64,000 nucleotides of DNA from Candidatus Iainarchaeum sp. (GTDB lineage: Archaea; Iainarchaeota; Iainarchaeia; Iainarchaeales; GCA-2688035): contig JAFCCL010000004.1 in the NCBI GenBank assembly GCA_017610205.1, positions 1 through 64,000 of the forward strand, given 5' to 3'. The position numbers and the translations under genes are program-made. The notes under the pieces are model-generated. The model worked only from the letters and a program-made list of their open reading frames with translations. It was not told the origin of the DNA and ran no database searches. This document shows, piece after piece, positions 1 through 64,000 of this stretch. Position 1 is the first letter of the stretch. Every line of letters begins with the position of its first letter.

Positions 1-221
1 CAACCCACAGGGCAACAACCATCGCCATCAATGCACTGCGCAACCTCGGTATAAGAACAGGTTTTTGGAGTTCCACTGCAAGCATCTACTGTGCATGCAT
101 TCGCATCATCACAACCAGTATCAACTTTACATTCATCCTGATCTATTTCCCCCTCGCTAACACAGCCACTAAGCAATAAGAATAAAATAAGGGCTATGGA
201 GGACAGTACTTGTAACTTCAT
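1..221 (-). CDS. Cys-rich lipoprotein, N-terminal part only (runs off window start)
   Basis: Reverse strand reads MKLQVLSSIALILFLLLSGCVSEGEIDQDECKVDTGCDDANACTVDACSGTPKTCSYTEVAQCIDGDGCCPVG...; lipobox LSGC and dense Cys. Confidence 0.75.
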   Translation of the reverse strand, partial: MKLQVLSSIALILFLLLSGCVSEGEIDQDECKVDTGCDDANACTVDACSGTPKTCSYTEVAQCIDGDGCCPVG

Positions 222-515
222 TCAATAGATAATTAGCATAAACCCTTATAAAAAATTACTGGTTTGATGAGTGACATAGGAATCCTTTTTCAGTTTATAA
301 CTATCTTGCATTGCATACATGAAACCAATACAATATTCTTTATGCTGTTATCGCCCATGTTTTTTCAGGCAATGATGAGGTTATTACCTATAGCATGGAA
401 CGCTCCACTTGCCTTTTTAAACCTTTTCAAGGCAAATTTACTTACAATTTTTGAATGACTCTCTCCTGTGCCGGTATAGGGCGGGAAGGTAGCCAGTGTT
501 AAATTGGTGATTTTG

Positions 516-1244
516 TTGGCAAAAAAAGCTGAAAAAGAAGAAGAAAAGCCAAAGGCTGTTGAGGAAAAGAGCCACAAGACTGAAAAAGAAGAAAAGCACA
601 GCCACAAGACTGAGAAAAAGGAAGAAAAGCCGGCAAAAAAAGAAAAAGATTCAAAAGAAGAGAACAAAGAGGAAAAAAAGGAAAAGCAGGAAAAGGAAGA
701 AAAAAAAGACAAGGAAGAAGAAGAAAAAGAGCACAAGGAAAAAAAGCAGGACAAGGGCAAAGATCACGAGCACAGGGAAGAAAAGGCAGAGCACAAGGAA
801 AAGCCTGCTGAAGAAACTCACAGGCGAAAGCCAAAAAAGGCAAAGCATGCCAAAAGAGAATTTGTTGAATTAAAGCCAGCTGAAATTAATGAGGCAATAG
901 TTCACTTGGCAAACGAGGGACACAGTGCTTCAGAAATTGGAATGGTTTTAAGAGACCAGTACGGAATTCCAAAAGTTGGAAAGGCAACAGGAAAAAAGCT
1001 TGGAGCAATACTAAAAGAGCACAAGCTTGCACCGGCAATTCCGGAAGACCTTATGAGCCTTATAAAAAAAAGTGTTTTGCTCAGAAGCCACATGGAAAAA
1101 AACAAAAAAGACACGAGTGCAAAAAGGGGATTAATGCTTACAGTGTCAAAAATAAGGGCACTTGAAAAATATTACAAGAAATCAGGCAAACTGCCAATGC
1201 AGTGGAGGTATAGCCCTGAAACAGCAGCATTGCTTGCAAAGTAA
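516..1244 (+). CDS. rps15: 30S ribosomal protein S15 with ~115-aa Lys/Glu-rich N-terminal extension
   Basis: C-terminal ~130 aa (SASEIGMVLRDQYGIPKVGKATGKKLGAIL...RGLMLTVSKIRALEKYYKKSGKLP) matches archaeal S15; GGTGAT Shine-Dalgarno then TTG start; ORF track starts at 504. Confidence 0.9.
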   Translation: MAKKAEKEEEKPKAVEEKSHKTEKEEKHSHKTEKKEEKPAKKEKDSKEENKEEKKEKQEKEEKKDKEEEEKEHKEKKQDKGKDHEHREEKAEHKEKPAEETHRRKPKKAKHAKREFVELKPAEINEAIVHLANEGHSASEIGMVLRDQYGIPKVGKATGKKLGAILKEHKLAPAIPEDLMSLIKKSVLLRSHMEKNKKDTSAKRGLMLTVSKIRALEKYYKKSGKLPMQWRYSPETAALLAK

Positions 1245-1264
1245 AATGGTTAAAGGAAAGAATT

Positions 1265-1435
1265 GTGGTTAAAAAAGATGAAGAATTGTGGTTAAAGGAA
1301 AAAAAGAATTGTGATTTAATGGAATACGAGTTTGTTTTGAAAAAAGAAAGAAAAGAAATTTTTAGAAAAAAAGGAAACGAGGATTTGGAAAATGTTGCAA
1401 AAAAAATTGATGCAATTATAGTAAAGCAAAAGTGA
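1265..1435 (+). CDS. Small Lys/Glu-rich ORF between S15 and S3Ae (56 aa, GTG start)
   Basis: Open frame VVKKDEELWLKEKKNCDLMEYEFVLKKERKEIFRKKGNEDLENVAKKIDAIIVKQK; low-complexity composition. Confidence 0.3.
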   Translation: MVKKDEELWLKEKKNCDLMEYEFVLKKERKEIFRKKGNEDLENVAKKIDAIIVKQK

Positions 1436-1441
1436 TTTTTT

Positions 1442-2056
1442 ATGGCAGAAAAAAAGCAGGAAAAAAAACAGCCAAGGAAAGTAAAAAAAAGCAGAACTTC
1501 TGACAAATGGAAGAAAAAACAATGGTATAACATCATTGCCCCTGCAGAGTTTGACAGAGTTGTTATAGGCGAAACAGTTGCAGAAAAGCCAAAAAATGTT
1601 GAGGGCAGAATAATAAAAGTCGATTTGGGACAGCTTACTGGACAAAGGCAAAAAAGGTATATTGGAATTTTATTCAAGGTTGAAAATGTTGAAGGAAACA
1701 ATGCAAACTGCAAAACACTTGGACACGAAGCAAGTGCTGGCTTTATCAGCAGACTTGTAAGACGCAGAATGAGCAAGGTAGAAATTGTTCAAACACTTAG
1801 AACAGCTGACAACAAGCGCGTTAAGGTGAAAACAATTGCATTGTCTGTAAGAAAGCTTTCCAAAAAACAGGAAACAGACGTTGGAAAAAAGATGACTGAA
1901 ATGATGAAAGAAATAGTGCTAAAAAAAACTTATGTGCAGGCTTCACAGGAAATGATTTTTGGAGCAATTGCTTCAAAGATCTTCAAAGTGCTTACAAAGA
2001 TTGCGCCCCTTAAAAGGATTGAAATAATTAAAACCAGGGTGCTGGAAGGTAAGTAA
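1442..2056 (+). CDS. rps3ae: 30S ribosomal protein S3Ae
   Basis: Motifs KWYNIIAPAEFD, RTADNKRVKVKTIALSVRK, AIASKIFKVLTKIAPLKRIEIIKTRVLE. Confidence 0.92.
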   Translation: MAEKKQEKKQPRKVKKSRTSDKWKKKQWYNIIAPAEFDRVVIGETVAEKPKNVEGRIIKVDLGQLTGQRQKRYIGILFKVENVEGNNANCKTLGHEASAGFISRLVRRRMSKVEIVQTLRTADNKRVKVKTIALSVRKLSKKQETDVGKKMTEMMKEIVLKKTYVQASQEMIFGAIASKIFKVLTKIAPLKRIEIIKTRVLEGK

Positions 2057-2058
2057 AA

Positions 2059-2748
2059 ATGGCTCTTCCAATGGAAGTGCTGGTCTTAATTCTTTTCGCA
2101 ACTCTTGGAATATTCAGTGTGCTTTCATTTAAAAAAAAGCTATTAAATTTTGAAGGCGTACTAATAGCAAATATTGTCGGTATAGCAATATTCATTTTTG
2201 CAAAATATGATATTACATACTTTTTTGTAGCATTGCTTTTCTTTATTGCTGCAGAAGCAGGAACCCTTTACGCAAAGGAAAGAAAGCCAAAGCATGAAAC
2301 CAGGGCTACAGGAAATATTCTTGGAAACAGCGGCACAGCAATTCTTGCACTAATGCTTGGTTTTCCGTTTGGTTTTTTTGCAGCGTTTGCAAGCGCACTT
2401 GCTGACACACTAAGTAGTGAAATAGGAATTCTTTCAAAAAGAAACCCTGTACTAATAACAACCCTGAAAAAGGTTAAGCCAGGAACTGACGGAGGCGTGA
2501 CACCTTTGGGTTTGGCAGCAGCTTTTGTTGGAGCAACAATAATTGCTTCTGTTCACTTTGCACTCTTTCAAAACATTTTCTTTTTTGCAATACTGATAAT
2601 ATGCGGAGTGTTTGGGTCGCTGGTTGACAGCTTTTTTGGAGCGGTTTTTGAAAGGCACGGAATGCTAAACAATGCAGAGGTTAATTTTTTGGGAAGCCTT
2701 GGAGGAACTGCGCTTGCCCTGGCAATTTTAGGAATGGGACTAATTTAA
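2059..2748 (+). CDS. DUF92 family integral membrane protein
   Basis: Multi-TM with ETRATGNILGNSGTAILALM and LADTLSSEIGILSKRNPVLITTLKKVKPGTDGGVTPLG typical of DUF92. Confidence 0.85.
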   Translation: MALPMEVLVLILFATLGIFSVLSFKKKLLNFEGVLIANIVGIAIFIFAKYDITYFFVALLFFIAAEAGTLYAKERKPKHETRATGNILGNSGTAILALMLGFPFGFFAAFASALADTLSSEIGILSKRNPVLITTLKKVKPGTDGGVTPLGLAAAFVGATIIASVHFALFQNIFFFAILIICGVFGSLVDSFFGAVFERHGMLNNAEVNFLGSLGGTALALAILGMGLI

Positions 2749-2815
2749 GAAAATAGCCAGTGGGCAAAGGTTTAAATTAGATTAAGCTAAAAATTAATGG
2801 AAAGAAGCTGATTTT

Positions 2816-3337
2816 ATGGAGTTCTGGGTTTTGTTTATACTAAGAGTAAGCCTTATGGCTATTCCACTCTATCTTTGCAATGGCTTTGCCCTTATTTTTG
2901 GCGGAAAAACTCCGCTGGATTTTGGAAAAAACTTTTTTGACGGAAGGCGCATTTTGGGCGGAGGAAAATCAATCAAAGGAACTGCTTCAGGGCTTTTCTT
3001 CGCATTCCTTGGAGTTTTAACAATAAGCTTTGTGTTTCCTGAAACAACCAATGTAATTGGAGCAAACTATCTTGCTTACGGAATGCTGCTTGCAGTTGGA
3101 GCAATTCTTGGAGATTTTGCAGGAAGTTTTGCAAAAAGAAGATTCAATGTCCAAAGAGGAAAAAGTATTTTTCTGGTTGACCAGCTTGACTTTATAATAG
3201 GTGGTTTTGCAGTTGGTATGATTCTTGTAGTTCCAAACGCACTTGAAGTGATTTTTCTTTCAGCATTTACCATGATTATGCACGTAATAAGCAATAGAAT
3301 TGCGTACGTTGTAAAAATGAAAAAGGTGCCGTGGTAA
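2816..3337 (+). CDS. carS: CDP-archaeol synthase
   Basis: NGFALIFGGKTPLDFGKNFFDGRRILGGGKSIKGTASG signature of CarS/DUF46. Confidence 0.9.
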   Translation: MEFWVLFILRVSLMAIPLYLCNGFALIFGGKTPLDFGKNFFDGRRILGGGKSIKGTASGLFFAFLGVLTISFVFPETTNVIGANYLAYGMLLAVGAILGDFAGSFAKRRFNVQRGKSIFLVDQLDFIIGGFAVGMILVVPNALEVIFLSAFTMIMHVISNRIAYVVKMKKVPW

Positions 3338-3834
3338 TGGCAGGAATTCCTGAATTTAAAAAAAAATCTATTGTTTTTCTTGTAAAATTTTTTGTAATTT
3401 ATGCAATACTGCAATTTCTTATACTTGCACTTCCACTGGAATTTTTTGAAAATGGAATTGCAGAAATTGAAGCCGTTGCCATTGGAGCAAGCGCAGAAGG
3501 GAATCTTATTGAATTAAACAGTCATTCGTTTCAGATTGTGCCAAACTGCACAGGGCTTGTTGGAATAAGCGTGCTTGCATCAATAATTTTTGGACTTCGC
3601 AGGCCAAAATTAAAGAAAAAGATTGGCTTGCTTGCTGTTGGGGCAGCAATTCTTTTTCCACTAAACCTTTTAAGGGTATATTTTGTGCTTTGGGCTTCAA
3701 TTTCATTCAGTTTGGACATTGGAGAAACACTGCATATTGCAACCTGGTTTTTGTCAGCAGGAGCAATTCTTGTAATATGGTATTATGCCACAAAAAGAAT
3801 TGCAAAAGTTAAAGAATTCTCTGAGCTTCTTTGA
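3337..3834 (+). CDS. Archaeosortase/exosortase-family transmembrane transpeptidase (short, 165 aa)
   Basis: Multi-TM with the family triad context: Cys in NCTGLVGISV, Arg in FPLNLLRVYFVL, His in ETLHIATWFLSAG; ATG overlaps carS stop. Confidence 0.85.
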   Translation: MAGIPEFKKKSIVFLVKFFVIYAILQFLILALPLEFFENGIAEIEAVAIGASAEGNLIELNSHSFQIVPNCTGLVGISVLASIIFGLRRPKLKKKIGLLAVGAAILFPLNLLRVYFVLWASISFSLDIGETLHIATWFLSAGAILVIWYYATKRIAKVKEFSELL

Positions 3835-3903
3835 AGAAGAAGTGAGTTTGCAGAACAATTCTTTTTTATACTGTTTATCTATTATTTATATTAGGTGATT
3901 TTT

Positions 3904-4114
3904 TTGAGGTTATCTGCTGTTATTAACAAGGAAGATGGCAAGTATGTTGCCTTATGCCCTAAACTTGATGTTGTTTCACAGGGTAATTCCATAGAGGGAA
4001 GCTCTGGCCAATCTAAAGGAAACAGTTGAGCTTTATTTGGAAGACGAGAAGGATATTAAGCTTTCTGATATTGCTCCTTTTGTTACAACTTTTGAAGTGA
4101 AAATCTGTGCCTAA
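3904..4114 (+). pseudogene. HicB-family antitoxin, frameshifted
   Basis: TTG start MRLSAVINKEDGKYVALCPKLDVVSQGNSIE, then one extra G (ATAGAGGGAAGCT) shifts the frame; other frame continues EALANLKETVELYLEDEKDIKLSDIAPFVTTFEVKICA. Confidence 0.75.
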
Positions 4115-4337
4115 AATGCCTGTTCTTTCAGGAAAAGAAGTAATCAAAGCACTGGAGAAAGCCGACTTCAAGTTTGTCAAGCAAAGAGGAAGTCATGTAA
4201 AACTCAGAAAGTTTGTTGTCGGGAAAAAACTAACAGTAATTGTTCCGCTTAAGCTGGTGATTAGGACTGGTACAATGAAATCAATTCTAAGGTAATCTAG
4301 CCTGAAATATGAAGATTTATTAAAATTTCTAAAGTAG
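4107..4337 (+). pseudogene. HicA-family toxin with premature TAA
   Basis: MPKMPVLSGKEVIKALEKADFKFVKQRGSHVKLRK...GTMKSILR, in-frame TAA at 4293-4295, then SSLKYEDLLKFLK as in the usual HicA C-terminus. Confidence 0.7.
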
Positions 4338-4459
4338 TTTTTCATTTCAAATCTAGGAAATAAATCTTTATCTAACTGATTAGATGGACGGACTGAGATT
4401 TATACATACAAAAATCGCAGTAAATTAGAAAAAGGCACTATTTCTTTTCAATTATCGCA

Positions 4460-6070
4460 TTACTTCTTTTCAATTATTGACTTTGCAATTTCTCCAAACG
4501 CAGGCCTTGTTATAAGCACACCTACGAGGACTCCGATTGTTGTAGTGATTGCAAATCCAACCAATCTTCCCAAGCCAAAGCCAATTAAGATTATTGGAAG
4601 CATTGCCGCAATTGTTGTTGAAGCAGCAGCCATTATTATGAAAAATGCCCTTTTTGCCCTTGCAATAAGGCTTCCGGCATGTTCATTCACTCCGCGCCTT
4701 AGCTCGTCAGTAATTATAATCTGGTGGTCAACACCTGTTCCGACAACTGCAAGCAATCCTGCAACAGCACCCAAGTCAAACTTGCTTATAAGAGAAGCCA
4801 GCGCAAGCGTTATTATTACCTCACTTAAGCCAATGAAAACAATTGGCAATGCAAGTTTTAGAATTCTGTACCTTAAGAAAAGAACAAGTGCAACAATAAG
4901 CAATGCAACCAAGCCAATGAATGCAACATTTTGCAAAAAGTTTTCTCCAAGCAAGGGGCTTACTGTTTCCTTGCTTATGCTTTTAACCGAAACACTAAGG
5001 CTTCCTGACTGAAGCAAAATTTCCAAATCACCCCTTCTTTGAATTGCTGCTTCCCTGGTTCCACCAGAACCAAAAATTTGAAGCTTGCTCATTGGCTCTG
5101 CGTTCTCAATCTTTGCAACATCCATTTGGGCAACACTTTCACCCAATCCAATAATGCTTCTCATTCCAACTGCATCAAACACAAAAGGCGTTCCCTGTTC
5201 CTCTTCAACTATTCTAAGCTCAAATCCAAGGTCAATAAGCTGCTGTTGGGTGCTTAAGGCAAGGCTTTCAGGAATTATTGCCTGCTTTTTTTCCAAAACA
5301 AGCTGTTCAAGCAAGCCAAGCTGTTCTTCATTCAAACCATCTTTTTCAACAAGAAAATATGACACCTGCGAATTTAACAAAATTTCATCAATATCCGTTC
5401 CCTCTGCAATTCCCTCGCTTTGAATTCCCTGCAATAAAAGCTGTTCGTCGGAAAAGAAAAGATCTCTTTGCATTACAAGAACGGATTCTTTTGGCCTGTC
5501 AATGAAAAAGTATGTTTTTTCGCATTCATACTCGCGGCCAACTTCGGTGGAGTATGATACAAGGTCACATTTGTGAAAAGTCATTTCAGTAAACCGCTTG
5601 GCAGCAGTGCTTTTTAAAACAAATGGAAGCACCCACCTTACTCCAGAACCCTCATGATATAAGCTGTATCCTTTTGCAGGATCTTTTGGCATTTCAATTA
5701 TGTCCTCTCCTGAAAAAATTACTTCACCCCCGATTGTTGATTCAAAAACACCCTGTTTTTTCAAAAGGGATTCAATTCGCTCAATTGTTTTAGGATCTGA
5801 TTCAGCAATCTGTACAATTACAAAGTCGTCGCCAAAAAAGTTTACGCTAATGTCCTTCAAACCAGTCCAGTCAAGCCTTTGCTGAATTGTTTGAACAACA
5901 CGCGCTCTTTCATCAAGATTTGTTATTGGGTCAGCCAGCTCTATCTGAAAAAGGGTTCCTCCATTAAAATCAATTCCAAAAGTAATTCCCCTAAATCCAA
6001 TTATTGCAAATGAAAGAATCAAAAAGAAGGCAAGCAAGAGCACTTTCCAGTTTTTATAAAGCTCTGTCAT
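4460..6070 (-). CDS. secD: Protein-export membrane protein SecD
   Basis: DFNGGTLFQIEL, multi-TM C-terminal half with GTGVDHQIIITDELRRGV and IARAKRAFFIIMAAASTTIAAMLPI. Confidence 0.88.
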   Translation of the reverse strand: MTELYKNWKVLLLAFFLILSFAIIGFRGITFGIDFNGGTLFQIELADPITNLDERARVVQTIQQRLDWTGLKDISVNFFGDDFVIVQIAESDPKTIERIESLLKKQGVFESTIGGEVIFSGEDIIEMPKDPAKGYSLYHEGSGVRWVLPFVLKSTAAKRFTEMTFHKCDLVSYSTEVGREYECEKTYFFIDRPKESVLVMQRDLFFSDEQLLLQGIQSEGIAEGTDIDEILLNSQVSYFLVEKDGLNEEQLGLLEQLVLEKKQAIIPESLALSTQQQLIDLGFELRIVEEEQGTPFVFDAVGMRSIIGLGESVAQMDVAKIENAEPMSKLQIFGSGGTREAAIQRRGDLEILLQSGSLSVSVKSISKETVSPLLGENFLQNVAFIGLVALLIVALVLFLRYRILKLALPIVFIGLSEVIITLALASLISKFDLGAVAGLLAVVGTGVDHQIIITDELRRGVNEHAGSLIARAKRAFFIIMAAASTTIAAMLPIILIGFGLGRLVGFAITTTIGVLVGVLITRPAFGEIAKSIIEKK

Positions 6071-7146
6071 TAGAAAACACCTGATTTCTTGTTTTTCCTT
6101 TTAGCATACCATAAAAGAATTTCCGCATTCATAAGCCAGGTTGAAACAAGATCTGCAAGCAATCCAAAAAGAATTACGGTTGCAATTTCAAAAATTATGT
6201 AAATCTGGTTCATATAAGCTATTACAATCATTGTGGCAAGAGCAGCCATTGTTGTACCAGTCATTGTAAGACCCGTTGACATGCTGTCAGACGCCCTTTT
6301 TTCAGGAGTCCCCTCCTTTCTCTGCAAAACCCTTGTTGTAAGCATAATGTCTGTATCAACACTGTAACCAATTAGCATTAGCAAGGCAGGAATACTGCTT
6401 AGGGAAAGAGGAATTCCAAAAACCGCCATTAATGCAAGCGCTCCTGCAACATCAAAAATTGCAGCCGAAATTACTGCTATGCTTGGAATAATTTTCCTAA
6501 AAAAAACAAAAATTACAATAATTATCAAAATTCCACCCATTATTGCAACATTGAACGCAGTCTGCCAAAAGGTTGCACCAAGGGTTGGACTTACCTCCTT
6601 TTTTTGAAAAGCAACCTCGCTTCCAAGATTAAAATTCTGCACAATAAGCTGCTGCATTTCCTGATTAAACGTCTGGTCTGCTTCAATAAAATAAAGATCT
6701 GCCTGAGCTACGGCAACCTCAGGTTCAGAAGGCAAAACTGTTTTTTCAAGAAAAGGCGCAAGAATGCTTACTGCAGCTGTTGCTTCCTGTAATGCTGCAG
6801 CAGGATTTGATGCAAGCAAAGAATTTGCCAACTCAACCGAAGCTTTTGCAGAAAGCAAGGTCTGATTTCCTGCAAATTGCACATTTACACCGGTTCCACT
6901 TGGACCAGTAACACTACTTACCTTTAAATCAAGAAGGTCAAAGTTTTGGGAAAGAAGTTCTGAAAGCTCTTCAGCATCAATAGGAGTTTCACTTCTTATT
7001 ACTATAAGGGTCCCACCGCTAAGGTCTATTCCGGCAGGAACAGTTGGCCAGACAAAAATTACAAACATGAAGGCAATGAAAAGCACTACTGGAATTGCAA
7101 TAAAAAGCCTGTGCCTTTTGCCCTCGTAAAAGTTCTCAAAAACCAT
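6070..7146 (-). CDS. secF: Protein-export membrane protein SecF
   Basis: GIDLSGGTLIVI, PALLMLIGYSVDTDIMLTTRVLQR, SMSTGLTMTGTTMAALATMIV. Confidence 0.88.
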   Translation of the reverse strand: MVFENFYEGKRHRLFIAIPVVLFIAFMFVIFVWPTVPAGIDLSGGTLIVIRSETPIDAEELSELLSQNFDLLDLKVSSVTGPSGTGVNVQFAGNQTLLSAKASVELANSLLASNPAAALQEATAAVSILAPFLEKTVLPSEPEVAVAQADLYFIEADQTFNQEMQQLIVQNFNLGSEVAFQKKEVSPTLGATFWQTAFNVAIMGGILIIIVIFVFFRKIIPSIAVISAAIFDVAGALALMAVFGIPLSLSSIPALLMLIGYSVDTDIMLTTRVLQRKEGTPEKRASDSMSTGLTMTGTTMAALATMIVIAYMNQIYIIFEIATVILFGLLADLVSTWLMNAEILLWYAKRKNKKSGVF

Positions 7147-7260
7147 CAAAAAAACCCAATTTTCCCCAAATAACAATTTCTTAAAAAGCTTAAAAATAGC
7201 TCCTTATACCATTAAATTAGACAAAGAATTAAAAAGATTAGCAAAAGAACAGGAAAAGAC

Positions 7261-8244
7261 ATGAACCTTATCATTTTACCAAAAAGCAAAGACTTGCTGG
7301 ATGTTGCATTCAGAAAAGCGCGAAAGGCATCAGCAATGCTAAAAAGTGAAAGAAATGTAATAAAGGACGCAAAGGGAAAAAACATAAAACGAATTGAAAC
7401 AAGCGCAAACTACATTTCAGAAATGCTTCTAAGGGCAAACCTGGAATTTCCAAATATGAAGGAAGTAAATCCATTCTACTGCGAGCTCATGGAATCAACA
7501 ATTGATATAAATCAAACCCTGAAAGCACTGGGACACATTTCTGCAGAAAGAAGAATAATCCTAAAACTAAAAGGAAACGCAATAGGCAGAATAAAAGGGC
7601 TTGAAAAGCAGGAGTCAACAAAGGCCGCACCAATAGTAAAAGAATTTTACGGCAGAATAAGCGGGCTTGCAAAAAAGCTTGACAAAAGCATAGAAAATTA
7701 TAACAGGTCTGCAAAAAAACTGAAAGAGCTTCCAAAAGTAAAAACCGATTTGCCAACAGCAATAATTGCAGGCTACCCAAACACAGGCAAAAGCACAATT
7801 CTTGGAAGGCTGACAAAAAGCAAGCCAAAGATTGCAGCCTACCCCTTTACAACACAAAAACTGGAAATAGGATATCTCCTGCACAAATACCAAAAAATTC
7901 AATTAATTGACACACCTGGATTGCTTGACAGGCCATTGGATGAAAGAAACAAAATTGAAAGAAAAGGCATTGCGGCATTCAGACACCTTGCAGAAGCAAT
8001 TGTCTTTGTTGCAGACCCAACAATGCAATGCGGTTTTGAACTGGAAAAACAGGTTAATTTGTTTAACGAAATTGAAAAAGAATTTGAAGGAATTCCAATA
8101 ATTGTAGTAATAAACAAGGCAGATGCTGCAAGCAAGGAAGAGCTGGAAAAAGCAAAAAAGGCATTTGAAAAAGCAATTCTGGAAGGAGAAGGAATTGAAT
8201 CAGGATTGGGAAAGGAAATTGTCAGAATTGTTGGAGAAAATTGA
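7261..8244 (+). CDS. Nog1-type OBG-family GTPase
   Basis: G1 GYPNTGKSTI, G3 DTPGLLDRPLDERN, G4 NKADAA; Nog1-like N-terminal helical domain. Confidence 0.88.
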   Translation: MNLIILPKSKDLLDVAFRKARKASAMLKSERNVIKDAKGKNIKRIETSANYISEMLLRANLEFPNMKEVNPFYCELMESTIDINQTLKALGHISAERRIILKLKGNAIGRIKGLEKQESTKAAPIVKEFYGRISGLAKKLDKSIENYNRSAKKLKELPKVKTDLPTAIIAGYPNTGKSTILGRLTKSKPKIAAYPFTTQKLEIGYLLHKYQKIQLIDTPGLLDRPLDERNKIERKGIAAFRHLAEAIVFVADPTMQCGFELEKQVNLFNEIEKEFEGIPIIVVINKADAASKEELEKAKKAFEKAILEGEGIESGLGKEIVRIVGEN

Positions 8245-8258
8245 AAAGACCCACTAAC

Positions 8259-8390
8259 TTTTACTGCCCAAACACAAGGAAAAGCAACCAGTTTTTACTG
8301 CCCAAACACATAAACAAAAACAAAATTTGGCAAAATAAGAGCTTTTATTACGAGTATGAGCGGATTGTAGAAAAGTGTTTTACTGCCCAA
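8259..8390. repeat. Three copies of TTTTACTGCCCAA(ACACA) in intergenic DNA
   Basis: 8259-8276 and 8293-8310 identical over 18 nt; third copy 8378-8390 identical to the 13-nt core minus its first T. Confidence 0.85.
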
Positions 8391-8456
8391 TTGCCTCAAT
8401 TAAAAAAAAAGAATTGAATGCAAAGAACCTATTAATTCTCTAGAAAAAAGTGCTAT

Positions 8457-8585
8457 TCACAATTTTCCAGTGGCTGCCAAAAGCTTTTCATGACCTTTTA
8501 CCAGCTTGTTGAATTCTTTTAGCTCTTTCGAAACTATTTTGCAGTTTAACCTATCTTTTGAATTGCCTGATTTTGCCATAATCAT
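8457..8585 (-). CDS. Small basic protein (42 aa)
   Basis: MIMAKSGNSKDRLNCKIVSKELKEFNKLVKGHEKLLAATGKL; coding-like composition, below ORF-track cutoff. Confidence 0.4.
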   Translation of the reverse strand: MIMAKSGNSKDRLNCKIVSKELKEFNKLVKGHEKLLAATGKL

Positions 8586-8659
8586 AACATACCCAAAACA
8601 GTTAATAAAAATACCTAAAAAAAGCAAACATTTATTTTCTGCATTGGACTAATTATACT

Positions 8660-9127
8660 ATGCAAAAAAGGCGCGGTAAGAACGCAGGACTTGACAGGCA
8701 CAAGAAAAAAAGAAAGCCAGGGGCAAGAATGACAAGAGCAAAGCCTGGAGCAAAAAGAGAGGTTATAAAGATACCAACAACACTTGATGAGAAAGCAACT
8801 GCGATTTCAAATATTATAACTATGAAAAGCAAGCGGCTTATAGGCCGTGATGGCAAGATACACAGAGACCCGAGTTTCGCTATTAGTGCTGGTCCAGCTG
8901 GTTTTACTAACCTTATGAAAATCCGGCAAAGCCCAGCAGTGAAGATAGTGGAAGACTATCCAACTCTTGCAAAAAGAAAAGCGGCATTCTTGAGCGCGAT
9001 TGGTGGAAAAGAACCCATAAATAGATTGTGCTTGGAAATGAATCAATAGCTTGATAGTATTGGAATGCCTGCATTAAAGCTTTCTGAGAAAGAGGCTTTT
9101 GAACTTGTTTTGAGCGTAATTCACTAG
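8660..9127 (+). pseudogene. Hypothetical basic protein interrupted by in-frame TAG
   Basis: 129-aa ORF ends at TAG 9047-9049; same frame continues LDSIGMPALKLSEKEAFELVLSVIH to a second TAG. Confidence 0.4.
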
Positions 9128-9225
9128 ATTTAAATCTTTTTCCATGCCCTATTTGTATTGGTTTTTAGGACCACGTGGATTTTAATTAATTTTTCCATTT
9201 GGCACTGATTTTGAGGTGAACAGGA

Positions 9226-9498
9226 ATGAGCACAGATGTAAAAAAAGAACTCGAAGAATTGCTTGAAATGATGAAAGAGGTTGCCACAGACCACCAGGTT
9301 CCAAGAAATATTAGGGGAATTGTTGAAGAGGCAATGGAAAAGGTTTCAGGCAAAGAGGTTAAAATAGAGGATTTGAGCACAGCTGTTTACAAAATGGACG
9401 ACATTAGCAAAGACTTAAACATTCCAGACCATACAAGAACAGACGTCTGGGAAATAATCAGCGCAATGGAAGCAATCAGGGAGAAAATAAAGGAGTAA
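9226..9498 (+). CDS. UPF0147 family protein
   Basis: DHQVPRNIRGIVEEA...HTRTDVWEIISAMEAIR is characteristic. Confidence 0.9.
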   Translation: MSTDVKKELEELLEMMKEVATDHQVPRNIRGIVEEAMEKVSGKEVKIEDLSTAVYKMDDISKDLNIPDHTRTDVWEIISAMEAIREKIKE

Positions 9499-9503
9499 TT
9501 GCG

Positions 9504-11027
9504 GTGCAAGTTCAAGCTGATATAAAAAGCGAAATCGTAAATTATGTAAGCGAAAAAAAAGCCTTTGTTGATGAAAAAGCAGTTGAATTGCTTAAAAGCC
9601 GGGAAAATTTTCGCGAAATAATTGACGGATTGCTTGAGGAAGGAATTTTCTTCATAAACAGCGAAGCTGTTGAAAAAAAGCTGATTAAAACAAAGCTTGA
9701 TGGACTTGAAACAAAAAAGGTTTCTGTGAAAGACAAGGGATTTAAGCCAATTGCAAAAGAGTACAATGAAAAAATCAGAGTTATTTCAAAATACGATGTT
9801 ACAGGCCAAAGCAAAAGCGAGGGAAAAACCGAAAACTTTTTGCACTACTTTCAAAGAAAGTTTGAATTGCTTTCCCAGATTTTAAAAAGAAGACAGGGAA
9901 TTAGCCCAAGGCCAATTAGCAGAGTAAAGCTTGTTCCAAAAGGCAACAAAGTTGACGTAATTGGAATGGTTTTAAGAAAATGGATTACAAAAAAGGGACA
10001 CGTTGCCCTTGAACTTGAAGACCTTGAATCAAAATGCATTGCACTCTTAATCAAAAATGATGTTGACACCAAAGGAATTGCTGAAAGGGTTTTGGTTGAC
10101 AGCGTAATTGCAGTAAAGGCAGTCAAGTGGAATGATGATTTGATAATAATAAAAGAAGTGTTCTGGCCTGACCTGACAGTAAGGCAGGCAAAACATGTTG
10201 ACACAAATTTTACAATTGCCTCAACAAGCGATTTTCATATAGGAAGCAGGTTTTTTCTTGAAAAGGAATGCAATAATTTCATTAATTGGATTAATGGAAG
10301 AGAAGGCGGAGAAAAGGAAAGGAAAAAGGTTGGCAGAATAAAATATCTGGTAATAACAGGCGACAATGTTGACGGAGTGGGAATTTACCCAAACCAGATT
10401 AATGAACTTACAATCAAAGACATTTACAAACAATACGAAGAATTCAGCAGACTAATAGAGCAAATTCCAGACTACATTGAAATTGTAATCTGCCCAGGGC
10501 AACACGATGCAGTAAGATGGGCAGACCCACAGCCGGCAATTCCAAAAGAGTTTTTGCCAGAATTGAATAAAAGGGAAAATATTCACTTTGTCGGAAGCCC
10601 AGGGTGGATTGAAATTGAAACCCTCAAAATAATGATGTACCACGGTGGAGCATTGCACGACCTGATTGGAAGCGTTGGCTATCTTAACAGCAAACACCCT
10701 GAACAGGCAATGATAGAGGTTTTAAAAAAAAGGGACATAATGTCAACATACGGAATGAAACAACCCTATGTTCCGGAAAAAGAAGACTTTCTTGTAGTAA
10801 AAGAAGAACCAGACCTTGTATACATTGGAGACATGCACCACAATGCATACGGAAGCTATAGGGGAACAACAGTAATAAACTCCGGAACATGGCAGGCAAG
10901 GACAGACTATCAGGTAAAACTTGGACATGTGCCAACCCCTGGAATTGTTCCAATTTACGAAATGAAAACAGGAAAAATAAGTGAAAATTATTTTGTGGAA
11001 AAAAAAGGACTGAAGGAAATTGATTAA
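9504..11027 (+). CDS. polB: DNA polymerase D small subunit DP1
   Basis: Calcineurin-like motifs SDFHIGSRFF, ITGDNVDGVGIYPNQ, CPGQHDAVRWADPQPAI, GDMHHNAYGSYRGTTVINSGTWQARTDYQ. Confidence 0.93.
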   Translation: MQVQADIKSEIVNYVSEKKAFVDEKAVELLKSRENFREIIDGLLEEGIFFINSEAVEKKLIKTKLDGLETKKVSVKDKGFKPIAKEYNEKIRVISKYDVTGQSKSEGKTENFLHYFQRKFELLSQILKRRQGISPRPISRVKLVPKGNKVDVIGMVLRKWITKKGHVALELEDLESKCIALLIKNDVDTKGIAERVLVDSVIAVKAVKWNDDLIIIKEVFWPDLTVRQAKHVDTNFTIASTSDFHIGSRFFLEKECNNFINWINGREGGEKERKKVGRIKYLVITGDNVDGVGIYPNQINELTIKDIYKQYEEFSRLIEQIPDYIEIVICPGQHDAVRWADPQPAIPKEFLPELNKRENIHFVGSPGWIEIETLKIMMYHGGALHDLIGSVGYLNSKHPEQAMIEVLKKRDIMSTYGMKQPYVPEKEDFLVVKEEPDLVYIGDMHHNAYGSYRGTTVINSGTWQARTDYQVKLGHVPTPGIVPIYEMKTGKISENYFVEKKGLKEID

Positions 11028-11078
11028 AATGATTAAAAAAAGGAACTGAAAATGAAAGATTATGAAAAGTGATTTTTA

Positions 11079-14000
11079 ATGAAACTTGAACTAGATATTG
11101 AAGCAAAACCAGCTGTGAAAAAATATTACAAAGCCATTGTTGCAGAAGTTGAAAAACAGCTTTCGGTTGCAGAAAAAGCAAAAGAAAAAGGGCTTGATTT
11201 AAGCACAGGCATTGAGTCAAAGCCAGTGGCAGACCTGGCTGACAGAACCGAAACAATTATTGGACCGCTTGGAATTGCAAAAAGGTACAGGCAGGTTTTT
11301 GAAGAAAAAAAAGGCGACAGGATTGAAGCAATATTTCAACTGTTCAGGGAAATCCTTGAACAAAAATGGTGCAAAATAGAAGACGAAAGCAAAAGAGTGG
11401 AACAGGCAATAAAAACATCCCTTGTGCTAAACACAGAGGGCGTTGTTGTAGCTCCATTGGACGGAGTGCCAAGAGTTGAAATCAACAAAAACCCCGACGG
11501 GTCAAAATATATTGACATCTATTACGCAGGACCAATAAGGGCCGCTGGAGGAACAAGCCAGGTGCTGCCATTAATTTTGGGAGATTATGCAAGAAATATT
11601 TTGGAAATTGACAGATACAAGCCAACAGACGACGAAGTTGAAAGATATGTTGAAGAATGCCAAATTTATGACGAAATTGTTACAAGGCAATACAAGCCAA
11701 CAGACGACGAAGTAAGAAAAATTGTAAGAAATTGCACTGTCTGCATAAACGGGGAGCCAACAGAAGAAAGAGAAGTGGCAGTAAACAGGGACTTGCCAAG
11801 AATTCCAAAAAACAGGGTTCGTGGAGGAATGTGCCTTGTGTTAAGCGAAGGAGTCGCATTAAAAGCACCAAAAATACTAAAGTTTGCAAAAAAACTAAAA
11901 CTTGACTGGAACTGGCTTGAAGGAATAATAAAAGTAAGCAAATCAGACTCCGGTGAAAGAAAACTAAAGCCAAATGAAAAGTTTTTAATCGGAGCTGCTG
12001 CAGGAAGGCCAATTTTAGCATACCCAATGAGACCAGGCGGCTTTAGGTTGAGATATGGAAGGGCAAGAAATATGGGAATTATGGGCAAAGGAATTCACCC
12101 GGCAACAATGCACATTCTCGAAGGCTTTATTGCAAACGCCACCCAAATGAAAGTTGAAAGGCCAGGAAAGGCAGCAGGAATGTCTCCGGTTGACAGCATT
12201 GAAGGCCCTATTGTAAGGCTTTACAGCGGAAGTGTTGTTAAAGTAAATACTTTGGATGAAGCAATAAAGCTCAAGCCAAGAGTTGAAAAAATTCTTTTCC
12301 TGGGAGATTTGCTAATAAGCGTTGGTGATTTCAGATATAGTGCACACCCACTTGTCCCGGCAGGCTATTGCCACGAATGGTGGATTGAGGAAGCAAGAAG
12401 ACAGCTTGGAGAAAAAGCAAACGAGTTGCCTGACCCAAAAAATGTAAGCATTTCACAAGCAATTGAATTGTCAAAAAAATACCACCTGCCGCTGCATCCA
12501 AACGCACTTTTTTACTACACCAACCTTGAGAAAAAAGAAATATTACAGCTTGCCAAGTTTTTGAAAACAGGAAAAAAGAATGAAGAAAAAAAGGGCGAAG
12601 AAAAAAAGAATGAAAAGGAAAAAGTAGTGAATAAAGAAAGTGAAAAGATTATTTTTGAAAATGACACTGTTGGAAAAAAACTTCTTGAAAAAATTGGAGC
12701 ATGCCACGAACTCAAAGAAGGAAAAATTTTATTAGACCTTGATAAATTCAAGGCAATGGAGAAAGCACTGGGAATTGAAAAAGCAATTGAAGGACTTGAA
12801 AAGGCAATTGAAAAATCACCCAATGTAATTTCAGCACTAAGCCTTGTAGCAGGAATTCCAATAAGGGACTTGGCAGGAACATGGATTGGAGCAAGAATGG
12901 GAAGGCCAGAAGCAAGCAAGCCCAGAAAAATGACAGGAAACCCGCATGTTCTGTTTCCAATTGGAAGGGCAGGAGGAAACATCAGGTCAATAAACAAGGC
13001 AATGACAAGCAATGGTGAAGGAAAAGAGGGCTCGGTAAATGTTGAAATTGCATTATACAAATGCCCAAAATGCGAAGCAGTAAGAGAACAGCCCTTTTGC
13101 CACAAGTGCAGGGTAAGAACTGAAAAAACAAGCATTTGCCCAAGCTGTGGTTCCCTAACCAAAGGAAAAAAATGCGAAAAATGCGGTGGACAAACAGAAG
13201 CATTCAGCAAAAGAAGTGTTGACCTGCAGGAATTGGTACAGACAGCAGTAGAAAATTTAGGAGTAAGAATGCCCAACATTGTAAAAGGAGTCAAAGGCAT
13301 GATAAATGAAAACAAGGATGCCGAGCCATTGGAGAAAGGAATTCTTAGAGCAAAATACGATTTGCACATTTTCAGGGATGCAACAATAAGATATGAGGCA
13401 ATTGATGCCCCTCTAACCCACTTCAAGCCAGAAGAGGTTGGAATAAGCGTTGAAAAAGCAAGAGAATTGGGGTATGAAAAAGATACTTTTGGAAAAGACC
13501 TTTTGGACAAAGGGCAGGTTGTTGAAATAATGCCACAGGACATTGTAATCAACGAAGGCGCAGGCGATTTCTTTGTAAAAATTTCAAAATTCATTGACGA
13601 ATTGCTTGTAAGATTTTACAAGCTTGAACCATATTTTAATGCAGAAAAAAGAGAGGACATGATTGGACAGCTTGTACTAGGGCTTGCACCACACACCTCT
13701 GCCGCAATAACAGGAAGGATTTTGGGATATACAAAGGCAAGAGCCTGCTTTGCACACCCCTACTTCCACCAGACAAAAAGAAGAAATGTGGATGGAGACC
13801 AGGATAGTTTAATGCTTTTAATGGACAATTTGCTCAACTTTTCACACAATTATTTGCCAGGAAGCAGGGGTGGAAGAATGGATGCCTCGCTTGTTTTTAC
13901 AGTTGCATTAAAGCCAACAGAAATAGACAACGAATGCTATGACATGGAAATATGCAGTGAATACCCCTTGGAACTTTATGAAAATGCTGAAAAAATGGCT

Positions 14001-14537
14001 CCATCAGACAGTGGCAGTTTGAAAAGAATAGAACACATTTTGGGAAAAGAAGGGCAATACAGCGGGTTTGGCTTTTCCCATCCAACAACACAGTTTGACG
14101 CAGGACCGGTTTATTCAAAATATGTTCTGCTTAACACAATGGAGGAAAAATTAAGGGCGCAGGCAAGATTGCAGCAAAGAATTGAAGCCGTTGACAGCAA
14201 AGATGCTTTGGAGCGGGTAATGGCAACACATTTAATGCCTGACATTATTGGAAACACAAGGGCTTTTAGCAGACAAAACTTCAGGTGCACAAAATGCAAT
14301 GCCCGCATTAGAAGAATTCCACTAAACGGAAAATGCCCAAAATGCGGACAGTCCAAAATCATTCTAACAGTAAACGAGGGCGGCGTAAGAAAATACCTTG
14401 GCATTGCAAAAAAGCTTGCAGACGAATTTGAACTAAGCAACTACCTAAAACAAAGGCTTGAACTCGCAAATCAGGAAATAAACAGCGTATTTCAAAACGA
14501 GCAGCCGGAACAAAAAAAGTTAGGGGAATTTGTTTAA
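11079..14537 (+). CDS. polC: DNA polymerase D large subunit DP2
   Basis: GGTSQVLPLILGDYAR, NRVRGGMCLVLSEGVALKAPK, HPYFHQTKRRNVDGDQDSLMLLMDNLLNFSHNYLPGSRGGRMDA; Zn-binding Cys clusters; no intein seen. Confidence 0.96.
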   Translation: MKLELDIEAKPAVKKYYKAIVAEVEKQLSVAEKAKEKGLDLSTGIESKPVADLADRTETIIGPLGIAKRYRQVFEEKKGDRIEAIFQLFREILEQKWCKIEDESKRVEQAIKTSLVLNTEGVVVAPLDGVPRVEINKNPDGSKYIDIYYAGPIRAAGGTSQVLPLILGDYARNILEIDRYKPTDDEVERYVEECQIYDEIVTRQYKPTDDEVRKIVRNCTVCINGEPTEEREVAVNRDLPRIPKNRVRGGMCLVLSEGVALKAPKILKFAKKLKLDWNWLEGIIKVSKSDSGERKLKPNEKFLIGAAAGRPILAYPMRPGGFRLRYGRARNMGIMGKGIHPATMHILEGFIANATQMKVERPGKAAGMSPVDSIEGPIVRLYSGSVVKVNTLDEAIKLKPRVEKILFLGDLLISVGDFRYSAHPLVPAGYCHEWWIEEARRQLGEKANELPDPKNVSISQAIELSKKYHLPLHPNALFYYTNLEKKEILQLAKFLKTGKKNEEKKGEEKKNEKEKVVNKESEKIIFENDTVGKKLLEKIGACHELKEGKILLDLDKFKAMEKALGIEKAIEGLEKAIEKSPNVISALSLVAGIPIRDLAGTWIGARMGRPEASKPRKMTGNPHVLFPIGRAGGNIRSINKAMTSNGEGKEGSVNVEIALYKCPKCEAVREQPFCHKCRVRTEKTSICPSCGSLTKGKKCEKCGGQTEAFSKRSVDLQELVQTAVENLGVRMPNIVKGVKGMINENKDAEPLEKGILRAKYDLHIFRDATIRYEAIDAPLTHFKPEEVGISVEKARELGYEKDTFGKDLLDKGQVVEIMPQDIVINEGAGDFFVKISKFIDELLVRFYKLEPYFNAEKREDMIGQLVLGLAPHTSAAITGRILGYTKARACFAHPYFHQTKRRNVDGDQDSLMLLMDNLLNFSHNYLPGSRGGRMDASLVFTVALKPTEIDNECYDMEICSEYPLELYENAEKMAPSDSGSLKRIEHILGKEGQYSGFGFSHPTTQFDAGPVYSKYVLLNTMEEKLRAQARLQQRIEAVDSKDALERVMATHLMPDIIGNTRAFSRQNFRCTKCNARIRRIPLNGKCPKCGQSKIILTVNEGGVRKYLGIAKKLADEFELSNYLKQRLELANQEINSVFQNEQPEQKKLGEFV

Positions 14538-14540
14538 AAA

Positions 14541-14566
14541 CCTGAGTTCAAATCCCAGTCGAAGCA
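14541..14566 (+). tRNA. Candidate tRNA 3' fragment (T-arm plus acceptor only), not a complete tRNA
   Basis: CCTGAGTTCAAATCCCAGTCGAAGCA: T-loop TTCAAAT flanked by a 4-of-5 paired stem CTGAG/CCCAG; no room for a 5' half because polC ends at 14537. Confidence 0.45.
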
Positions 14567-14641
14567 ATCAACTTTTATTTTAATTCGAGAAAACACTTTC
14601 AGACAATATATTTAAAAACATTATATATCATTTGATATATA

Positions 14642-14935
14642 GTGGTTTTTGTGCAGGCTAAAATACAAATATTCAAAAAAGACGTACTGCGCTTTCCAAG
14701 GCTTGATACAGTCTTAATGATTGAAAACGCGATAAGGAAAGCCAAATCAGACCTTACCGCAAGGCAAATCTGGTTGAAACTGCCAAAAAAAGTAATGTGG
14801 CAAACTTTCATTACTACCCTAGAGTACCTTGAATACTCTGGAAAAATTTTGGTAGATAAGGACAAAACAGTCATCTGGATCTGGAACCCAAAAGCGATAG
14901 AGGAAATCAAAAAGGAAGGGCTGATTGCAAAGTAA
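14642..14935 (+). CDS. Small winged-helix-like protein
   Basis: 97 aa: IRKAKSDLTARQIWLKLPKKVMWQTFITTLEYLEYSGKILVDKDKTVIWIWNP, resembling archaeal wHTH-like hypotheticals. Confidence 0.6.
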   Translation: MVFVQAKIQIFKKDVLRFPRLDTVLMIENAIRKAKSDLTARQIWLKLPKKVMWQTFITTLEYLEYSGKILVDKDKTVIWIWNPKAIEEIKKEGLIAK

Positions 14936-15300
14936 AGAAAGCAATTGAAAGAATCAAATACGTTGCCTTTGCCGAACCATCAATCAAAAAGGCTTTTGAA
15001 GAACTTGAAAAAGGAAAACACGAAGAAAAACAACTGGCAATATTCATTGAAAGAGCAATCAATGACCTGAAGAAAAACCCACTATGTGGAATTAATGTGC
15101 CTTCAAAGCAATGACCAAAAGAGTACATCAAAAAATACAAGATAGATAATTTGAGAAAATATGATTTGCCAAACGGATGGCGGCTAATCTACACACTAAG
15201 AGGCAACCAACACAAACAGAATTAGAAGTAACAAGTTTTCACGAATTATTTCACGGCTACTTTGAAAGATATAGAAGAAGCCGTGGGAAGAAAGTGTATT
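14932..15300 (+). pseudogene. RelE/ParE-superfamily toxin remnant (in-frame TGA plus frameshift)
   Basis: VKKAIERIKYVAFAEPSIKKAFEELEKGKHEEKQLAIFIERAINDLKKNPLCGINVPSKQ-TGA-PKEYIKKYKIDNLRKYDLPNGWRLIYTLRGN, then continues in another frame as QPTQTELEVTSFHELFHGYFERY. Confidence 0.65.
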
Positions 15301-15638
15301 TACTGGCAACTGAAATGACCACGCACATCGCGACAAGGGAATACCTTGCTAAAAACAGATAATGAAAACTACAGAAAAAGAGCCAAATCCCCCAAATTGG
15401 ACTTAATCAGTATTGACTCAATTTTTGCAAAAGGATTATCTGAACTCATTCACAAAGAGTTTAATACTGCCGAAAGAAGGCAGATGATTGAAGAAATCAA
15501 AAACGGGCATTTTGCAACAAGAAAACAAGTAATAAGCTGATTGCTTAGAAAACTAAAGCAAAAAAACATACAAAATAGATATGTGGACAAAATAGTAAGA
15601 TATCAAAAAAGATGATTAAAATTTATGGAGGTAATTAA

Positions 15639-15908
15639 ATGAACAAAATCCAGGTTCGAATGCATAAAGCAATCTCAACCCAAGTAACTACAAACCTCCA
15701 GCCAGATGAGAAACCCAATCGGGCAATATGTTTTTATAGGACTGCGCACAATAGTTTATTAGTGAGATTTATGCCAGAAACAATTACCATAGAAAAAGAA
15801 GAGTATTTGCGCTTGAAACACCAGGCAGAAATAGACACAGATTTTTTGAAAGAACTTGTTTCAAGCCTGTTTGACATAAAAGCAGGCAAAGTAACGCAAG
15901 TTAGATAA
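15639..15908 (+). CDS. Hypothetical protein, possible antitoxin-like
   Basis: 89-aa ORF preceded by GGAGGTAATTAAATG; ends next to the convergent toxin-like gene. Confidence 0.5.
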   Translation: MNKIQVRMHKAISTQVTTNLQPDEKPNRAICFYRTAHNSLLVRFMPETITIEKEEYLRLKHQAEIDTDFLKELVSSLFDIKAGKVTQVR

Positions 15909-16226
15909 CTATTTTTCCAGCAAATCTTCCAGCTCTTTTTTGTAAGTACCCAACAAAAGCCAAATAGAATTAATTATTCTCTGCTGGTCTTTTTTCGTGC
16001 TCAAATTAACAACATAAACGGTTTTCTTTTCCTCAAAAACAAGAAAGTAAACTCTGAAATTCTCAAGTTTTTTCTCCCGAAACCACTTTGGGCCCAAAGG
16101 CTTTCCAGCAAAAGGATTGACAGAAAGCTGGTCAAAAACCTTCTCAACCCAAACATTGAACTTTTTATCACGCTTCAAAAGCTTTGACTGAAAAGTTCGC
16201 GTAACAAAAACACTAAAAGCAGCCAT
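15909..16226 (-). CDS. RelE/ParE-like toxin-fold protein
   Basis: MAAFSVFVTRTFQSKLLKRDKKFNVWVEKVFDQLSVNPFAGKPLG...FRVYFLVFEEKKTVYVVNLSTKKDQQRIINSIW; ORF track starts further upstream at 16328. Confidence 0.65.
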   Translation of the reverse strand: MAAFSVFVTRTFQSKLLKRDKKFNVWVEKVFDQLSVNPFAGKPLGPKWFREKKLENFRVYFLVFEEKKTVYVVNLSTKKDQQRIINSIWLLLGTYKKELEDLLEK

Positions 16227-16391
16227 AGGAACAGAAAACAGTAAACACCATAAAAACGTAACGAAAAAAACAATTAAGTTTCTACATAATATGTTTAAAA
16301 ACGTTTTTAGATAGATGGTTATCAGCACACTGCAGAAAACAAGTAAACTAAACGAAACCGTTTATAGCCCAATCGGGGCATAGCCAAATGC

Positions 16392-17615
16392 TTAAGCACA
16401 CATTAGCTCTTTTTCCAAAGCCTTTCTTAGCTTTTTTGCGTCAAAGCCGAGTTTGATTAAAGTAGTTGTTCCGCGAACTCCCTTTCCGCTTGCTGTGGTT
16501 ATTAGAAGTCCGTATGTTTCAAGTTCGTTTACGTATTCTCTGAACCAGCGGGATGAAACAACCTGCTGCTGCAGTGAAGAGGCAATTCTTTCATACTCGC
16601 GGTAAGCGTCTCCTGAAAAAAAGACTCCTTCTTCCCTGCTTCCATTAAGCTTTCCATAGCCTTTTCCCTGTACAGTCATCATTGAAATAGAGTAAAGCAC
16701 AAGCTGCTGTTGCTTTGGCAAGGTTTCAACCATATTCATAGTTACCTCCTCTTCAACCCTTGTTTTTGCAAGCCTTACATGCTCATCCTTAACTCGCTGT
16801 CCCAAAGACTTGTCTGCTTCCTCTCCAGCACGAAGCATTAGCATTACAGCAGCCCTTGCGTCACCAGATTCCTGTGCAGCCATTGCAGCTGCAAGGTTTA
16901 GTGCAGAGTCCTCAACGCAACCTGTCTTAAAAGCGGTTTTTATTCGCTCTTCAAGAATTGCCTTCAACTCCTTTGCATTGTAGGGAGGAAAAACCATTTC
17001 CTTTTGCAAAAGCGTACTTTTTGTCCTGACATCAAGCTTGTCTTTGAAGAAAAGATTGTTGCTAATTCCAATAATTGCAATTCCACCGCTTTGCAGTTCG
17101 TCATTAGACCTTGTAAGAGCATAAATTAACTCGTCCAAATCTTTAACCTTGTCAACTTCGTCAAGCACAAGAATCAACTGCTTTCCCTTGTTTGCATGCT
17201 TGAGCAGTTTTTCGTAAACAAATGCACTGCTGTAACCAATAAAATCTTCGTTTGGAAAAAATTTTGACAAAGATTTCAAAAAAACCTTGTACTTGGTATT
17301 ATGGTTTCTGCAATTAACATATGCAAAATCAACCTGCTTGCTGCGGTTGTGAGCAACAAATTCCTGCAATTGTGAAAGCACGTGGTTTACAGTAACAGTC
17401 TTTCCTGTTCCAACCTTGCCGTAAATGAAAAGATTGTCCGGCTTTGCTCCATGCAAGGAGGTTGAAAGAATTTGAGAAATTGCGTCAATTTGCCCGTTTC
17501 TAAAAGGAAGATTGTTAGGAGTGTAATGCGGTGTTATTGTGGTTCTGTTAGTAAAAACAGTGCTTTTGTCAAACTGCCTTTGAAAAATGTTTTCATGTAA
17601 ATTTAGCTCAATCAA
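16392..17615 (-). CDS. cdc6: Orc1/Cdc6 replication initiator
   Basis: Walker A YGKVGTGKTV, Walker B LILVLDEVDKV, sensor IIGISNN, C-terminal winged helix. Confidence 0.92.
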   Translation of the reverse strand: MIELNLHENIFQRQFDKSTVFTNRTTITPHYTPNNLPFRNGQIDAISQILSTSLHGAKPDNLFIYGKVGTGKTVTVNHVLSQLQEFVAHNRSKQVDFAYVNCRNHNTKYKVFLKSLSKFFPNEDFIGYSSAFVYEKLLKHANKGKQLILVLDEVDKVKDLDELIYALTRSNDELQSGGIAIIGISNNLFFKDKLDVRTKSTLLQKEMVFPPYNAKELKAILEERIKTAFKTGCVEDSALNLAAAMAAQESGDARAAVMLMLRAGEEADKSLGQRVKDEHVRLAKTRVEEEVTMNMVETLPKQQQLVLYSISMMTVQGKGYGKLNGSREEGVFFSGDAYREYERIASSLQQQVVSSRWFREYVNELETYGLLITTASGKGVRGTTTLIKLGFDAKKLRKALEKELMCA

Positions 17616-17850
17616 TCAAAACCCACCTGTAACTAACCTTGTGCCTTATAAAAATTATGAAAAAAATCGGGAGTGTAATTATTATGGCTTGGAAATTAAA
17701 AAGCCTGCTTGATTGAGAAAGCAAACCAATGGCAAAAGAGAAATTCGCATTCCTTACCGTGAAAAATTATGTAGCCTTGCCCAAGCGAAGCGTTTTAAAA
17801 AAGAATTGGAGGCAAATTATTATAATTCGAATTTGGGGGTGTAAATACTA

Positions 17851-18204
17851 ATGGCTTTTTTGGAGAAAATTTTAAAGAAAGATGAAGGAATTGACATAGA
17901 AAATTTTTTGAACAATTTGGACGCAGAAGACAACACAATGTATGAGGACGCAGACGCCTTTGTAAAGCCTGTTACAATTACAACCGACGCAGACGTTCAA
18001 ACAGTAATAACAGAAGCAAAAGCAGGAAACATTCTTTTGATAAACATTGGAGAATTAAGCAAAAGAAACGCAATAAAGCTCAAAGAGCTTGTAACAAAAG
18101 TAAAATTAGGAATTGAAGGAATTGACGGAGACATTGCAAGAATAAGCCACGAGCACGTTCTTGTAACACCAAGCAAAGTAAAAATTATTAAGAAAAGAGA
18201 ATAA
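17851..18204 (+). CDS. sepF: SepF-like cell division protein
   Basis: SepF/DUF552-like domain: DADVQTVITEAKAGNILLINIGELSKRNAIKLKELVTKVK...GIDGDIARISHEHVLVTPS. Confidence 0.85.
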   Translation: MAFLEKILKKDEGIDIENFLNNLDAEDNTMYEDADAFVKPVTITTDADVQTVITEAKAGNILLINIGELSKRNAIKLKELVTKVKLGIEGIDGDIARISHEHVLVTPSKVKIIKKRE

Positions 18205-18331
18205 CAGCAAAATTCCTGAAATTTTTTCGGAAGGTCAGCAGGCGCTCCAAATTACAGAATGAATAAAATTTTAGTAAAATTCCAAAAATTAAACATCTTT
18301 TTATACTATTTTAGTACATAATTAGATTAGC

Positions 18332-19123
18332 ATGTTTTTTGGAAACCCTGTTGTGCCAATAGCATTCCAGCTAGAGCAAGTTTTTGAACTTGTTGAAAAA
18401 ATAATTCTTGAAAAGAACTGGAAAAGCTTTGAAAAAGGAGAAGTAAAGCTTGTCCTCAGCCCATTTTACTTATTTTATTACGATGTGGCCTTTGAAGAAA
18501 AAGGAAAGCCCACAGGAAAAACAAAGCACGGCAGGCTTGCACTCAACGGCGAAACAGCAGAATTAAGTGAAGAGCTAGCTGAATCAATGCCAAACGAAAC
18601 AGAACTGGCACAGGAACTAAATGACAACTACCCAATGGTAGTAAGAAAGGCAATTTTTTCAAAAACCGAAGCAGAAAAAATCGCATTGCTCAAAACAGCA
18701 TCGCTTTTGGAAGCTGACAGGGATGATATTATTCTCACAGGATTTAAAGAAATATATTACCCAAGGTGGATTGCGTTTGCAACAGTTGCAGGGCAAACCT
18801 ACGAATTTGAAATAAGCGCAGTAACAGGCGAAATTTTTGGCGAAGAAAAAGTTCCAGAAAGAGAAAAAGGATTTGTAGAACTAACACATGAAACACTTCA
18901 GGAATTAAAAAAGCCAGGTGCATGGCTAAGATACAGCAAGGAAATTGCACAAATAAGCAGCGGAAAACTTGCAGGAAAAAAAACGAACAACATTGCGGAA
19001 GAAGGAAGCAAAATAATAAAAGAAGGAAATTTTGAAAAAGCCGATTCATTTGTGCGCAAGCCAGCATTTTTGATAAGCCTTGTGCTGATTATGATTCTGA
19101 TTGCAGTAGTATTCTTCTTTTAG
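18332..19123 (+). CDS. Hypothetical tail-anchored membrane protein
   Basis: 263 aa, single C-terminal TM PAFLISLVLIMILIAVVFFF. Confidence 0.7.
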   Translation: MFFGNPVVPIAFQLEQVFELVEKIILEKNWKSFEKGEVKLVLSPFYLFYYDVAFEEKGKPTGKTKHGRLALNGETAELSEELAESMPNETELAQELNDNYPMVVRKAIFSKTEAEKIALLKTASLLEADRDDIILTGFKEIYYPRWIAFATVAGQTYEFEISAVTGEIFGEEKVPEREKGFVELTHETLQELKKPGAWLRYSKEIAQISSGKLAGKKTNNIAEEGSKIIKEGNFEKADSFVRKPAFLISLVLIMILIAVVFFF

Positions 19124-19131
19124 AAAGCAAA

Positions 19132-19983
19132 TCATTGAACTGACTGCATCAAAGCACTGTTGTGAATTATTCTGTCAACGCCAATAGAGGAAAGTTCTTT
19201 TTCTGAAGGCATGTTTTTGTTTTCAAAAAACAATGCGTTTTCGGAAAGCAAAAGCTGGGTTGGAAATGATGCATTGCTTAGCCTGAAGCTGAATTTTTCA
19301 CACTCTTTTGAACAGGCAAAAACCCCAATCTTTTTGATGGTTGAAAGCTTTCCGCAGTTTGCCAAAAGGCAAAATCTTGTTGCAGAAATAAAAACAAACG
19401 GAAAGTAAAGCGATGCAGAAAATCCTGTTCCGGAAAGCTTTGTGCCAATGCCCTGCAAAAGGTTGTCAAGTTCAAACCTTTTTACTCCAAAGCCAGAAAG
19501 CAATTTTCTAAAATTAGGGTTGTCTGCCTGACTTAGTGAAAGATGTGAAAGAAGCTCTTTTGGCATTCCGGCAAAAGAAGAAATTCTCGGATCCCTAAAT
19601 TGCTTGTTTAAAAGACGCCCTGCAACAGGAATGGCTTTGTACTTTGCTGCTTTGAACAGCACTCCAAAATCGTTTGCAATTATTTCATCCTCAGGAGAAA
19701 GAATTAAAAAAACAGACTCAAGTTTTTTAAGACCTGCGTCTGTTACAAAAGGAGTAAGCAAGGAAAAGTAGGCATTGTTTTGTTCGCATAATTTTTTTGC
19801 CTTTTTCACTTTATCCAAAGAAGGAATTTTTCTTTCACATGTTTCGGCACCAAAATATATTCTTGAAAAGTCCTGTGAATTTGAAAAGTCTGTGGAATTT
19901 GAAAAGCTTGTGGAATTTGAAAATTCTGTGGAAAAATGTTTTTCAAGCTGTTTAAGGTTTTTAACTGCAAGCACGCGCTCCAT
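19132..19983 (-). CDS. U32-peptidase-like protein, UbiV-like partner
   Basis: MERVLAVKNLKQLEKHF start, adjacent to a U32 protein; Cys spacing RFCLLANCGK...ACSKECEKF; ORF track extends upstream out of context. Confidence 0.6.
   Translation of the reverse strand: MERVLAVKNLKQLEKHFSTEFSNSTSFSNSTDFSNSQDFSRIYFGAETCERKIPSLDKVKKAKKLCEQNNAYFSLLTPFVTDAGLKKLESVFLILSPEDEIIANDFGVLFKAAKYKAIPVAGRLLNKQFRDPRISSFAGMPKELLSHLSLSQADNPNFRKLLSGFGVKRFELDNLLQGIGTKLSGTGFSASLYFPFVFISATRFCLLANCGKLSTIKKIGVFACSKECEKFSFRLSNASFPTQLLLSENALFFENKNMPSEKELSSIGVDRIIHNSALMQSVQ
19862..19933. repeat. 4 x 18-bp in-frame tandem repeat
   Basis: Unit near TTTGAAAAGTCTGTGGAA; encodes FSNSTx repeats on the minus strand. Confidence 0.85.
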
Positions 19984-19984
19984 T

Positions 19985-20962
19985 TTACAACAGCCCCTTT
20001 TTGGCATAATAACAGTTTTTGAAATTACACCTTGCATGGTTTGACTTAAAAAAAAGTTTGTGCATTTCAGACCTGAATTCCTGTTCAGGAAGGCCAAGCA
20101 AGCTAATGGCATTGGCAACCATCTTTACATCTGCAAGTTTTTTTTCACTGCTATTGCCCCGTCCTGCAATCTTCAAACTGCCAATGCCTGCTTTTTTAAA
20201 AAATGGCAAGGCGCAAAGGCCACAGCTTTCAGGGAAAGTATTTTGCCAGGTTTTTGCGCGTAAAGCAGCAGACCTTTTGGCAGATTCGTTGGCATCTGAC
20301 AAAACCTCAACTTCAAAAGGCATTCTGCAGGCAAGTTCCTGCACTGAAACAGATTCAGGATTTTTTCCAACATGCTGCAAAGTACAAAGACCGTCAATGT
20401 AAGGGCAAAGGGCATTCAAAACAAATGCCTCAAGCTCAAGATTCAGTTCTTTTGCTTTTTTAGCAAGGAAGGAAATTTCTTCAACAGAAAGATGCCTTGG
20501 CAGCACAATTCTTTTGACTCCAAGCTGTTTGAAGAAAGAAAAGCTTGCAGAATTAAAAGCAGGAGCTGCAGTGCTCAAAGCAATTTCAGCATTTAAGTCA
20601 TTTTCATTGAAAAAAGAAATTAAGGCAGGGTCTGAAACAATAAGTTTTGAAACACCTGACTCAGCAACTTTTCTTGCATAGTCCAAAACAAGGGGAAACT
20701 GGTTTTGAGAATAAAACAGGGCATTGAAAACTGCAAAAACAGGAATATTATGGCCTGAAGCAAGGTCAACTGCTTTTGAAAGTTCTTTAAAGGACTGAAA
20801 ATTGGCAACTCTGTCATGCCTTAGGTTTATTGAGGCAATAAAAGAAAAGCGCTTTTCCCACTCCGCTGGCACAATTCCGCAATAAAATTCTTTTGCCCCT
20901 GCCTCTGCAAGCGGCAAAACGTCTGAAACTTTTGACAGAGGAGAAAGTATTTTCAAAGACAA
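19985..20962 (-). CDS. Peptidase U32 family protein (UbiU/YhbU-like)
   Basis: AEAGAKEFYCGI...CPYIDGLCTL...ACRMPFEVE...FPESCGLCALPFF...SLKIAGRG typical of U32. Confidence 0.8.
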   Translation of the reverse strand: MSLKILSPLSKVSDVLPLAEAGAKEFYCGIVPAEWEKRFSFIASINLRHDRVANFQSFKELSKAVDLASGHNIPVFAVFNALFYSQNQFPLVLDYARKVAESGVSKLIVSDPALISFFNENDLNAEIALSTAAPAFNSASFSFFKQLGVKRIVLPRHLSVEEISFLAKKAKELNLELEAFVLNALCPYIDGLCTLQHVGKNPESVSVQELACRMPFEVEVLSDANESAKRSAALRAKTWQNTFPESCGLCALPFFKKAGIGSLKIAGRGNSSEKKLADVKMVANAISLLGLPEQEFRSEMHKLFFKSNHARCNFKNCYYAKKGLL

Positions 20963-21020
20963 TCACTGCAAAAGAAATGACTAAAACTCCTTATAATCTT
21001 TTTTAAACAATAGAATTAAC

Positions 21021-22340
21021 ATGGAAAAGTTTGCAGGCATTGGAAAAAAAAAGCTTGAACTTATACATAACGCAGGCGTTAGAAAAAGCACAAGCCATGT
21101 ATTTGTATACAGGTATCCTGATTCCGACAATATGCCTGCAATGGATGCTGATAAATTCACATTTGACGCAAAAAAAGAAAGTAAAAAGGACAGGGAACTT
21201 GCATTTTACCTGCATATCCCATTTTGTACAAGTGTTTGCAGTTATTGCCACTACTATAAGCAACTGCCACCAGAAGAAAAACAAATTGAACAATACCTCA
21301 AAAGCCTTGAAAAAGAAATTAGCACATACAAAAAATTCATCGATGCAAAAATTGAGGCAAACAGCGTTTTGTTTGGAGGAGGAACACCAACCGTTCTAAA
21401 AGCAGGGCAATTAAATAGCCTTATGGAATTTTTGCAGGCTGCTTTTCCAATGCCAAAAAAAATAGAGGCAACAATTGAATCAAGCCCTGAAACTCTTGAC
21501 CTGGAAAAATTGGCAGAGTTAAGGCAATACTTTAACAGGCTTAGCATTGGAGTTCAGGATTTTGATGATGGTGTACTAAAAGCATGCAACAGAAATCATA
21601 ACAAAGAACAGGCTTTGAAGGCAGTTAAAGATGCAGGAAACGCAGGCTTTGAAAACATAAATATTGATATAATATACGGCTTGCCAGGGCAGGGAATTAA
21701 AGGATGGCAAAAGACCTTGGGAGAAATTGAAAAAATACAACCAGAGTCTGTTACAGCGTCTGATTTAAGAGTGCATAAGGGCACAGGATTTTTTGCAGAA
21801 GACAGGAACAGGTTTGCGTCAGAACTTGAACTTGTTGAAATGCACGGAATGTTTTTGGATAAAATGAATGGGTTGGGATACAAGCAACTGTTCCCATACC
21901 AGTTTGTAAAACAAGGAAAAGAGATGAAGTTTTTGGAAAACCAGTGGAACAACAATGAATTTTTAGGATTTGGAGCAAGCAGCTGCTCTTATTTTAACAA
22001 ATGGGATTACAACAATGTTTTTCCAACAGCAAAATATGTTGAAACAGTTAGTGAAAATGGTTTGGCATGCGCTGTTGGCAAAAAGCTTTCAAAAGAAGAG
22101 CAAAAAATAAGACATGCTGCTCTTGGATTAAAGAACTGTGAAGGAATTGACAAAGAAAAATTCAGACAAAGGTTTGGCACTGGTTTTGATGAGGAATTTG
22201 GCAAAATTGTTGAATTGCTTGAAGGGCTTGAGCTTGTTGAAAACAGTGAAAAAAACATTAAACTAAACAGGGACGGAATTTTGTTTTATGATTCTATTTC
22301 AAGGAAATTTTTTCCCAGACAAAATTCCAAATCAGGTTAG
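21021..22340 (+). CDS. HemN/HemW-like radical SAM protein
   Basis: LHIPFCTSVCSYCHYYK (CxxxCxxC), FGGGTPTVL, RLSIGVQDFDDGVLKACNRNH, NIDIIYGLPGQ. Confidence 0.85.
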   Translation: MEKFAGIGKKKLELIHNAGVRKSTSHVFVYRYPDSDNMPAMDADKFTFDAKKESKKDRELAFYLHIPFCTSVCSYCHYYKQLPPEEKQIEQYLKSLEKEISTYKKFIDAKIEANSVLFGGGTPTVLKAGQLNSLMEFLQAAFPMPKKIEATIESSPETLDLEKLAELRQYFNRLSIGVQDFDDGVLKACNRNHNKEQALKAVKDAGNAGFENINIDIIYGLPGQGIKGWQKTLGEIEKIQPESVTASDLRVHKGTGFFAEDRNRFASELELVEMHGMFLDKMNGLGYKQLFPYQFVKQGKEMKFLENQWNNNEFLGFGASSCSYFNKWDYNNVFPTAKYVETVSENGLACAVGKKLSKEEQKIRHAALGLKNCEGIDKEKFRQRFGTGFDEEFGKIVELLEGLELVENSEKNIKLNRDGILFYDSISRKFFPRQNSKSG

Positions 22341-24332
22341 GCTCTCAATTGTAATTTCCTTTATTTCACTATTGCTTGAATTGAAAAACTTTACGCGGTG
22401 ATATTCCATGTCGGTAACGACAACAACTTCTTCGTTAGATGCTATTTCAAGCAGGCTTAGTTCCTGTGAAGAGGAACCAAAGTCGCCAAAGGTTGAAAAT
22501 TCATTTGCTGAAAGGCCAAGGGCAACAACTGTTCTGTTTCTATTGTCACAAAACAATAGCCTTTCATTGTTAATGCCCAAACTTTCGTTGAATTCAACAT
22601 GTGCACCAACCTTGGGGTCTATGCCTCCAATGCTTTCAATTTTTCTTAGGTTCAAGTCAAAAATTTCAATTGTTTTTTCAAGGTCGTCAGTAATGTAAAT
22701 TTTTCCGTTTTTTGCAAGAATGCCTAGTGGAAGGGTTATGCCCTGTTCTGCCCCTATTTCTCCAATAAGATCGTTGTCTGAATTAAAAATCAGAATATTT
22801 TTGTATTTGTCGTCAACAACATAAACTTTTCCGTCTTCTGAAACACTTATTCCAAGCGGCCAAATCAACTTGTTGTTTGTAATTGTTTTAAGGTATTTGT
22901 AATCGTTTGAAAAGACCTGAACACGCCTGTTTCCTGAGTCGGAAACATATAGGCGGCCATCATAGTCAAAGGCAAGCCCTTTGGGAGTGTTTAACTCGTT
23001 GTTTCCAAAGCCCTTTCCTCCAAGCACTTTCTTTAGTTCAAAATCAGAATCAAGAATAAAGACCTTGCAATTTATCGGGTCTGACAGGGCAATGTCGCCA
23101 TTGGGACTGATTGCAGGATAAAACGGGGCAAAGGACACATTGAATGTTCTGTCAAGACCTTTAATGGATTTTACAAAATTAAGGCCTTGGTCAAAAACCT
23201 GAACACGGGAATTTCCTTCTTCAACAACATAAATATTTTCTTGCGAGTCAAGCTTTACTGTTGCAAGATTATAAAACTGATTTTGGGCTGTTCCAAGCCC
23301 GCCAATTTCTTCAATTAACACCCCGTCAGAAGCAAGGACTTTGAGCTTGCTGTCACCATTGTCAAGCACAAACATTTTTCCAGCAGATGAAACAGCTATC
23401 CCGACAGGAATTAGCAAATTTCCAGTTATGCTTTTCAAGAAATTCAATTCTGAATCAAAAACCTGTATTCTGCCATTGGCACTGTCTGCAACAAACACAT
23501 TACCAGTTGGACCAATGGCAATTTGCCGCGGCATATTTAAACTTACACTTCCTTCCTCAGGCTCTATTGCATTCAACAAGTTTAATTCTGAATCAAAGAG
23601 GGCTATTGCATTACTTACTTCATCTGACACATAAATATTTCCATTTGTGGCAACAGCAATTGAACTTGTGCCACCATCTGCATTCGGAGTGTCTTCAAGC
23701 TTTGGAAGGTTTTCAATTGCTTGATCTGAAAAGCGCAGGGTTTTTTCATACTCCAAATCTTTGCTTAAAACCTGAATTCTTTTTGCCCTGTCTAAAACAT
23801 AAATTTTGTTGTTTGCAACATATATTGAGGCAGGAAAAAGCAGTTGGTTGTCTCCAGTGCCGCCGCTTATATAGCCAAAGCCTCCGTTTGGAAGTTCACC
23901 CATGTCTTCGCCAAAATTTGAGATATGATTAAATTCGCTGTCATAAGCCATTAGCCTGTGCCTCATCTCGTCAATAACATAAATTCTGTCACCAGCAGTG
24001 TCTGGAGCAATGTCCGAAATAGAGGTTGGCAGAACATAAGCCGGGTCGATGTAAGGCAACGGTGGCTCTGAGCAGATAGCAGAACAAGTGCCTCCGCAGT
24101 CAATTCCTTCCTCTCCTGCATCCTGTACGCCGTTTAAGCAGAGGTCTACTGGAGGGGGAAGAGGCTCAGTTGGAGTGGAAAAAAGAAAAAATGCGGCGAT
24201 TGCAATAATTACAACAACAATAATTGCTGCAAACAGAGTTTGGTTTCTTTTTTGTTTTGAATCAATATTCTTCAGAACAGTGTTTATTCCCTGAATTTCT
24301 TTCTGCGTGGGTTCATTAACCAAAAAGGACAC
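22332..24332 (-). CDS. Membrane-anchored NHL-repeat beta-propeller surface protein
   Basis: N-terminal TM; motif CLNGVQDAGEEGIDCGGTCSAIC; repeated GNVFVADSANGRIQVFDSELNFLKSI units. Confidence 0.85.
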   Translation of the reverse strand: MSFLVNEPTQKEIQGINTVLKNIDSKQKRNQTLFAAIIVVVIIAIAAFFLFSTPTEPLPPPVDLCLNGVQDAGEEGIDCGGTCSAICSEPPLPYIDPAYVLPTSISDIAPDTAGDRIYVIDEMRHRLMAYDSEFNHISNFGEDMGELPNGGFGYISGGTGDNQLLFPASIYVANNKIYVLDRAKRIQVLSKDLEYEKTLRFSDQAIENLPKLEDTPNADGGTSSIAVATNGNIYVSDEVSNAIALFDSELNLLNAIEPEEGSVSLNMPRQIAIGPTGNVFVADSANGRIQVFDSELNFLKSITGNLLIPVGIAVSSAGKMFVLDNGDSKLKVLASDGVLIEEIGGLGTAQNQFYNLATVKLDSQENIYVVEEGNSRVQVFDQGLNFVKSIKGLDRTFNVSFAPFYPAISPNGDIALSDPINCKVFILDSDFELKKVLGGKGFGNNELNTPKGLAFDYDGRLYVSDSGNRRVQVFSNDYKYLKTITNNKLIWPLGISVSEDGKVYVVDDKYKNILIFNSDNDLIGEIGAEQGITLPLGILAKNGKIYITDDLEKTIEIFDLNLRKIESIGGIDPKVGAHVEFNESLGINNERLLFCDNRNRTVVALGLSANEFSTFGDFGSSSQELSLLEIASNEEVVVVTDMEYHRVKFFNSSNSEIKEITIESLT

Positions 24333-24369
24333 TCCTACAAAATAATCTAATATAAGAAAGGGATTTGCC

Positions 24370-25350
24370 CTATTTATTTATTTCGTTGGGGAAAAGATCT
24401 GGCTTTGCAAGAGGGTCAAGAGCATAAAGTGACTTATTTACAAGAAACGCGGAAAACCTGCTGCCAGCCATGCATTTCAATACATATTTGCATTTGTGGC
24501 AAACTTCAGGAATAAATTCAAGGGAATTCATTCTAACCACAAAATCACTTTTCCAGGCATCCAAAAAACTGTCATTCGATGCATTTCCAAGATTTATGTC
24601 AAAAAAATAGCTTGGTTTTATTGTTGCATTTGTGTCAACAAACAAACTGCTGTGACCGTCTTCATGAATTCCCCCAAGCGCGATTTTGTCAACCCTTTCA
24701 GGTTCAAAACAGCAGAATGGCAGGGCATTTTCAATCAAAAACCAGTCCTTTTTTTTTCTTGAAGAATTAAACAACTCAATTTTTTCAACAGCAGTGCGCA
24801 TGTCATTTCCTGAAACAGGATTTTTGTTCAAAGCATTTGGAATCTGCCTAAGCAAAACCCATTGCGAAAAAGGAAGTGGCGAAATTTCCTGCTGGAATTT
24901 TTTAAGAGAGGCAATGTTTTCTTTTGTAAGAATTGTTGCAGCCCTTACAAAGCAGCCTTGCTTTTCAAGAACTTTTACTGAAGATTTTGCTATTTTTTGA
25001 AAGGGAAGAGAGTGAAGTGAAACAAGAACATTGTCAGCATTTCCTCCAATTTCTTTTGCTTTTTTTTCGTCAAAAAGGGAAGCGTTTGTATTTAACATTG
25101 TGTAAATTCCTTTCTTTTTTGCAAAGGAAAGAATTTCCGAAAGCTTTGAATAAAGCAGGGGCTCGCCGCCCGTAAACCTTATTCTTTCAATTCCATCAGA
25201 CGCAGCGTTGGAAATTATTTTCTTTGCGTCTTCAAATGGAAGTTCTCTGGAAAAAGATTGATTGCTTTGGCTGTTGAAACAAAAACTGCAGTTATAATTG
25301 CATTTTTCTGTAAGCTGAATCTTTATTTCAAGAGGCTTTTTGTAGCCCAT
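24370..25350 (-). CDS. Radical SAM protein with C-terminal SPASM-like Cys cluster
   Basis: LTEKCNYNCSFCFN, RFTGGEPLLY, CHKCKYVLKCMAGSR. Confidence 0.8.
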   Translation of the reverse strand: MGYKKPLEIKIQLTEKCNYNCSFCFNSQSNQSFSRELPFEDAKKIISNAASDGIERIRFTGGEPLLYSKLSEILSFAKKKGIYTMLNTNASLFDEKKAKEIGGNADNVLVSLHSLPFQKIAKSSVKVLEKQGCFVRAATILTKENIASLKKFQQEISPLPFSQWVLLRQIPNALNKNPVSGNDMRTAVEKIELFNSSRKKKDWFLIENALPFCCFEPERVDKIALGGIHEDGHSSLFVDTNATIKPSYFFDINLGNASNDSFLDAWKSDFVVRMNSLEFIPEVCHKCKYVLKCMAGSRFSAFLVNKSLYALDPLAKPDLFPNEINK

Positions 25351-25501
25351 AGGAAAAGAAAAGTGTTGAAATTAATAAAAAGCAATTGCTGGTATTGAAA
25401 TGGATTAAAATTAGCTGCTGTGTGCTGTTGTCAAAATGGATTAAAAGTAAAAATTCAATCTCTGTTTGCCTGCAGTCTCTTACTGTAATAAGTCACTTTC
25501 T

Positions 25502-26293
25502 TTATTCCATCCCGGTTGGAACAGACAGGACTTCACGATTATAGCCTCTTTTTTCTGGAAGGGTCTTATAAAGAGCTTGCTTTGTATCAGCTTTAATCTT
25601 TACTTCTTCGCGATTGAAATAATGGTCGGTACTTGAAAGCCATGCAATTCTTTCAAAGCCAAGGCGTCTGCATTGTTTTTCAACTTCTGCAATCCAGCGA
25701 TTGTGCCAGCCTTTATATCTTCTCCTGATTTGTTTAGGAAGTTGATAGTATTCTGTTCTGATTTTTATTGAATGAATGAAAAAGGTAGGTTTTGTTTCTG
25801 TTCCAACAAAACTAATTGTGCCGCCAATATTCCCAAGAGAGTTCGCTTCAACTGTTACAAAGTCTGACGGAAACCCAATCTTTTGAAGACTTTCAAGAGC
25901 CTTGAATTTTTTAAGCTCTGTCTTCGAGGGGTAAGCCATAAACCTTATTGGCAAACCAATCCTTTTTTCAAAACCGAGAATGAAGTCAGCAGGGCGATAT
26001 ATGGAAATAGGCTCAGCCTTATTCTTTAGGGTGTATTCCACCCACCAAAGGCTTTTGTAACCGAGTACTGGCTTAAAGCTCATTTGTACTGGACCATTCT
26101 TTTTATTTTCACCCCATTGAGCTAACCTGCCTTTAAATCCATGCAAGGCTCTCAAGGCAACAGGCATTCTTCTTGTCATAACACGTTGGAATCTTTGAGG
26201 TAATTGTTTAATCATGACTTTTTGTTTTTCTAAAGAGGTTTTTAGTTTTTGATTCCAAAGTCGGGAGGGCTTTGCTTTCCTAGCATTTGCCAT
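25502..26293 (-). CDS. Hypothetical protein
   Basis: 263-aa ORF with coding-like composition; no family recognised. Confidence 0.65.
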   Translation of the reverse strand: MANARKAKPSRLWNQKLKTSLEKQKVMIKQLPQRFQRVMTRRMPVALRALHGFKGRLAQWGENKKNGPVQMSFKPVLGYKSLWWVEYTLKNKAEPISIYRPADFILGFEKRIGLPIRFMAYPSKTELKKFKALESLQKIGFPSDFVTVEANSLGNIGGTISFVGTETKPTFFIHSIKIRTEYYQLPKQIRRRYKGWHNRWIAEVEKQCRRLGFERIAWLSSTDHYFNREEVKIKADTKQALYKTLPEKRGYNREVLSVPTGME

Positions 26294-26339
26294 ATCTTAA
26301 TTAGCTGCAAGAAAATTAATAAAATGTTCCAACTGGACA

Positions 26340-26561
26340 CTAATAGCTGCCGTGGGAACTGTGTTCATATACTGGCTTGGCAGACATGTGAGCGTGAGTA
26401 TGCAGGGTTTCAGCAGAAGCGCTTTTGATTTTTACAGTGGCAAGAGCTGCACCAACCATTATTGCTCCAAGAGTAAGCACTGTTTGCTTTGTTATTCTAC
26501 CATTTTCCTCACTGATATAGGAGGAAATTGTTTTCTTTATTTCAGGAATTTTGCTGACCAT
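26340..26561 (-). CDS. Candidate HxsA-like RiPP precursor, 73 aa with H-x-S motifs
   Basis: MVSKIPEIKKTISSYISEENGRITKQTVLTLGAIMVGAALATVKIKSASAETLHTHAHMSAKPVYEHSSHGSY; three HxS (HMS, HSS, HGS) in the last 16 aa; directly downstream of the HxsB-like gene. Confidence 0.7.
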   Translation of the reverse strand: MVSKIPEIKKTISSYISEENGRITKQTVLTLGAIMVGAALATVKIKSASAETLHTHAHMSAKPVYEHSSHGSY

Positions 26562-26592
26562 AAATTCGTATAGTAATAGCAAGTCCTTGTTT

Positions 26593-27990
26593 TTAATTGT
26601 TTTCTTCAAGCCATTTGAGCAGGATTTCTCTGTCTTTTCCAAAAAGCTTTTCAAGAATGAGCGAAAACTGGGCCTTTTTTGTTTTGCACTCCTGGTCAAG
26701 TGCAAGCATTGGCACAAGGCTTCCCTGAGTACAATAGGTGAGAACAGGGCAAAACCTGCAAAACCCAGTGAATTTGCATTCATTGCAGGCAAATCCAAGA
26801 GAGGAAGAAAGTGAAACAATGTTTAGGGCTTCTTTGGAAGTAAACACCTGCTTGTAGGATTGTTCAACAGTGCCTATTTTGAACAAGGATACTGCCTTTG
26901 CCTCGTCACAGGTAAAAATATCACCGTTTGGCTGGTAACTGCACTGCATTAGTGCTGCACCACACGGCTTTGAAAAGCAGGTGTGATAGTTTGGTTCAAC
27001 CCTGTTCATTTTGCCAAGATTCAAAACAGTAAACTGTTCACTTATTGGCTTTCCTTCCCTGGTTTTTTTAATGCAGTAATCAAGTGTTTTGCTCCAAAAA
27101 TCAATATATTCACTTCCCGAATAGCCAATCTTTTCCCAGTTCTTTCCGGCAAGGCCTATTTTTCTCAAAGGAACAGGGGTAATGTCTGAAAAGCCAAGTT
27201 CAAGGTAGGTGTCAACAATTTCTTCTGAAAAAGGAAGGCTGTTTTTTGTTACAGTACACAAAGCACCCAATCTTTTGAAGCCATAATCCTGCTTTAAGCA
27301 ATTAATCCACTGAACAACTTTGTCAAAACTGCTCCCCTTAGACCACGGCCTGTTTTTGTCGTGCAATTTCTTTGGACCGTCAATTGAAGTGCAGACATCA
27401 AAAATTTGGTTTTTTTGAAGAAATGAAGCAATTGTTTCATCCATCAGGGTTAAATTTGATACAACGCGCCAGTGGACTTTCTTTCCTTTCTTGGTTTTTG
27501 CATAATTGACAATTGATTCTATTATTGGAAAGTTTGCAAGAGGTTCTCCTCCCTGAAATTCAATTGTAATTTCTTTTCTCGGGCTTTGCCAGGCAAAATC
27601 AATAATTTTTTTTGCGGTTTCTTCACCCATATCAAAGCCAGTTGAATCCAAACCAGAACTGTTTGCATAACAGTAAAGGCAGTTTTGATTGCACCTCATT
27701 GTAGGGTTAACAATGTGCAACGAAACCCCTTCGCAGACATGGCTATATCTTATTTTGTAATCATCCACTGCCAACTGCCTGTTTTGTTCGGTGATAATGA
27801 TATGGCTTTGTTCAAGTTTTTTAAAAAGTGCCCTGTCAAACTTTTGCTTTTGAAAGGCAGCAAATTCATTTTTGTTAAGGCGGGCAATTCTTCCAAGAGA
27901 AGTGATAAGCAAAACCCGCCCGTCATTTAATCGGTGAACAAAATATTTGTTGAATTCAAATTTTGGCAAGGCTTCAGGCATGCTCTCCAA
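26593..27990 (-). CDS. hxsB: His-Xaa-Ser system radical SAM maturase HxsB-like
   Basis: HRLNDGRVLLITSLGR; PTMRCNQNCLYCYANSSG; EITIEFQGGEPLANFPIIESIV; CTSIDGPKKLHDKNRPW; C-terminal Cys cluster; HxsD-like genes just upstream. Confidence 0.8.
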   Translation of the reverse strand: MESMPEALPKFEFNKYFVHRLNDGRVLLITSLGRIARLNKNEFAAFQKQKFDRALFKKLEQSHIIITEQNRQLAVDDYKIRYSHVCEGVSLHIVNPTMRCNQNCLYCYANSSGLDSTGFDMGEETAKKIIDFAWQSPRKEITIEFQGGEPLANFPIIESIVNYAKTKKGKKVHWRVVSNLTLMDETIASFLQKNQIFDVCTSIDGPKKLHDKNRPWSKGSSFDKVVQWINCLKQDYGFKRLGALCTVTKNSLPFSEEIVDTYLELGFSDITPVPLRKIGLAGKNWEKIGYSGSEYIDFWSKTLDYCIKKTREGKPISEQFTVLNLGKMNRVEPNYHTCFSKPCGAALMQCSYQPNGDIFTCDEAKAVSLFKIGTVEQSYKQVFTSKEALNIVSLSSSLGFACNECKFTGFCRFCPVLTYCTQGSLVPMLALDQECKTKKAQFSLILEKLFGKDREILLKWLEENN

Positions 27991-28225
27991 GCTCCCTTTT
28001 TAGGCCAAGGGCAAAATTGCAAAAATGCAGTGCCATGGGTTCTGCCTCTTTGTCCTCTTTTGGAGCAAGGCTTACAATTACCCGGCCTTGGACTTCACGA
28101 ACAGATACTTCTGCAATATTGTTAAATTTTGATGCAGCCTGCTGAACCAGGTGTAGCGGATAAAAAAATCTGTTCAGGTCAATTGTTGCCAAATTCTTTT
28201 CTGAATCAAAAGTTATCTGATACAT
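27974..28225 (-). CDS. hxsD: HxsD-like protein (copy 1)
   Basis: MYQITFDSEKNLATIDLNRFFYPLHLVQQAASKFNNIAEVSVREVQGRVIVSLAPKE...HFCNFALGLKRELGEHA; ORF track uses a TTG at 28231. Confidence 0.7.
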   Translation of the reverse strand: MYQITFDSEKNLATIDLNRFFYPLHLVQQAASKFNNIAEVSVREVQGRVIVSLAPKEDKEAEPMALHFCNFALGLKRELGEHA

Positions 28226-28298
28226 TTTCAATCACTTTGTTGAATTTCCAAATTTTTTACTTTATCAATTTTTATCTGATACATTTTCAATCACTTTG
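28213..28298. repeat. Perfect 27-bp direct repeat at the junction of the two hxsD-like genes
   Basis: TTATCTGATACATTTTCAATCACTTTG at 28213-28239 and 28272-28298. Confidence 0.95.
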
Positions 28299-28613
28299 CA
28301 CATGCCCTGCAAACGCGTCTTTTATCAGTTCTGCCCTGAGTTTTTCTGTTTTTTTGCTTTCAGCAGTATTTACTGCGTAATTGAGAAGCTGGTCGTTAAA
28401 ATTTCTTGCAATTGTTTCAAGCTTTTGCCCTGCTCTTGGCCTTAGTGAAACAACAATTTCTGTTTGGGGATCACCGTCAACAACAACAAAGGCCTGATCT
28501 ATCATAAGGTAAGAAGCTGAAAAAATCACGTTTAAGGAATAGACCTTTGGATTAACGGAAACAAGAACAATGTTTTGGCTTTTGTCCAATTCAAAATTAT
28601 CAATCGTAGTCAT
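28287..28613 (-). CDS. hxsD: HxsD-like protein (copy 2)
   Basis: VLVSVNPKVYSLNVIFSASYLMIDQAFVVVDGDPQTEIVVSLRP...IARNFNDQLLNYAVNTAESKKTEKLRAELIKDAFAG. Confidence 0.72.
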   Translation of the reverse strand: MTTIDNFELDKSQNIVLVSVNPKVYSLNVIFSASYLMIDQAFVVVDGDPQTEIVVSLRPRAGQKLETIARNFNDQLLNYAVNTAESKKTEKLRAELIKDAFAGHVQSD

Positions 28614-28692
28614 TGAAAACTCCTAAAAAAAAGAGGCGAAGAAGTCTATTTAAACAAATCTAAAAAAAACAAAAACAGGGCGGTAAAAAAAT

Positions 28693-29745
28693 CTAAAAAA
28701 ACAAAAACAGGGCGGTAAAAAATGACAAAATTGTCCCTGCAAAAATTATCGGGGCAAAAGGAAGGGTTTCCTGCACAAGCACAAAATCAAAACTTGGCTT
28801 TTTTTCTTTAACTGCCTTTTTCAAAAGAGCAATGTCTTTTTTGTCAAGTCCCTTGGGACCTGATTCAATAAACGGCTTTTCTTTTATTTCACCAAATATG
28901 TTTACAAAAGACGGAAACAGTGGCTTTTTTTTAAAAAGTTTTCCGGATCTTAAGACAACTGTTTCAAGCAAAACCATTCCAGGCTTTAGCTTGCTTATAT
29001 ACACCGGTTTTCCAAAACAGGTAATGCCAAGCCTTAGCACAAAAAACAGGAGTATGAGAACAAAGAAAAGGAACAATAAGAAAAATGAGATAAATTCAAT
29101 TGTTAAAATTTCCGGTGCTTTGAGAAAAAGAAAAAGCAGGGCAATTGCGGAAAAAAAGTAAATTGATTTTTTTGGCAAAAGAAATTCAACGCACGAAACC
29201 AGTACAAACAGCAGAATTGCAAGCGTAAAAAAATCCAGACGAATTGGAAGAAGCGGAAGGAAAATGGAAAGAATCCAGTAAAATGAAAAAAGAAAAATTG
29301 CAACTGACAGAACAAGAGCTGGTTTGAACGTCTGCTTTAAGGCATCAATTTTTTGGCTGGAAGTAGTTTTGAATAAAACAAGACCTATCAATAACAGGAA
29401 GGCAGGTACAAAAGAATTTACTAAAATTGTAAAAGCCGGAAAAAGCGAGGCTGTGGAAAAAAACGGAAGTGGAAAAAGCAATGCAAATGCAAGAAACAGC
29501 TTTGAGTCACCAGCACTCCAAAGCCCTGAAAGCCATAAAAGAAAACCCAGTAAAAATGCAAGAATGCCGTTTAGAAAAAATTCCGAAAAAGAAAACCCGT
29601 TCAAAAAGTTGAGAAAAAAAGCAGCAGCCATTGCAGGAAAGACAATGTTGTTTTTTATTATTCCTTTTTTTAAGTCAGTGTACGAAACAATAAAGCCAAC
29701 AAGGCAAATGCACAAAATATTCAGCGAAACAAACACTGCCTGCAT
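28693..29745 (-). CDS. A24-family prepilin peptidase-like membrane protease
   Basis: VGFIVSYTDLKKGIIKN (first Asp) and LWSAGDSKLFLAF (GD motif); multi-TM. Confidence 0.75.
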   Translation of the reverse strand: MQAVFVSLNILCICLVGFIVSYTDLKKGIIKNNIVFPAMAAAFFLNFLNGFSFSEFFLNGILAFLLGFLLWLSGLWSAGDSKLFLAFALLFPLPFFSTASLFPAFTILVNSFVPAFLLLIGLVLFKTTSSQKIDALKQTFKPALVLSVAIFLFSFYWILSIFLPLLPIRLDFFTLAILLFVLVSCVEFLLPKKSIYFFSAIALLFLFLKAPEILTIEFISFFLLFLFFVLILLFFVLRLGITCFGKPVYISKLKPGMVLLETVVLRSGKLFKKKPLFPSFVNIFGEIKEKPFIESGPKGLDKKDIALLKKAVKEKKPSFDFVLVQETLPFAPIIFAGTILSFFTALFLFF

Positions 29746-29770
29746 TAAAAAAACCAATTTAACTGCCTAC

Positions 29771-32700
29771 TTAGGAAATATTACAACTTGCTTCAGGCCA
29801 ATCAGGAATTGTTGACTTTACAGTGTCAAGCTCTGAAATTACCTTCTGCGGGTTCCACCAGAAATAATATCCTTTATTATCTGACGAAACACAGACATAC
29901 TCGTCTGTTATTAGGTTTAGCACATTCTCCAGTGTTACAGCTCTTGTTCTGCTATCAGTATAAGTTAGTGAAAGAGGGGTGTTTGTGGTTTCTGTACGCC
30001 CATTAGGTGAATAAAAATAGCTGTTGTTCTGGCAGGATTTTCGCAGATTAAGTTCATAACTTTCAGGAACATAGAATACTGTTTCAAAGTAAAGCTGTTC
30101 TTCCTGAACAGGGCCATAAACAAAGCCGTAAGAACCAGGAACGGAAGCAGCACATGTTCCGTCAACAACAGAGCTGTCCAAAATCCTGTTTGCAAGATTG
30201 CTGCCATAGTAGTCAACGCAGGTACCATCTGGCTTCATTGTAGAGCCGGTTCCTGTCCAAGAGTTCATAAAGGTTGTACTTGAAAGCAGTATATTTCCAG
30301 ACACATCCCTAAGCCAATAGTAGGCTTCAACTTTTCCCTGGTCAGGAGCCATTTGCAAAAGAACAGGTGTTGCGGTTGACGGTGCAAAAACAATCCTTGT
30401 TTGATTTTGCAAAACATTTAGAAGCAATCCTGCATCAGTGTTGTTTACAGCACCAAAATCTGAGAGTACTGCAGTGTCAATACTCTTTCTTCCGCTTGAA
30501 GAATCTGTTTCAAAAGACGCGCCAAGCGGAGACTTTATAACTGCCAAAGGCTGGTTTTCATTATTAAACTCAATGCCGTAATCGTCCCTGGCGCCACCTT
30601 CATATATGCCAATTTCGCCGTTAAAAGGAAGGTGATAGAACGGATTCTGTGTTATTGGATCTGAATTTTTAATAATCTCAACTTTTATGTTGGCAAGCAA
30701 ATCAGTGTTTACATCGGCGTTGAAGAAATTAAACTGGTCATTGTCAAAGAGCAAGCCCATGTAAATCTCATGCATGCCTGCGTCAACAAGCCCTGTATCT
30801 TGACCTCCGTTAGAACTTGCATTGGTTGTGTCAAATTCAAACCTGCCTGTGTTGTCAACAAGGTATTTTTTCCAAGGGTGCTCTATATGATTTAAAACAT
30901 CTGCTGAAAATAACTGGTCAGAGTAGTAATCAACAAAATCATGCCTGAAGTCATCTGTATAAGCATCCTCTATAAGATATGCATTAAACTCCTGCATCTG
31001 ACGCAGAGTAGGAAGATTCTCAGTAAGGTCGTCTTCGGCAAGCTCCCTCATTTTTTCAAGCCTTTTAATTAAAGAAATTGTAAATTGTGTCGGGTCACAA
31101 TAAATAAAATCAGGATTGGTGGAATCACAACTGTCAAAATTTATTGAATCCCAATCCCAGTTAAGCAAAATGCGCGGTTCTGCGCCTGGACCAGTACTGC
31201 CTCTTAGGCCATCCTTGCCAACACATTGGTCTTGGCTTTGACCAATAAGCCTTATGTGAAATCTCTCTGTTCCATGCTGGCTTTCCTGTTCAGGTGTGCT
31301 TACAGACACAACAATATTAGCCCCTGTACTATAAGGATCTTCTGAAATTGTTGTACCGGTATCGGAAAATGTTACTGTTGCAAATTGTGAATCTTCGCTT
31401 AGAACATATCTTACATCCTGATAATCTCCAATTCCTACCAAGTCCTGATTTGGCGGCAATTCATTTGTAAGAAATGGTTCACCTGAACGAATAGTTGTTG
31501 TAGTAGTGTCAAGTAAAATTTCATTTTCTTTCATTAAAATGTAATCCAGCATTATCTTGTCTATTTTTACAGTTGTATTGCTGTTGTTCTCAAAAGCAAT
31601 TACTTCAGCCTGCGGCAAAAGGTCAAGTCCTGCAGTCCATGTCCAAAACTTGTCGTCTACGCCAACTTCGTCAGGTCCTATATCAAAAAATGACGCATTG
31701 CTCCAACTTCCATCGGAATAAATGTAATATTTCACATAAGGCGGTTCAACTGTATTTCCCTGCCTATCCATTTCAAATTCATTAGTATCGCTGTTTGAAG
31801 TAAATGTTATTGCAGTTACCCTTTTTGGGTTGTCTGGCTTGAGTTCGGAGTAAATATTTTCAAGGCTTTCTCCTGAAAATATTTTAGAACTTCCTTCAAC
31901 CGAAATTGCCAAAATGTCTCCGTCATCAAGTTCAAGTGGGTTACTTGAACTTCGATTAACAGGCGTTGTCTGCGTATTTGTTACAAGAAGTCCCCGTTTA
32001 AAAACTTGGTAGGTTAAAGTTATGTCACCCTCTGCATCTGCACCTTCACTAATTACATCGGCAACACCTGTACTGTCTTCAACTTCAATTAAGGCATATT
32101 CTTCACCCATTAATATATTGTTCCTTATTGTGAAATCAATCCAGCCTTTGTGGTCTTTATCTGTGCTTATATAACTCCATTTTGCAGAAGTGACTTTGGT
32201 AAGTAATTCAGGATCTCCCTTTGACTCCAAGGCAATTGTGTTTGCTATATGGCCAATTGAATAAGGCATTGAAACAGCACTTGAACGATAGCCATCAACT
32301 GCACAGCCTGCAAGTGTGCTGTCAGGACCGTCAAGGTTTAAATTGCAAATATTGTGCTGACCCTGCCATATTGCGTTAATTGTTACGTCTTCCAAAAACT
32401 TAGTGCCCTGCAAATAATATGTTTCTGTGTCAACCCAGCCAACGTTGTCAATTGCAGGGAAGGAAAGCCTTCGGTCGGCAATTGTGCTTCCTTCAACATA
32501 AACTTTGTGCCAGCCATCTCCAAAAGCTTTATCCGAAGCAAGTGCTATTTGGTATGTTTCCTCCTTATCTCCCGCGGATGTTACAATAATTTTTTCAATT
32601 TCTGGCTCTTTGGCTTCGGCTGAAGCAGTGTATGGCAATTCAGAGGTCACATTTGTCCAGGAGTCCCTGCTTGTTTGTGCCCAAACCCTGTGCCTGTTGC

Positions 32701-35700
32701 CGCCATTGTGTTCTTCATCAGTCATTAAAAAATCAATCCAGTTTATGAAAACATATCCTCCACTGTCAACAATGTTGATAAAGAGATTTCCTCCTTCATC
32801 AAAATCGGCTTGGTTGGTAAAAAGGTTTGTTTGCGAATCAAAGTCAACTTTTTGCTTTAGCTTTTCAACCCCTGGCTGTGTGAGAGGAGTATAAATCAGC
32901 GAAAAAAGCTCTTCAACTGCACTATAATCATGCACCTTGTCAACCATTGGCAGCATCAAGTCCTCAAAATAAGTATAGTCCTTGTTTCTTATCAGCCCAT
33001 CTGACGGTCCGGCTTTAAGGTCAAAACTTGACTTCATTGCAGAATCGTCGCTAGGATATTCTGGGTCAGCAAGCCTGAATTTGCTGTTTGGGTCAGTAAC
33101 ATAAACTCTTGCAACTGCAAGCGGACCTGAAAATCCTGCGGCCGAATCATCAGATGCAAGCTTTGCCATTAACCCAATGCCATATTCACCCATGTAAATT
33201 GGATAAGGCGAATTTTCCACTGTTTCAGCATAAACAGTTATTGTTTCAGAGTAGCTTGGATTTAAATCAAATGGTTCGGAAGAATCAATTCCGTTTTCTG
33301 TCCTTAGTTCAGAGTTAAGCTGAATTACAACTGTTGAATCACAGCCATTTGTTATTGCAAAGGTGTCTGTTTGAGGGGTTGCTCCCAGAGCAGGCTTTTC
33401 AAAGCGAATGCTTACATCGCTTGAAGAATTTTTTTCAATTGAAATGCATTCAAGGTTTGGGTTTGGAATTGGAGGACTTGTGCCAACCTCTATTTCACTT
33501 TCAAAAGTTTTATAGCCTGCTTTTCTTACAGTAATCGTTACACTTGAAAGACCGGCCAGTTGCTCAATTCCACTTATCATGAATTCTCCAGCACTTCCAG
33601 TAATTGTAGTTAATGTACCAGTAGCTACTTCAAGGAACACTGTTGCCCCTTCTATTGGAGCAGCTTCCTGAAGAACTGAATCCATAACTTTTCCGTAAAG
33701 AGTTTGGCTTCCAATATTTGGATTCAGTTTGTCAGGAGTATGAGTAACTTTAAGCTCTAAATTGCTTTCAATTGCAAAGCCTATTTTCTTATAGGAAGGA
33801 CCGTCTTCTGTATCCAAAGTGAATTGCAGTCCTGTTGAAACTGTTTCCAAAACAGAATAGATTTGAACCTCTCCTGAAATTTCAGTATCTTTTTGGAAAG
33901 AAAATTGTTCAGTCAAAGCTTTTGGCCCGTGGTCAAATGGTTCTGATGATACAAACGAAACTGAAGTTGGAACAGGAGCAGTGTTTTCCGCAAATATTGT
34001 TGCATTGAAAAAATCACGGTTACTGCAATTGTAAATTCTGTATGAAAGAGTATATGCTTCATTCATTGAAAGCTGGTTTATTGCACCCAGAGCAGTGTCA
34101 ATTACTTCTATTGAACCGTCAGGCTTGGTGAGATTAAAAGCCCAGGCAAATTCTTCATCTTCACACAAGGCTGCATCAACAAGGAAAATTTTAACCTTGT
34201 TGGCAGTAACAGTTGTTTCTTCCCCTGATGTTGCCTTGGCAATGTAATGCAGTTTAAGTTCTTCTCCATCTTCAAGACCTGGTTCAACATTAAACTTTAC
34301 AACAAAGGGAACAACCTGTATTCCCTCCAAATCAGGATAATACAAATTTACCTGCTTTGCACTGGTGTCAACAGACGGCTGCATGCCATCAGGGCATTCA
34401 AGCGGATCAATAAAAGGGTCTTGAGCGGAATTATTCCAACAGCTTGACATCGGAGCTGCGGTAAAAAGCGGGCCTGTTACTCCCATTATTTTAATTTTGT
34501 ACCCATTTGGCAAAGGAAGATTTAATTCAGAGTCCAATCCAGCTCTTACATGCTGTACAATATCAGTGTAGGAAATATCTTCGGTAAAAAGAAGTTCAAA
34601 CCTTGCATAGTATGAAAGTGTTCCAAGTTTATCTGATTGAACCCAAGCTGTTTTGATTTCAGCATCTGAATCTTCATAAAGGCCTTCAAATATTGTGTCA
34701 ATTTTTCCAATTTCTGGCGAAATGCTTATTTCAGGCATCAGGCCTATTGAAACATCGGCTGTAACACCGTCCATTATATCAATTGTTGAAACAGACCACT
34801 CTGAAACAAAATTTGCTGCGGTTGCCATTACCAAAATTTCTCTGTCAGCAGGAATTGGATTTGATTCACATTTTCCATCAACATCAGTTTGACAACTTGC
34901 AATAACTATCATTGAACCATTTGCGTCAACAAAGTTAACAGTTGCGCCGGAAACAGGTGTTTGTAAGGAAGACTCCTGATTAAATACAAGAACTTCTACA
35001 GCGCCCTCACCAAGAACAAGAATAAGTTCCAAAAGCGCGCTTTCGCCTGCAACAACAGTTATTTGGCCAGACACCCCAGTAGGATTAAATGTTGCTCTTG
35101 CAAAATATGTTCCAGGCGCAAGATTTGTAAAAGTATAACTTCCATTTTCCAATGTTTGGCCAGGAGGAGTGTTAAGAGGAATTTCAGGATAGGTTACATC
35201 GTAAAGGGTTGCTTCAGCATCTTGAACAGGCTCAAGGGCTTCGTTTAAAACAGTAAGGGTTATTTTAGCACTTGTTGGATTTGGCTGCTCCAGTGTTGAA
35301 CGTGCCATTGGAACATTTATTGGCTCTGTATCTGAAAGCTCTTTAAGAGGAATGTTTGACTCGATTTTTGTTACAAAATCAGAGTGGGTTAACACAACCA
35401 GATAGGATGAATCAGGGTTTGAAAGATTTTTTTCAACTATTCCAAGGCTGGTGCTTGCAGTGCTATCAATCAAAACATTATTTTCATAAATAAAAGCCTG
35501 TGCATTTGAAACAGGGTTTGAAGTGCCTTGTTCTATAAGCTTTAAGTAAATTTTTTTCATATCTACCTGGTCTGCATTTGGCAAAGTAATTGTTATAGTA
35601 GTTGTTTCACCAACACTAACCAGAATTCCTGACTTTTGACCTGTTCTTCCATCAGGCGAACTTGCAGAAACCGTGTAATTTCCTGGAGCAAGATCTGACA

Positions 35701-36568
35701 AAAGCGCTGTACCACTTAATGATGTGCTTGAACTTGCTTTCTCAGAGTTACTTGTTTCATCTAATGCCCTTACAGTAACATCAGGCTCTTTGTTTCCTGA
35801 ATCGTCTTTTACTATTACAGTAATGCTCCCAGTAGTGCTTTTGGAAGTCATTCTGATATAAGTTACACTTGAAGAAATGCTTTTGCTTGCCTTGTCATAA
35901 CCAGAAGCATCTGCTGTTGCAGTTAATGTTGGACAGTTGCTTGGCTGCACTACCTTGAACTCGCCTGTGTTGCCAGATTGTGATGGAGGGGCAAAGCCCC
36001 CATTGGTGCACACAAAACTTAGAGTGACATTGCTTATAGTCCTGTTTGTTTTGCTATCAACTACTTTAATTGTCCTGTCAGAATCCTGAAGAGAAACTGC
36101 AGGAATTTCAGGCTGCATTGTAACCGAAACCGTTTCATCAGCTAGTAAAAAAATTGAACTTTTAAGGTCTTGAAAGCCATCCTTGGAAAACAAGGCTTCT
36201 GCTTTAATCTCCTTTTCAGGAATATCAACCCTTGCCTCACCCCAGCCATCGGTAAGAAACTCTACAGTCTGCCCGTCCATAACCAAATTTACCAATGTTC
36301 CGTCAAGCACCTGGTTTTGATTGTCAACAACCTTAATTGTTGCGGTCAAAACACCGCCTGAAGTGAACACAACAATGAAAAAAACTGCGAGCAAAAATGC
36401 TAATGCAATCAAAAGTGCAAACGACGGCACTATCTTGTCAATTGGGTCAGTTATCTTATAAACAGGAATATGCTGGTTTATTTTGTCCAAAATATGGTAA
36501 TATCTGTCTTCAAGGAAATAGTATCCTTTCTTGAAATAGCCAACAATTTTTTCCAAGGGATTGCCCAT
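29771..36568 (-). CDS. Giant N-terminally anchored surface protein (~2,265 aa) with carboxypeptidase-regulatory-like repeats
   Basis: One N-terminal TM (FALLIALAFLLAVFFIVVF) then repeated TIKVVD.../ITVIVKDDSGNKEPDVTVRALDE.../APGNYTVSA modules. Confidence 0.85.
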   Translation of the reverse strand: MGNPLEKIVGYFKKGYYFLEDRYYHILDKINQHIPVYKITDPIDKIVPSFALLIALAFLLAVFFIVVFTSGGVLTATIKVVDNQNQVLDGTLVNLVMDGQTVEFLTDGWGEARVDIPEKEIKAEALFSKDGFQDLKSSIFLLADETVSVTMQPEIPAVSLQDSDRTIKVVDSKTNRTISNVTLSFVCTNGGFAPPSQSGNTGEFKVVQPSNCPTLTATADASGYDKASKSISSSVTYIRMTSKSTTGSITVIVKDDSGNKEPDVTVRALDETSNSEKASSSTSLSGTALLSDLAPGNYTVSASSPDGRTGQKSGILVSVGETTTITITLPNADQVDMKKIYLKLIEQGTSNPVSNAQAFIYENNVLIDSTASTSLGIVEKNLSNPDSSYLVVLTHSDFVTKIESNIPLKELSDTEPINVPMARSTLEQPNPTSAKITLTVLNEALEPVQDAEATLYDVTYPEIPLNTPPGQTLENGSYTFTNLAPGTYFARATFNPTGVSGQITVVAGESALLELILVLGEGAVEVLVFNQESSLQTPVSGATVNFVDANGSMIVIASCQTDVDGKCESNPIPADREILVMATAANFVSEWSVSTIDIMDGVTADVSIGLMPEISISPEIGKIDTIFEGLYEDSDAEIKTAWVQSDKLGTLSYYARFELLFTEDISYTDIVQHVRAGLDSELNLPLPNGYKIKIMGVTGPLFTAAPMSSCWNNSAQDPFIDPLECPDGMQPSVDTSAKQVNLYYPDLEGIQVVPFVVKFNVEPGLEDGEELKLHYIAKATSGEETTVTANKVKIFLVDAALCEDEEFAWAFNLTKPDGSIEVIDTALGAINQLSMNEAYTLSYRIYNCSNRDFFNATIFAENTAPVPTSVSFVSSEPFDHGPKALTEQFSFQKDTEISGEVQIYSVLETVSTGLQFTLDTEDGPSYKKIGFAIESNLELKVTHTPDKLNPNIGSQTLYGKVMDSVLQEAAPIEGATVFLEVATGTLTTITGSAGEFMISGIEQLAGLSSVTITVRKAGYKTFESEIEVGTSPPIPNPNLECISIEKNSSSDVSIRFEKPALGATPQTDTFAITNGCDSTVVIQLNSELRTENGIDSSEPFDLNPSYSETITVYAETVENSPYPIYMGEYGIGLMAKLASDDSAAGFSGPLAVARVYVTDPNSKFRLADPEYPSDDSAMKSSFDLKAGPSDGLIRNKDYTYFEDLMLPMVDKVHDYSAVEELFSLIYTPLTQPGVEKLKQKVDFDSQTNLFTNQADFDEGGNLFINIVDSGGYVFINWIDFLMTDEEHNGGNRHRVWAQTSRDSWTNVTSELPYTASAEAKEPEIEKIIVTSAGDKEETYQIALASDKAFGDGWHKVYVEGSTIADRRLSFPAIDNVGWVDTETYYLQGTKFLEDVTINAIWQGQHNICNLNLDGPDSTLAGCAVDGYRSSAVSMPYSIGHIANTIALESKGDPELLTKVTSAKWSYISTDKDHKGWIDFTIRNNILMGEEYALIEVEDSTGVADVISEGADAEGDITLTYQVFKRGLLVTNTQTTPVNRSSSNPLELDDGDILAISVEGSSKIFSGESLENIYSELKPDNPKRVTAITFTSNSDTNEFEMDRQGNTVEPPYVKYYIYSDGSWSNASFFDIGPDEVGVDDKFWTWTAGLDLLPQAEVIAFENNSNTTVKIDKIMLDYILMKENEILLDTTTTTIRSGEPFLTNELPPNQDLVGIGDYQDVRYVLSEDSQFATVTFSDTGTTISEDPYSTGANIVVSVSTPEQESQHGTERFHIRLIGQSQDQCVGKDGLRGSTGPGAEPRILLNWDWDSINFDSCDSTNPDFIYCDPTQFTISLIKRLEKMRELAEDDLTENLPTLRQMQEFNAYLIEDAYTDDFRHDFVDYYSDQLFSADVLNHIEHPWKKYLVDNTGRFEFDTTNASSNGGQDTGLVDAGMHEIYMGLLFDNDQFNFFNADVNTDLLANIKVEIIKNSDPITQNPFYHLPFNGEIGIYEGGARDDYGIEFNNENQPLAVIKSPLGASFETDSSSGRKSIDTAVLSDFGAVNNTDAGLLLNVLQNQTRIVFAPSTATPVLLQMAPDQGKVEAYYWLRDVSGNILLSSTTFMNSWTGTGSTMKPDGTCVDYYGSNLANRILDSSVVDGTCAASVPGSYGFVYGPVQEEQLYFETVFYVPESYELNLRKSCQNNSYFYSPNGRTETTNTPLSLTYTDSRTRAVTLENVLNLITDEYVCVSSDNKGYYFWWNPQKVISELDTVKSTIPDWPEASCNIS

Positions 36569-36646
36569 TAAGAACACTCTGCTAAAAAGCCTTTTAGGAG
36601 GCTTATATTTTTCATTAATAGAATAGTTTTAGTATTAATAAATTTT

Positions 36647-37576
36647 GTGCAGGCAAGATTATTGTTGATAATGCAGGAAAAACAAGGTGCTGAAGTTGCA
36701 GAAATAAAACTTGGATACGAATGCAATAATAACTGCATTTTTTGCCTAAATGAACATATGAAACCCCTTGGCAAACTCTCTTTTGAAAAAGCAAAAAAGG
36801 CAATTGACAGGGCAAAATCCCTTAAATGCAAAACTGTTATTTTTACAGGGGGAGAACCAAGCATTAGACCGGATTTTTTTGAATTATGCAATTATGCAAA
36901 AAAACAAGGGCTTGAAATTGAAATTCAGACAAACGGCAGAAAATTTTCTGAAAAAGAATTTGCAGAAAAAATTTCAGCTCTTGGAATTAAATTGTTTGTT
37001 GTTTCAATTCACGCACACAATGCAAAATTGAACAAAATTCTGACAGGAACAGATTCTTTTAATGAAACAATTCAGGGAATCAAAAACCTTGCATTGCTTG
37101 GAAACAAAATTGTTTCAAATACCGTTATAACAAAACAAAACATGCAAAATTTGAAAGAAATTGCAAAAATGCTTCTTGAACTAAACGTTGCAAAGGTTCA
37201 GATTACATGGCCTGAAGCAAGCGGTGCAGCACTGGCAAACTTTGAAACAGTTGTGCCAAGACTCAGCCAAGCAGCCCCTTTTGTAAGAGAAGCTTTGTTT
37301 GATGAACGAATAGGAATTGCCGGAATGCCACTGTGCACAATTGGAAAAACGTTTGAAAAATTTTGCGCTTTTCAACAGGAAAAAGTTGACTTTGATTTTG
37401 GAAAAGTGTGCAAATCAACAAAAGAAAGAAGAAAAAAGGAACGGGTTGAAAAGCCAGAGTTTTGCAGCAGGTGTGAAGCAAACCAGTACTGTGACGGAGT
37501 ATGCAAACAATACCTTAAAAAAAATGGCGCAACAGAGCTAAAGCCAATTCACAAAAAAAGAATAATGCATTTTTAA
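36647..37576 (+). CDS. Radical SAM protein
   Basis: GYECNNNCIFCLNEH (CxxxCxxC), FTGGEPSIRPDF, C-terminal CSRCEANQYCDGVC. Confidence 0.82.
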   Translation: MQARLLLIMQEKQGAEVAEIKLGYECNNNCIFCLNEHMKPLGKLSFEKAKKAIDRAKSLKCKTVIFTGGEPSIRPDFFELCNYAKKQGLEIEIQTNGRKFSEKEFAEKISALGIKLFVVSIHAHNAKLNKILTGTDSFNETIQGIKNLALLGNKIVSNTVITKQNMQNLKEIAKMLLELNVAKVQITWPEASGAALANFETVVPRLSQAAPFVREALFDERIGIAGMPLCTIGKTFEKFCAFQQEKVDFDFGKVCKSTKERRKKERVEKPEFCSRCEANQYCDGVCKQYLKKNGATELKPIHKKRIMHF

Positions 37577-37612
37577 CGAAACAGATTTTTAGCTTCTTTG
37601 CCCAATTGCAAC

Positions 37613-39718
37613 CTAATTCCTTTGCCCAATTGCTTCCTTTACCTTTTTTGCAACACCCTCACCCAAAATTCTTGACAGGTCCTTTTTGTCAATTTTTTTC
37701 AAATCTGAAACAGACCTTACATTGCTGCGCCAAAGCCTTCTTGCCCTCGCCCTTCCAATATTTCTTACCTCTGTAAGGCACAAAAGTTCCTCTTTTACAC
37801 CATACTTCAGCCGTTTCCTAAGCTTTGACAACGCAACAAAATGCATTTCAAGATTCAAAAGTTTTGCAATCTCAAGGGCAGAATAGCAAAGCCAGTCACA
37901 GCGATTAAGTTTTGCATGCAAAATTCCAGGCTGTGTTTTAAAGTCATCCATAATTGTTTGTTCCCTTGCCTCATCAATCCACAGTCCAATCATTTCAGCA
38001 GTGTTAAATTTTCGCAAAAGATTTAAGTCAAAAAACATTTCGCTGTCAAGATTAATAGGCATTTCAAGCTTGTGCAACTGCAATTGCTCCCAGAGCTCTG
38101 GTTCCCTTGCCTTTGGAACAGAAAGCCAGGGTATCATTTCACTGCAGTTGCATAAAAGGAAAAGATAGGAAAGTGGTGAAAATTTTGAAGAGGAATTCAT
38201 TCCCTTAATCATTTCAAAAGCACTCATTGGATCAAGATAGAGTTCGCTTATGCGCCTGCCCAAAGCAGTTGCCTCAATTCTTTTTTCATCAGATTCAACA
38301 AAGCCCATTTCCTCAAGCTGTTCAAGCACACTCTGCAGCTTTTCAAACAAAGCCTGCATGTTTCCAAATTGTTTTGCATAAAATGTTTTTTTGAAAAAGG
38401 ATTCAATGCTTGCAAGGTCAAAAACAAAATTGCTTGCAACAAGGGCAAGCATGTGCATTCTAAGAACTGGTTCAACCCCAAGCCTTGACCCAATAGGCTC
38501 TATTGCTCCGTTGACATATTTTTCCAAAAGCTCGTCTTTTTCGGTTTCGCACCTTGCCACAATAATTCCTCTTCCCTCCGTGTCATAGCGCGGTCTTCCA
38601 GCACGTCCAACTTGTTGTTTGAATTCAGCAACAGGAATGCGAACCATTCCAGCAGCAGTGTACCTGTAAAGCGACGGAATTATCACAGTATGGCTTGGAA
38701 GGTTGACGCCAGCGCAAAGCGTCGGCGTGGCAGCAATAAGCCTTACTTTGTTTGACCTAAATGCATCTTCAACCAAAGTCCTTTGCTTTGAAAGCAATCC
38801 TGCGTGATGAAAGGCAACTCCTTTTGAAACAAGACTGGAAAGTTTTCTGCATTGTTCGGTTGGAGACTCCAAGACCGAAAGAATTTTTTCACCTTCCTTT
38901 CCTAAATCATTTTTTTCCTCATCCTTCAGCTCTTTTTCAACAAGCGGAGCAAGCTGTGCAGCAATATTTTCAGCCCTCTTTCTGGTGTTTGCAAAAATCA
39001 TTGCCTGCTTTCCTTTAGCAAACAACGTGTCCTTAACCAATGCCTTTACAGGCTCTTTCAAATCAAGCTGTTCTCTTTTTCCCTTTCCATAATCTATTTC
39101 ACCATCAAAAAAAATTCCTTCCCTTAAAGGAATTGGCCTGTAATTGCTTTCAACCAATTCGGCTCCAAGCCATTCCGAAAGCTCTCCTGCATTTGGAATT
39201 GTCGCACTCAAAGAAAGAATTCTTAGCCGTGGATTAAGATGCCTCAATTTTGTTACAGTCATTTCAATTGTCGGACCCCTGTCAGAGCCAAGCATGTGAA
39301 CTTCGTCAATTACAAGCAGTGCAACAGACACAAGCCAGTCAGCCCTGTGGCGAAGCAATGAATCAAGCTTTTCATAAGTTGAGAAAATGATGTCATAATT
39401 TTGCAAGTGTCTGCTGCTTGAATCAAGTTCTCCTGTACTAAGCCCTGCTCTTATTTTTAATTCAGAACAATACTTTTTTTTGAATTCAGAAAAATGCTCA
39501 GAGGCAAGGGCTCTCAAAGGACAGGTGTAAATTACTTTTCGTTTTTTGTTCATTATTGAATCCAGTGAAGCAATTTCTGCAAGCAAAGTCTTTCCTGACG
39601 CAGTTGGCGCAGAAACAACAACGCTTTTTTCAAAAAAACCCTTTTTCAATGCCTTAGCCTGCATTGGATTAAATTTGGAAATTCCACTAAGCTTTAACGC
39701 CTGCTTTTTTGCATCCAT
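37613..39718 (-). CDS. hel308: Ski2-family helicase Hel308
   Basis: Q motif FNPMQ, SAPTASGKTLLAE, DEVHMLG, SLSATIPNAGELSEWLGAE, QQVGRAGRPRYDTEGRGI. Confidence 0.92.
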   Translation of the reverse strand: MDAKKQALKLSGISKFNPMQAKALKKGFFEKSVVVSAPTASGKTLLAEIASLDSIMNKKRKVIYTCPLRALASEHFSEFKKKYCSELKIRAGLSTGELDSSSRHLQNYDIIFSTYEKLDSLLRHRADWLVSVALLVIDEVHMLGSDRGPTIEMTVTKLRHLNPRLRILSLSATIPNAGELSEWLGAELVESNYRPIPLREGIFFDGEIDYGKGKREQLDLKEPVKALVKDTLFAKGKQAMIFANTRKRAENIAAQLAPLVEKELKDEEKNDLGKEGEKILSVLESPTEQCRKLSSLVSKGVAFHHAGLLSKQRTLVEDAFRSNKVRLIAATPTLCAGVNLPSHTVIIPSLYRYTAAGMVRIPVAEFKQQVGRAGRPRYDTEGRGIIVARCETEKDELLEKYVNGAIEPIGSRLGVEPVLRMHMLALVASNFVFDLASIESFFKKTFYAKQFGNMQALFEKLQSVLEQLEEMGFVESDEKRIEATALGRRISELYLDPMSAFEMIKGMNSSSKFSPLSYLFLLCNCSEMIPWLSVPKAREPELWEQLQLHKLEMPINLDSEMFFDLNLLRKFNTAEMIGLWIDEAREQTIMDDFKTQPGILHAKLNRCDWLCYSALEIAKLLNLEMHFVALSKLRKRLKYGVKEELLCLTEVRNIGRARARRLWRSNVRSVSDLKKIDKKDLSRILGEGVAKKVKEAIGQRN

Positions 39719-39830
39719 TCAAATAATTTTCCATGAATGGCTTTAAAAGGAAAAGCAGGGTAGCTTTCCGGTAAAAAATTAATTCGCAGAACATTCTGAA
39801 GATTCAACAAGCTGGTTGAAAGAATTAACT

Positions 39831-40409
39831 TCAGGAACATTCAGATGATTCAACAAGCTGGTTGAAATAAGAAAGGTTTTCCGGGCGATTTTCCTTGTCA
39901 TTCATTAAAAGCACTGCAACAATCTTGTTATTGCAAAAAGTAACTGCAATATCTGACAAAACAGTGGTTTCTTCGTCCGATGCTTCTGATTCAAGCACAA
40001 CCCAGTCAAGCTGCCCTATTCTTTTTATTTCAGGATGGCTGGACATGTTTATTCCTGAAATTTCTGTTGCATTAATCCAATCAAGTGGAATTTCAGATAC
40101 GTTGGAATATCCCCTTTCATTGTCAGCCATTAAAATTCCTATAAAACTCATTTCCGAATCATCGCCTTCGTTCTTCATAAGCAAAAAAACCGGTTCACTT
40201 CCAGTATCAGAAACCAGTGCATTGAAAATCGCCTGACCTAAAGGGGCATTAGTCCAGTCAATCCATTCACTGCTTGCAGGTGCAATCATGCTAAAGCCAT
40301 ATTTTTCAAAAGACTTTGGTTCCTCAATTGGCTCTGGCGCAGAACCAAGGCATCCGCTGAAAGCAACAACTGCAAGAAAAAAACATGCAAGAAAAATTCC
40401 TTTTTTCAT
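39831..40409 (-). CDS. Lipoprotein
   Basis: MKKGIFLACFFLAVVAFSGC lipobox; 192 aa. Confidence 0.75.
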   Translation of the reverse strand: MKKGIFLACFFLAVVAFSGCLGSAPEPIEEPKSFEKYGFSMIAPASSEWIDWTNAPLGQAIFNALVSDTGSEPVFLLMKNEGDDSEMSFIGILMADNERGYSNVSEIPLDWINATEISGINMSSHPEIKRIGQLDWVVLESEASDEETTVLSDIAVTFCNNKIVAVLLMNDKENRPENLSYFNQLVESSECS

Positions 40410-40464
40410 AACCTAAAAAAAGACCGAAATTGTATTTAAAACTTGCCTTATTTAAAAAAAAATG

Positions 40465-40974
40465 TTAAAATTGTTTTTTCCCTGAAAAAAATAGGAATGC
40501 AAGAACTGAAAAGGCAATCAAAGGCAGCAAAAGAACGGAAAATTCCGGAACAGGAGGCGGTTTGGAAATGAAAAGAGTTAAAGTCTTGAACTTTTGCGCA
40601 TGCAGGGAAGGGATGCCATCACCAACAGTTGGATAAAAGAAATAAAGGCCAGGTCCCCAGTTTCCTTGAACATTAACAGTAAAATTATGATTATCAGTGT
40701 TACCAACAGCCACAGGAATTGAACTTAAGCTGCTAGCAATAAATTTTTGGACACCTGCACTATCCTTAACAACAAGGCCAACAGTTGTACTGCCATCAGT
40801 GTCGCCAATATTCCTAATCACCACATCAACATCAACATTCACAGAACCTGCAGGGCCAACAGAAACAAAAGTATCTGACAAATCAAAGGAAAAAATCTGG
40901 AACTCGGCTTGGGCAAAAGCGTTGCCTGCAAAAAACAGAACAAAAAGCAGTGAAAGGAAATGCAATAATTTCAT
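40465..40974 (-). CDS. Secreted stalk-domain protein with PEF-CTERM-like sorting signal
   Basis: Signal peptide; C-terminus PPPVPEFSVLLLPLIAFSVLAFLFFSGKKQF. Confidence 0.85.
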   Translation of the reverse strand: MKLLHFLSLLFVLFFAGNAFAQAEFQIFSFDLSDTFVSVGPAGSVNVDVDVVIRNIGDTDGSTTVGLVVKDSAGVQKFIASSLSSIPVAVGNTDNHNFTVNVQGNWGPGLYFFYPTVGDGIPSLHAQKFKTLTLFISKPPPVPEFSVLLLPLIAFSVLAFLFFSGKKQF

Positions 40975-41021
40975 TCACATAAAAAAAGGCAAAAGGAGTA
41001 TTTAAAGCTTGACAAAGCCCT

Positions 41022-41076
41022 AAAAGCTTGACCATCTTGCAAGTTCCTGCATTGCATTTATATCCTGGTCAAGAGC
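41022..41076. repeat. 55-bp perfect direct repeat, copy A
   Basis: AAAAGCTTGACCATCTTGCAAGTTCCTGCATTGCATTTATATCCTGGTCAAGAGC, identical to 42062-42116. Confidence 0.97.
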
Positions 41077-41256
41077 ATGAGCCAAAACCAGGTTACTTTT
41101 TGAACACCTGCCATTTTTTTGGGCCTTGACTTGCATTGGATTAAACCATGAAATGCCATAGAGCCCAAGAACCTTTTTTTTCACATTCGTGTAATTAATT
41201 GGTTTGTAAATGGGTTTAAAATTAAGGCAAGGAGTTGGTTTCAGGTAGAAAAAAAT

Positions 41257-41511
41257 CTACTCAAATATTATTTTTTCAATTTCTGACTTCATTTTGACAT
41301 TGAGTGAAACATGCAGGCCATAGCCAGTGGGCTTTTTCACAATTATTCCTTCTCTTGCAAGCTGCTCCAATTCTTTCTTGACCTCTTTCCACAACTCTTT
41401 TGGAAAGCCTTTGGGAATGTTGTCAAAAGCAGTGTGCTTTCCGCCCCACCACCTGTGCCTAACCATTTTGCGCAAAATTCGCCTTCTAATCCCAAAAGAA
41501 GAAAGTTTCAT
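41257..41511 (-). CDS. Small conserved-looking protein, HTH-like
   Basis: RKMVRHRWWGGKHTAFDNIPKGFPKELWKEVKKELEQLAREGIIVKKPTGYGLHVSLN; divergent from the wHTH gene. Confidence 0.65.
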   Translation of the reverse strand: MKLSSFGIRRRILRKMVRHRWWGGKHTAFDNIPKGFPKELWKEVKKELEQLAREGIIVKKPTGYGLHVSLNVKMKSEIEKIIFE

Positions 41512-41599
41512 TTATTGAAACATTAAGAGTAAAATATTTAAACTTAATTGTGGCTAGTAAAATATAGATTTAGATAAATATTTGAAGGTGAATGATGCA

Positions 41600-41929
41600 A
41601 TGACTAAAGACAAATCCTTGTTTGTGGAATTTTTTGGAGACTATCCAATAATTAGGGTGCTGGACTTCCTGATAGAAAATGACATTTTTGACTACTCAAA
41701 AAAAGACATTGGCAGGAATGCCGACGTTTCCTGGAACACGCTGGAAAATTTTTGGAGTAGGCTGGAGGAAACAGGGGTTGTAACCTACACCAGAAAGGTT
41801 GGCAAGGCAAAAATGTACAAGGTCAACACAAAAAACCAAGTGGTGCAGCAGCTGATTGAGCTGGACAACAAGTTAATGAAAAATTCAATGGAAAAACTTG
41901 AGCCAGAAAAACTAAAAGCGCTTGCGTGA
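41600..41929 (+). CDS. Winged-helix transcriptional regulator
   Basis: FFGDYPIIRVLDFLIENDIFDYSKKDIGRNADVSWNTLENFWSRLEETGVVTYTRKVGKAKMYKVN. Confidence 0.8.
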   Translation: MTKDKSLFVEFFGDYPIIRVLDFLIENDIFDYSKKDIGRNADVSWNTLENFWSRLEETGVVTYTRKVGKAKMYKVNTKNQVVQQLIELDNKLMKNSMEKLEPEKLKALA

Positions 41930-42059
41930 AAAATATAAGTTTATAATATTAGAAAAAGATACGATTAATGAGGTAAGAACAATTCCAAGACTAACGAAGA
42001 AACCTTTCATTACAAAGACCTGGAACAACAAACGGTAAAAAGTAAAGACAAAAAGTAAT

Positions 42060-42713
42060 TCAAAAGCTTGACCATCTTGCAAGTTCCTGCATTGCATTTA
42101 TATCCTGGTCAAGAGCTGCAAGCCTTTTTTTCAATTCGGTGATTTTGCGATTGCTTTGCTCCATTCTGAACTTTTGCAGTAGGTCAGCATATTGTGCAAC
42201 CTTTTTGCTCTTTTTGTAAACAATACTTTCGTCAACAGTTTGCACAAGCTGTTTCCTGTAATCAAGGTCTGAAACAAATGTTTTGACCATTGGCTTCCAC
42301 CTTGAATCAGCAACAAGGTGAACAGGCAGGCTTACCTTTTCTGAATCAGCCCTGTAATCTTTGTCAACCGCACATTTTGCCAAATGTTTCCAGTACAATG
42401 GCTCCTTCAATTTTTTGAGGTGGTGTATGTTGTGATAGCTTTTTGCACCGCTGAATTTCTTTTGCCAGCTTTCAAGCCTTGTATTGTACTTATGGTGCAA
42501 TGACCTTGTTTCCTCAATTTTTTTCCTAAGATGTGTTTTGGTTGGATACAACAGCTTTGGCCATGCGCCCTCATTTGGAGAAATGTGAAGCACGCCGCCT
42601 TTTGACAAATAGTGCTTTAAGGCAGCAACCCTTGCAGCTTCCTTTTCAATATTAATGTCAACAGGCAGCATTTTTTGCAGTTGCCCAAAAGAGCTTACAA
42701 GATCTTTTCTCAT
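42060..42713 (-). CDS. Hypothetical basic protein (217 aa)
   Basis: Long coding-like ORF ending DQDINAMQELARWSSF. Confidence 0.7.
   Translation of the reverse strand: MRKDLVSSFGQLQKMLPVDINIEKEAARVAALKHYLSKGGVLHISPNEGAWPKLLYPTKTHLRKKIEETRSLHHKYNTRLESWQKKFSGAKSYHNIHHLKKLKEPLYWKHLAKCAVDKDYRADSEKVSLPVHLVADSRWKPMVKTFVSDLDYRKQLVQTVDESIVYKKSKKVAQYADLLQKFRMEQSNRKITELKKRLAALDQDINAMQELARWSSF
42062..42116. repeat. 55-bp perfect direct repeat, copy B (3' end of the 42060-42713 CDS)
   Basis: Identical to 41022-41076, offset exactly 1040 bp. Confidence 0.97.
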
Positions 42714-42789
42714 GTAAAAATTATGTGTGGCGCAGGTTAAAAAGCTTTTTCTACCAGAAGAATTTTGAAAAAGAACAGGAGTTGATTAA

Positions 42790-43131
42790 ATGTTTCCAGG
42801 AATGAAAGGAATGGACCCAAGAGCAATGCAAAGAATGATGAAACAAATGGGCATAAAAAACGAAGAAATGGAAGCCGAACGAGTTGTAATTGAAGGAAAG
42901 ACAAAAAAGATAATTATTGAAAATCCAAGCGTAAACATTGTGGTAATGCAGGGAAAAAAAACCTACACCATAATGGGAGACGAAACAGAGCAGGAAAAAG
43001 GAATAAGCAGGGAAGACATTGAAATGGTTGTAAAACAGGCAAATGTTGACGAAAAAAAAGCGGAAGCCGCTTTGAAAAAAAACGAAGGAGACATTGCAGC
43101 CGCAATTCTTGAACTAAAAGGCGATGAGTAA
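42790..43131 (+). CDS. nac: Nascent polypeptide-associated complex protein
   Basis: MFPGMKGMDPRAMQRMMKQMGIKNEE, NAC domain, C-terminal UBA-like helix. Confidence 0.93.
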   Translation: MFPGMKGMDPRAMQRMMKQMGIKNEEMEAERVVIEGKTKKIIIENPSVNIVVMQGKKTYTIMGDETEQEKGISREDIEMVVKQANVDEKKAEAALKKNEGDIAAAILELKGDE

Positions 43132-43336
43132 AAAATTAAAGCAATTCAAATGTGGGAAAAAAGTCTTCAAATTGCATAAAAAAAATTCTTCAAATTTGTT
43201 TACATAACCCAGCCCAAACATCTTTTACTGCAGATTACTCAGTACAATTGTCAGATCATCATCGGCAAGTAGTATGAATCATACAAAAGGGTTTAAAGAA
43301 TAGGCAAGCAATAGATAAGTTTTAAATATTGATAGG

Positions 43337-43353
43337 CACATAATTAGTATGTG
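43337..43353. promoter_or_regulatory. Palindrome CACATA-N5-TATGTG upstream of the antitoxin start, candidate operator
   Basis: Perfect 6-bp inverted repeat 8 nt before ATG 43361; TATA-like TTTAAATATT at 43321. Confidence 0.55.
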
Positions 43354-43360
43354 ATAAATT

Positions 43361-43603
43361 ATGAGGAATATTACTTTGTCAATAACAGATGAAACAAAAA
43401 ACAAAATGGAAAGCCACCCTGAAGTGCGTTGGTCCAATGCAGTAAGGGTAATTATTGAGCGAAAACTCAACGACTTTAGAATAGCAGAGGCACTAGCCCA
43501 AAAAAGCAGGCTGACTGAAAAAGATGTTCAGGCCCTCTCGAAAAAAGTTAACAGAGCAATGGGAAAGCACGCAAAGGGGCTATTAAATGAGGGTTACAGT
43601 TGA
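43361..43603 (+). CDS. VapB-like antitoxin
   Basis: 80 aa, ITDETKNKMESHPEVRWSNAVRVIIERKL; overlaps the PIN gene. Confidence 0.75.
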   Translation: MRNITLSITDETKNKMESHPEVRWSNAVRVIIERKLNDFRIAEALAQKSRLTEKDVQALSKKVNRAMGKHAKGLLNEGYS

Positions 43604-43997
43604 TGCAAACATTCTCTTTGCTGCATTGCTAAAAAGCGGAACAACAAGGGAACTGTGGTTTGGACCAGAAATAGAACTCTATGCACCACATTTTCTCTTA
43701 AAAGAATTCAAAAAATACGCAAATTACTTAAAAGGAAAATTTGTAGGCAGTGAAGAAGAGTTTCAAACACTGTACAACAAAATAACAGCACAGGTTTTCC
43801 TGATTGAAGACTCAGAGCTAAAGCCCTTTTTGCCAGCAGCTGCTTCATTAATTAAAGACCCTGATGACTGGCTATATCTTGCATGTGCCCTAAAAGAAGA
43901 CACAATAGTCTGGAGCGAAGACAAAGGATTCAAAACACAAAACAGGATAAAAACACTTACCACAAAAGAAATGATAAAAGAGTTTGGAAGGCTTTGA
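43587..43997 (+). CDS. PIN-domain toxin (VapC-like)
   Basis: VDANILFAALL, DPDDWLYLACAL, IVWSEDKGF acidic motifs. Confidence 0.85.
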   Translation: MRVTVDANILFAALLKSGTTRELWFGPEIELYAPHFLLKEFKKYANYLKGKFVGSEEEFQTLYNKITAQVFLIEDSELKPFLPAAASLIKDPDDWLYLACALKEDTIVWSEDKGFKTQNRIKTLTTKEMIKEFGRL

Positions 43998-44070
43998 AAG
44001 GGCGAACTGAAACGAAAATTAAAGTATATTACCCTTAATACACCAGACTGATTCTTCAAATTGTACAAAA

Positions 44071-45417
44071 CTATTCTTCAACTGCCTGTGCTGATTGAAC
44101 AAAGCCCCTTACAAGAACGAAATCCACTTTGACATTAACTGTGTCACCAACTGAATGTCCTGTTTTAAGCACAGCAGGAACAACACCTGTGTCAATAGCA
44201 TAAGTACTGTTTAAATCGTCAGGGTCGGAGAGTTCAAGTATGGCAAGCTCTCCAGGTTGGGTTAGTTCTGCAACAAGACCCTCTGATTCAAGCAAGGCCA
44301 GCAAATCAGAAGCAGGAATTGTTGAGTTTTCCAAAACAAGTTCAACCTGTCCGGAAATCAGACCCTCTTCCTCTTCAAGTGTTGCATCAATTTCAAGTTC
44401 TTCAAGCTTTGATTTAATTAATTCTTTTTTTTCTGAAAAAGAGCTGCTTGTAATTTCTTCAAAGGAAATTTCTGCAGCCAAAGGCTGGTTTTCAACAGAA
44501 ACACCGGATGCATTGATGTCGTTTAGAAAAATTTCAAGCTCTGAAAATTTTTCTTCCCCAATTTCTTCACCGTTTATTGAAATTTTTTCCCTAACCTCGG
44601 ACATAAAAACAACTGCGTTGTTTACATCAGCAATTTCTGCAATTTGTTCTTCAAGCAAAACAAGGGAGTCAAGCAGACTGTAAGGCAAACCTGCTTCGAA
44701 AAGCAACAGGCTTTCAAGAGAAACAACTTCTGCTTCAATTTCAGAGCTTTTTTGCACAGGTGCAGCAGTAAGATTTTCTTCTTCAACCGCCATAATGTTT
44801 GTGGCATCAGCTCCAACAAAAGTTGCTGAAACCGACACAGTTAATTGGTCACCCTCCATTGCATCAAAACCAACAAGGGCTTCGCTAATGTTTTCAGAAA
44901 AAGCATGAGTTCGGGAAAGTCCAAGGGCAGAATCACGGCTTTGCATTTCAATTTCCGAAGGAAATTCAACCAAAGCAAAAGTATAGCCGTCAATGTACTC
45001 CAAAGAGGTTTCTTGCCCAAGCCTTTCAATTACAAAATCAAGATTTAAATCAGTGTCAAAACTTATTTCTGCAACGTAAACATAGCCTTTTCCAAGAAAA
45101 GTGTAGGGAGATTGTTCAAATCCTGCATTAAGCCTCTTAATTCCCTCAATTGCATAAATACTATTGTTTACTGCAATAATGTCTGTTTCGGTTGTTTCTG
45201 CCTGAATTCTCATTGTTGGAAGCATTTGGTCAACCTTTACAACAACATTTTCTGCAACAAAATCAATTGAGGTTGCAGGCAAAACAGGTTTGTCTCCATT
45301 GTCAGAATCAGGCTTCTGGTCAGGAAAGCTGTAAAAGGCAGTAACTCCAACAATTGAACCAATCAAAAGAACGGAAATAAAAATTGAAAAAATTGTTTTA
45401 AGGTCAAATTCCATCAA
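44071..45417 (-). CDS. Membrane-anchored extracellular protein
   Basis: N-terminal TM FSIFISVLLIGSIVGVTAF; acidic ectodomain. Confidence 0.7.
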   Translation of the reverse strand: MMEFDLKTIFSIFISVLLIGSIVGVTAFYSFPDQKPDSDNGDKPVLPATSIDFVAENVVVKVDQMLPTMRIQAETTETDIIAVNNSIYAIEGIKRLNAGFEQSPYTFLGKGYVYVAEISFDTDLNLDFVIERLGQETSLEYIDGYTFALVEFPSEIEMQSRDSALGLSRTHAFSENISEALVGFDAMEGDQLTVSVSATFVGADATNIMAVEEENLTAAPVQKSSEIEAEVVSLESLLLFEAGLPYSLLDSLVLLEEQIAEIADVNNAVVFMSEVREKISINGEEIGEEKFSELEIFLNDINASGVSVENQPLAAEISFEEITSSSFSEKKELIKSKLEELEIDATLEEEEGLISGQVELVLENSTIPASDLLALLESEGLVAELTQPGELAILELSDPDDLNSTYAIDTGVVPAVLKTGHSVGDTVNVKVDFVLVRGFVQSAQAVEE

Positions 45418-45556
45418 AAATCACAAAAAAAACCTTTAATTTAAAGCCAATTAAGGAGGAAAAAAAATAATAAGGTAAGCTATTGCTTAGATTTTGCACA
45501 AATTGCCATTACTTAACTTTTCCATAATTTCCATTGCTTAGGTTTTGCATTTACAG

Positions 45557-47416
45557 CTAACTTTTTCGCCTTTCTGAAAAGAACAGTATTGCAAGAGCTG
45601 AAAAGGCAAGCAACGGAATAAAAACAAGGTCAAGCTCTGGCACTGCAGCAGGCTGACCCACTGTGAAAAATACTGATTCCGTATCCGAAGGATCAAACTT
45701 GCCAACCTCATAAGCCTCTACAATAAGCTGGTAGGAACCGGAAGGAAGGAGAGAAACATCAAGGTTGTGTATTAAATCGGCGTGAATTGCTGAATCCCAA
45801 ACTTCTGTTCCTTCCAAAGCAATTGATTTATGGACTCCGCTTACACTAACCTCAGGAACTATAGGCAAGCCTGTAACAGCATCAACAACAGAAAGCTTTA
45901 TTTCAGCATTGACAGTATTATCACCAGAATTCAAAACAGCAATATCTAATGAAGTAAAACTTGGAGTTGCAGAATCAAGTGCAAGAGGCTCTGCAAACAA
46001 TTGAGTAATATTCAAAACACCCTGACCTGTGGAAGCGACAACATTGAAAGGTTTTGTCACAGTGCCCTTGCTGCCAGCAACCAATTCAAATGTTTCAGCA
46101 CTTATTACATAATCATCAATGTCAAGGATTTCTTCTCCAAGACCACCGGCTGCAATCAAATCAAAAGACCCAACTGTTCCAGCTAGAATGGGTTGTGCTC
46201 CAGTAGTAATTGGAATGCCAACAGTAGGTATTTCTGCCTCAACATAAATATTGTAAGCTGTTAAACTGCTTACAGCAACATCAGCCCTTGCCATTGAAAA
46301 CTCGCTTCCCCTTGGCAAAGGAATCGGAGAAGCAAAAACCTTTGTGCCAAAAACAAAAACACGCGCTCCAGGAACACTGCAGACAACATTGGCCACACCA
46401 TTAGGAAGAGAAACAACAATTGGACCCATTTGCCCAAGCGCGTCATAGGGACCGCAGGTAAAAGTGCATATTCCATTTGCACCGCCACTGCATGAAAAAT
46501 CAGCTGCAGAAACACCAGCGCTTCCGCAGTTAATTGATAAATAATCAGGAGGCATTGTATCAAAACCTGCATAAGCAACAGTAACACCAACAATTCCGCT
46601 TTCAATTTCAATCTCTGAAGGAGAAAAACCTACTCCGCAAACACCTGTCCCTGGAACGCTAACAGATATTGTAGTGGTGTCAGTATCCTGCAATCCACCT
46701 AAATCAGTCACAGTCAATGTAACGTCAGCAATGCCCTCATCACTACAAGTAATTGAAGGCTTCATGCCAGTTGCAGTTACAGTACAACCAGGATCGACAG
46801 CCGGGTCATTTGCAATAACCCAATCATAAGTCAGCATAGAGCAATTAGTAAATCCCACACCACAATCTTCATCATCCATAGAACCAGAACCGTCCAAATC
46901 AACAGCATTAGGCAATATTATAACATGCGGAGCACCTGCATCAGCAACAGGAGCAGTATTCAAAACCTCAGCACTGCTGCAGCATACTTTTGTTGCATAA
47001 GGTGCATCTGTGCATGTTGCAATATGGGCATTTGTTGTATCAGAAATTGTTGCAATGCATTCTTCATCAGCATTACAGCTTGCACGATAACTGCATTTCA
47101 AATCACCATAATAAACAGTTGTAGGATAACCAGCTGTTGCAACATGGGCATTGGTTTGACCTGAAAGTGTAAGAACATCGTTAGTTGCAGTGCTAGCATG
47201 CGGGCTTGCTCCAGTGTATTCTTTGCCAAAGATGTCGTCATAACATATTTCTGTAGTGTAACCTCCTGCACCGTTCCAGAGTTCAGCATGTGCGTTGGTT
47301 GGACTGCTAATTCTCATTATAAGTTGGGAATCGTCACCAGGCAATCCTGCACAGGCAGCAAAAGCTGAGGGAAAAAGAAAAAGTGCAAGCAATGCAATGA
47401 AAGCAATTTTGTTCAT
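45557..47416 (-). CDS. Surface protein with PKD-like domain and PEF-CTERM-like sorting signal
   Basis: Signal peptide, TNAHxE-type repeats, C-terminus AVPELDLVFIPLLAFSALAILFFSERRKS. Confidence 0.85.
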   Translation of the reverse strand: MNKIAFIALLALFLFPSAFAACAGLPGDDSQLIMRISSPTNAHAELWNGAGGYTTEICYDDIFGKEYTGASPHASTATNDVLTLSGQTNAHVATAGYPTTVYYGDLKCSYRASCNADEECIATISDTTNAHIATCTDAPYATKVCCSSAEVLNTAPVADAGAPHVIILPNAVDLDGSGSMDDEDCGVGFTNCSMLTYDWVIANDPAVDPGCTVTATGMKPSITCSDEGIADVTLTVTDLGGLQDTDTTTISVSVPGTGVCGVGFSPSEIEIESGIVGVTVAYAGFDTMPPDYLSINCGSAGVSAADFSCSGGANGICTFTCGPYDALGQMGPIVVSLPNGVANVVCSVPGARVFVFGTKVFASPIPLPRGSEFSMARADVAVSSLTAYNIYVEAEIPTVGIPITTGAQPILAGTVGSFDLIAAGGLGEEILDIDDYVISAETFELVAGSKGTVTKPFNVVASTGQGVLNITQLFAEPLALDSATPSFTSLDIAVLNSGDNTVNAEIKLSVVDAVTGLPIVPEVSVSGVHKSIALEGTEVWDSAIHADLIHNLDVSLLPSGSYQLIVEAYEVGKFDPSDTESVFFTVGQPAAVPELDLVFIPLLAFSALAILFFSERRKS

Positions 47417-47560
47417 TTACTTTATTTAGTGATTTGTTATATTTAAGGTTAATTATAATACAAAAAAAAAGGCCCGAAGGCAAAAAATTGCCATAAGCAG
47501 CAATTTCAAAAAAAAAAATAAAAGTTTATTAATAACAAAAGCATTAAAATTACTGATTAA

Positions 47561-48772
47561 ATGGAAATAAATCTTGAAAAAAAACACTTTGCAATAATTG
47601 CAGCATTTTGCTTAATTCTGACAACAGGATTAGTTGCAGCAAACCAGGACATGATTCTAAAACTGGCAGCACCAACAACAGACATACTACCAGGAAGAAC
47701 AGTTGGACACAGTTCTGAAGACGTTGTAGTAAACCTTGATGACCTGCTAACAGGCGGCGCACTATGCACAGGAGACATGGGTTTGCAGGAAGCAATAGAC
47801 AACGGCTGCTTTGGAACAGGCGGTGGATTTTTTGGTGACTGGGTTGATATGGGATCTGCTTCAAATAATCACGGACCTGTAGCAACAGACGGGATAGTTG
47901 TTACATATAGTGATGGTGATAGTAACCCTATAGGATATACTGATAGCAGTAGTTCTCCAACTAGGGTAATATCTGGTTTGAATGGATGGAAAAAAGGTTT
48001 TACTATGCCTGTGAAAAAAGGGGATTATTGGAGAGTTGAAGATACAACTAAAAGTTGGTGGATTCCACTAATTGGAGGGGAAAGCGAAGGCAGTTCCGGC
48101 ACATCACTTCCACCATGCTCTAACGACCAGCTCATCCAATATAATTCTGTTGCAGGAGAGTGGGAGTGCGCTGATAGCTGTGCAAATGGGCAAATACTCC
48201 AGTATAATTCAGCATCAGACAGCTGGGAATGTGCTGATTTAATCGGAGTAGCCGGAGCAAGCCTTGGAGAATGGGACTCAACCGACTTAGGACAGGTTGG
48301 AGGAACAGGAACTACCTTGGCTCGTGAAACTATATATCAGGCAATTGGAGACGGTTTTGTTGTAGCTGAAATGATTGCAGGCCACTGTGGACAGGGGATT
48401 GAAGGTTATACTGACAGCGAAAGCAATCCAACTACTTTAAGAGTTCAAAATGGAAGTGGCTACATTGATACTGGCGGAGCAGGCATTACAATGCCTGTTA
48501 AGGCAAATGATTTCTGGAGAGTAAAAAGAAAGAGAACCGATGGGTATTGTGACGGCCCGGTTAATATTTACTGGATTCCACTGATTGGAGGAGGCTCTGC
48601 AGGAGACACTTGTTATTGGACAGGGTATACGGCATGCAGTGCGGATGAAATGGGCATAACAGAGTGTGCTATAGGAGAAGTTATGACCGGTTTTGATTTA
48701 AGAGGTTGTGCTGAGGGCTTATGCGGTGACATAACACGCTGCAGGAAATACAAAATTAAGTGCTGTAATTAA
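47561..48772 (+). CDS. Secreted protein with duplicated domain, tail-fibre/pilus-tip-like
   Basis: Two copies of GYTDSxSxPTxxxxxxG...TMPVKxxDxWRV...WIPLIGG; NGQILQYNSASDSWECAD repeats. Confidence 0.75.
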   Translation: MEINLEKKHFAIIAAFCLILTTGLVAANQDMILKLAAPTTDILPGRTVGHSSEDVVVNLDDLLTGGALCTGDMGLQEAIDNGCFGTGGGFFGDWVDMGSASNNHGPVATDGIVVTYSDGDSNPIGYTDSSSSPTRVISGLNGWKKGFTMPVKKGDYWRVEDTTKSWWIPLIGGESEGSSGTSLPPCSNDQLIQYNSVAGEWECADSCANGQILQYNSASDSWECADLIGVAGASLGEWDSTDLGQVGGTGTTLARETIYQAIGDGFVVAEMIAGHCGQGIEGYTDSESNPTTLRVQNGSGYIDTGGAGITMPVKANDFWRVKRKRTDGYCDGPVNIYWIPLIGGGSAGDTCYWTGYTACSADEMGITECAIGEVMTGFDLRGCAEGLCGDITRCRKYKIKCCN

Positions 48773-48880
48773 AGATAATTGCCAAAAACCTTCTTTTAAA
48801 TATTTTTGCTTTTAGAAGGTTTGTAAGGGGAAATTAAAGGAGATACTTTTTTTCTCTCAATTTTTTTTAAGGTGATTTTT

Positions 48881-49741
48881 TTGAAGGACGGAAGCATTAT
48901 TGAAATAGATTATACAGGAAAGGCAATTTTAACAGGCAATGTTTTTGAATCAACTATTGAAAAAAAGGCAATTGCTGCAGGAATTTTCAGCGAAAAAAAC
49001 CAGTACAAGCCAATGGTTGTAGTTGTCGGAGAAGGCCATGTTTTGCCAGGGCTTGAAAAGACCCTGAAAGAAATTAAACAAGGCGAGGAAAGAAAGGTTT
49101 TGGTAAAGCCGGAAGAAGGATGGGGTGAAAGAAAGCCAGGCAATATTGTAGTTGTTCCACTACAGCAGTTTAAGAAAGAAAAAATGCAGCCATTTCCAGG
49201 GCTTGTTGTTGAAGTAAACGGCAGGCAGGGAAAAATCCAAAGCGTAAACGGCGGAAGAGTAAGGATTGATTTTAACCACCCTCTTGCAGGAAAGGAATTG
49301 GAGTATGAGCTAAAAATTGTCAGGGAAATTACTGCACCAAAAGAACAGGTTGAAGCCCTTTACAAAAAGTATTTTTACATGGTTCCAGACGCTGAAAGAA
49401 AGCTTAAAATAGGGCAGGGTGAAATTGAAGTTAGCTTAAGCCCAAGGTGGAGTGCAAATTTGGCTCCGTTAAAAAAGGCTTTTAGCGATCTTGTTACAAA
49501 GCACGTAAAGGGATTTTCAAAAGTAAAATTTGTTGAAGAATTTGTTGAAAAAAAGGACGCAGGGAAAAAACAGAGAGAAGAAAAGACTGAAAAAAAAGAG
49601 GAATCCGAAAAAAAGGAAACAATTGAAGAAAAGGAAACCGTGAAAAGAAAGCCTGAAGAAAAAGATAAAAAAGAGAAGGGTGAAAAGAAAGCAGATTCCA
49701 AAACAGGAAAAGAACAGACATTAAAGAAGCCTCAAAAGTAG
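48881..49741 (+). CDS. FKBP-type PPIase (SlyD-like) with Lys/Glu-rich C-terminal tail
   Basis: VGEGHVLPGLEKTLKEIKQGEERKVLVKPEEGWGERKPG; GGTGAT SD then TTG start. Confidence 0.88.
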   Translation: MKDGSIIEIDYTGKAILTGNVFESTIEKKAIAAGIFSEKNQYKPMVVVVGEGHVLPGLEKTLKEIKQGEERKVLVKPEEGWGERKPGNIVVVPLQQFKKEKMQPFPGLVVEVNGRQGKIQSVNGGRVRIDFNHPLAGKELEYELKIVREITAPKEQVEALYKKYFYMVPDAERKLKIGQGEIEVSLSPRWSANLAPLKKAFSDLVTKHVKGFSKVKFVEEFVEKKDAGKKQREEKTEKKEESEKKETIEEKETVKRKPEEKDKKEKGEKKADSKTGKEQTLKKPQK

Positions 49742-49815
49742 CTTTATAAAGGTTTTCTTGCAAAAGTTTGTCAGAGGCTTTTACTGTTTGTCTCACATTT
49801 TTTGGTGGGTAGTTA

Positions 49816-50454
49816 ATGGAAAATTCTATTAAAGATTTTAAAACAGGAACCACAACAGTTGGATTAATTGCAACAGAATCGGTAATCTTAGCTGCCGACA
49901 TGAGAGCAAGCTTTGGACACATTGCATATGACGAAGAAAGCCAAAAGCTTTACAAAATTACTGACAGAATTGCAGTAACAAATGCAGGATCTGTTGGAGA
50001 CAGCTTAGCACTGATAAGATTTTTAAGAAGCCAGGCAAGATTGTATGAAATTGAAAGAGACAGTAAGATTACACCAAAGGCACTTGTAACATATCTTTCA
50101 AATGTTTTGAATGCTAACAGGTATTATCCTTTTGCAGCCCAGTTTGTTTTGGGAGGATTGAATGACGGGCCAGAACTCTTTGAGCTAACACCATATGGCG
50201 GAATACTGAAAAGGGACAAGTTTGCTGTTTCAGGTTCAGGAACAGAACCGGCAATGACAACACTTGACCAGAATTACAAAAAGGGCATGAGTGAAGAAGA
50301 AGGAATAGCTGTTGCAATAAAGGCTGTTAATGCAGGAAGAAAAAGGGACATTTATTCAGGCGGAAAAAGCATTTCTGTAATGGTAATTGACAGAAAAGGA
50401 ATAAAACAACTAAAGGAAGCAGAAGTAGAAAAATACTTGCTAAAAAAGGCTTAA
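49816..50454 (+). CDS. psmB: Proteasome beta subunit
   Basis: KTG|TTTVGLIATESVILAADMRAS, YSGGKSISVMVI. Confidence 0.93.
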   Translation: MENSIKDFKTGTTTVGLIATESVILAADMRASFGHIAYDEESQKLYKITDRIAVTNAGSVGDSLALIRFLRSQARLYEIERDSKITPKALVTYLSNVLNANRYYPFAAQFVLGGLNDGPELFELTPYGGILKRDKFAVSGSGTEPAMTTLDQNYKKGMSEEEGIAVAIKAVNAGRKRDIYSGGKSISVMVIDRKGIKQLKEAEVEKYLLKKA

Positions 50455-50540
50455 CTCCCAAAAAAATGGGAATTTTAAGAAATTTTTTTGCCTTTGAGAA
50501 AAATTCAAAAGCAATCCAACGGCTTGCGGAGAAATTTTAA

Positions 50541-52442
50541 ATGAGTACAATAGACGAAATTAAGGACACAATTCACGGAATTTTGCCTGAAAAATGCCAG
50601 GTTACAAAAATTGAAATGGAAGGACCAGAGGTTGCAATTTACACAAAAAACCCTTCGGCTTTTTTTGAAAATGAAAACTTTGTGGCAAAAACCGCATTTG
50701 AACTAAAGAAAAGGGTAAACATCAGAACTGACAAAAGCCTTTTGATGGATGAAAAAGACGCTGTGGCAAAAGCAAAAGAAATAATTCCAGAAGACGCTGA
50801 TATCAAAGAAATATATTTTGACCAGGCATTTTCAGAAATAACAATTGAGTCAATAAAACCAGGGCTTGTAATAGGCAAGGGCGGCGAAACAAGCAAAAAA
50901 ATAATTCTTGAAACAGGCTGGACCCCAAACATAATCAGGGCACCAACACAGCCTTGTGAAGTACTTAGAGGAATAAGAAACCAGCTTCACAAATACAGCA
51001 ATGAACGAAAAAAGATTTTGAAGGAAACAGCTGAAAAAATTTACTCGGACATAGACCAAAGCCCAAAAGACTGGTTTAGAATAGAGGCATTAGGCGGTTT
51101 TAAACAGGTTGGAAGAAGCTGTGTTTTTCTTGAAACACCGCATACAAAAGTATTGCTTGACTGCGGAATAAATGTTGCAGGCGCAAATGACCCGCTGAAA
51201 AGCTTCCCATACCTCAACATACTGCACATGCCATTAAACGAACTAGATGCAGTGGTTGTAACACACGCACACCTTGACCACTCAGGATTTATTCCATTTT
51301 TGTTCAAAAGCGGTTACAGCGGACCAGTATACTGCACGCCACCAACAAGAGACCTAATGACCCTGTTACAATTTGATTACATTGATGTTTTGGCAAAAGA
51401 AGGAAAGGAAGCGCCATACAATGAAACCGATGTCAAAAAAATGCTAAAATACTGCATTCCAAGAGAATACAGGGAAGTAACAGACATTGCACCAGACATG
51501 AGGCTTACACTGCACAATGCAGCACACATTCTGGGTTCTGCATCAGTTCACATGCATGTTGGAGAAGGAGGACACAATCTTGTATACACCGGGGACATAA
51601 AGTACGGGTTTACAAGGCTGTTTAACAATGTAGACATGCACTACCCAAGGCTTGAAACACTAATAATTGAAAGCACCTACGGAGGCAAAGATGCCATACA
51701 GCCAAACAGGCAGGATTGCGAAGATTACTTACTAAAAGTCATAAAAGAAACAACTGAAAGAGACGGAAACATTTTAATTCCGGTCTTTGCAGTAGGAAGA
51801 GGACAGGAAATAATGCTGGTAATTGAAAACTTTTACAGAAACGGATTACTTGATACAAAATGCTATATTGACGGAATGACAAACCAGGCAAGTGCAATCC
51901 ACACAGCATACCCTGAATATTTAAGAAAAGGAGTTCAAAGAAGAATTCTGCAAAATGACAGCCCCTTCACTGCAGAAATATTTGAACCAATGAACGGCAA
52001 AAAAAGGGAAGAAGTACTACAGGAAAAAGGAGTAATGATAATTGCAAGCAGCGGAATGCTAACAGGCGGAGCAAGTTTGGATTACTTCCAAAGAATGGCA
52101 GAAGATGCAAACAACTGCATGGTTTTTGTAGGATACCAGGGAGAAGGAAGTTTGGGAAGAAAAATTCAAGGCGGATTAAAAATGCTTCCAAGAACAGACG
52201 AAAATGGGCGAACAAAGGCCCTAAACGTAAATATGAGAATTGAAACAATTGACGGCTTCTCAGGACACGCAGACAGAGACCAGCTTTTGGCATATGTAAG
52301 AAACCTAAAGCCAAAGCCAAAAAAGATTTTGGTAAACCACGGTGAAAAAACAAGGGCAGCAGAATTTGCAAGAACACTAAGCAGCAGATTCAAGCTCAAT
52401 GCAAGATCAATAAGCAACCTTGACGCAGTAAGGCTAAAGTAA
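50541..52442 (+). CDS. aCPSF1/FttA beta-CASP ribonuclease with KH domains
   Basis: VTHAHLDHSGFIP, MYTGDIKYG-like VYTGDIKYGFTRLF, IIESTYGG, SSGMLTGGASLDY, FSGHADRDQL. Confidence 0.94.
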   Translation: MSTIDEIKDTIHGILPEKCQVTKIEMEGPEVAIYTKNPSAFFENENFVAKTAFELKKRVNIRTDKSLLMDEKDAVAKAKEIIPEDADIKEIYFDQAFSEITIESIKPGLVIGKGGETSKKIILETGWTPNIIRAPTQPCEVLRGIRNQLHKYSNERKKILKETAEKIYSDIDQSPKDWFRIEALGGFKQVGRSCVFLETPHTKVLLDCGINVAGANDPLKSFPYLNILHMPLNELDAVVVTHAHLDHSGFIPFLFKSGYSGPVYCTPPTRDLMTLLQFDYIDVLAKEGKEAPYNETDVKKMLKYCIPREYREVTDIAPDMRLTLHNAAHILGSASVHMHVGEGGHNLVYTGDIKYGFTRLFNNVDMHYPRLETLIIESTYGGKDAIQPNRQDCEDYLLKVIKETTERDGNILIPVFAVGRGQEIMLVIENFYRNGLLDTKCYIDGMTNQASAIHTAYPEYLRKGVQRRILQNDSPFTAEIFEPMNGKKREEVLQEKGVMIIASSGMLTGGASLDYFQRMAEDANNCMVFVGYQGEGSLGRKIQGGLKMLPRTDENGRTKALNVNMRIETIDGFSGHADRDQLLAYVRNLKPKPKKILVNHGEKTRAAEFARTLSSRFKLNARSISNLDAVRLK

Positions 52443-52610
52443 TTTATTCTAATAGCAAAGCCACCCTAAAAAAACTACATATACATAACGGCCTTTTTTT
52501 GAAAAATTTCAGAATTTGAAAAAAGAAAAAAAAAAGCAAATATACATAAAAATAAAGGCTAAATTGAACTCTATTTCACGATACAAGGTTAATTTTTTTT
52601 ATATACATAA

Positions 52611-52634
52611 AAAAAAGCCCAAATTGGGCTTTTT
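52611..52634 (+). terminator. Hairpin AGCCCAAATTGGGCT followed by TTTT
   Basis: 5-7 bp stem plus T run, 170 bp downstream of the aCPSF1 gene. Confidence 0.5.
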
Positions 52635-52694
52635 GAAGCGAAAAGTATTTATATGGGGTTGCGTATAATACTAGTGCTTTGCGAAGGGATCAAT

Positions 52695-52832
52695 ATGAAA
52701 ATAAATGAAAGCCACTTTGAAGTGGCAGAATTAAGTTCGGAAAAGGCATCTGAGCTAGGCAAGACTCTAAGCAAAGGGGGCATTACCAAAGCTGATAGCG
52801 AAACTGCTTTTCCCAAAAGGTGTCGGCGGTAA
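52695..52832 (+). CDS. Candidate 45-aa ORF, or structured RNA
   Basis: MKINESHFEVAELSSEKASELGKTLSKGGITKADSETAFPKRCRR; contains inverted repeat GGGCATTACC...GGTAATGCCC. Confidence 0.45.
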   Translation: MKINESHFEVAELSSEKASELGKTLSKGGITKADSETAFPKRCRR

Positions 52833-52919
52833 TGCCCTTTCACCCCTATTAAAGCCTTAGCTGCGCTTTCAAGCTTTTTAACTCCCTTTTAAATTCCTTT
52901 TCCAGGCAAATTCTTTTGC

Positions 52920-53414
52920 ATGTGCATTATAATTACAGGAAGCCCAGGTGTTGGAAAAACAAGCGTTGCAAAGGCACTTGGCAAAAAGCTTGGCTATTTA
53001 GTGCTTAACGAAAAGCAGTTTGCTCTGGAAGAAAAGATTGGGAAATGGGACCCTGAAGAAGACGAACTTGTCATTCCCTTGATGCCATATGCAAAGGCCT
53101 TAAACAGGCTTTTTTCAGAAAAGAAAAATGTAATAATTGAAGGCCATCTTTTATGCGAATTAAAGACAAAAGCAGATTTTGTGGTCTTACTAAGAGTGCA
53201 TCCAGAGCTGCTTGAAACAAGGCTGCATTTAAGAAATTATTCAGAGGAAAAGGTTCAGGACAATGTTTTCTGCGAAGGAATTGATTACTGCAAAAAACAT
53301 TTGTTAAAAAATTACCCCAAAAAAAGGATTATAGAGGTGGAAAGTGGGAAAACTATAAAAGAAACATTGAACAGAATAATAAAGGGGCTAAAGGAAAAAG
53401 AAGCCAAAATTTGA
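52920..53414 (+). CDS. Adenylate kinase-like NMP kinase (AK6/Fap7 type)
   Basis: ITGSPGVGKTSVAKALGKKLGYLVLNE...VIIEGHLLCEL. Confidence 0.82.
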   Translation: MCIIITGSPGVGKTSVAKALGKKLGYLVLNEKQFALEEKIGKWDPEEDELVIPLMPYAKALNRLFSEKKNVIIEGHLLCELKTKADFVVLLRVHPELLETRLHLRNYSEEKVQDNVFCEGIDYCKKHLLKNYPKKRIIEVESGKTIKETLNRIIKGLKEKEAKI

Positions 53415-53437
53415 ATTTTTGGAAAAGGTGCAAAGTT

Positions 53438-54652
53438 ATGAATAAGTGGATTTTTCTTGCATTATTAATGCTTTTTTCAGTGCCTGTTGTTTCAGGAGAA
53501 ACTGTTTTTGAAAGAAGCTTTGGAGAAATGGGTTATGAAAGCCTGCTTGTAGAAGGCCCACGCCAAACAGAGTGTTTTGAAGCAGAATTCTTATATCCAA
53601 AGGATATTGCAGTAGAAAGCGATGAAATATACCCAATTGCATCAATTGGCATGGAAATAGGGCCTGTACAGGAAGGAAAAATAGATGTAAATGCCTTTTT
53701 GAACAGCAAAGAAATTGCAAACCTTACATTGGAAGATTTCAAATGCAGTGAAGAAAAATGCTGGGAAAGACTTGCATTGCCAAAGGATTTGCTGCTTGAA
53801 GAAGAAAATTCATTGCAGATATGCCTTGGAACAGGCAATAGCATAACAAGCATAATGCTTGACAAGAACTCAGGAATAGGACTTTACAAAGCAGCAGATT
53901 TTTCAGAAGAAAGCGCGTTTAGCACAGCTGCAGAAAAAACAGATTTGGTAAAAGGCGAAAAAACAACAATAAAAATACTTCTACATAACTTAGGGAGTGC
54001 TGCAACAAATGTAAAAGTAGAGTTTGCAAGACCTTTGGCAGAGGACAAAAATGCCTTTTCAGTTGTTGAAGGGAATACATATTACACAGGCGAAATAGCC
54101 CCTGACCAGGAAATTAAATTAGAGTATGTTGTAAAACCAAGAAGGGCAGTGCACATGACTTTGCCTCCTGCAATAGTTTATTTTGAAAATCCTTTTGGGG
54201 AAACTGAATCAAAATTCAGCAACCTTGTTGAATTGAATGTAAGGGAACCTGAAAGAAAAATAGAGGCCTTTGTTGTAAAAGAGGAGGAAACAAGCAGTAT
54301 TGGAAGCCCTATTGAAATGAAGCTTGCTGTAAAAAATGTTGGAAACGACCCGCTTTACAGCCTGAGCACAAGCATTGAATCAGAAGCAGAAATAAGCCAG
54401 CTTGAAAAAACCATTGAGGTATTGCAGCCAAAGGAAACAAAATATTTGCAATTTTCCATTAACAGCAGCAAGCCAGGAAAATTCCCAATAGGCTGCACAA
54501 TAACATATACTGACGCCAATGTTTCTGAAAGCAAATGCCAAAACAGCTTTGCAGAATTTGTACAGCCGGAAATAAATCCAATAATTTACATAGCAATTGC
54601 ATTTATCATAATCGCAATCGGAATTTACCTATACATTATGAAAACAGGGTAA
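53438..54652 (+). CDS. Secreted/membrane protein with Ig-like domains and C-terminal TM
   Basis: Signal peptide MNKWIFLALLMLFSVPVVSG; C-terminal TM PIIYIAIAFIIIAIGIYLYI. Confidence 0.75.
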   Translation: MNKWIFLALLMLFSVPVVSGETVFERSFGEMGYESLLVEGPRQTECFEAEFLYPKDIAVESDEIYPIASIGMEIGPVQEGKIDVNAFLNSKEIANLTLEDFKCSEEKCWERLALPKDLLLEEENSLQICLGTGNSITSIMLDKNSGIGLYKAADFSEESAFSTAAEKTDLVKGEKTTIKILLHNLGSAATNVKVEFARPLAEDKNAFSVVEGNTYYTGEIAPDQEIKLEYVVKPRRAVHMTLPPAIVYFENPFGETESKFSNLVELNVREPERKIEAFVVKEEETSSIGSPIEMKLAVKNVGNDPLYSLSTSIESEAEISQLEKTIEVLQPKETKYLQFSINSSKPGKFPIGCTITYTDANVSESKCQNSFAEFVQPEINPIIYIAIAFIIIAIGIYLYIMKTG

Positions 54653-54686
54653 AAAGAAGGGTGGTAACTTACTAGCGCAAAAAAGA

Positions 54687-57233
54687 CTATTTTTTTCTCA
54701 AAATAAAGACTACAAATGCAAGCAGCAAAGGCAAAATCAGAATATTGAAATCAGGAACAGGAGCAGGTTTTACCAAGGCAACAGTCAGATACTTTACACT
54801 ACTACTGTCATGCAAAACACCAGAGGCATCATAAACTCTGGCATATAATGCATAACGACCTGGTTCCCAATCGCTATTAACATTGAAGAAAAGATTATCC
54901 GGAGGAGTTGGACCAAAGACTACAGGAGAACTGCCAACAGCCTTTGGCAAAGTAGATTTAGTAATTTTTGACACACCTTCTGGATTAATTACATCAAGTT
55001 CAACAGTAGCAAAATCTGAAACACCCCAGTTGCTAACAGTCACAGTAGCCTCAACTACTTCACTAAAACCACTTTCAACAAACACAGAATTTGGCAAAAT
55101 ATCAAAGGAAGCAATATGGAAATCCCAAGGAGTAGAAGGAGTAACTGTTACAGTTACAGTAGCAGTATCAGAATCAATAGCACCAACATTATCAGTAGCA
55201 GTCAAAGAAACAGTAACATCAGTAGAAACAGCAAAATTACAAACAATAGAACCATTATTTGTCTCAGAAGCACCACTACCATCACTAGTATCAGCAGACG
55301 TTATTGTACAATCATCAGAATAATCAGACATCCAACCACAACCACCTGCAGCTATAAAACCATCCGAATCAGAACAACCACCAAGCAAATTAACCACAGC
55401 ACCACTTGCACCAGAATAATTACCATTAGCCTCAGCAACAGGAGCAACATTTGGCAAAGCAACCACTGTAACTGTTACAAAATCAGCAGCAGAACTAGCA
55501 ACACCATCATCAACAATCAATTGAAAAATATAAATTTCACCAGCACTACCAGAAGTAAACGTCGGCTGAAAATTTGAAGAATCATTTAACACAGGACAGG
55601 GATCAGGCGAAGAAGCATTACAAGCCCAAGAATAAGTCAAACAAGTACCAGAAGAATCACCAACAGGACAATCTTCCGGATCAAAAGAACCACTACCATC
55701 CAAACTAACCAAAAGACCAGAAGGCACAGACTGATCAACACCAGCAACAGCAACAGGAGGATTATCAACAGCACTATTAACAGTGATAACCCTGGTATCA
55801 GGGGTTGGGTCCCATGTGCCAGTGCTGTCTTGGACACGATATTTAATTGTGTAACTGCCCCTGTCGTTGAATACTATAAGTCCAGGGTTTTGCCGAATTG
55901 AGGGAAAGCTGGCCGGGCAGATTCCGTTAATTGTTTCACAAGCCCATTCGTTTGCCTGGATTGCATCACAGGAGTCATCGTCCTGTCCTTGACCCTGAAA
56001 GGTTATGCTTTCCCTTTCAAGTATTGACAGGGGATTGCTTAAAGGAGAGGTGATTGTTGATTCAGGAGCATTGTTTAGGGAAACCGGGTTTTCCATGCAT
56101 TTCTGGTAAGGGTAGCTATCGTTTTTGCTTATATCAATGCCCCAGGTGCTTGTGAAATCCCATCCTGTAAAAGTTGATTGTTGTTTCATTTCAGGTGTTG
56201 TTTTGCCTGTTCCACAATCACTTGTGCTAACTCCGGAAGAGTCCGTGTCCCAAAAACAATTGTTACAGTTGCTGCCAGGCAGATTGCCAAAACGTGCCAG
56301 TCCATAGACACAGCCAATGAGGCAGTTTAACCTTAACCCGCTTAGTTGACCTGTTGCAAAAGAGTTTGTTAGTGTAGTTGCCTCGGCATTCCCAATTAAG
56401 CCTCCAACCCATGAACTGCCAGTTCCAACCCCTGCGCCAACACTGCCTCTTGCAAAACTGTTTTGTATTGTTGAAGACTGGTCAGTCCCAATTAGGCCGC
56501 CGGCAAAACTCTGGCCTATTAAAGAATTAGTGGTTATGTTTGCTGTGGAAAAAGAACAATCTATCAAGGTGTTGAGAGCTGATCCAACTAATCCGCCTGT
56601 AAATGCTGGCCCGTTCACTGTTCCGCTGGAAAAAGAGCGGCAAATTTTTGTTGAATTGGCAGTTCCTATTATGCCGCCAACCCATCCTGCATAAGATGTG
56701 CTTTTTGCCACGCCATTAAAGCTTGAGTCAATTATTGTATCAAGCATGCTATTCCCAATTAGACCTCCAACCCGCTTGTTGGCTTTTACTGTTCCGGTGA
56801 CATTGGAGTTTATTATAACTGAACGACTACTTGCCCCAGCAAGCCCTCCGGTGGGACCAAGAGTGCTGTTTCCTGTTATGCTAACGTTCTCAAGGACCAC
56901 ATTTTTTATTGTTGCACGGCGGAGGTTTCCAAACAAGCCAATGCCATCAGAAACTGTTGTTGTGTCAATGTACAGCCCGGTTATTTTGAAGCCTTGGCCG
57001 TTAAGGCTGCCTGTAAACTTGTCGGAGAGTTTGCCTATTGGCGTGAACCCTGTGCCAGTGTTGAAGGGAAAAACATCACAATCAATATTTTTCCCCAAAA
57101 CATAGTATTCATCGAGATTGATATTCATTGCCTGCAGACCAGCACAGTCTGTAATTGTGGTTAGAGCGCTTGCAGTGCCTGCAAACAGCAGTGCAGAAAA
57201 TAGCAATGCAAAAAGAAACGAGATTTTTTTCAT
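54687..57233 (-). CDS. GLUG-repeat/PKD surface protein with PEF-CTERM-like sorting signal
   Basis: Repeated GGLIGxAxxTxIxxSF units, PKD-like GVDQSVPSGLLVSLDGSGSFDPEDC; C-terminus PVPDFNILILPLLLAFVVFILRKK. Confidence 0.85.
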   Translation of the reverse strand: MKKISFLFALLFSALLFAGTASALTTITDCAGLQAMNINLDEYYVLGKNIDCDVFPFNTGTGFTPIGKLSDKFTGSLNGQGFKITGLYIDTTTVSDGIGLFGNLRRATIKNVVLENVSITGNSTLGPTGGLAGASSRSVIINSNVTGTVKANKRVGGLIGNSMLDTIIDSSFNGVAKSTSYAGWVGGIIGTANSTKICRSFSSGTVNGPAFTGGLVGSALNTLIDCSFSTANITTNSLIGQSFAGGLIGTDQSSTIQNSFARGSVGAGVGTGSSWVGGLIGNAEATTLTNSFATGQLSGLRLNCLIGCVYGLARFGNLPGSNCNNCFWDTDSSGVSTSDCGTGKTTPEMKQQSTFTGWDFTSTWGIDISKNDSYPYQKCMENPVSLNNAPESTITSPLSNPLSILERESITFQGQGQDDDSCDAIQANEWACETINGICPASFPSIRQNPGLIVFNDRGSYTIKYRVQDSTGTWDPTPDTRVITVNSAVDNPPVAVAGVDQSVPSGLLVSLDGSGSFDPEDCPVGDSSGTCLTYSWACNASSPDPCPVLNDSSNFQPTFTSGSAGEIYIFQLIVDDGVASSAADFVTVTVVALPNVAPVAEANGNYSGASGAVVNLLGGCSDSDGFIAAGGCGWMSDYSDDCTITSADTSDGSGASETNNGSIVCNFAVSTDVTVSLTATDNVGAIDSDTATVTVTVTPSTPWDFHIASFDILPNSVFVESGFSEVVEATVTVSNWGVSDFATVELDVINPEGVSKITKSTLPKAVGSSPVVFGPTPPDNLFFNVNSDWEPGRYALYARVYDASGVLHDSSSVKYLTVALVKPAPVPDFNILILPLLLAFVVFILRKK

Positions 57234-57405
57234 ATCCTACATTTGTTTTTTGTTATATTTAAAGGCGGTGGATTTTATTTAAGCGCTTTTTTTAGCCTGT
57301 TTTGGTGCTTCAGCTTTTCTCTATTTTTTTGAACAGTAGCTTTTTTTTGCTTTGGGTGCTTTTTCTTTTTGAAGCGAATGAATAGGGCAATCAAGCAGGC
57401 AAAAA

Positions 57406-60400
57406 TCACCAGTTGCTTTCAATCTTTTTTACAAGCTCTTCCTTTTGCTTTCCATCCTTTTCCTTTTTGAGCCTTATAAACAAAACAAGACCTGCACAGG
57501 CTGCCAGTGGAATGGCAAGGATTGGCAGGTTTAATCCAGTTGGCTGTGATGGAAGTGCCATTAATGCTGTTGCATTCTTTGATTCTGCAATTGATTCAAG
57601 ATAGCTTCCGTCAAGCAAAAGATTTTTGGATTTTTCAAGGCTTTCGTTTGCCGTGGTGTTGTCAGGGTTGCTGTTGAATATTTCTGCAGCACTGTTAAAT
57701 GAAACAACAGCATCTTCCTTGATTTGAGAAAATGAGTCTGAAAGGCGTGAAGAAATTTGTTCTGTTTCCAAAAGCTTTTCGTCAAGCTGTTTTGAGAATG
57801 GATTTGATTCCTCTAAGGCTGCGTCAATGTCGCCTTGTTCTGCAAATTGTTGAAAATCCTGCACCTGCTTTTTTCCAAGGAATGATTTAAGGCTGTTAAT
57901 ATTGAGCCTTAGCTTGTCAAGCTCTTCTCTTGTTATTGGGAGGGGATATTTTGATGAAATTATTTGCTCATCCGAAATGTTTGAGAAGATTGTGTCAAGC
58001 AGTCCAAGGTTTTCCTCTGCAGAATAAAGATTGGATTGAATGGAATTGATTTTTTCAGAAATTTTTATTGTTTCGGCAATATTTTGAATTTGCTGTGCAG
58101 TGTTTTGGAAATTGGAAACTAGGGCAATGGTGTTGGTGTCAATGGTTTGAGAAAAGAGTTCTGGAGGCTGTAGAAGGCTGTTGCTTGTACTCTTTGAAAA
58201 GCGCAGCACTGTTTTGCCTTGCGGGAGGCCGTTGAGGTCTAGGGAAATTGTTTTTCCATCTGTTTTAAATGAAAGAATATTTGGGCTAAAGGCAGTAACT
58301 GTTGCTGTATTTTTGTCAAAGGGAAGTTGTATTGTAAGAGGCCCTGTAATTGAATATGGAAAAGTGTTGTCAAGCTCTATTTCAATGTCTTGGTTTGTTT
58401 CAATAATTGAAGCATTTTCCTGCACAAAGGAATGAATTGCTGTGTTAAGTGTTTCTTCAAGCAATGCAAGAAATTCTGAAAGGCTTTGTTTAAGGTCAGG
58501 AAGAAGCGGCAGGGATTTTTCAAAAATAAGGTTTTGGTTTGAAAAAAAGCTTTTAAAATAGGCTTTTTGCGATTCAATGTTTTTCATTTTTGTTTTGGAA
58601 ACAAGGTCTTTAGATTCGGCAATTTCTAGAGCTGAAAGCATTTGATTGGCTTGAAAAAATTGGCTTTCAATTTCTATTATAGCAGGCTGGTTTTGAAGAA
58701 ATGTCCTAAGGTCGGTTTCAAGTGCAGTGCAGATTCTTTTAACGGCTTCAAGGTTGGAGTAAGGCTGTTCAATATTTTTAAGTTGAAGAAACCTTAGGTT
58801 AAAATCGTCAAAGGAAATTCCGCTTGCTTTGCTGCTTTCAAGGCTTTTGTTGATAAACGAAAGGCATTCTTCAAGTGCTGTTTCTTCAAGCAATTGGTAT
58901 TCTTTAAAGTTTTGCAATGCCAGAGAAAATCTTGAAAATTCGTCAACCATTTCAGCGCATTGAAAAAGCTTTTGTTCATTTTCTTTGGCTTGCCTAAACA
59001 AAGAAAGCTTAAATTTGGCTCTTGCTTTTAGGTCTGATGCTGTTGAAATATAATCAGTTGGAAGTGAAGCCTGTTCAAGCTCTTGTTCAATAAAACCTGC
59101 TCTTTCGTTGCAAAGTACAAGCAGTCCGCCTAGAACCTCATTTCTCAGGTATTCTGAATTTTCTTTAAGAAAGGAAAGGTCTGAGTTTAATTGTTTTAAG
59201 GATTCTGCCTTTTTGCCAAGACTTAGGTTGTTCAAGGAATCCTGCTGCCGGAGCAAGGCAAGCTCCTGTTTTAGTTCAGAAAGTTTTGCACTGGATTCTT
59301 CCCTTAGTTCGCCAAAGTCTCTGATACCATACTTTTGTGACGAAGCAATGCTTTCCTGATTCAAACCAGAGTAGAGTTTTTGGAAAAATTCACTGTCAAA
59401 GCCCGAATATTTTTCTGAAAGCAGGGCATTGATTTCTTTCTCGGTTTCAAGAATTGCCTTTGAAGCGCTTGCTTCAAGTTCTGCATTCCTTTGCATTAAT
59501 TGCTTTCTGTGCAATGCATTCTGTTCAATTAAAACAGAAAATTTGGCAAGGCAGGTGTTGTCTGTTCCCATAAAGTTGCTGTAAATTTGGATAAATTGAA
59601 ATGCAGGAACCTTTTCAAGTTCACCAACGGCATTTTCTGCAGTTGAAAGATTTGCAAGGTATGACACAAAGGATGGAAGCAGTGGGTCAATAAATGGAAT
59701 GCCAAATTCGCTGTTGAAATATTTTGCAATTAATGAAGAAGGTTGGCTTAAAATTGAAAAAATATTTGATTCGCTTACAATGCTTTGACCAAAACCTGTT
59801 GAATTTGTAAGAGAGACAAAGCTTGATGTTTGAGTTAAGTAAAAACAAGAATAGCTTTCATTGCTTTGGCAGGTTTCAGGGCTGGAAAGCTGGCTTATGT
59901 TTAATGAAAGCAGTGCAAAATCGTTAAACAATGGCTCTTCTTTTGCAAGATTTAAGTCCTCTTTTTCAAGATCTTCGTGTTCCAAAAACATGATTGCAAA
60001 ACTTTCCCTGTTTGCCAAGTCACTGAATTCAAAGGCCTTTGACATATTGTGAGTTAACTCATTCAACTGAAAAATAAGACCTGAAAGACTTTTGTTTTTG
60101 CTGCAAATGCTATGAATGGCTGAAATGTTTTCTCTTGCCTTGTTGAAGTAAAGCCAGCTTAATGAGGCATTGTTTTTGTAACTGTAAAGCCTGTTTCTTA
60201 CTTCGCTGCTGAAAACGCTTTGGTCAAAAGAAAAAAAGTTTGCTTCAAGTTTGGAAAAGCATTCCTTTTCATTATCGCATTCCGGAACAAACGCATAGCT
60301 TTTTTCAGTTAAGTCAAGGCAGTAAAACCTTTGCTCAGGGCTTAATGAATCAATGCAGCCGCTTAATGCAAGCAAAAGAGCAATTGCAAGCAAGGGCAGT

Positions 60401-60414
60401 ATTTGCTTTAGCAT
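57406..60414 (-). CDS. Large coiled-coil lipoprotein with additional C-terminal TM
   Basis: MLKQILPLLAIALLLALSGC lipobox start; C-terminal LPILAIPLAACAGLVLFIRLKK. Confidence 0.75.
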   Translation of the reverse strand: MLKQILPLLAIALLLALSGCIDSLSPEQRFYCLDLTEKSYAFVPECDNEKECFSKLEANFFSFDQSVFSSEVRNRLYSYKNNASLSWLYFNKARENISAIHSICSKNKSLSGLIFQLNELTHNMSKAFEFSDLANRESFAIMFLEHEDLEKEDLNLAKEEPLFNDFALLSLNISQLSSPETCQSNESYSCFYLTQTSSFVSLTNSTGFGQSIVSESNIFSILSQPSSLIAKYFNSEFGIPFIDPLLPSFVSYLANLSTAENAVGELEKVPAFQFIQIYSNFMGTDNTCLAKFSVLIEQNALHRKQLMQRNAELEASASKAILETEKEINALLSEKYSGFDSEFFQKLYSGLNQESIASSQKYGIRDFGELREESSAKLSELKQELALLRQQDSLNNLSLGKKAESLKQLNSDLSFLKENSEYLRNEVLGGLLVLCNERAGFIEQELEQASLPTDYISTASDLKARAKFKLSLFRQAKENEQKLFQCAEMVDEFSRFSLALQNFKEYQLLEETALEECLSFINKSLESSKASGISFDDFNLRFLQLKNIEQPYSNLEAVKRICTALETDLRTFLQNQPAIIEIESQFFQANQMLSALEIAESKDLVSKTKMKNIESQKAYFKSFFSNQNLIFEKSLPLLPDLKQSLSEFLALLEETLNTAIHSFVQENASIIETNQDIEIELDNTFPYSITGPLTIQLPFDKNTATVTAFSPNILSFKTDGKTISLDLNGLPQGKTVLRFSKSTSNSLLQPPELFSQTIDTNTIALVSNFQNTAQQIQNIAETIKISEKINSIQSNLYSAEENLGLLDTIFSNISDEQIISSKYPLPITREELDKLRLNINSLKSFLGKKQVQDFQQFAEQGDIDAALEESNPFSKQLDEKLLETEQISSRLSDSFSQIKEDAVVSFNSAAEIFNSNPDNTTANESLEKSKNLLLDGSYLESIAESKNATALMALPSQPTGLNLPILAIPLAACAGLVLFIRLKKEKDGKQKEELVKKIESNW

Positions 60415-60480
60415 AAAGAAAACTGCTTCCTGCAAAGCTTTTAAAACAAGCAAAAAATTCGGCAAAAAACGAAGGATGAA

Positions 60481-61656
60481 CTATCCCCGGCTATTGTAGG
60501 GGGTTTCCTGTTTCATCGGCAATACTTGCTTCGGGCTTATGCCGTCAGTAGAGGTTTCATCTCCAACAGGCGTTGATTTGGGTTGTTCCAACCCTATCCC
60601 AGTTATGAGTATATTTTGTGCAGCGTTTATATCTCGGTCTATTTCTAGACTACAATGATGACATTTGTGTATTCTCATTGTTAATGTTTTTCTAACAATC
60701 TCTCCACATCCACTGCATTTTTGACTTGTGTTTTTTGGATTCATTTTCACTATTTTTCCTCCAGCACTTTCAGCCTTGAAAAAAAGTTTGCTTGTGAAAT
60801 CACTCCAAGAAACATCTGTTATTTCTCTTGCAAGATAATGATTTTTTAACATTCCTTTTACATTCAAATTCTCAATATATATTGTTCCATATTTTTCAAT
60901 AAGTTTTCTGCATAGTTTCCAGCCAAAATCGTTTCTGGTGTTTGCTATTTGTTCGTCCATTATTGCTAACTTGACTCTCGCTTTGTTTCGGTTGTTGCTT
61001 TTTTTCTTTGTTTTGCTAAACTTTTTTGCCAGAACCTTTCTTTTTTCTGACATTTTCCCAAGTGGCTTTGGATGATCAAAAAATTCACTATTGCTTGTGG
61101 TGATAAAATGATTTAAACCAAAATCTATACCAACTTCACCATTTCCAACCGTTATTTTTTCTTTAGGCATATTATCACAAAAAATCGTAACAAAGTATTT
61201 TCCGCTTTTCGCTTTCTTGATTGTCATTATTTTTGGGGTTCCTTGTAGTACTCTGTGGTATTTTATGTTCAGCCAACCAATTTTTGGGAAACGAGTTTTC
61301 TTACCTATGTTCTTTGGTTTGGTTATTTGCGGAAGTGTGATGCTGTTATAAGTTCCATATTTTTTAAATCTTGGAAAGCCCTTTTTTCTTTCATCTCTCT
61401 TGATTCTTGCAAAAAAGTTTTTGTATGCTTTGTCAATCCTATCAGCCACATTCTGGCTGACTTGTGAGTACATTTCTTTGTTTCCCTTTACTCGTCTATA
61501 TAGGTCTTTTCTTGATAGTCTAACACTCTTATTTTTATAAGCATCTTTTTTCAGGGCAAGAAGTTTGTTATACAATAATCTGCATTTTTCTATTTGCAAG
61601 TCTATTTCACTTGCCTGTTTTTTTGTTGGATAAACTCTATATTTATAGGTTTTCAT
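60481..61656 (-). mobile_element. tnpB: IS200/IS605-type TnpB (RNA-guided nuclease family), no tnpA alongside
   Basis: VGIDFGLNHF (D), IYIENLNVKG (E), CSGCGEIV...CHHCSLEIDRDINAAQNIL (Zn finger plus D); GC hairpin CCCCGGCTATTGTAGGGG at the 3' end. Confidence 0.9.
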
Positions 61657-61911
61657 TTTTCTTAACTCCTCGGAAATTTGAGAACTATTACAATTTTACT
61701 ATTTTTTCTTTTTAAAGGCACTGAAAGAGAGTGGACTTCCGGTAAAAATTACTCCACAGAAATTTCCACTGAAGCTAGGTTCGCTTTCATCTAACTGCTA
61801 AAGCGGTTGATTTTCTTGCTCACACGATAAACATATCACATTTTAGCCTGCCTCTTAGAAGAAAAGTTCTCAGCGGAAAAGTTAAAAAAACTTGGAATAC
61901 TAATTATTTTT

Positions 61912-62535
61912 ATGGGAGAAAAACTTTCCTTAAAACAGGGCGAAAAACTTACAAGGGTTGCAAGAAAAAGCATAGACTATTCACTTGCTTCAGGACTCAG
62001 ACTTGCAGAAGCATGCGACGACAAACAGCTTTTGGAGCAAAGAGGCGTTTTTGTTACATTGCATTCTTTTCCAGGAAAAGAACTCAGGGGATGCATTGGA
62101 TTTCCTTACCCTGTAAAGCCTTTGTGGAACGCTGTTTTGGAAATGGCTGTTGAAGCCGCAATTCACGACCCAAGATTTTCGCCAATGACCTCGGACGAAA
62201 TGAAAAATACTATTGTTGAAATAAGTGTTTTAACAAAACCTGAAGAAATTTTGTGCGAAAGGAAAAAGCTTCCGAAATTTGTCAAAATTGGCGAAGATGG
62301 ATTGATTGCCCAAAGGGGAGGGCATTCCGGCCTTTTGCTTCCAATTGTGGGAGCTGAATTTAAATGGGATGCTGAAAATTTTTTGAAACAAACGTGCCGT
62401 AAAGCAGGGTTGCCTGAAACTGCTTGGAGGATGACAGACACACAGGTGTTCAAGTTTCAAGCCCAAGTATTTTGCGAGGAAACACCAGGCAGAGATATTA
62501 GGGAGATAAACTTGCAAGAATTATTAAATAAATAG
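61912..62535 (+). CDS. AMMECR1-domain protein
   Basis: GVFVTLHSFPGKELRGCIGFPYPVKPLWNAV...AIHDPRFSPMTSDE. Confidence 0.92.
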   Translation: MGEKLSLKQGEKLTRVARKSIDYSLASGLRLAEACDDKQLLEQRGVFVTLHSFPGKELRGCIGFPYPVKPLWNAVLEMAVEAAIHDPRFSPMTSDEMKNTIVEISVLTKPEEILCERKKLPKFVKIGEDGLIAQRGGHSGLLLPIVGAEFKWDAENFLKQTCRKAGLPETAWRMTDTQVFKFQAQVFCEETPGRDIREINLQELLNK

Positions 62536-62562
62536 ATTTCTTTTCTTTTTACAAGAACACTT

Positions 62563-63996
62563 TTAATCCATTGCGGCCTTAGCTGCCCTTATGCCACTCT
62601 TTTTGATTAAACGCTCTAGAGATTTGTACGGCGCACTATAATTGCCTGACAACCAATTCCACAAGGTGCTTTTGCTCATTCCACAGCAAAAGCAAGCATT
62701 TTTGAGAGAGGCGTACCTGTCAATTAAATGATTTGAAATTTGTTTACAGCCCAGTTCACTTAATTCAATAAAAATGCCGCCCTTAGAACCAAATCGGATT
62801 GTTTTTAATTGACTTGCATTGACAGAGTCTAAAATTTTAATTAGACCTATTCTTACAAGAAAGTCTTTGTAGGGCAAAAGACTTTGAACAGAGTTTATGC
62901 GTGGAGACAGACTTTTTAATAGAATTGGAAAATCGAACAGGGTTAATTCTTTACAGACCAGATTCAATTCACTTAAAGATACTTTAGCTTTTGGAAATAA
63001 ATCATTGTAGGTTTGCAGGGGATTTTTTACTGTTAAACTGCCTTTGAAAAATTCTAGTCGTCTGTGCTTTGGGGTATCAACTTCAAGATAATTTAACATA
63101 TTAGAGTTAAACCTTGTTTTAGTATTATTAACCCTTAAGATGTGTTTGCTGTTAGAATAGACAATGTTGCTGTTAATACTGTCCTTTAGCAAAATTTCTT
63201 GAATGCTTTTTAGCAACTGAAAACTACGACACTCAAGAGTAACACAACCACTTAAGGATACACTTCCATCAAATGTTAAAACTCCGAGAGCAAAAACCCT
63301 ACGAAAATCTTGACCCGCTTCTCTTATTATTTTTGGTTCTTTAACAATTCTTGTTTTCTTCCCAAAAGGAAAACCAAAGAAAACATGCAAATATCTTGCC
63401 ATTATTTTGTTATATTTATCTGCCTTAAACGCATTCTCTCGTTTAGATTTTTTAACCTCAATTTTTATGCCAAACTCCTCTTTCAACCAATCAGCCCATT
63501 TCTTTACTGATTCCCTGCTTGAATCTATTAAACGAAGCCCATAGTCAGGGCTAAGCGAACCATCTGCTGCGTGAGCACCAGCAATTTTGCAAAGAGTTAG
63601 CGTCAAAAATTTTGGTGCTTTAACAGGTTTTGATTGTTGCTGCCCTACTTTTAAAAATTGTATTCCTTTAATAATTCTCCACTTTTTATTTTTGAAATCT
63701 CTTTCATTAACAGTATACAAATCTTTCCATATATCCAATAACAAGCTTATAATTTTCAAGGAAACCCAAGGTCGCCCTTTGTTTATATTTATAAGATGCC
63801 TCTTTGAGGTACTAAAAGAACAATTCAGAAGAGAACACAACAATTTTGCAAAATTGTTTTGATTGCGCTCCTGATAAAGACAATGAAGTAACTCCTTTAT
63901 TTCTTTATTTAGAACTGGTCCTTTTGCTTTTATCCAAGATCCTTGCATATTTTTGTCAATATTGTCATCGTGTAATTTAAGTATATCAAAGCACAT
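62563..63996 (-). CDS. LAGLIDADG-like homing endonuclease-related protein
   Basis: Two motifs LCKIAGAHAADGSLS and FALGVLTFDGSVS; may extend past the window edge. Confidence 0.65.
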   Translation of the reverse strand: MCFDILKLHDDNIDKNMQGSWIKAKGPVLNKEIKELLHCLYQERNQNNFAKLLCSLLNCSFSTSKRHLININKGRPWVSLKIISLLLDIWKDLYTVNERDFKNKKWRIIKGIQFLKVGQQQSKPVKAPKFLTLTLCKIAGAHAADGSLSPDYGLRLIDSSRESVKKWADWLKEEFGIKIEVKKSKRENAFKADKYNKIMARYLHVFFGFPFGKKTRIVKEPKIIREAGQDFRRVFALGVLTFDGSVSLSGCVTLECRSFQLLKSIQEILLKDSINSNIVYSNSKHILRVNNTKTRFNSNMLNYLEVDTPKHRRLEFFKGSLTVKNPLQTYNDLFPKAKVSLSELNLVCKELTLFDFPILLKSLSPRINSVQSLLPYKDFLVRIGLIKILDSVNASQLKTIRFGSKGGIFIELSELGCKQISNHLIDRYASLKNACFCCGMSKSTLWNWLSGNYSAPYKSLERLIKKSGIRAAKAAMD

Positions 63997-64000
63997 GCAA

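What the first reader, a model, noticed from the sequence alone, without database searches (positions are those of the whole stretch)
3337..3834. Minimal archaeosortase likely serving the local PEF-CTERM-like surface proteins
The 165-aa membrane protein keeps the Cys (NCTGL), Arg (NLLRV) and His (LHIATW) contexts of the exosortase/archaeosortase family. The same window encodes three secreted proteins with tripartite tails (P-[DE]-[FL], TM, basic end). A matched enzyme-substrate set in one 64-kb window is testable. The motif variants PEF, PEL and PDF suggest relaxed specificity.
Basis: partly seen in the sequence, partly recalled or inferred. Interest (0 to 1): 0.7.

Follow-up and report, generated by a model that had tools for sequence, protein, structure and literature searches.

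The report
Lipid-linked archaeosortase with surface-protein tails
A small membrane enzyme of an uncultured Diapherotrites-type archaeon belongs to a group that cuts and anchors surface proteins; its gene is locked to a membrane-lipid synthesis gene throughout the lineage, and the same lineage carries a matching but only loosely conserved protein tail, which makes a sorting system in a hardly studied group of archaea testable.

Summary
In detail: 3337-3834 (+) encodes a 165-aa exosortase/archaeosortase-superfamily protein with invariant Cys71, Arg113 and His133, and three secreted proteins in the window end in VPEF/VPEL/VPDF + TM + basic tails. It is well below the cut-off of every named subfamily, including ArtC, the PEF-CTERM partner. 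Two parts of the interpretation change. (1) It is not the only one: the genome has a second, different exosortase-like protein, and most Iainarchaeota/Diapherotrites genomes carry both. (2) The three tails are the only ones in the genome and share a homologous C-terminal Ig-like domain, so alone they are weak evidence. A tail profile from the own family nevertheless retrieves exact C-terminal tails, mostly '(V/I)PE[T/L]', in many other families, two of them in one complete genome on proteins with no mutual body similarity. In 26 of 26 named loci the archaeosortase gene follows CDP-archaeol synthase (CarS), within 150 bp in 24; in the window they overlap by one base. Best reading: a lineage-specific archaeosortase that trims a few surface proteins and joins them to an archaeol lipid. 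Cleavage and lipid attachment are inferred by analogy with ArtA. New variant of a known kind.

The parts
3337..3834 (+). archaeosortase-family protein, 165 aa, 'type 1' (C71, R113, H133)
   Evidence: TIGR04178 and PF09721 above cut-off; orthologue alignments; AlphaFold2 model mean pLDDT 90.5
2816..3337 (+). CarS, CDP-archaeol synthase; its stop codon overlaps the archaeosortase ATG by one base (TAATG)
   Evidence: NF003114 159.1 bits (cut-off 148), PF01864; adjacency in 26/26 loci
2059..2748 (+). DUF92 integral membrane protein (TIGR00297-like), upstream in the same block
   Evidence: PF01940 163.5 bits; block conserved
1442..2056 (+). ribosomal protein S3ae, start of the conserved block
   Evidence: PF01015
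4460..6070 (-). SecD, convergent neighbour
   Evidence: NF006216/NF006218, PF02355; block conserved
6070..7176 (-). SecF
   Evidence: NF006353, PF02355; block conserved
40465..40974 (-). secreted 169-aa protein with VPEF tail, putative substrate A
   Evidence: homologues in same genus/family keep the tail
45557..47416 (-). secreted 619-aa PKD-domain protein with VPEL tail, putative substrate B
   Evidence: apparent orthologue in G029 ends ISEL + TM + AKKN
54687..57233 (-). secreted 848-aa GLUG/PKD protein with VPDF tail, putative substrate C
   Evidence: shares its C-terminal ~150 aa with A (38% identity)

Best explanation
The protein is a lineage-specific archaeosortase of Iainarchaeota (Candidatus Diapherotrites). 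After Sec export, a few surface proteins stay in the membrane by a C-terminal (V/I)PE[T/L/F]-TM-basic tail; Cys71, helped by Arg113 and His133, cuts near the PE motif and the new C-terminus is passed to an archaeol-based lipid whose precursor is supplied by CarS from the same operon. Shown here: family membership, invariant candidate catalytic residues, conserved CarS-archaeosortase gene pair, conserved tails. Inferred: cleavage, the enzyme-tail pairing, lipid attachment and the identity of the lipid.
For: Membership. Invariant C/R/H plus N110, W137, W148. CarS directly upstream in 26/26 named loci, <150 bp in 24/26, against 7/20 for the neighbouring DUF92-CarS gap; also in 23/24 type-1 loci (partly the same genomes), including one outside the order (L103). 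Tails: profile A4, built only from own-family tails, retrieves exact C-terminal tails in other families (G029 9.7e-9 and 4.4e-7, G028 7e-6, G058, G045). Tail identity 51% against 31% for the adjacent 110 aa, tail higher in 73 of 78 pairs. Two IPET proteins in the complete genome G029 share no detectable body similarity. Tail genes lie within about 5 kb of the archaeosortase in L117, L124, L129 and, weakly, L139. Families lacking type 1 lack strong tails (0/5 against 10/16, Fisher p 0.035), although f4 and f16 keep the second exosortase. Precedent: artA is next to pssA/pssD in Methanosarcina, and HvPssA/HvPssD are needed for ArtA cleavage and lipidation (PMC7157517).
Against: The second exosortase co-occurs in most genomes and could serve the tails. 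Four to six families have type 1 but no (strong) tail detected. The family-level association vanishes with a looser tail threshold (p 0.28), and the threshold was set after seeing the data with a profile seeded partly from those families. A, B and C are homologous, so their tails are not independent in this genome. The CarS link could be inherited gene order of a housekeeping block. The genome has no detectable PS decarboxylase homologue, so the ArtA lipid route would have to differ.
Confidence: 0.6

Rival explanations
1. The (V/I)PE tails are processed by the second exosortase-like protein (XrtH/XrtX-like, G000:C12:315-869), and the CarS-linked enzyme has other, unrecognised substrates.
For: The second enzyme is present in about 62 of 80 order genomes, so it co-occurs with tails almost as well; G002 has four strong tails and the second enzyme but no type 1 in its 79%-complete assembly.
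Against: f4 genomes and G032 (f16) have the second enzyme but no type 1 and no strong tail; tail genes lie near the type-1 locus in four loci.
Confidence: 0.17
2. The tails are plain C-terminal membrane anchors of one expanding surface-protein family and are not cleaved by any sortase.
For: A, B and C are homologous over the C-terminal Ig-like domain; many other proteins of the genome end in ordinary C-terminal TM anchors; only a few tails per genome.
Against: The tail is better conserved than the adjoining domain (51% against 31%), PE is nearly invariant just before a short TM, and the tail occurs on G029 proteins without body similarity.
Confidence: 0.15
3. The CarS-archaeosortase adjacency is inherited gene order without functional meaning (compatible with the enzyme still sorting the tails).
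For: The whole block S3ae-DUF92-CarS-Art/SecD-SecF-NOG1 is conserved.
Against: The DUF92-CarS joint of the block is often broken (<150 bp in 7/20, with an SppA-like gene between them in ten loci) while CarS-Art stays tight in 24/26; it also holds in a genome of another order (L103).
Confidence: 0.3

Closest known systems
Archaeosortase A (ArtA) / PGF-CTERM of Haloferax volcanii
   Same: Superfamily core; tripartite tails on surface proteins; genetic link of an archaeosortase to archaeal lipid synthesis (pssA/pssD next to artA in Methanosarcina, PMC7157517)
   Different: 31.5 bits against a cut-off of 75; experimentally critical residues C173/R214/R253 (PMC9263693) against C71/R113/H133 here; 165 aa instead of about 270-300; tail is (V/I)PE[T/L/F]; partner gene is carS; no PS decarboxylase homologue found in this genome
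Archaeosortase C / PEF-CTERM (TIGR03762 / TIGR03024)
   Same: Tail motif P-E-F before a TM, basic end
   Different: Enzyme 17.1 bits against 100; tails 13.3-16.3 bits against 23
Archaeosortase D (TIGR04175)
   Same: Nearest named subfamily by score, similar length (150 positions); all 27 aligned orthologues match it weakly
   Different: P0001 scores 35.5 bits against a cut-off of 125
Pacearchaeosortase (NF033505)
   Same: Small archaeosortase model of 167 positions
   Different: 25.4 bits against a cut-off of 80

Membership tests
exosortase/archaeosortase superfamily (TIGR04178, PF09721) | profile score above curated cut-off | tested here: met
   44.2/23 and 34.7/25.7 bits
exosortase/archaeosortase superfamily (TIGR04178, PF09721) | conserved Cys, Arg and His in the core | tested here: met
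   C71, R113, H133 invariant in 27 aligned sequences
exosortase/archaeosortase superfamily (TIGR04178, PF09721) | protease/transpeptidase activity on a C-terminal sorting tail | not testable with these tools
   needs biochemistry
ArtC / PEF-CTERM system | enzyme above TIGR03762 cut-off | tested here: not met
   17.1 against 100 bits
ArtC / PEF-CTERM system | tails above TIGR03024 cut-off | tested here: not met
   16.3 and 13.3 against 23 bits for tails A and B; C not hit
ArtA / PGF-CTERM system | enzyme above TIGR04125 cut-off | tested here: not met
   31.5 against 75 bits
ArtD | enzyme above TIGR04175 cut-off | tested here: not met
   35.5 against 125 bits
pacearchaeosortase | enzyme above NF033505 cut-off | tested here: not met
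   25.4 against 80 bits
tripartite CTERM sorting signal (general) | motif + TM + basic end at the extreme C-terminus of secreted proteins | tested here: met
tripartite CTERM sorting signal (general) | same tail on proteins with unrelated bodies | tested here: inconclusive
   own genome: bodies homologous; G029: two IPET proteins without detectable body similarity, but both seem to end in an Ig/CARDB-like strand before the tail
tripartite CTERM sorting signal (general) | co-occurrence with a cognate sortase across genomes | tested here: inconclusive
   10/16 against 0/5 families, p 0.035; loose threshold p 0.28

The most novel reading that the evidence does not exclude
The archaeosortase works as a unit with CarS: the cleaved surface protein is joined to an archaeol lipid made directly from, or one step after, CDP-archaeol, without the archaetidylserine decarboxylase step implicated for ArtA. 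This would be a second lipid-coupling route for archaeosortases, ancestral in the Iainarchaeota.
Probability: 0.2. Interest if true: 0.75.

Novelty: new variant of a known kind. Interest (0 to 1): 0.5.

Why it matters
Which lipid archaeosortases attach, and how it is supplied, is only partly known and from haloarchaea. A conserved carS-archaeosortase gene pair across a DPANN lineage suggests that lipid activation and protein anchoring are coupled there, with about 2-4 candidate substrates per genome in the best-covered genomes, few enough to test one by one. It also gives tail annotation for surface proteins of archaea whose cell envelope is almost unknown.

Tried and rejected
(a) Sole archaeosortase of the genome: rejected, second copy at C12. 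(b) ArtC/PEF-CTERM membership: rejected by score. (c) Solved-structure relatives: none by sequence or fold (best Foldseek E 2.3); not informative. (d) Other C-terminal TM tails in the own genome such as 53411-54652 (QPEINPIIY...) and 57406-60465: not hit by the tail profile, taken as ordinary anchors. (f) First genome-contig scan with a too diverse alignment failed. (g) Haft et al. 2012 is not held in the library. (h) Family search of two full tail proteins from other genomes failed on coordinates and was not repeated.

Full report
Observation. ORF 3337-3834 (+) gives a 165-aa protein. It passes the superfamily cut-offs TIGR04178 (44.2/23 bits) and PF09721 (34.7/25.7) but none of the named subfamilies: ArtD 35.5/125, ArtA 31.5/75, ArtE 29.3/95, pacearchaeosortase 25.4/80, ArtC 17.1/100. 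All 27 members of an orthologue alignment match TIGR04178, and all match ArtD, the nearest named model. C71, R113 and H133 are invariant, as are N110, W137 and W148. AlphaFold2 gives a confident model, mean pLDDT 90.5, with helices 6-31, 35-49, 74-86, 92-123, 126-156 and a small beta region at 52-66. No solved structure resembles it by sequence or fold.

Organism. The scan of named genomes returned 26 relatives, most labelled Candidatus Diapherotrites, ainarchaeum or 'archaeon'; a few labels (Chloroflexi, Falkowbacteria, Thaumarchaeota, Micrarchaeota) are probably mislabelled bins. The window lies in a 1.37-Mb, 24-contig, 92%-complete genome. The name Iainarchaeota for this group is from my own knowledge of the taxonomy.

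Two exosortases. The own genome has a second superfamily member at C12:315-869, XrtX/XrtH-like, with ELCTGL, NYARI and THN motifs. In the order, 78 of 80 genomes have at least one superfamily member and 63 at least two (counted by hand from the table). With profile A1, 67 of 80 have a type-1 protein (at least 111 bits; next best 66.5; counted). The second type occurs in about 62 of 80 order genomes. In G029, a single-contig genome, the second type sits near proteins that look like a type IV pilus-type ATPase and membrane protein (my reading of the sequences), not near CarS.

Lipid link. The type-1 gene overlaps the CarS stop codon by one base in the window (TAATG). In 26 of 26 named loci CarS is directly upstream on the same strand, and S3ae-DUF92-CarS-Art, then convergent SecD-SecF and NOG1, is the common order where the contig reaches. 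The CarS-Art gap is under 150 bp in 24/26, against 7/20 for DUF92-CarS, where an SppA-like gene on the other strand lies between in ten loci; other joints of the block, such as SecD-SecF, are also tight. In a partly overlapping set, 23 of 24 type-1 loci have CarS, including L103 from another order of the class. The genome has GGGP synthase and one CDP-alcohol phosphatidyltransferase but no detectable PS decarboxylase; absence in a 92%-complete assembly is not proof.

Tails. The three tails are KPPPVPEFSVLLLPLIAFSVLAFLFFSGKKQF, QPAAVPELDLVFIPLLAFSALAILFFSERRKS and KPAPVPDFNILILPLLLAFVVFILRKK. They are the only such tails in the genome. A-C share 38% identity over 150 aa and A-B also match, including the domain before the tail, so they are not independent. 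Homologues in the genus and family keep the tail. Tail identity averages 51% against 31% for the preceding 110 aa, higher in 73 of 78 pairs.

A profile of own-family tails (A4) finds C-terminal tails in other families of the order. There the motif is often (I/V)PET, so PEF/PEL/PDF are local variants of a wider (V/I)PE[T/L/F] class. G029 (97% of its letters read) has two strong IPET tails, on a 784-aa and a 1106-aa protein with no mutual body similarity at E 0.01, and a weaker ISEL tail on the apparent orthologue of substrate B. The wider profile A5 was seeded with hits from several families, so its counts (44 of 80 genomes) are partly circular.

Pairing. At family level, strong tails (E at most 1e-5) occur in 10 of 16 families with type 1 and in 0 of 5 without (p 0.035); with the loose threshold 12/16 against 2/5 (p 0.28). 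The strict threshold was chosen after seeing the data, so this is weak support. f4 genomes and G032 keep the second exosortase without type 1 or strong tails. Tail genes lie within about 5 kb of the type-1 gene in L117, L124, L129 (probably one lineage) and weakly L139. G002 is an exception, with tails and no type 1 found, in a 79%-complete assembly.

Mechanism. By analogy with ArtA, where cleavage and lipid attachment need PssA and PssD and artA can neighbour pssA/pssD (PMC7157517), I infer that type 1 trims the PE tail and hands the protein to an archaeol lipid. ArtA's critical residues are C173, R214 and R253 (PMC9263693); here the third conserved residue is a His. No paper in the held library combines exosortase with Diapherotrites or with CDP-archaeol synthase; most subscription papers are not held, so this is no proof of novelty.

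Noticed in passing
G000:C12:315-869 (L003): Second exosortase-like protein of the genome, XrtX/XrtH-like, found in about 62 of 80 order genomes; substrates unknown.
   Followed up: partly
45557-47416 (-) and G029 1123858-1126008: Repeated 'TNAH...CC' modules in substrate B and its apparent G029 orthologue; substrate B has no clear Pfam domain there.
   Followed up: no
L116, L117, L118, L124, L125, L126, L129, L132, L135, L136: SppA-like signal peptide peptidase gene between DUF92 and CarS on the opposite strand; not there in the window.
   Followed up: partly
53411-54652 (+): TRAP-beta/CARDB-like protein with a C-terminal TM next to substrate C; a similar neighbour is seen beside tail genes in L152 and L155.
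   Followed up: no
G008:C1:53710-56495, G009:C33:2435-2911: Exosortase-domain matches inside unusually long open frames of about 490-535 aa in two family genomes.
   Followed up: no
39831-40409 (-) and 57406-60465 (-): Secreted proteins with lipobox-like FSGC/LSGC motifs near the tail genes, suggesting a second, N-terminal lipid anchoring route.
   Followed up: no
60481-61656 (-): Protein that looks like an IS605-type OrfB/TnpB, read from the sequence only.
   Followed up: no
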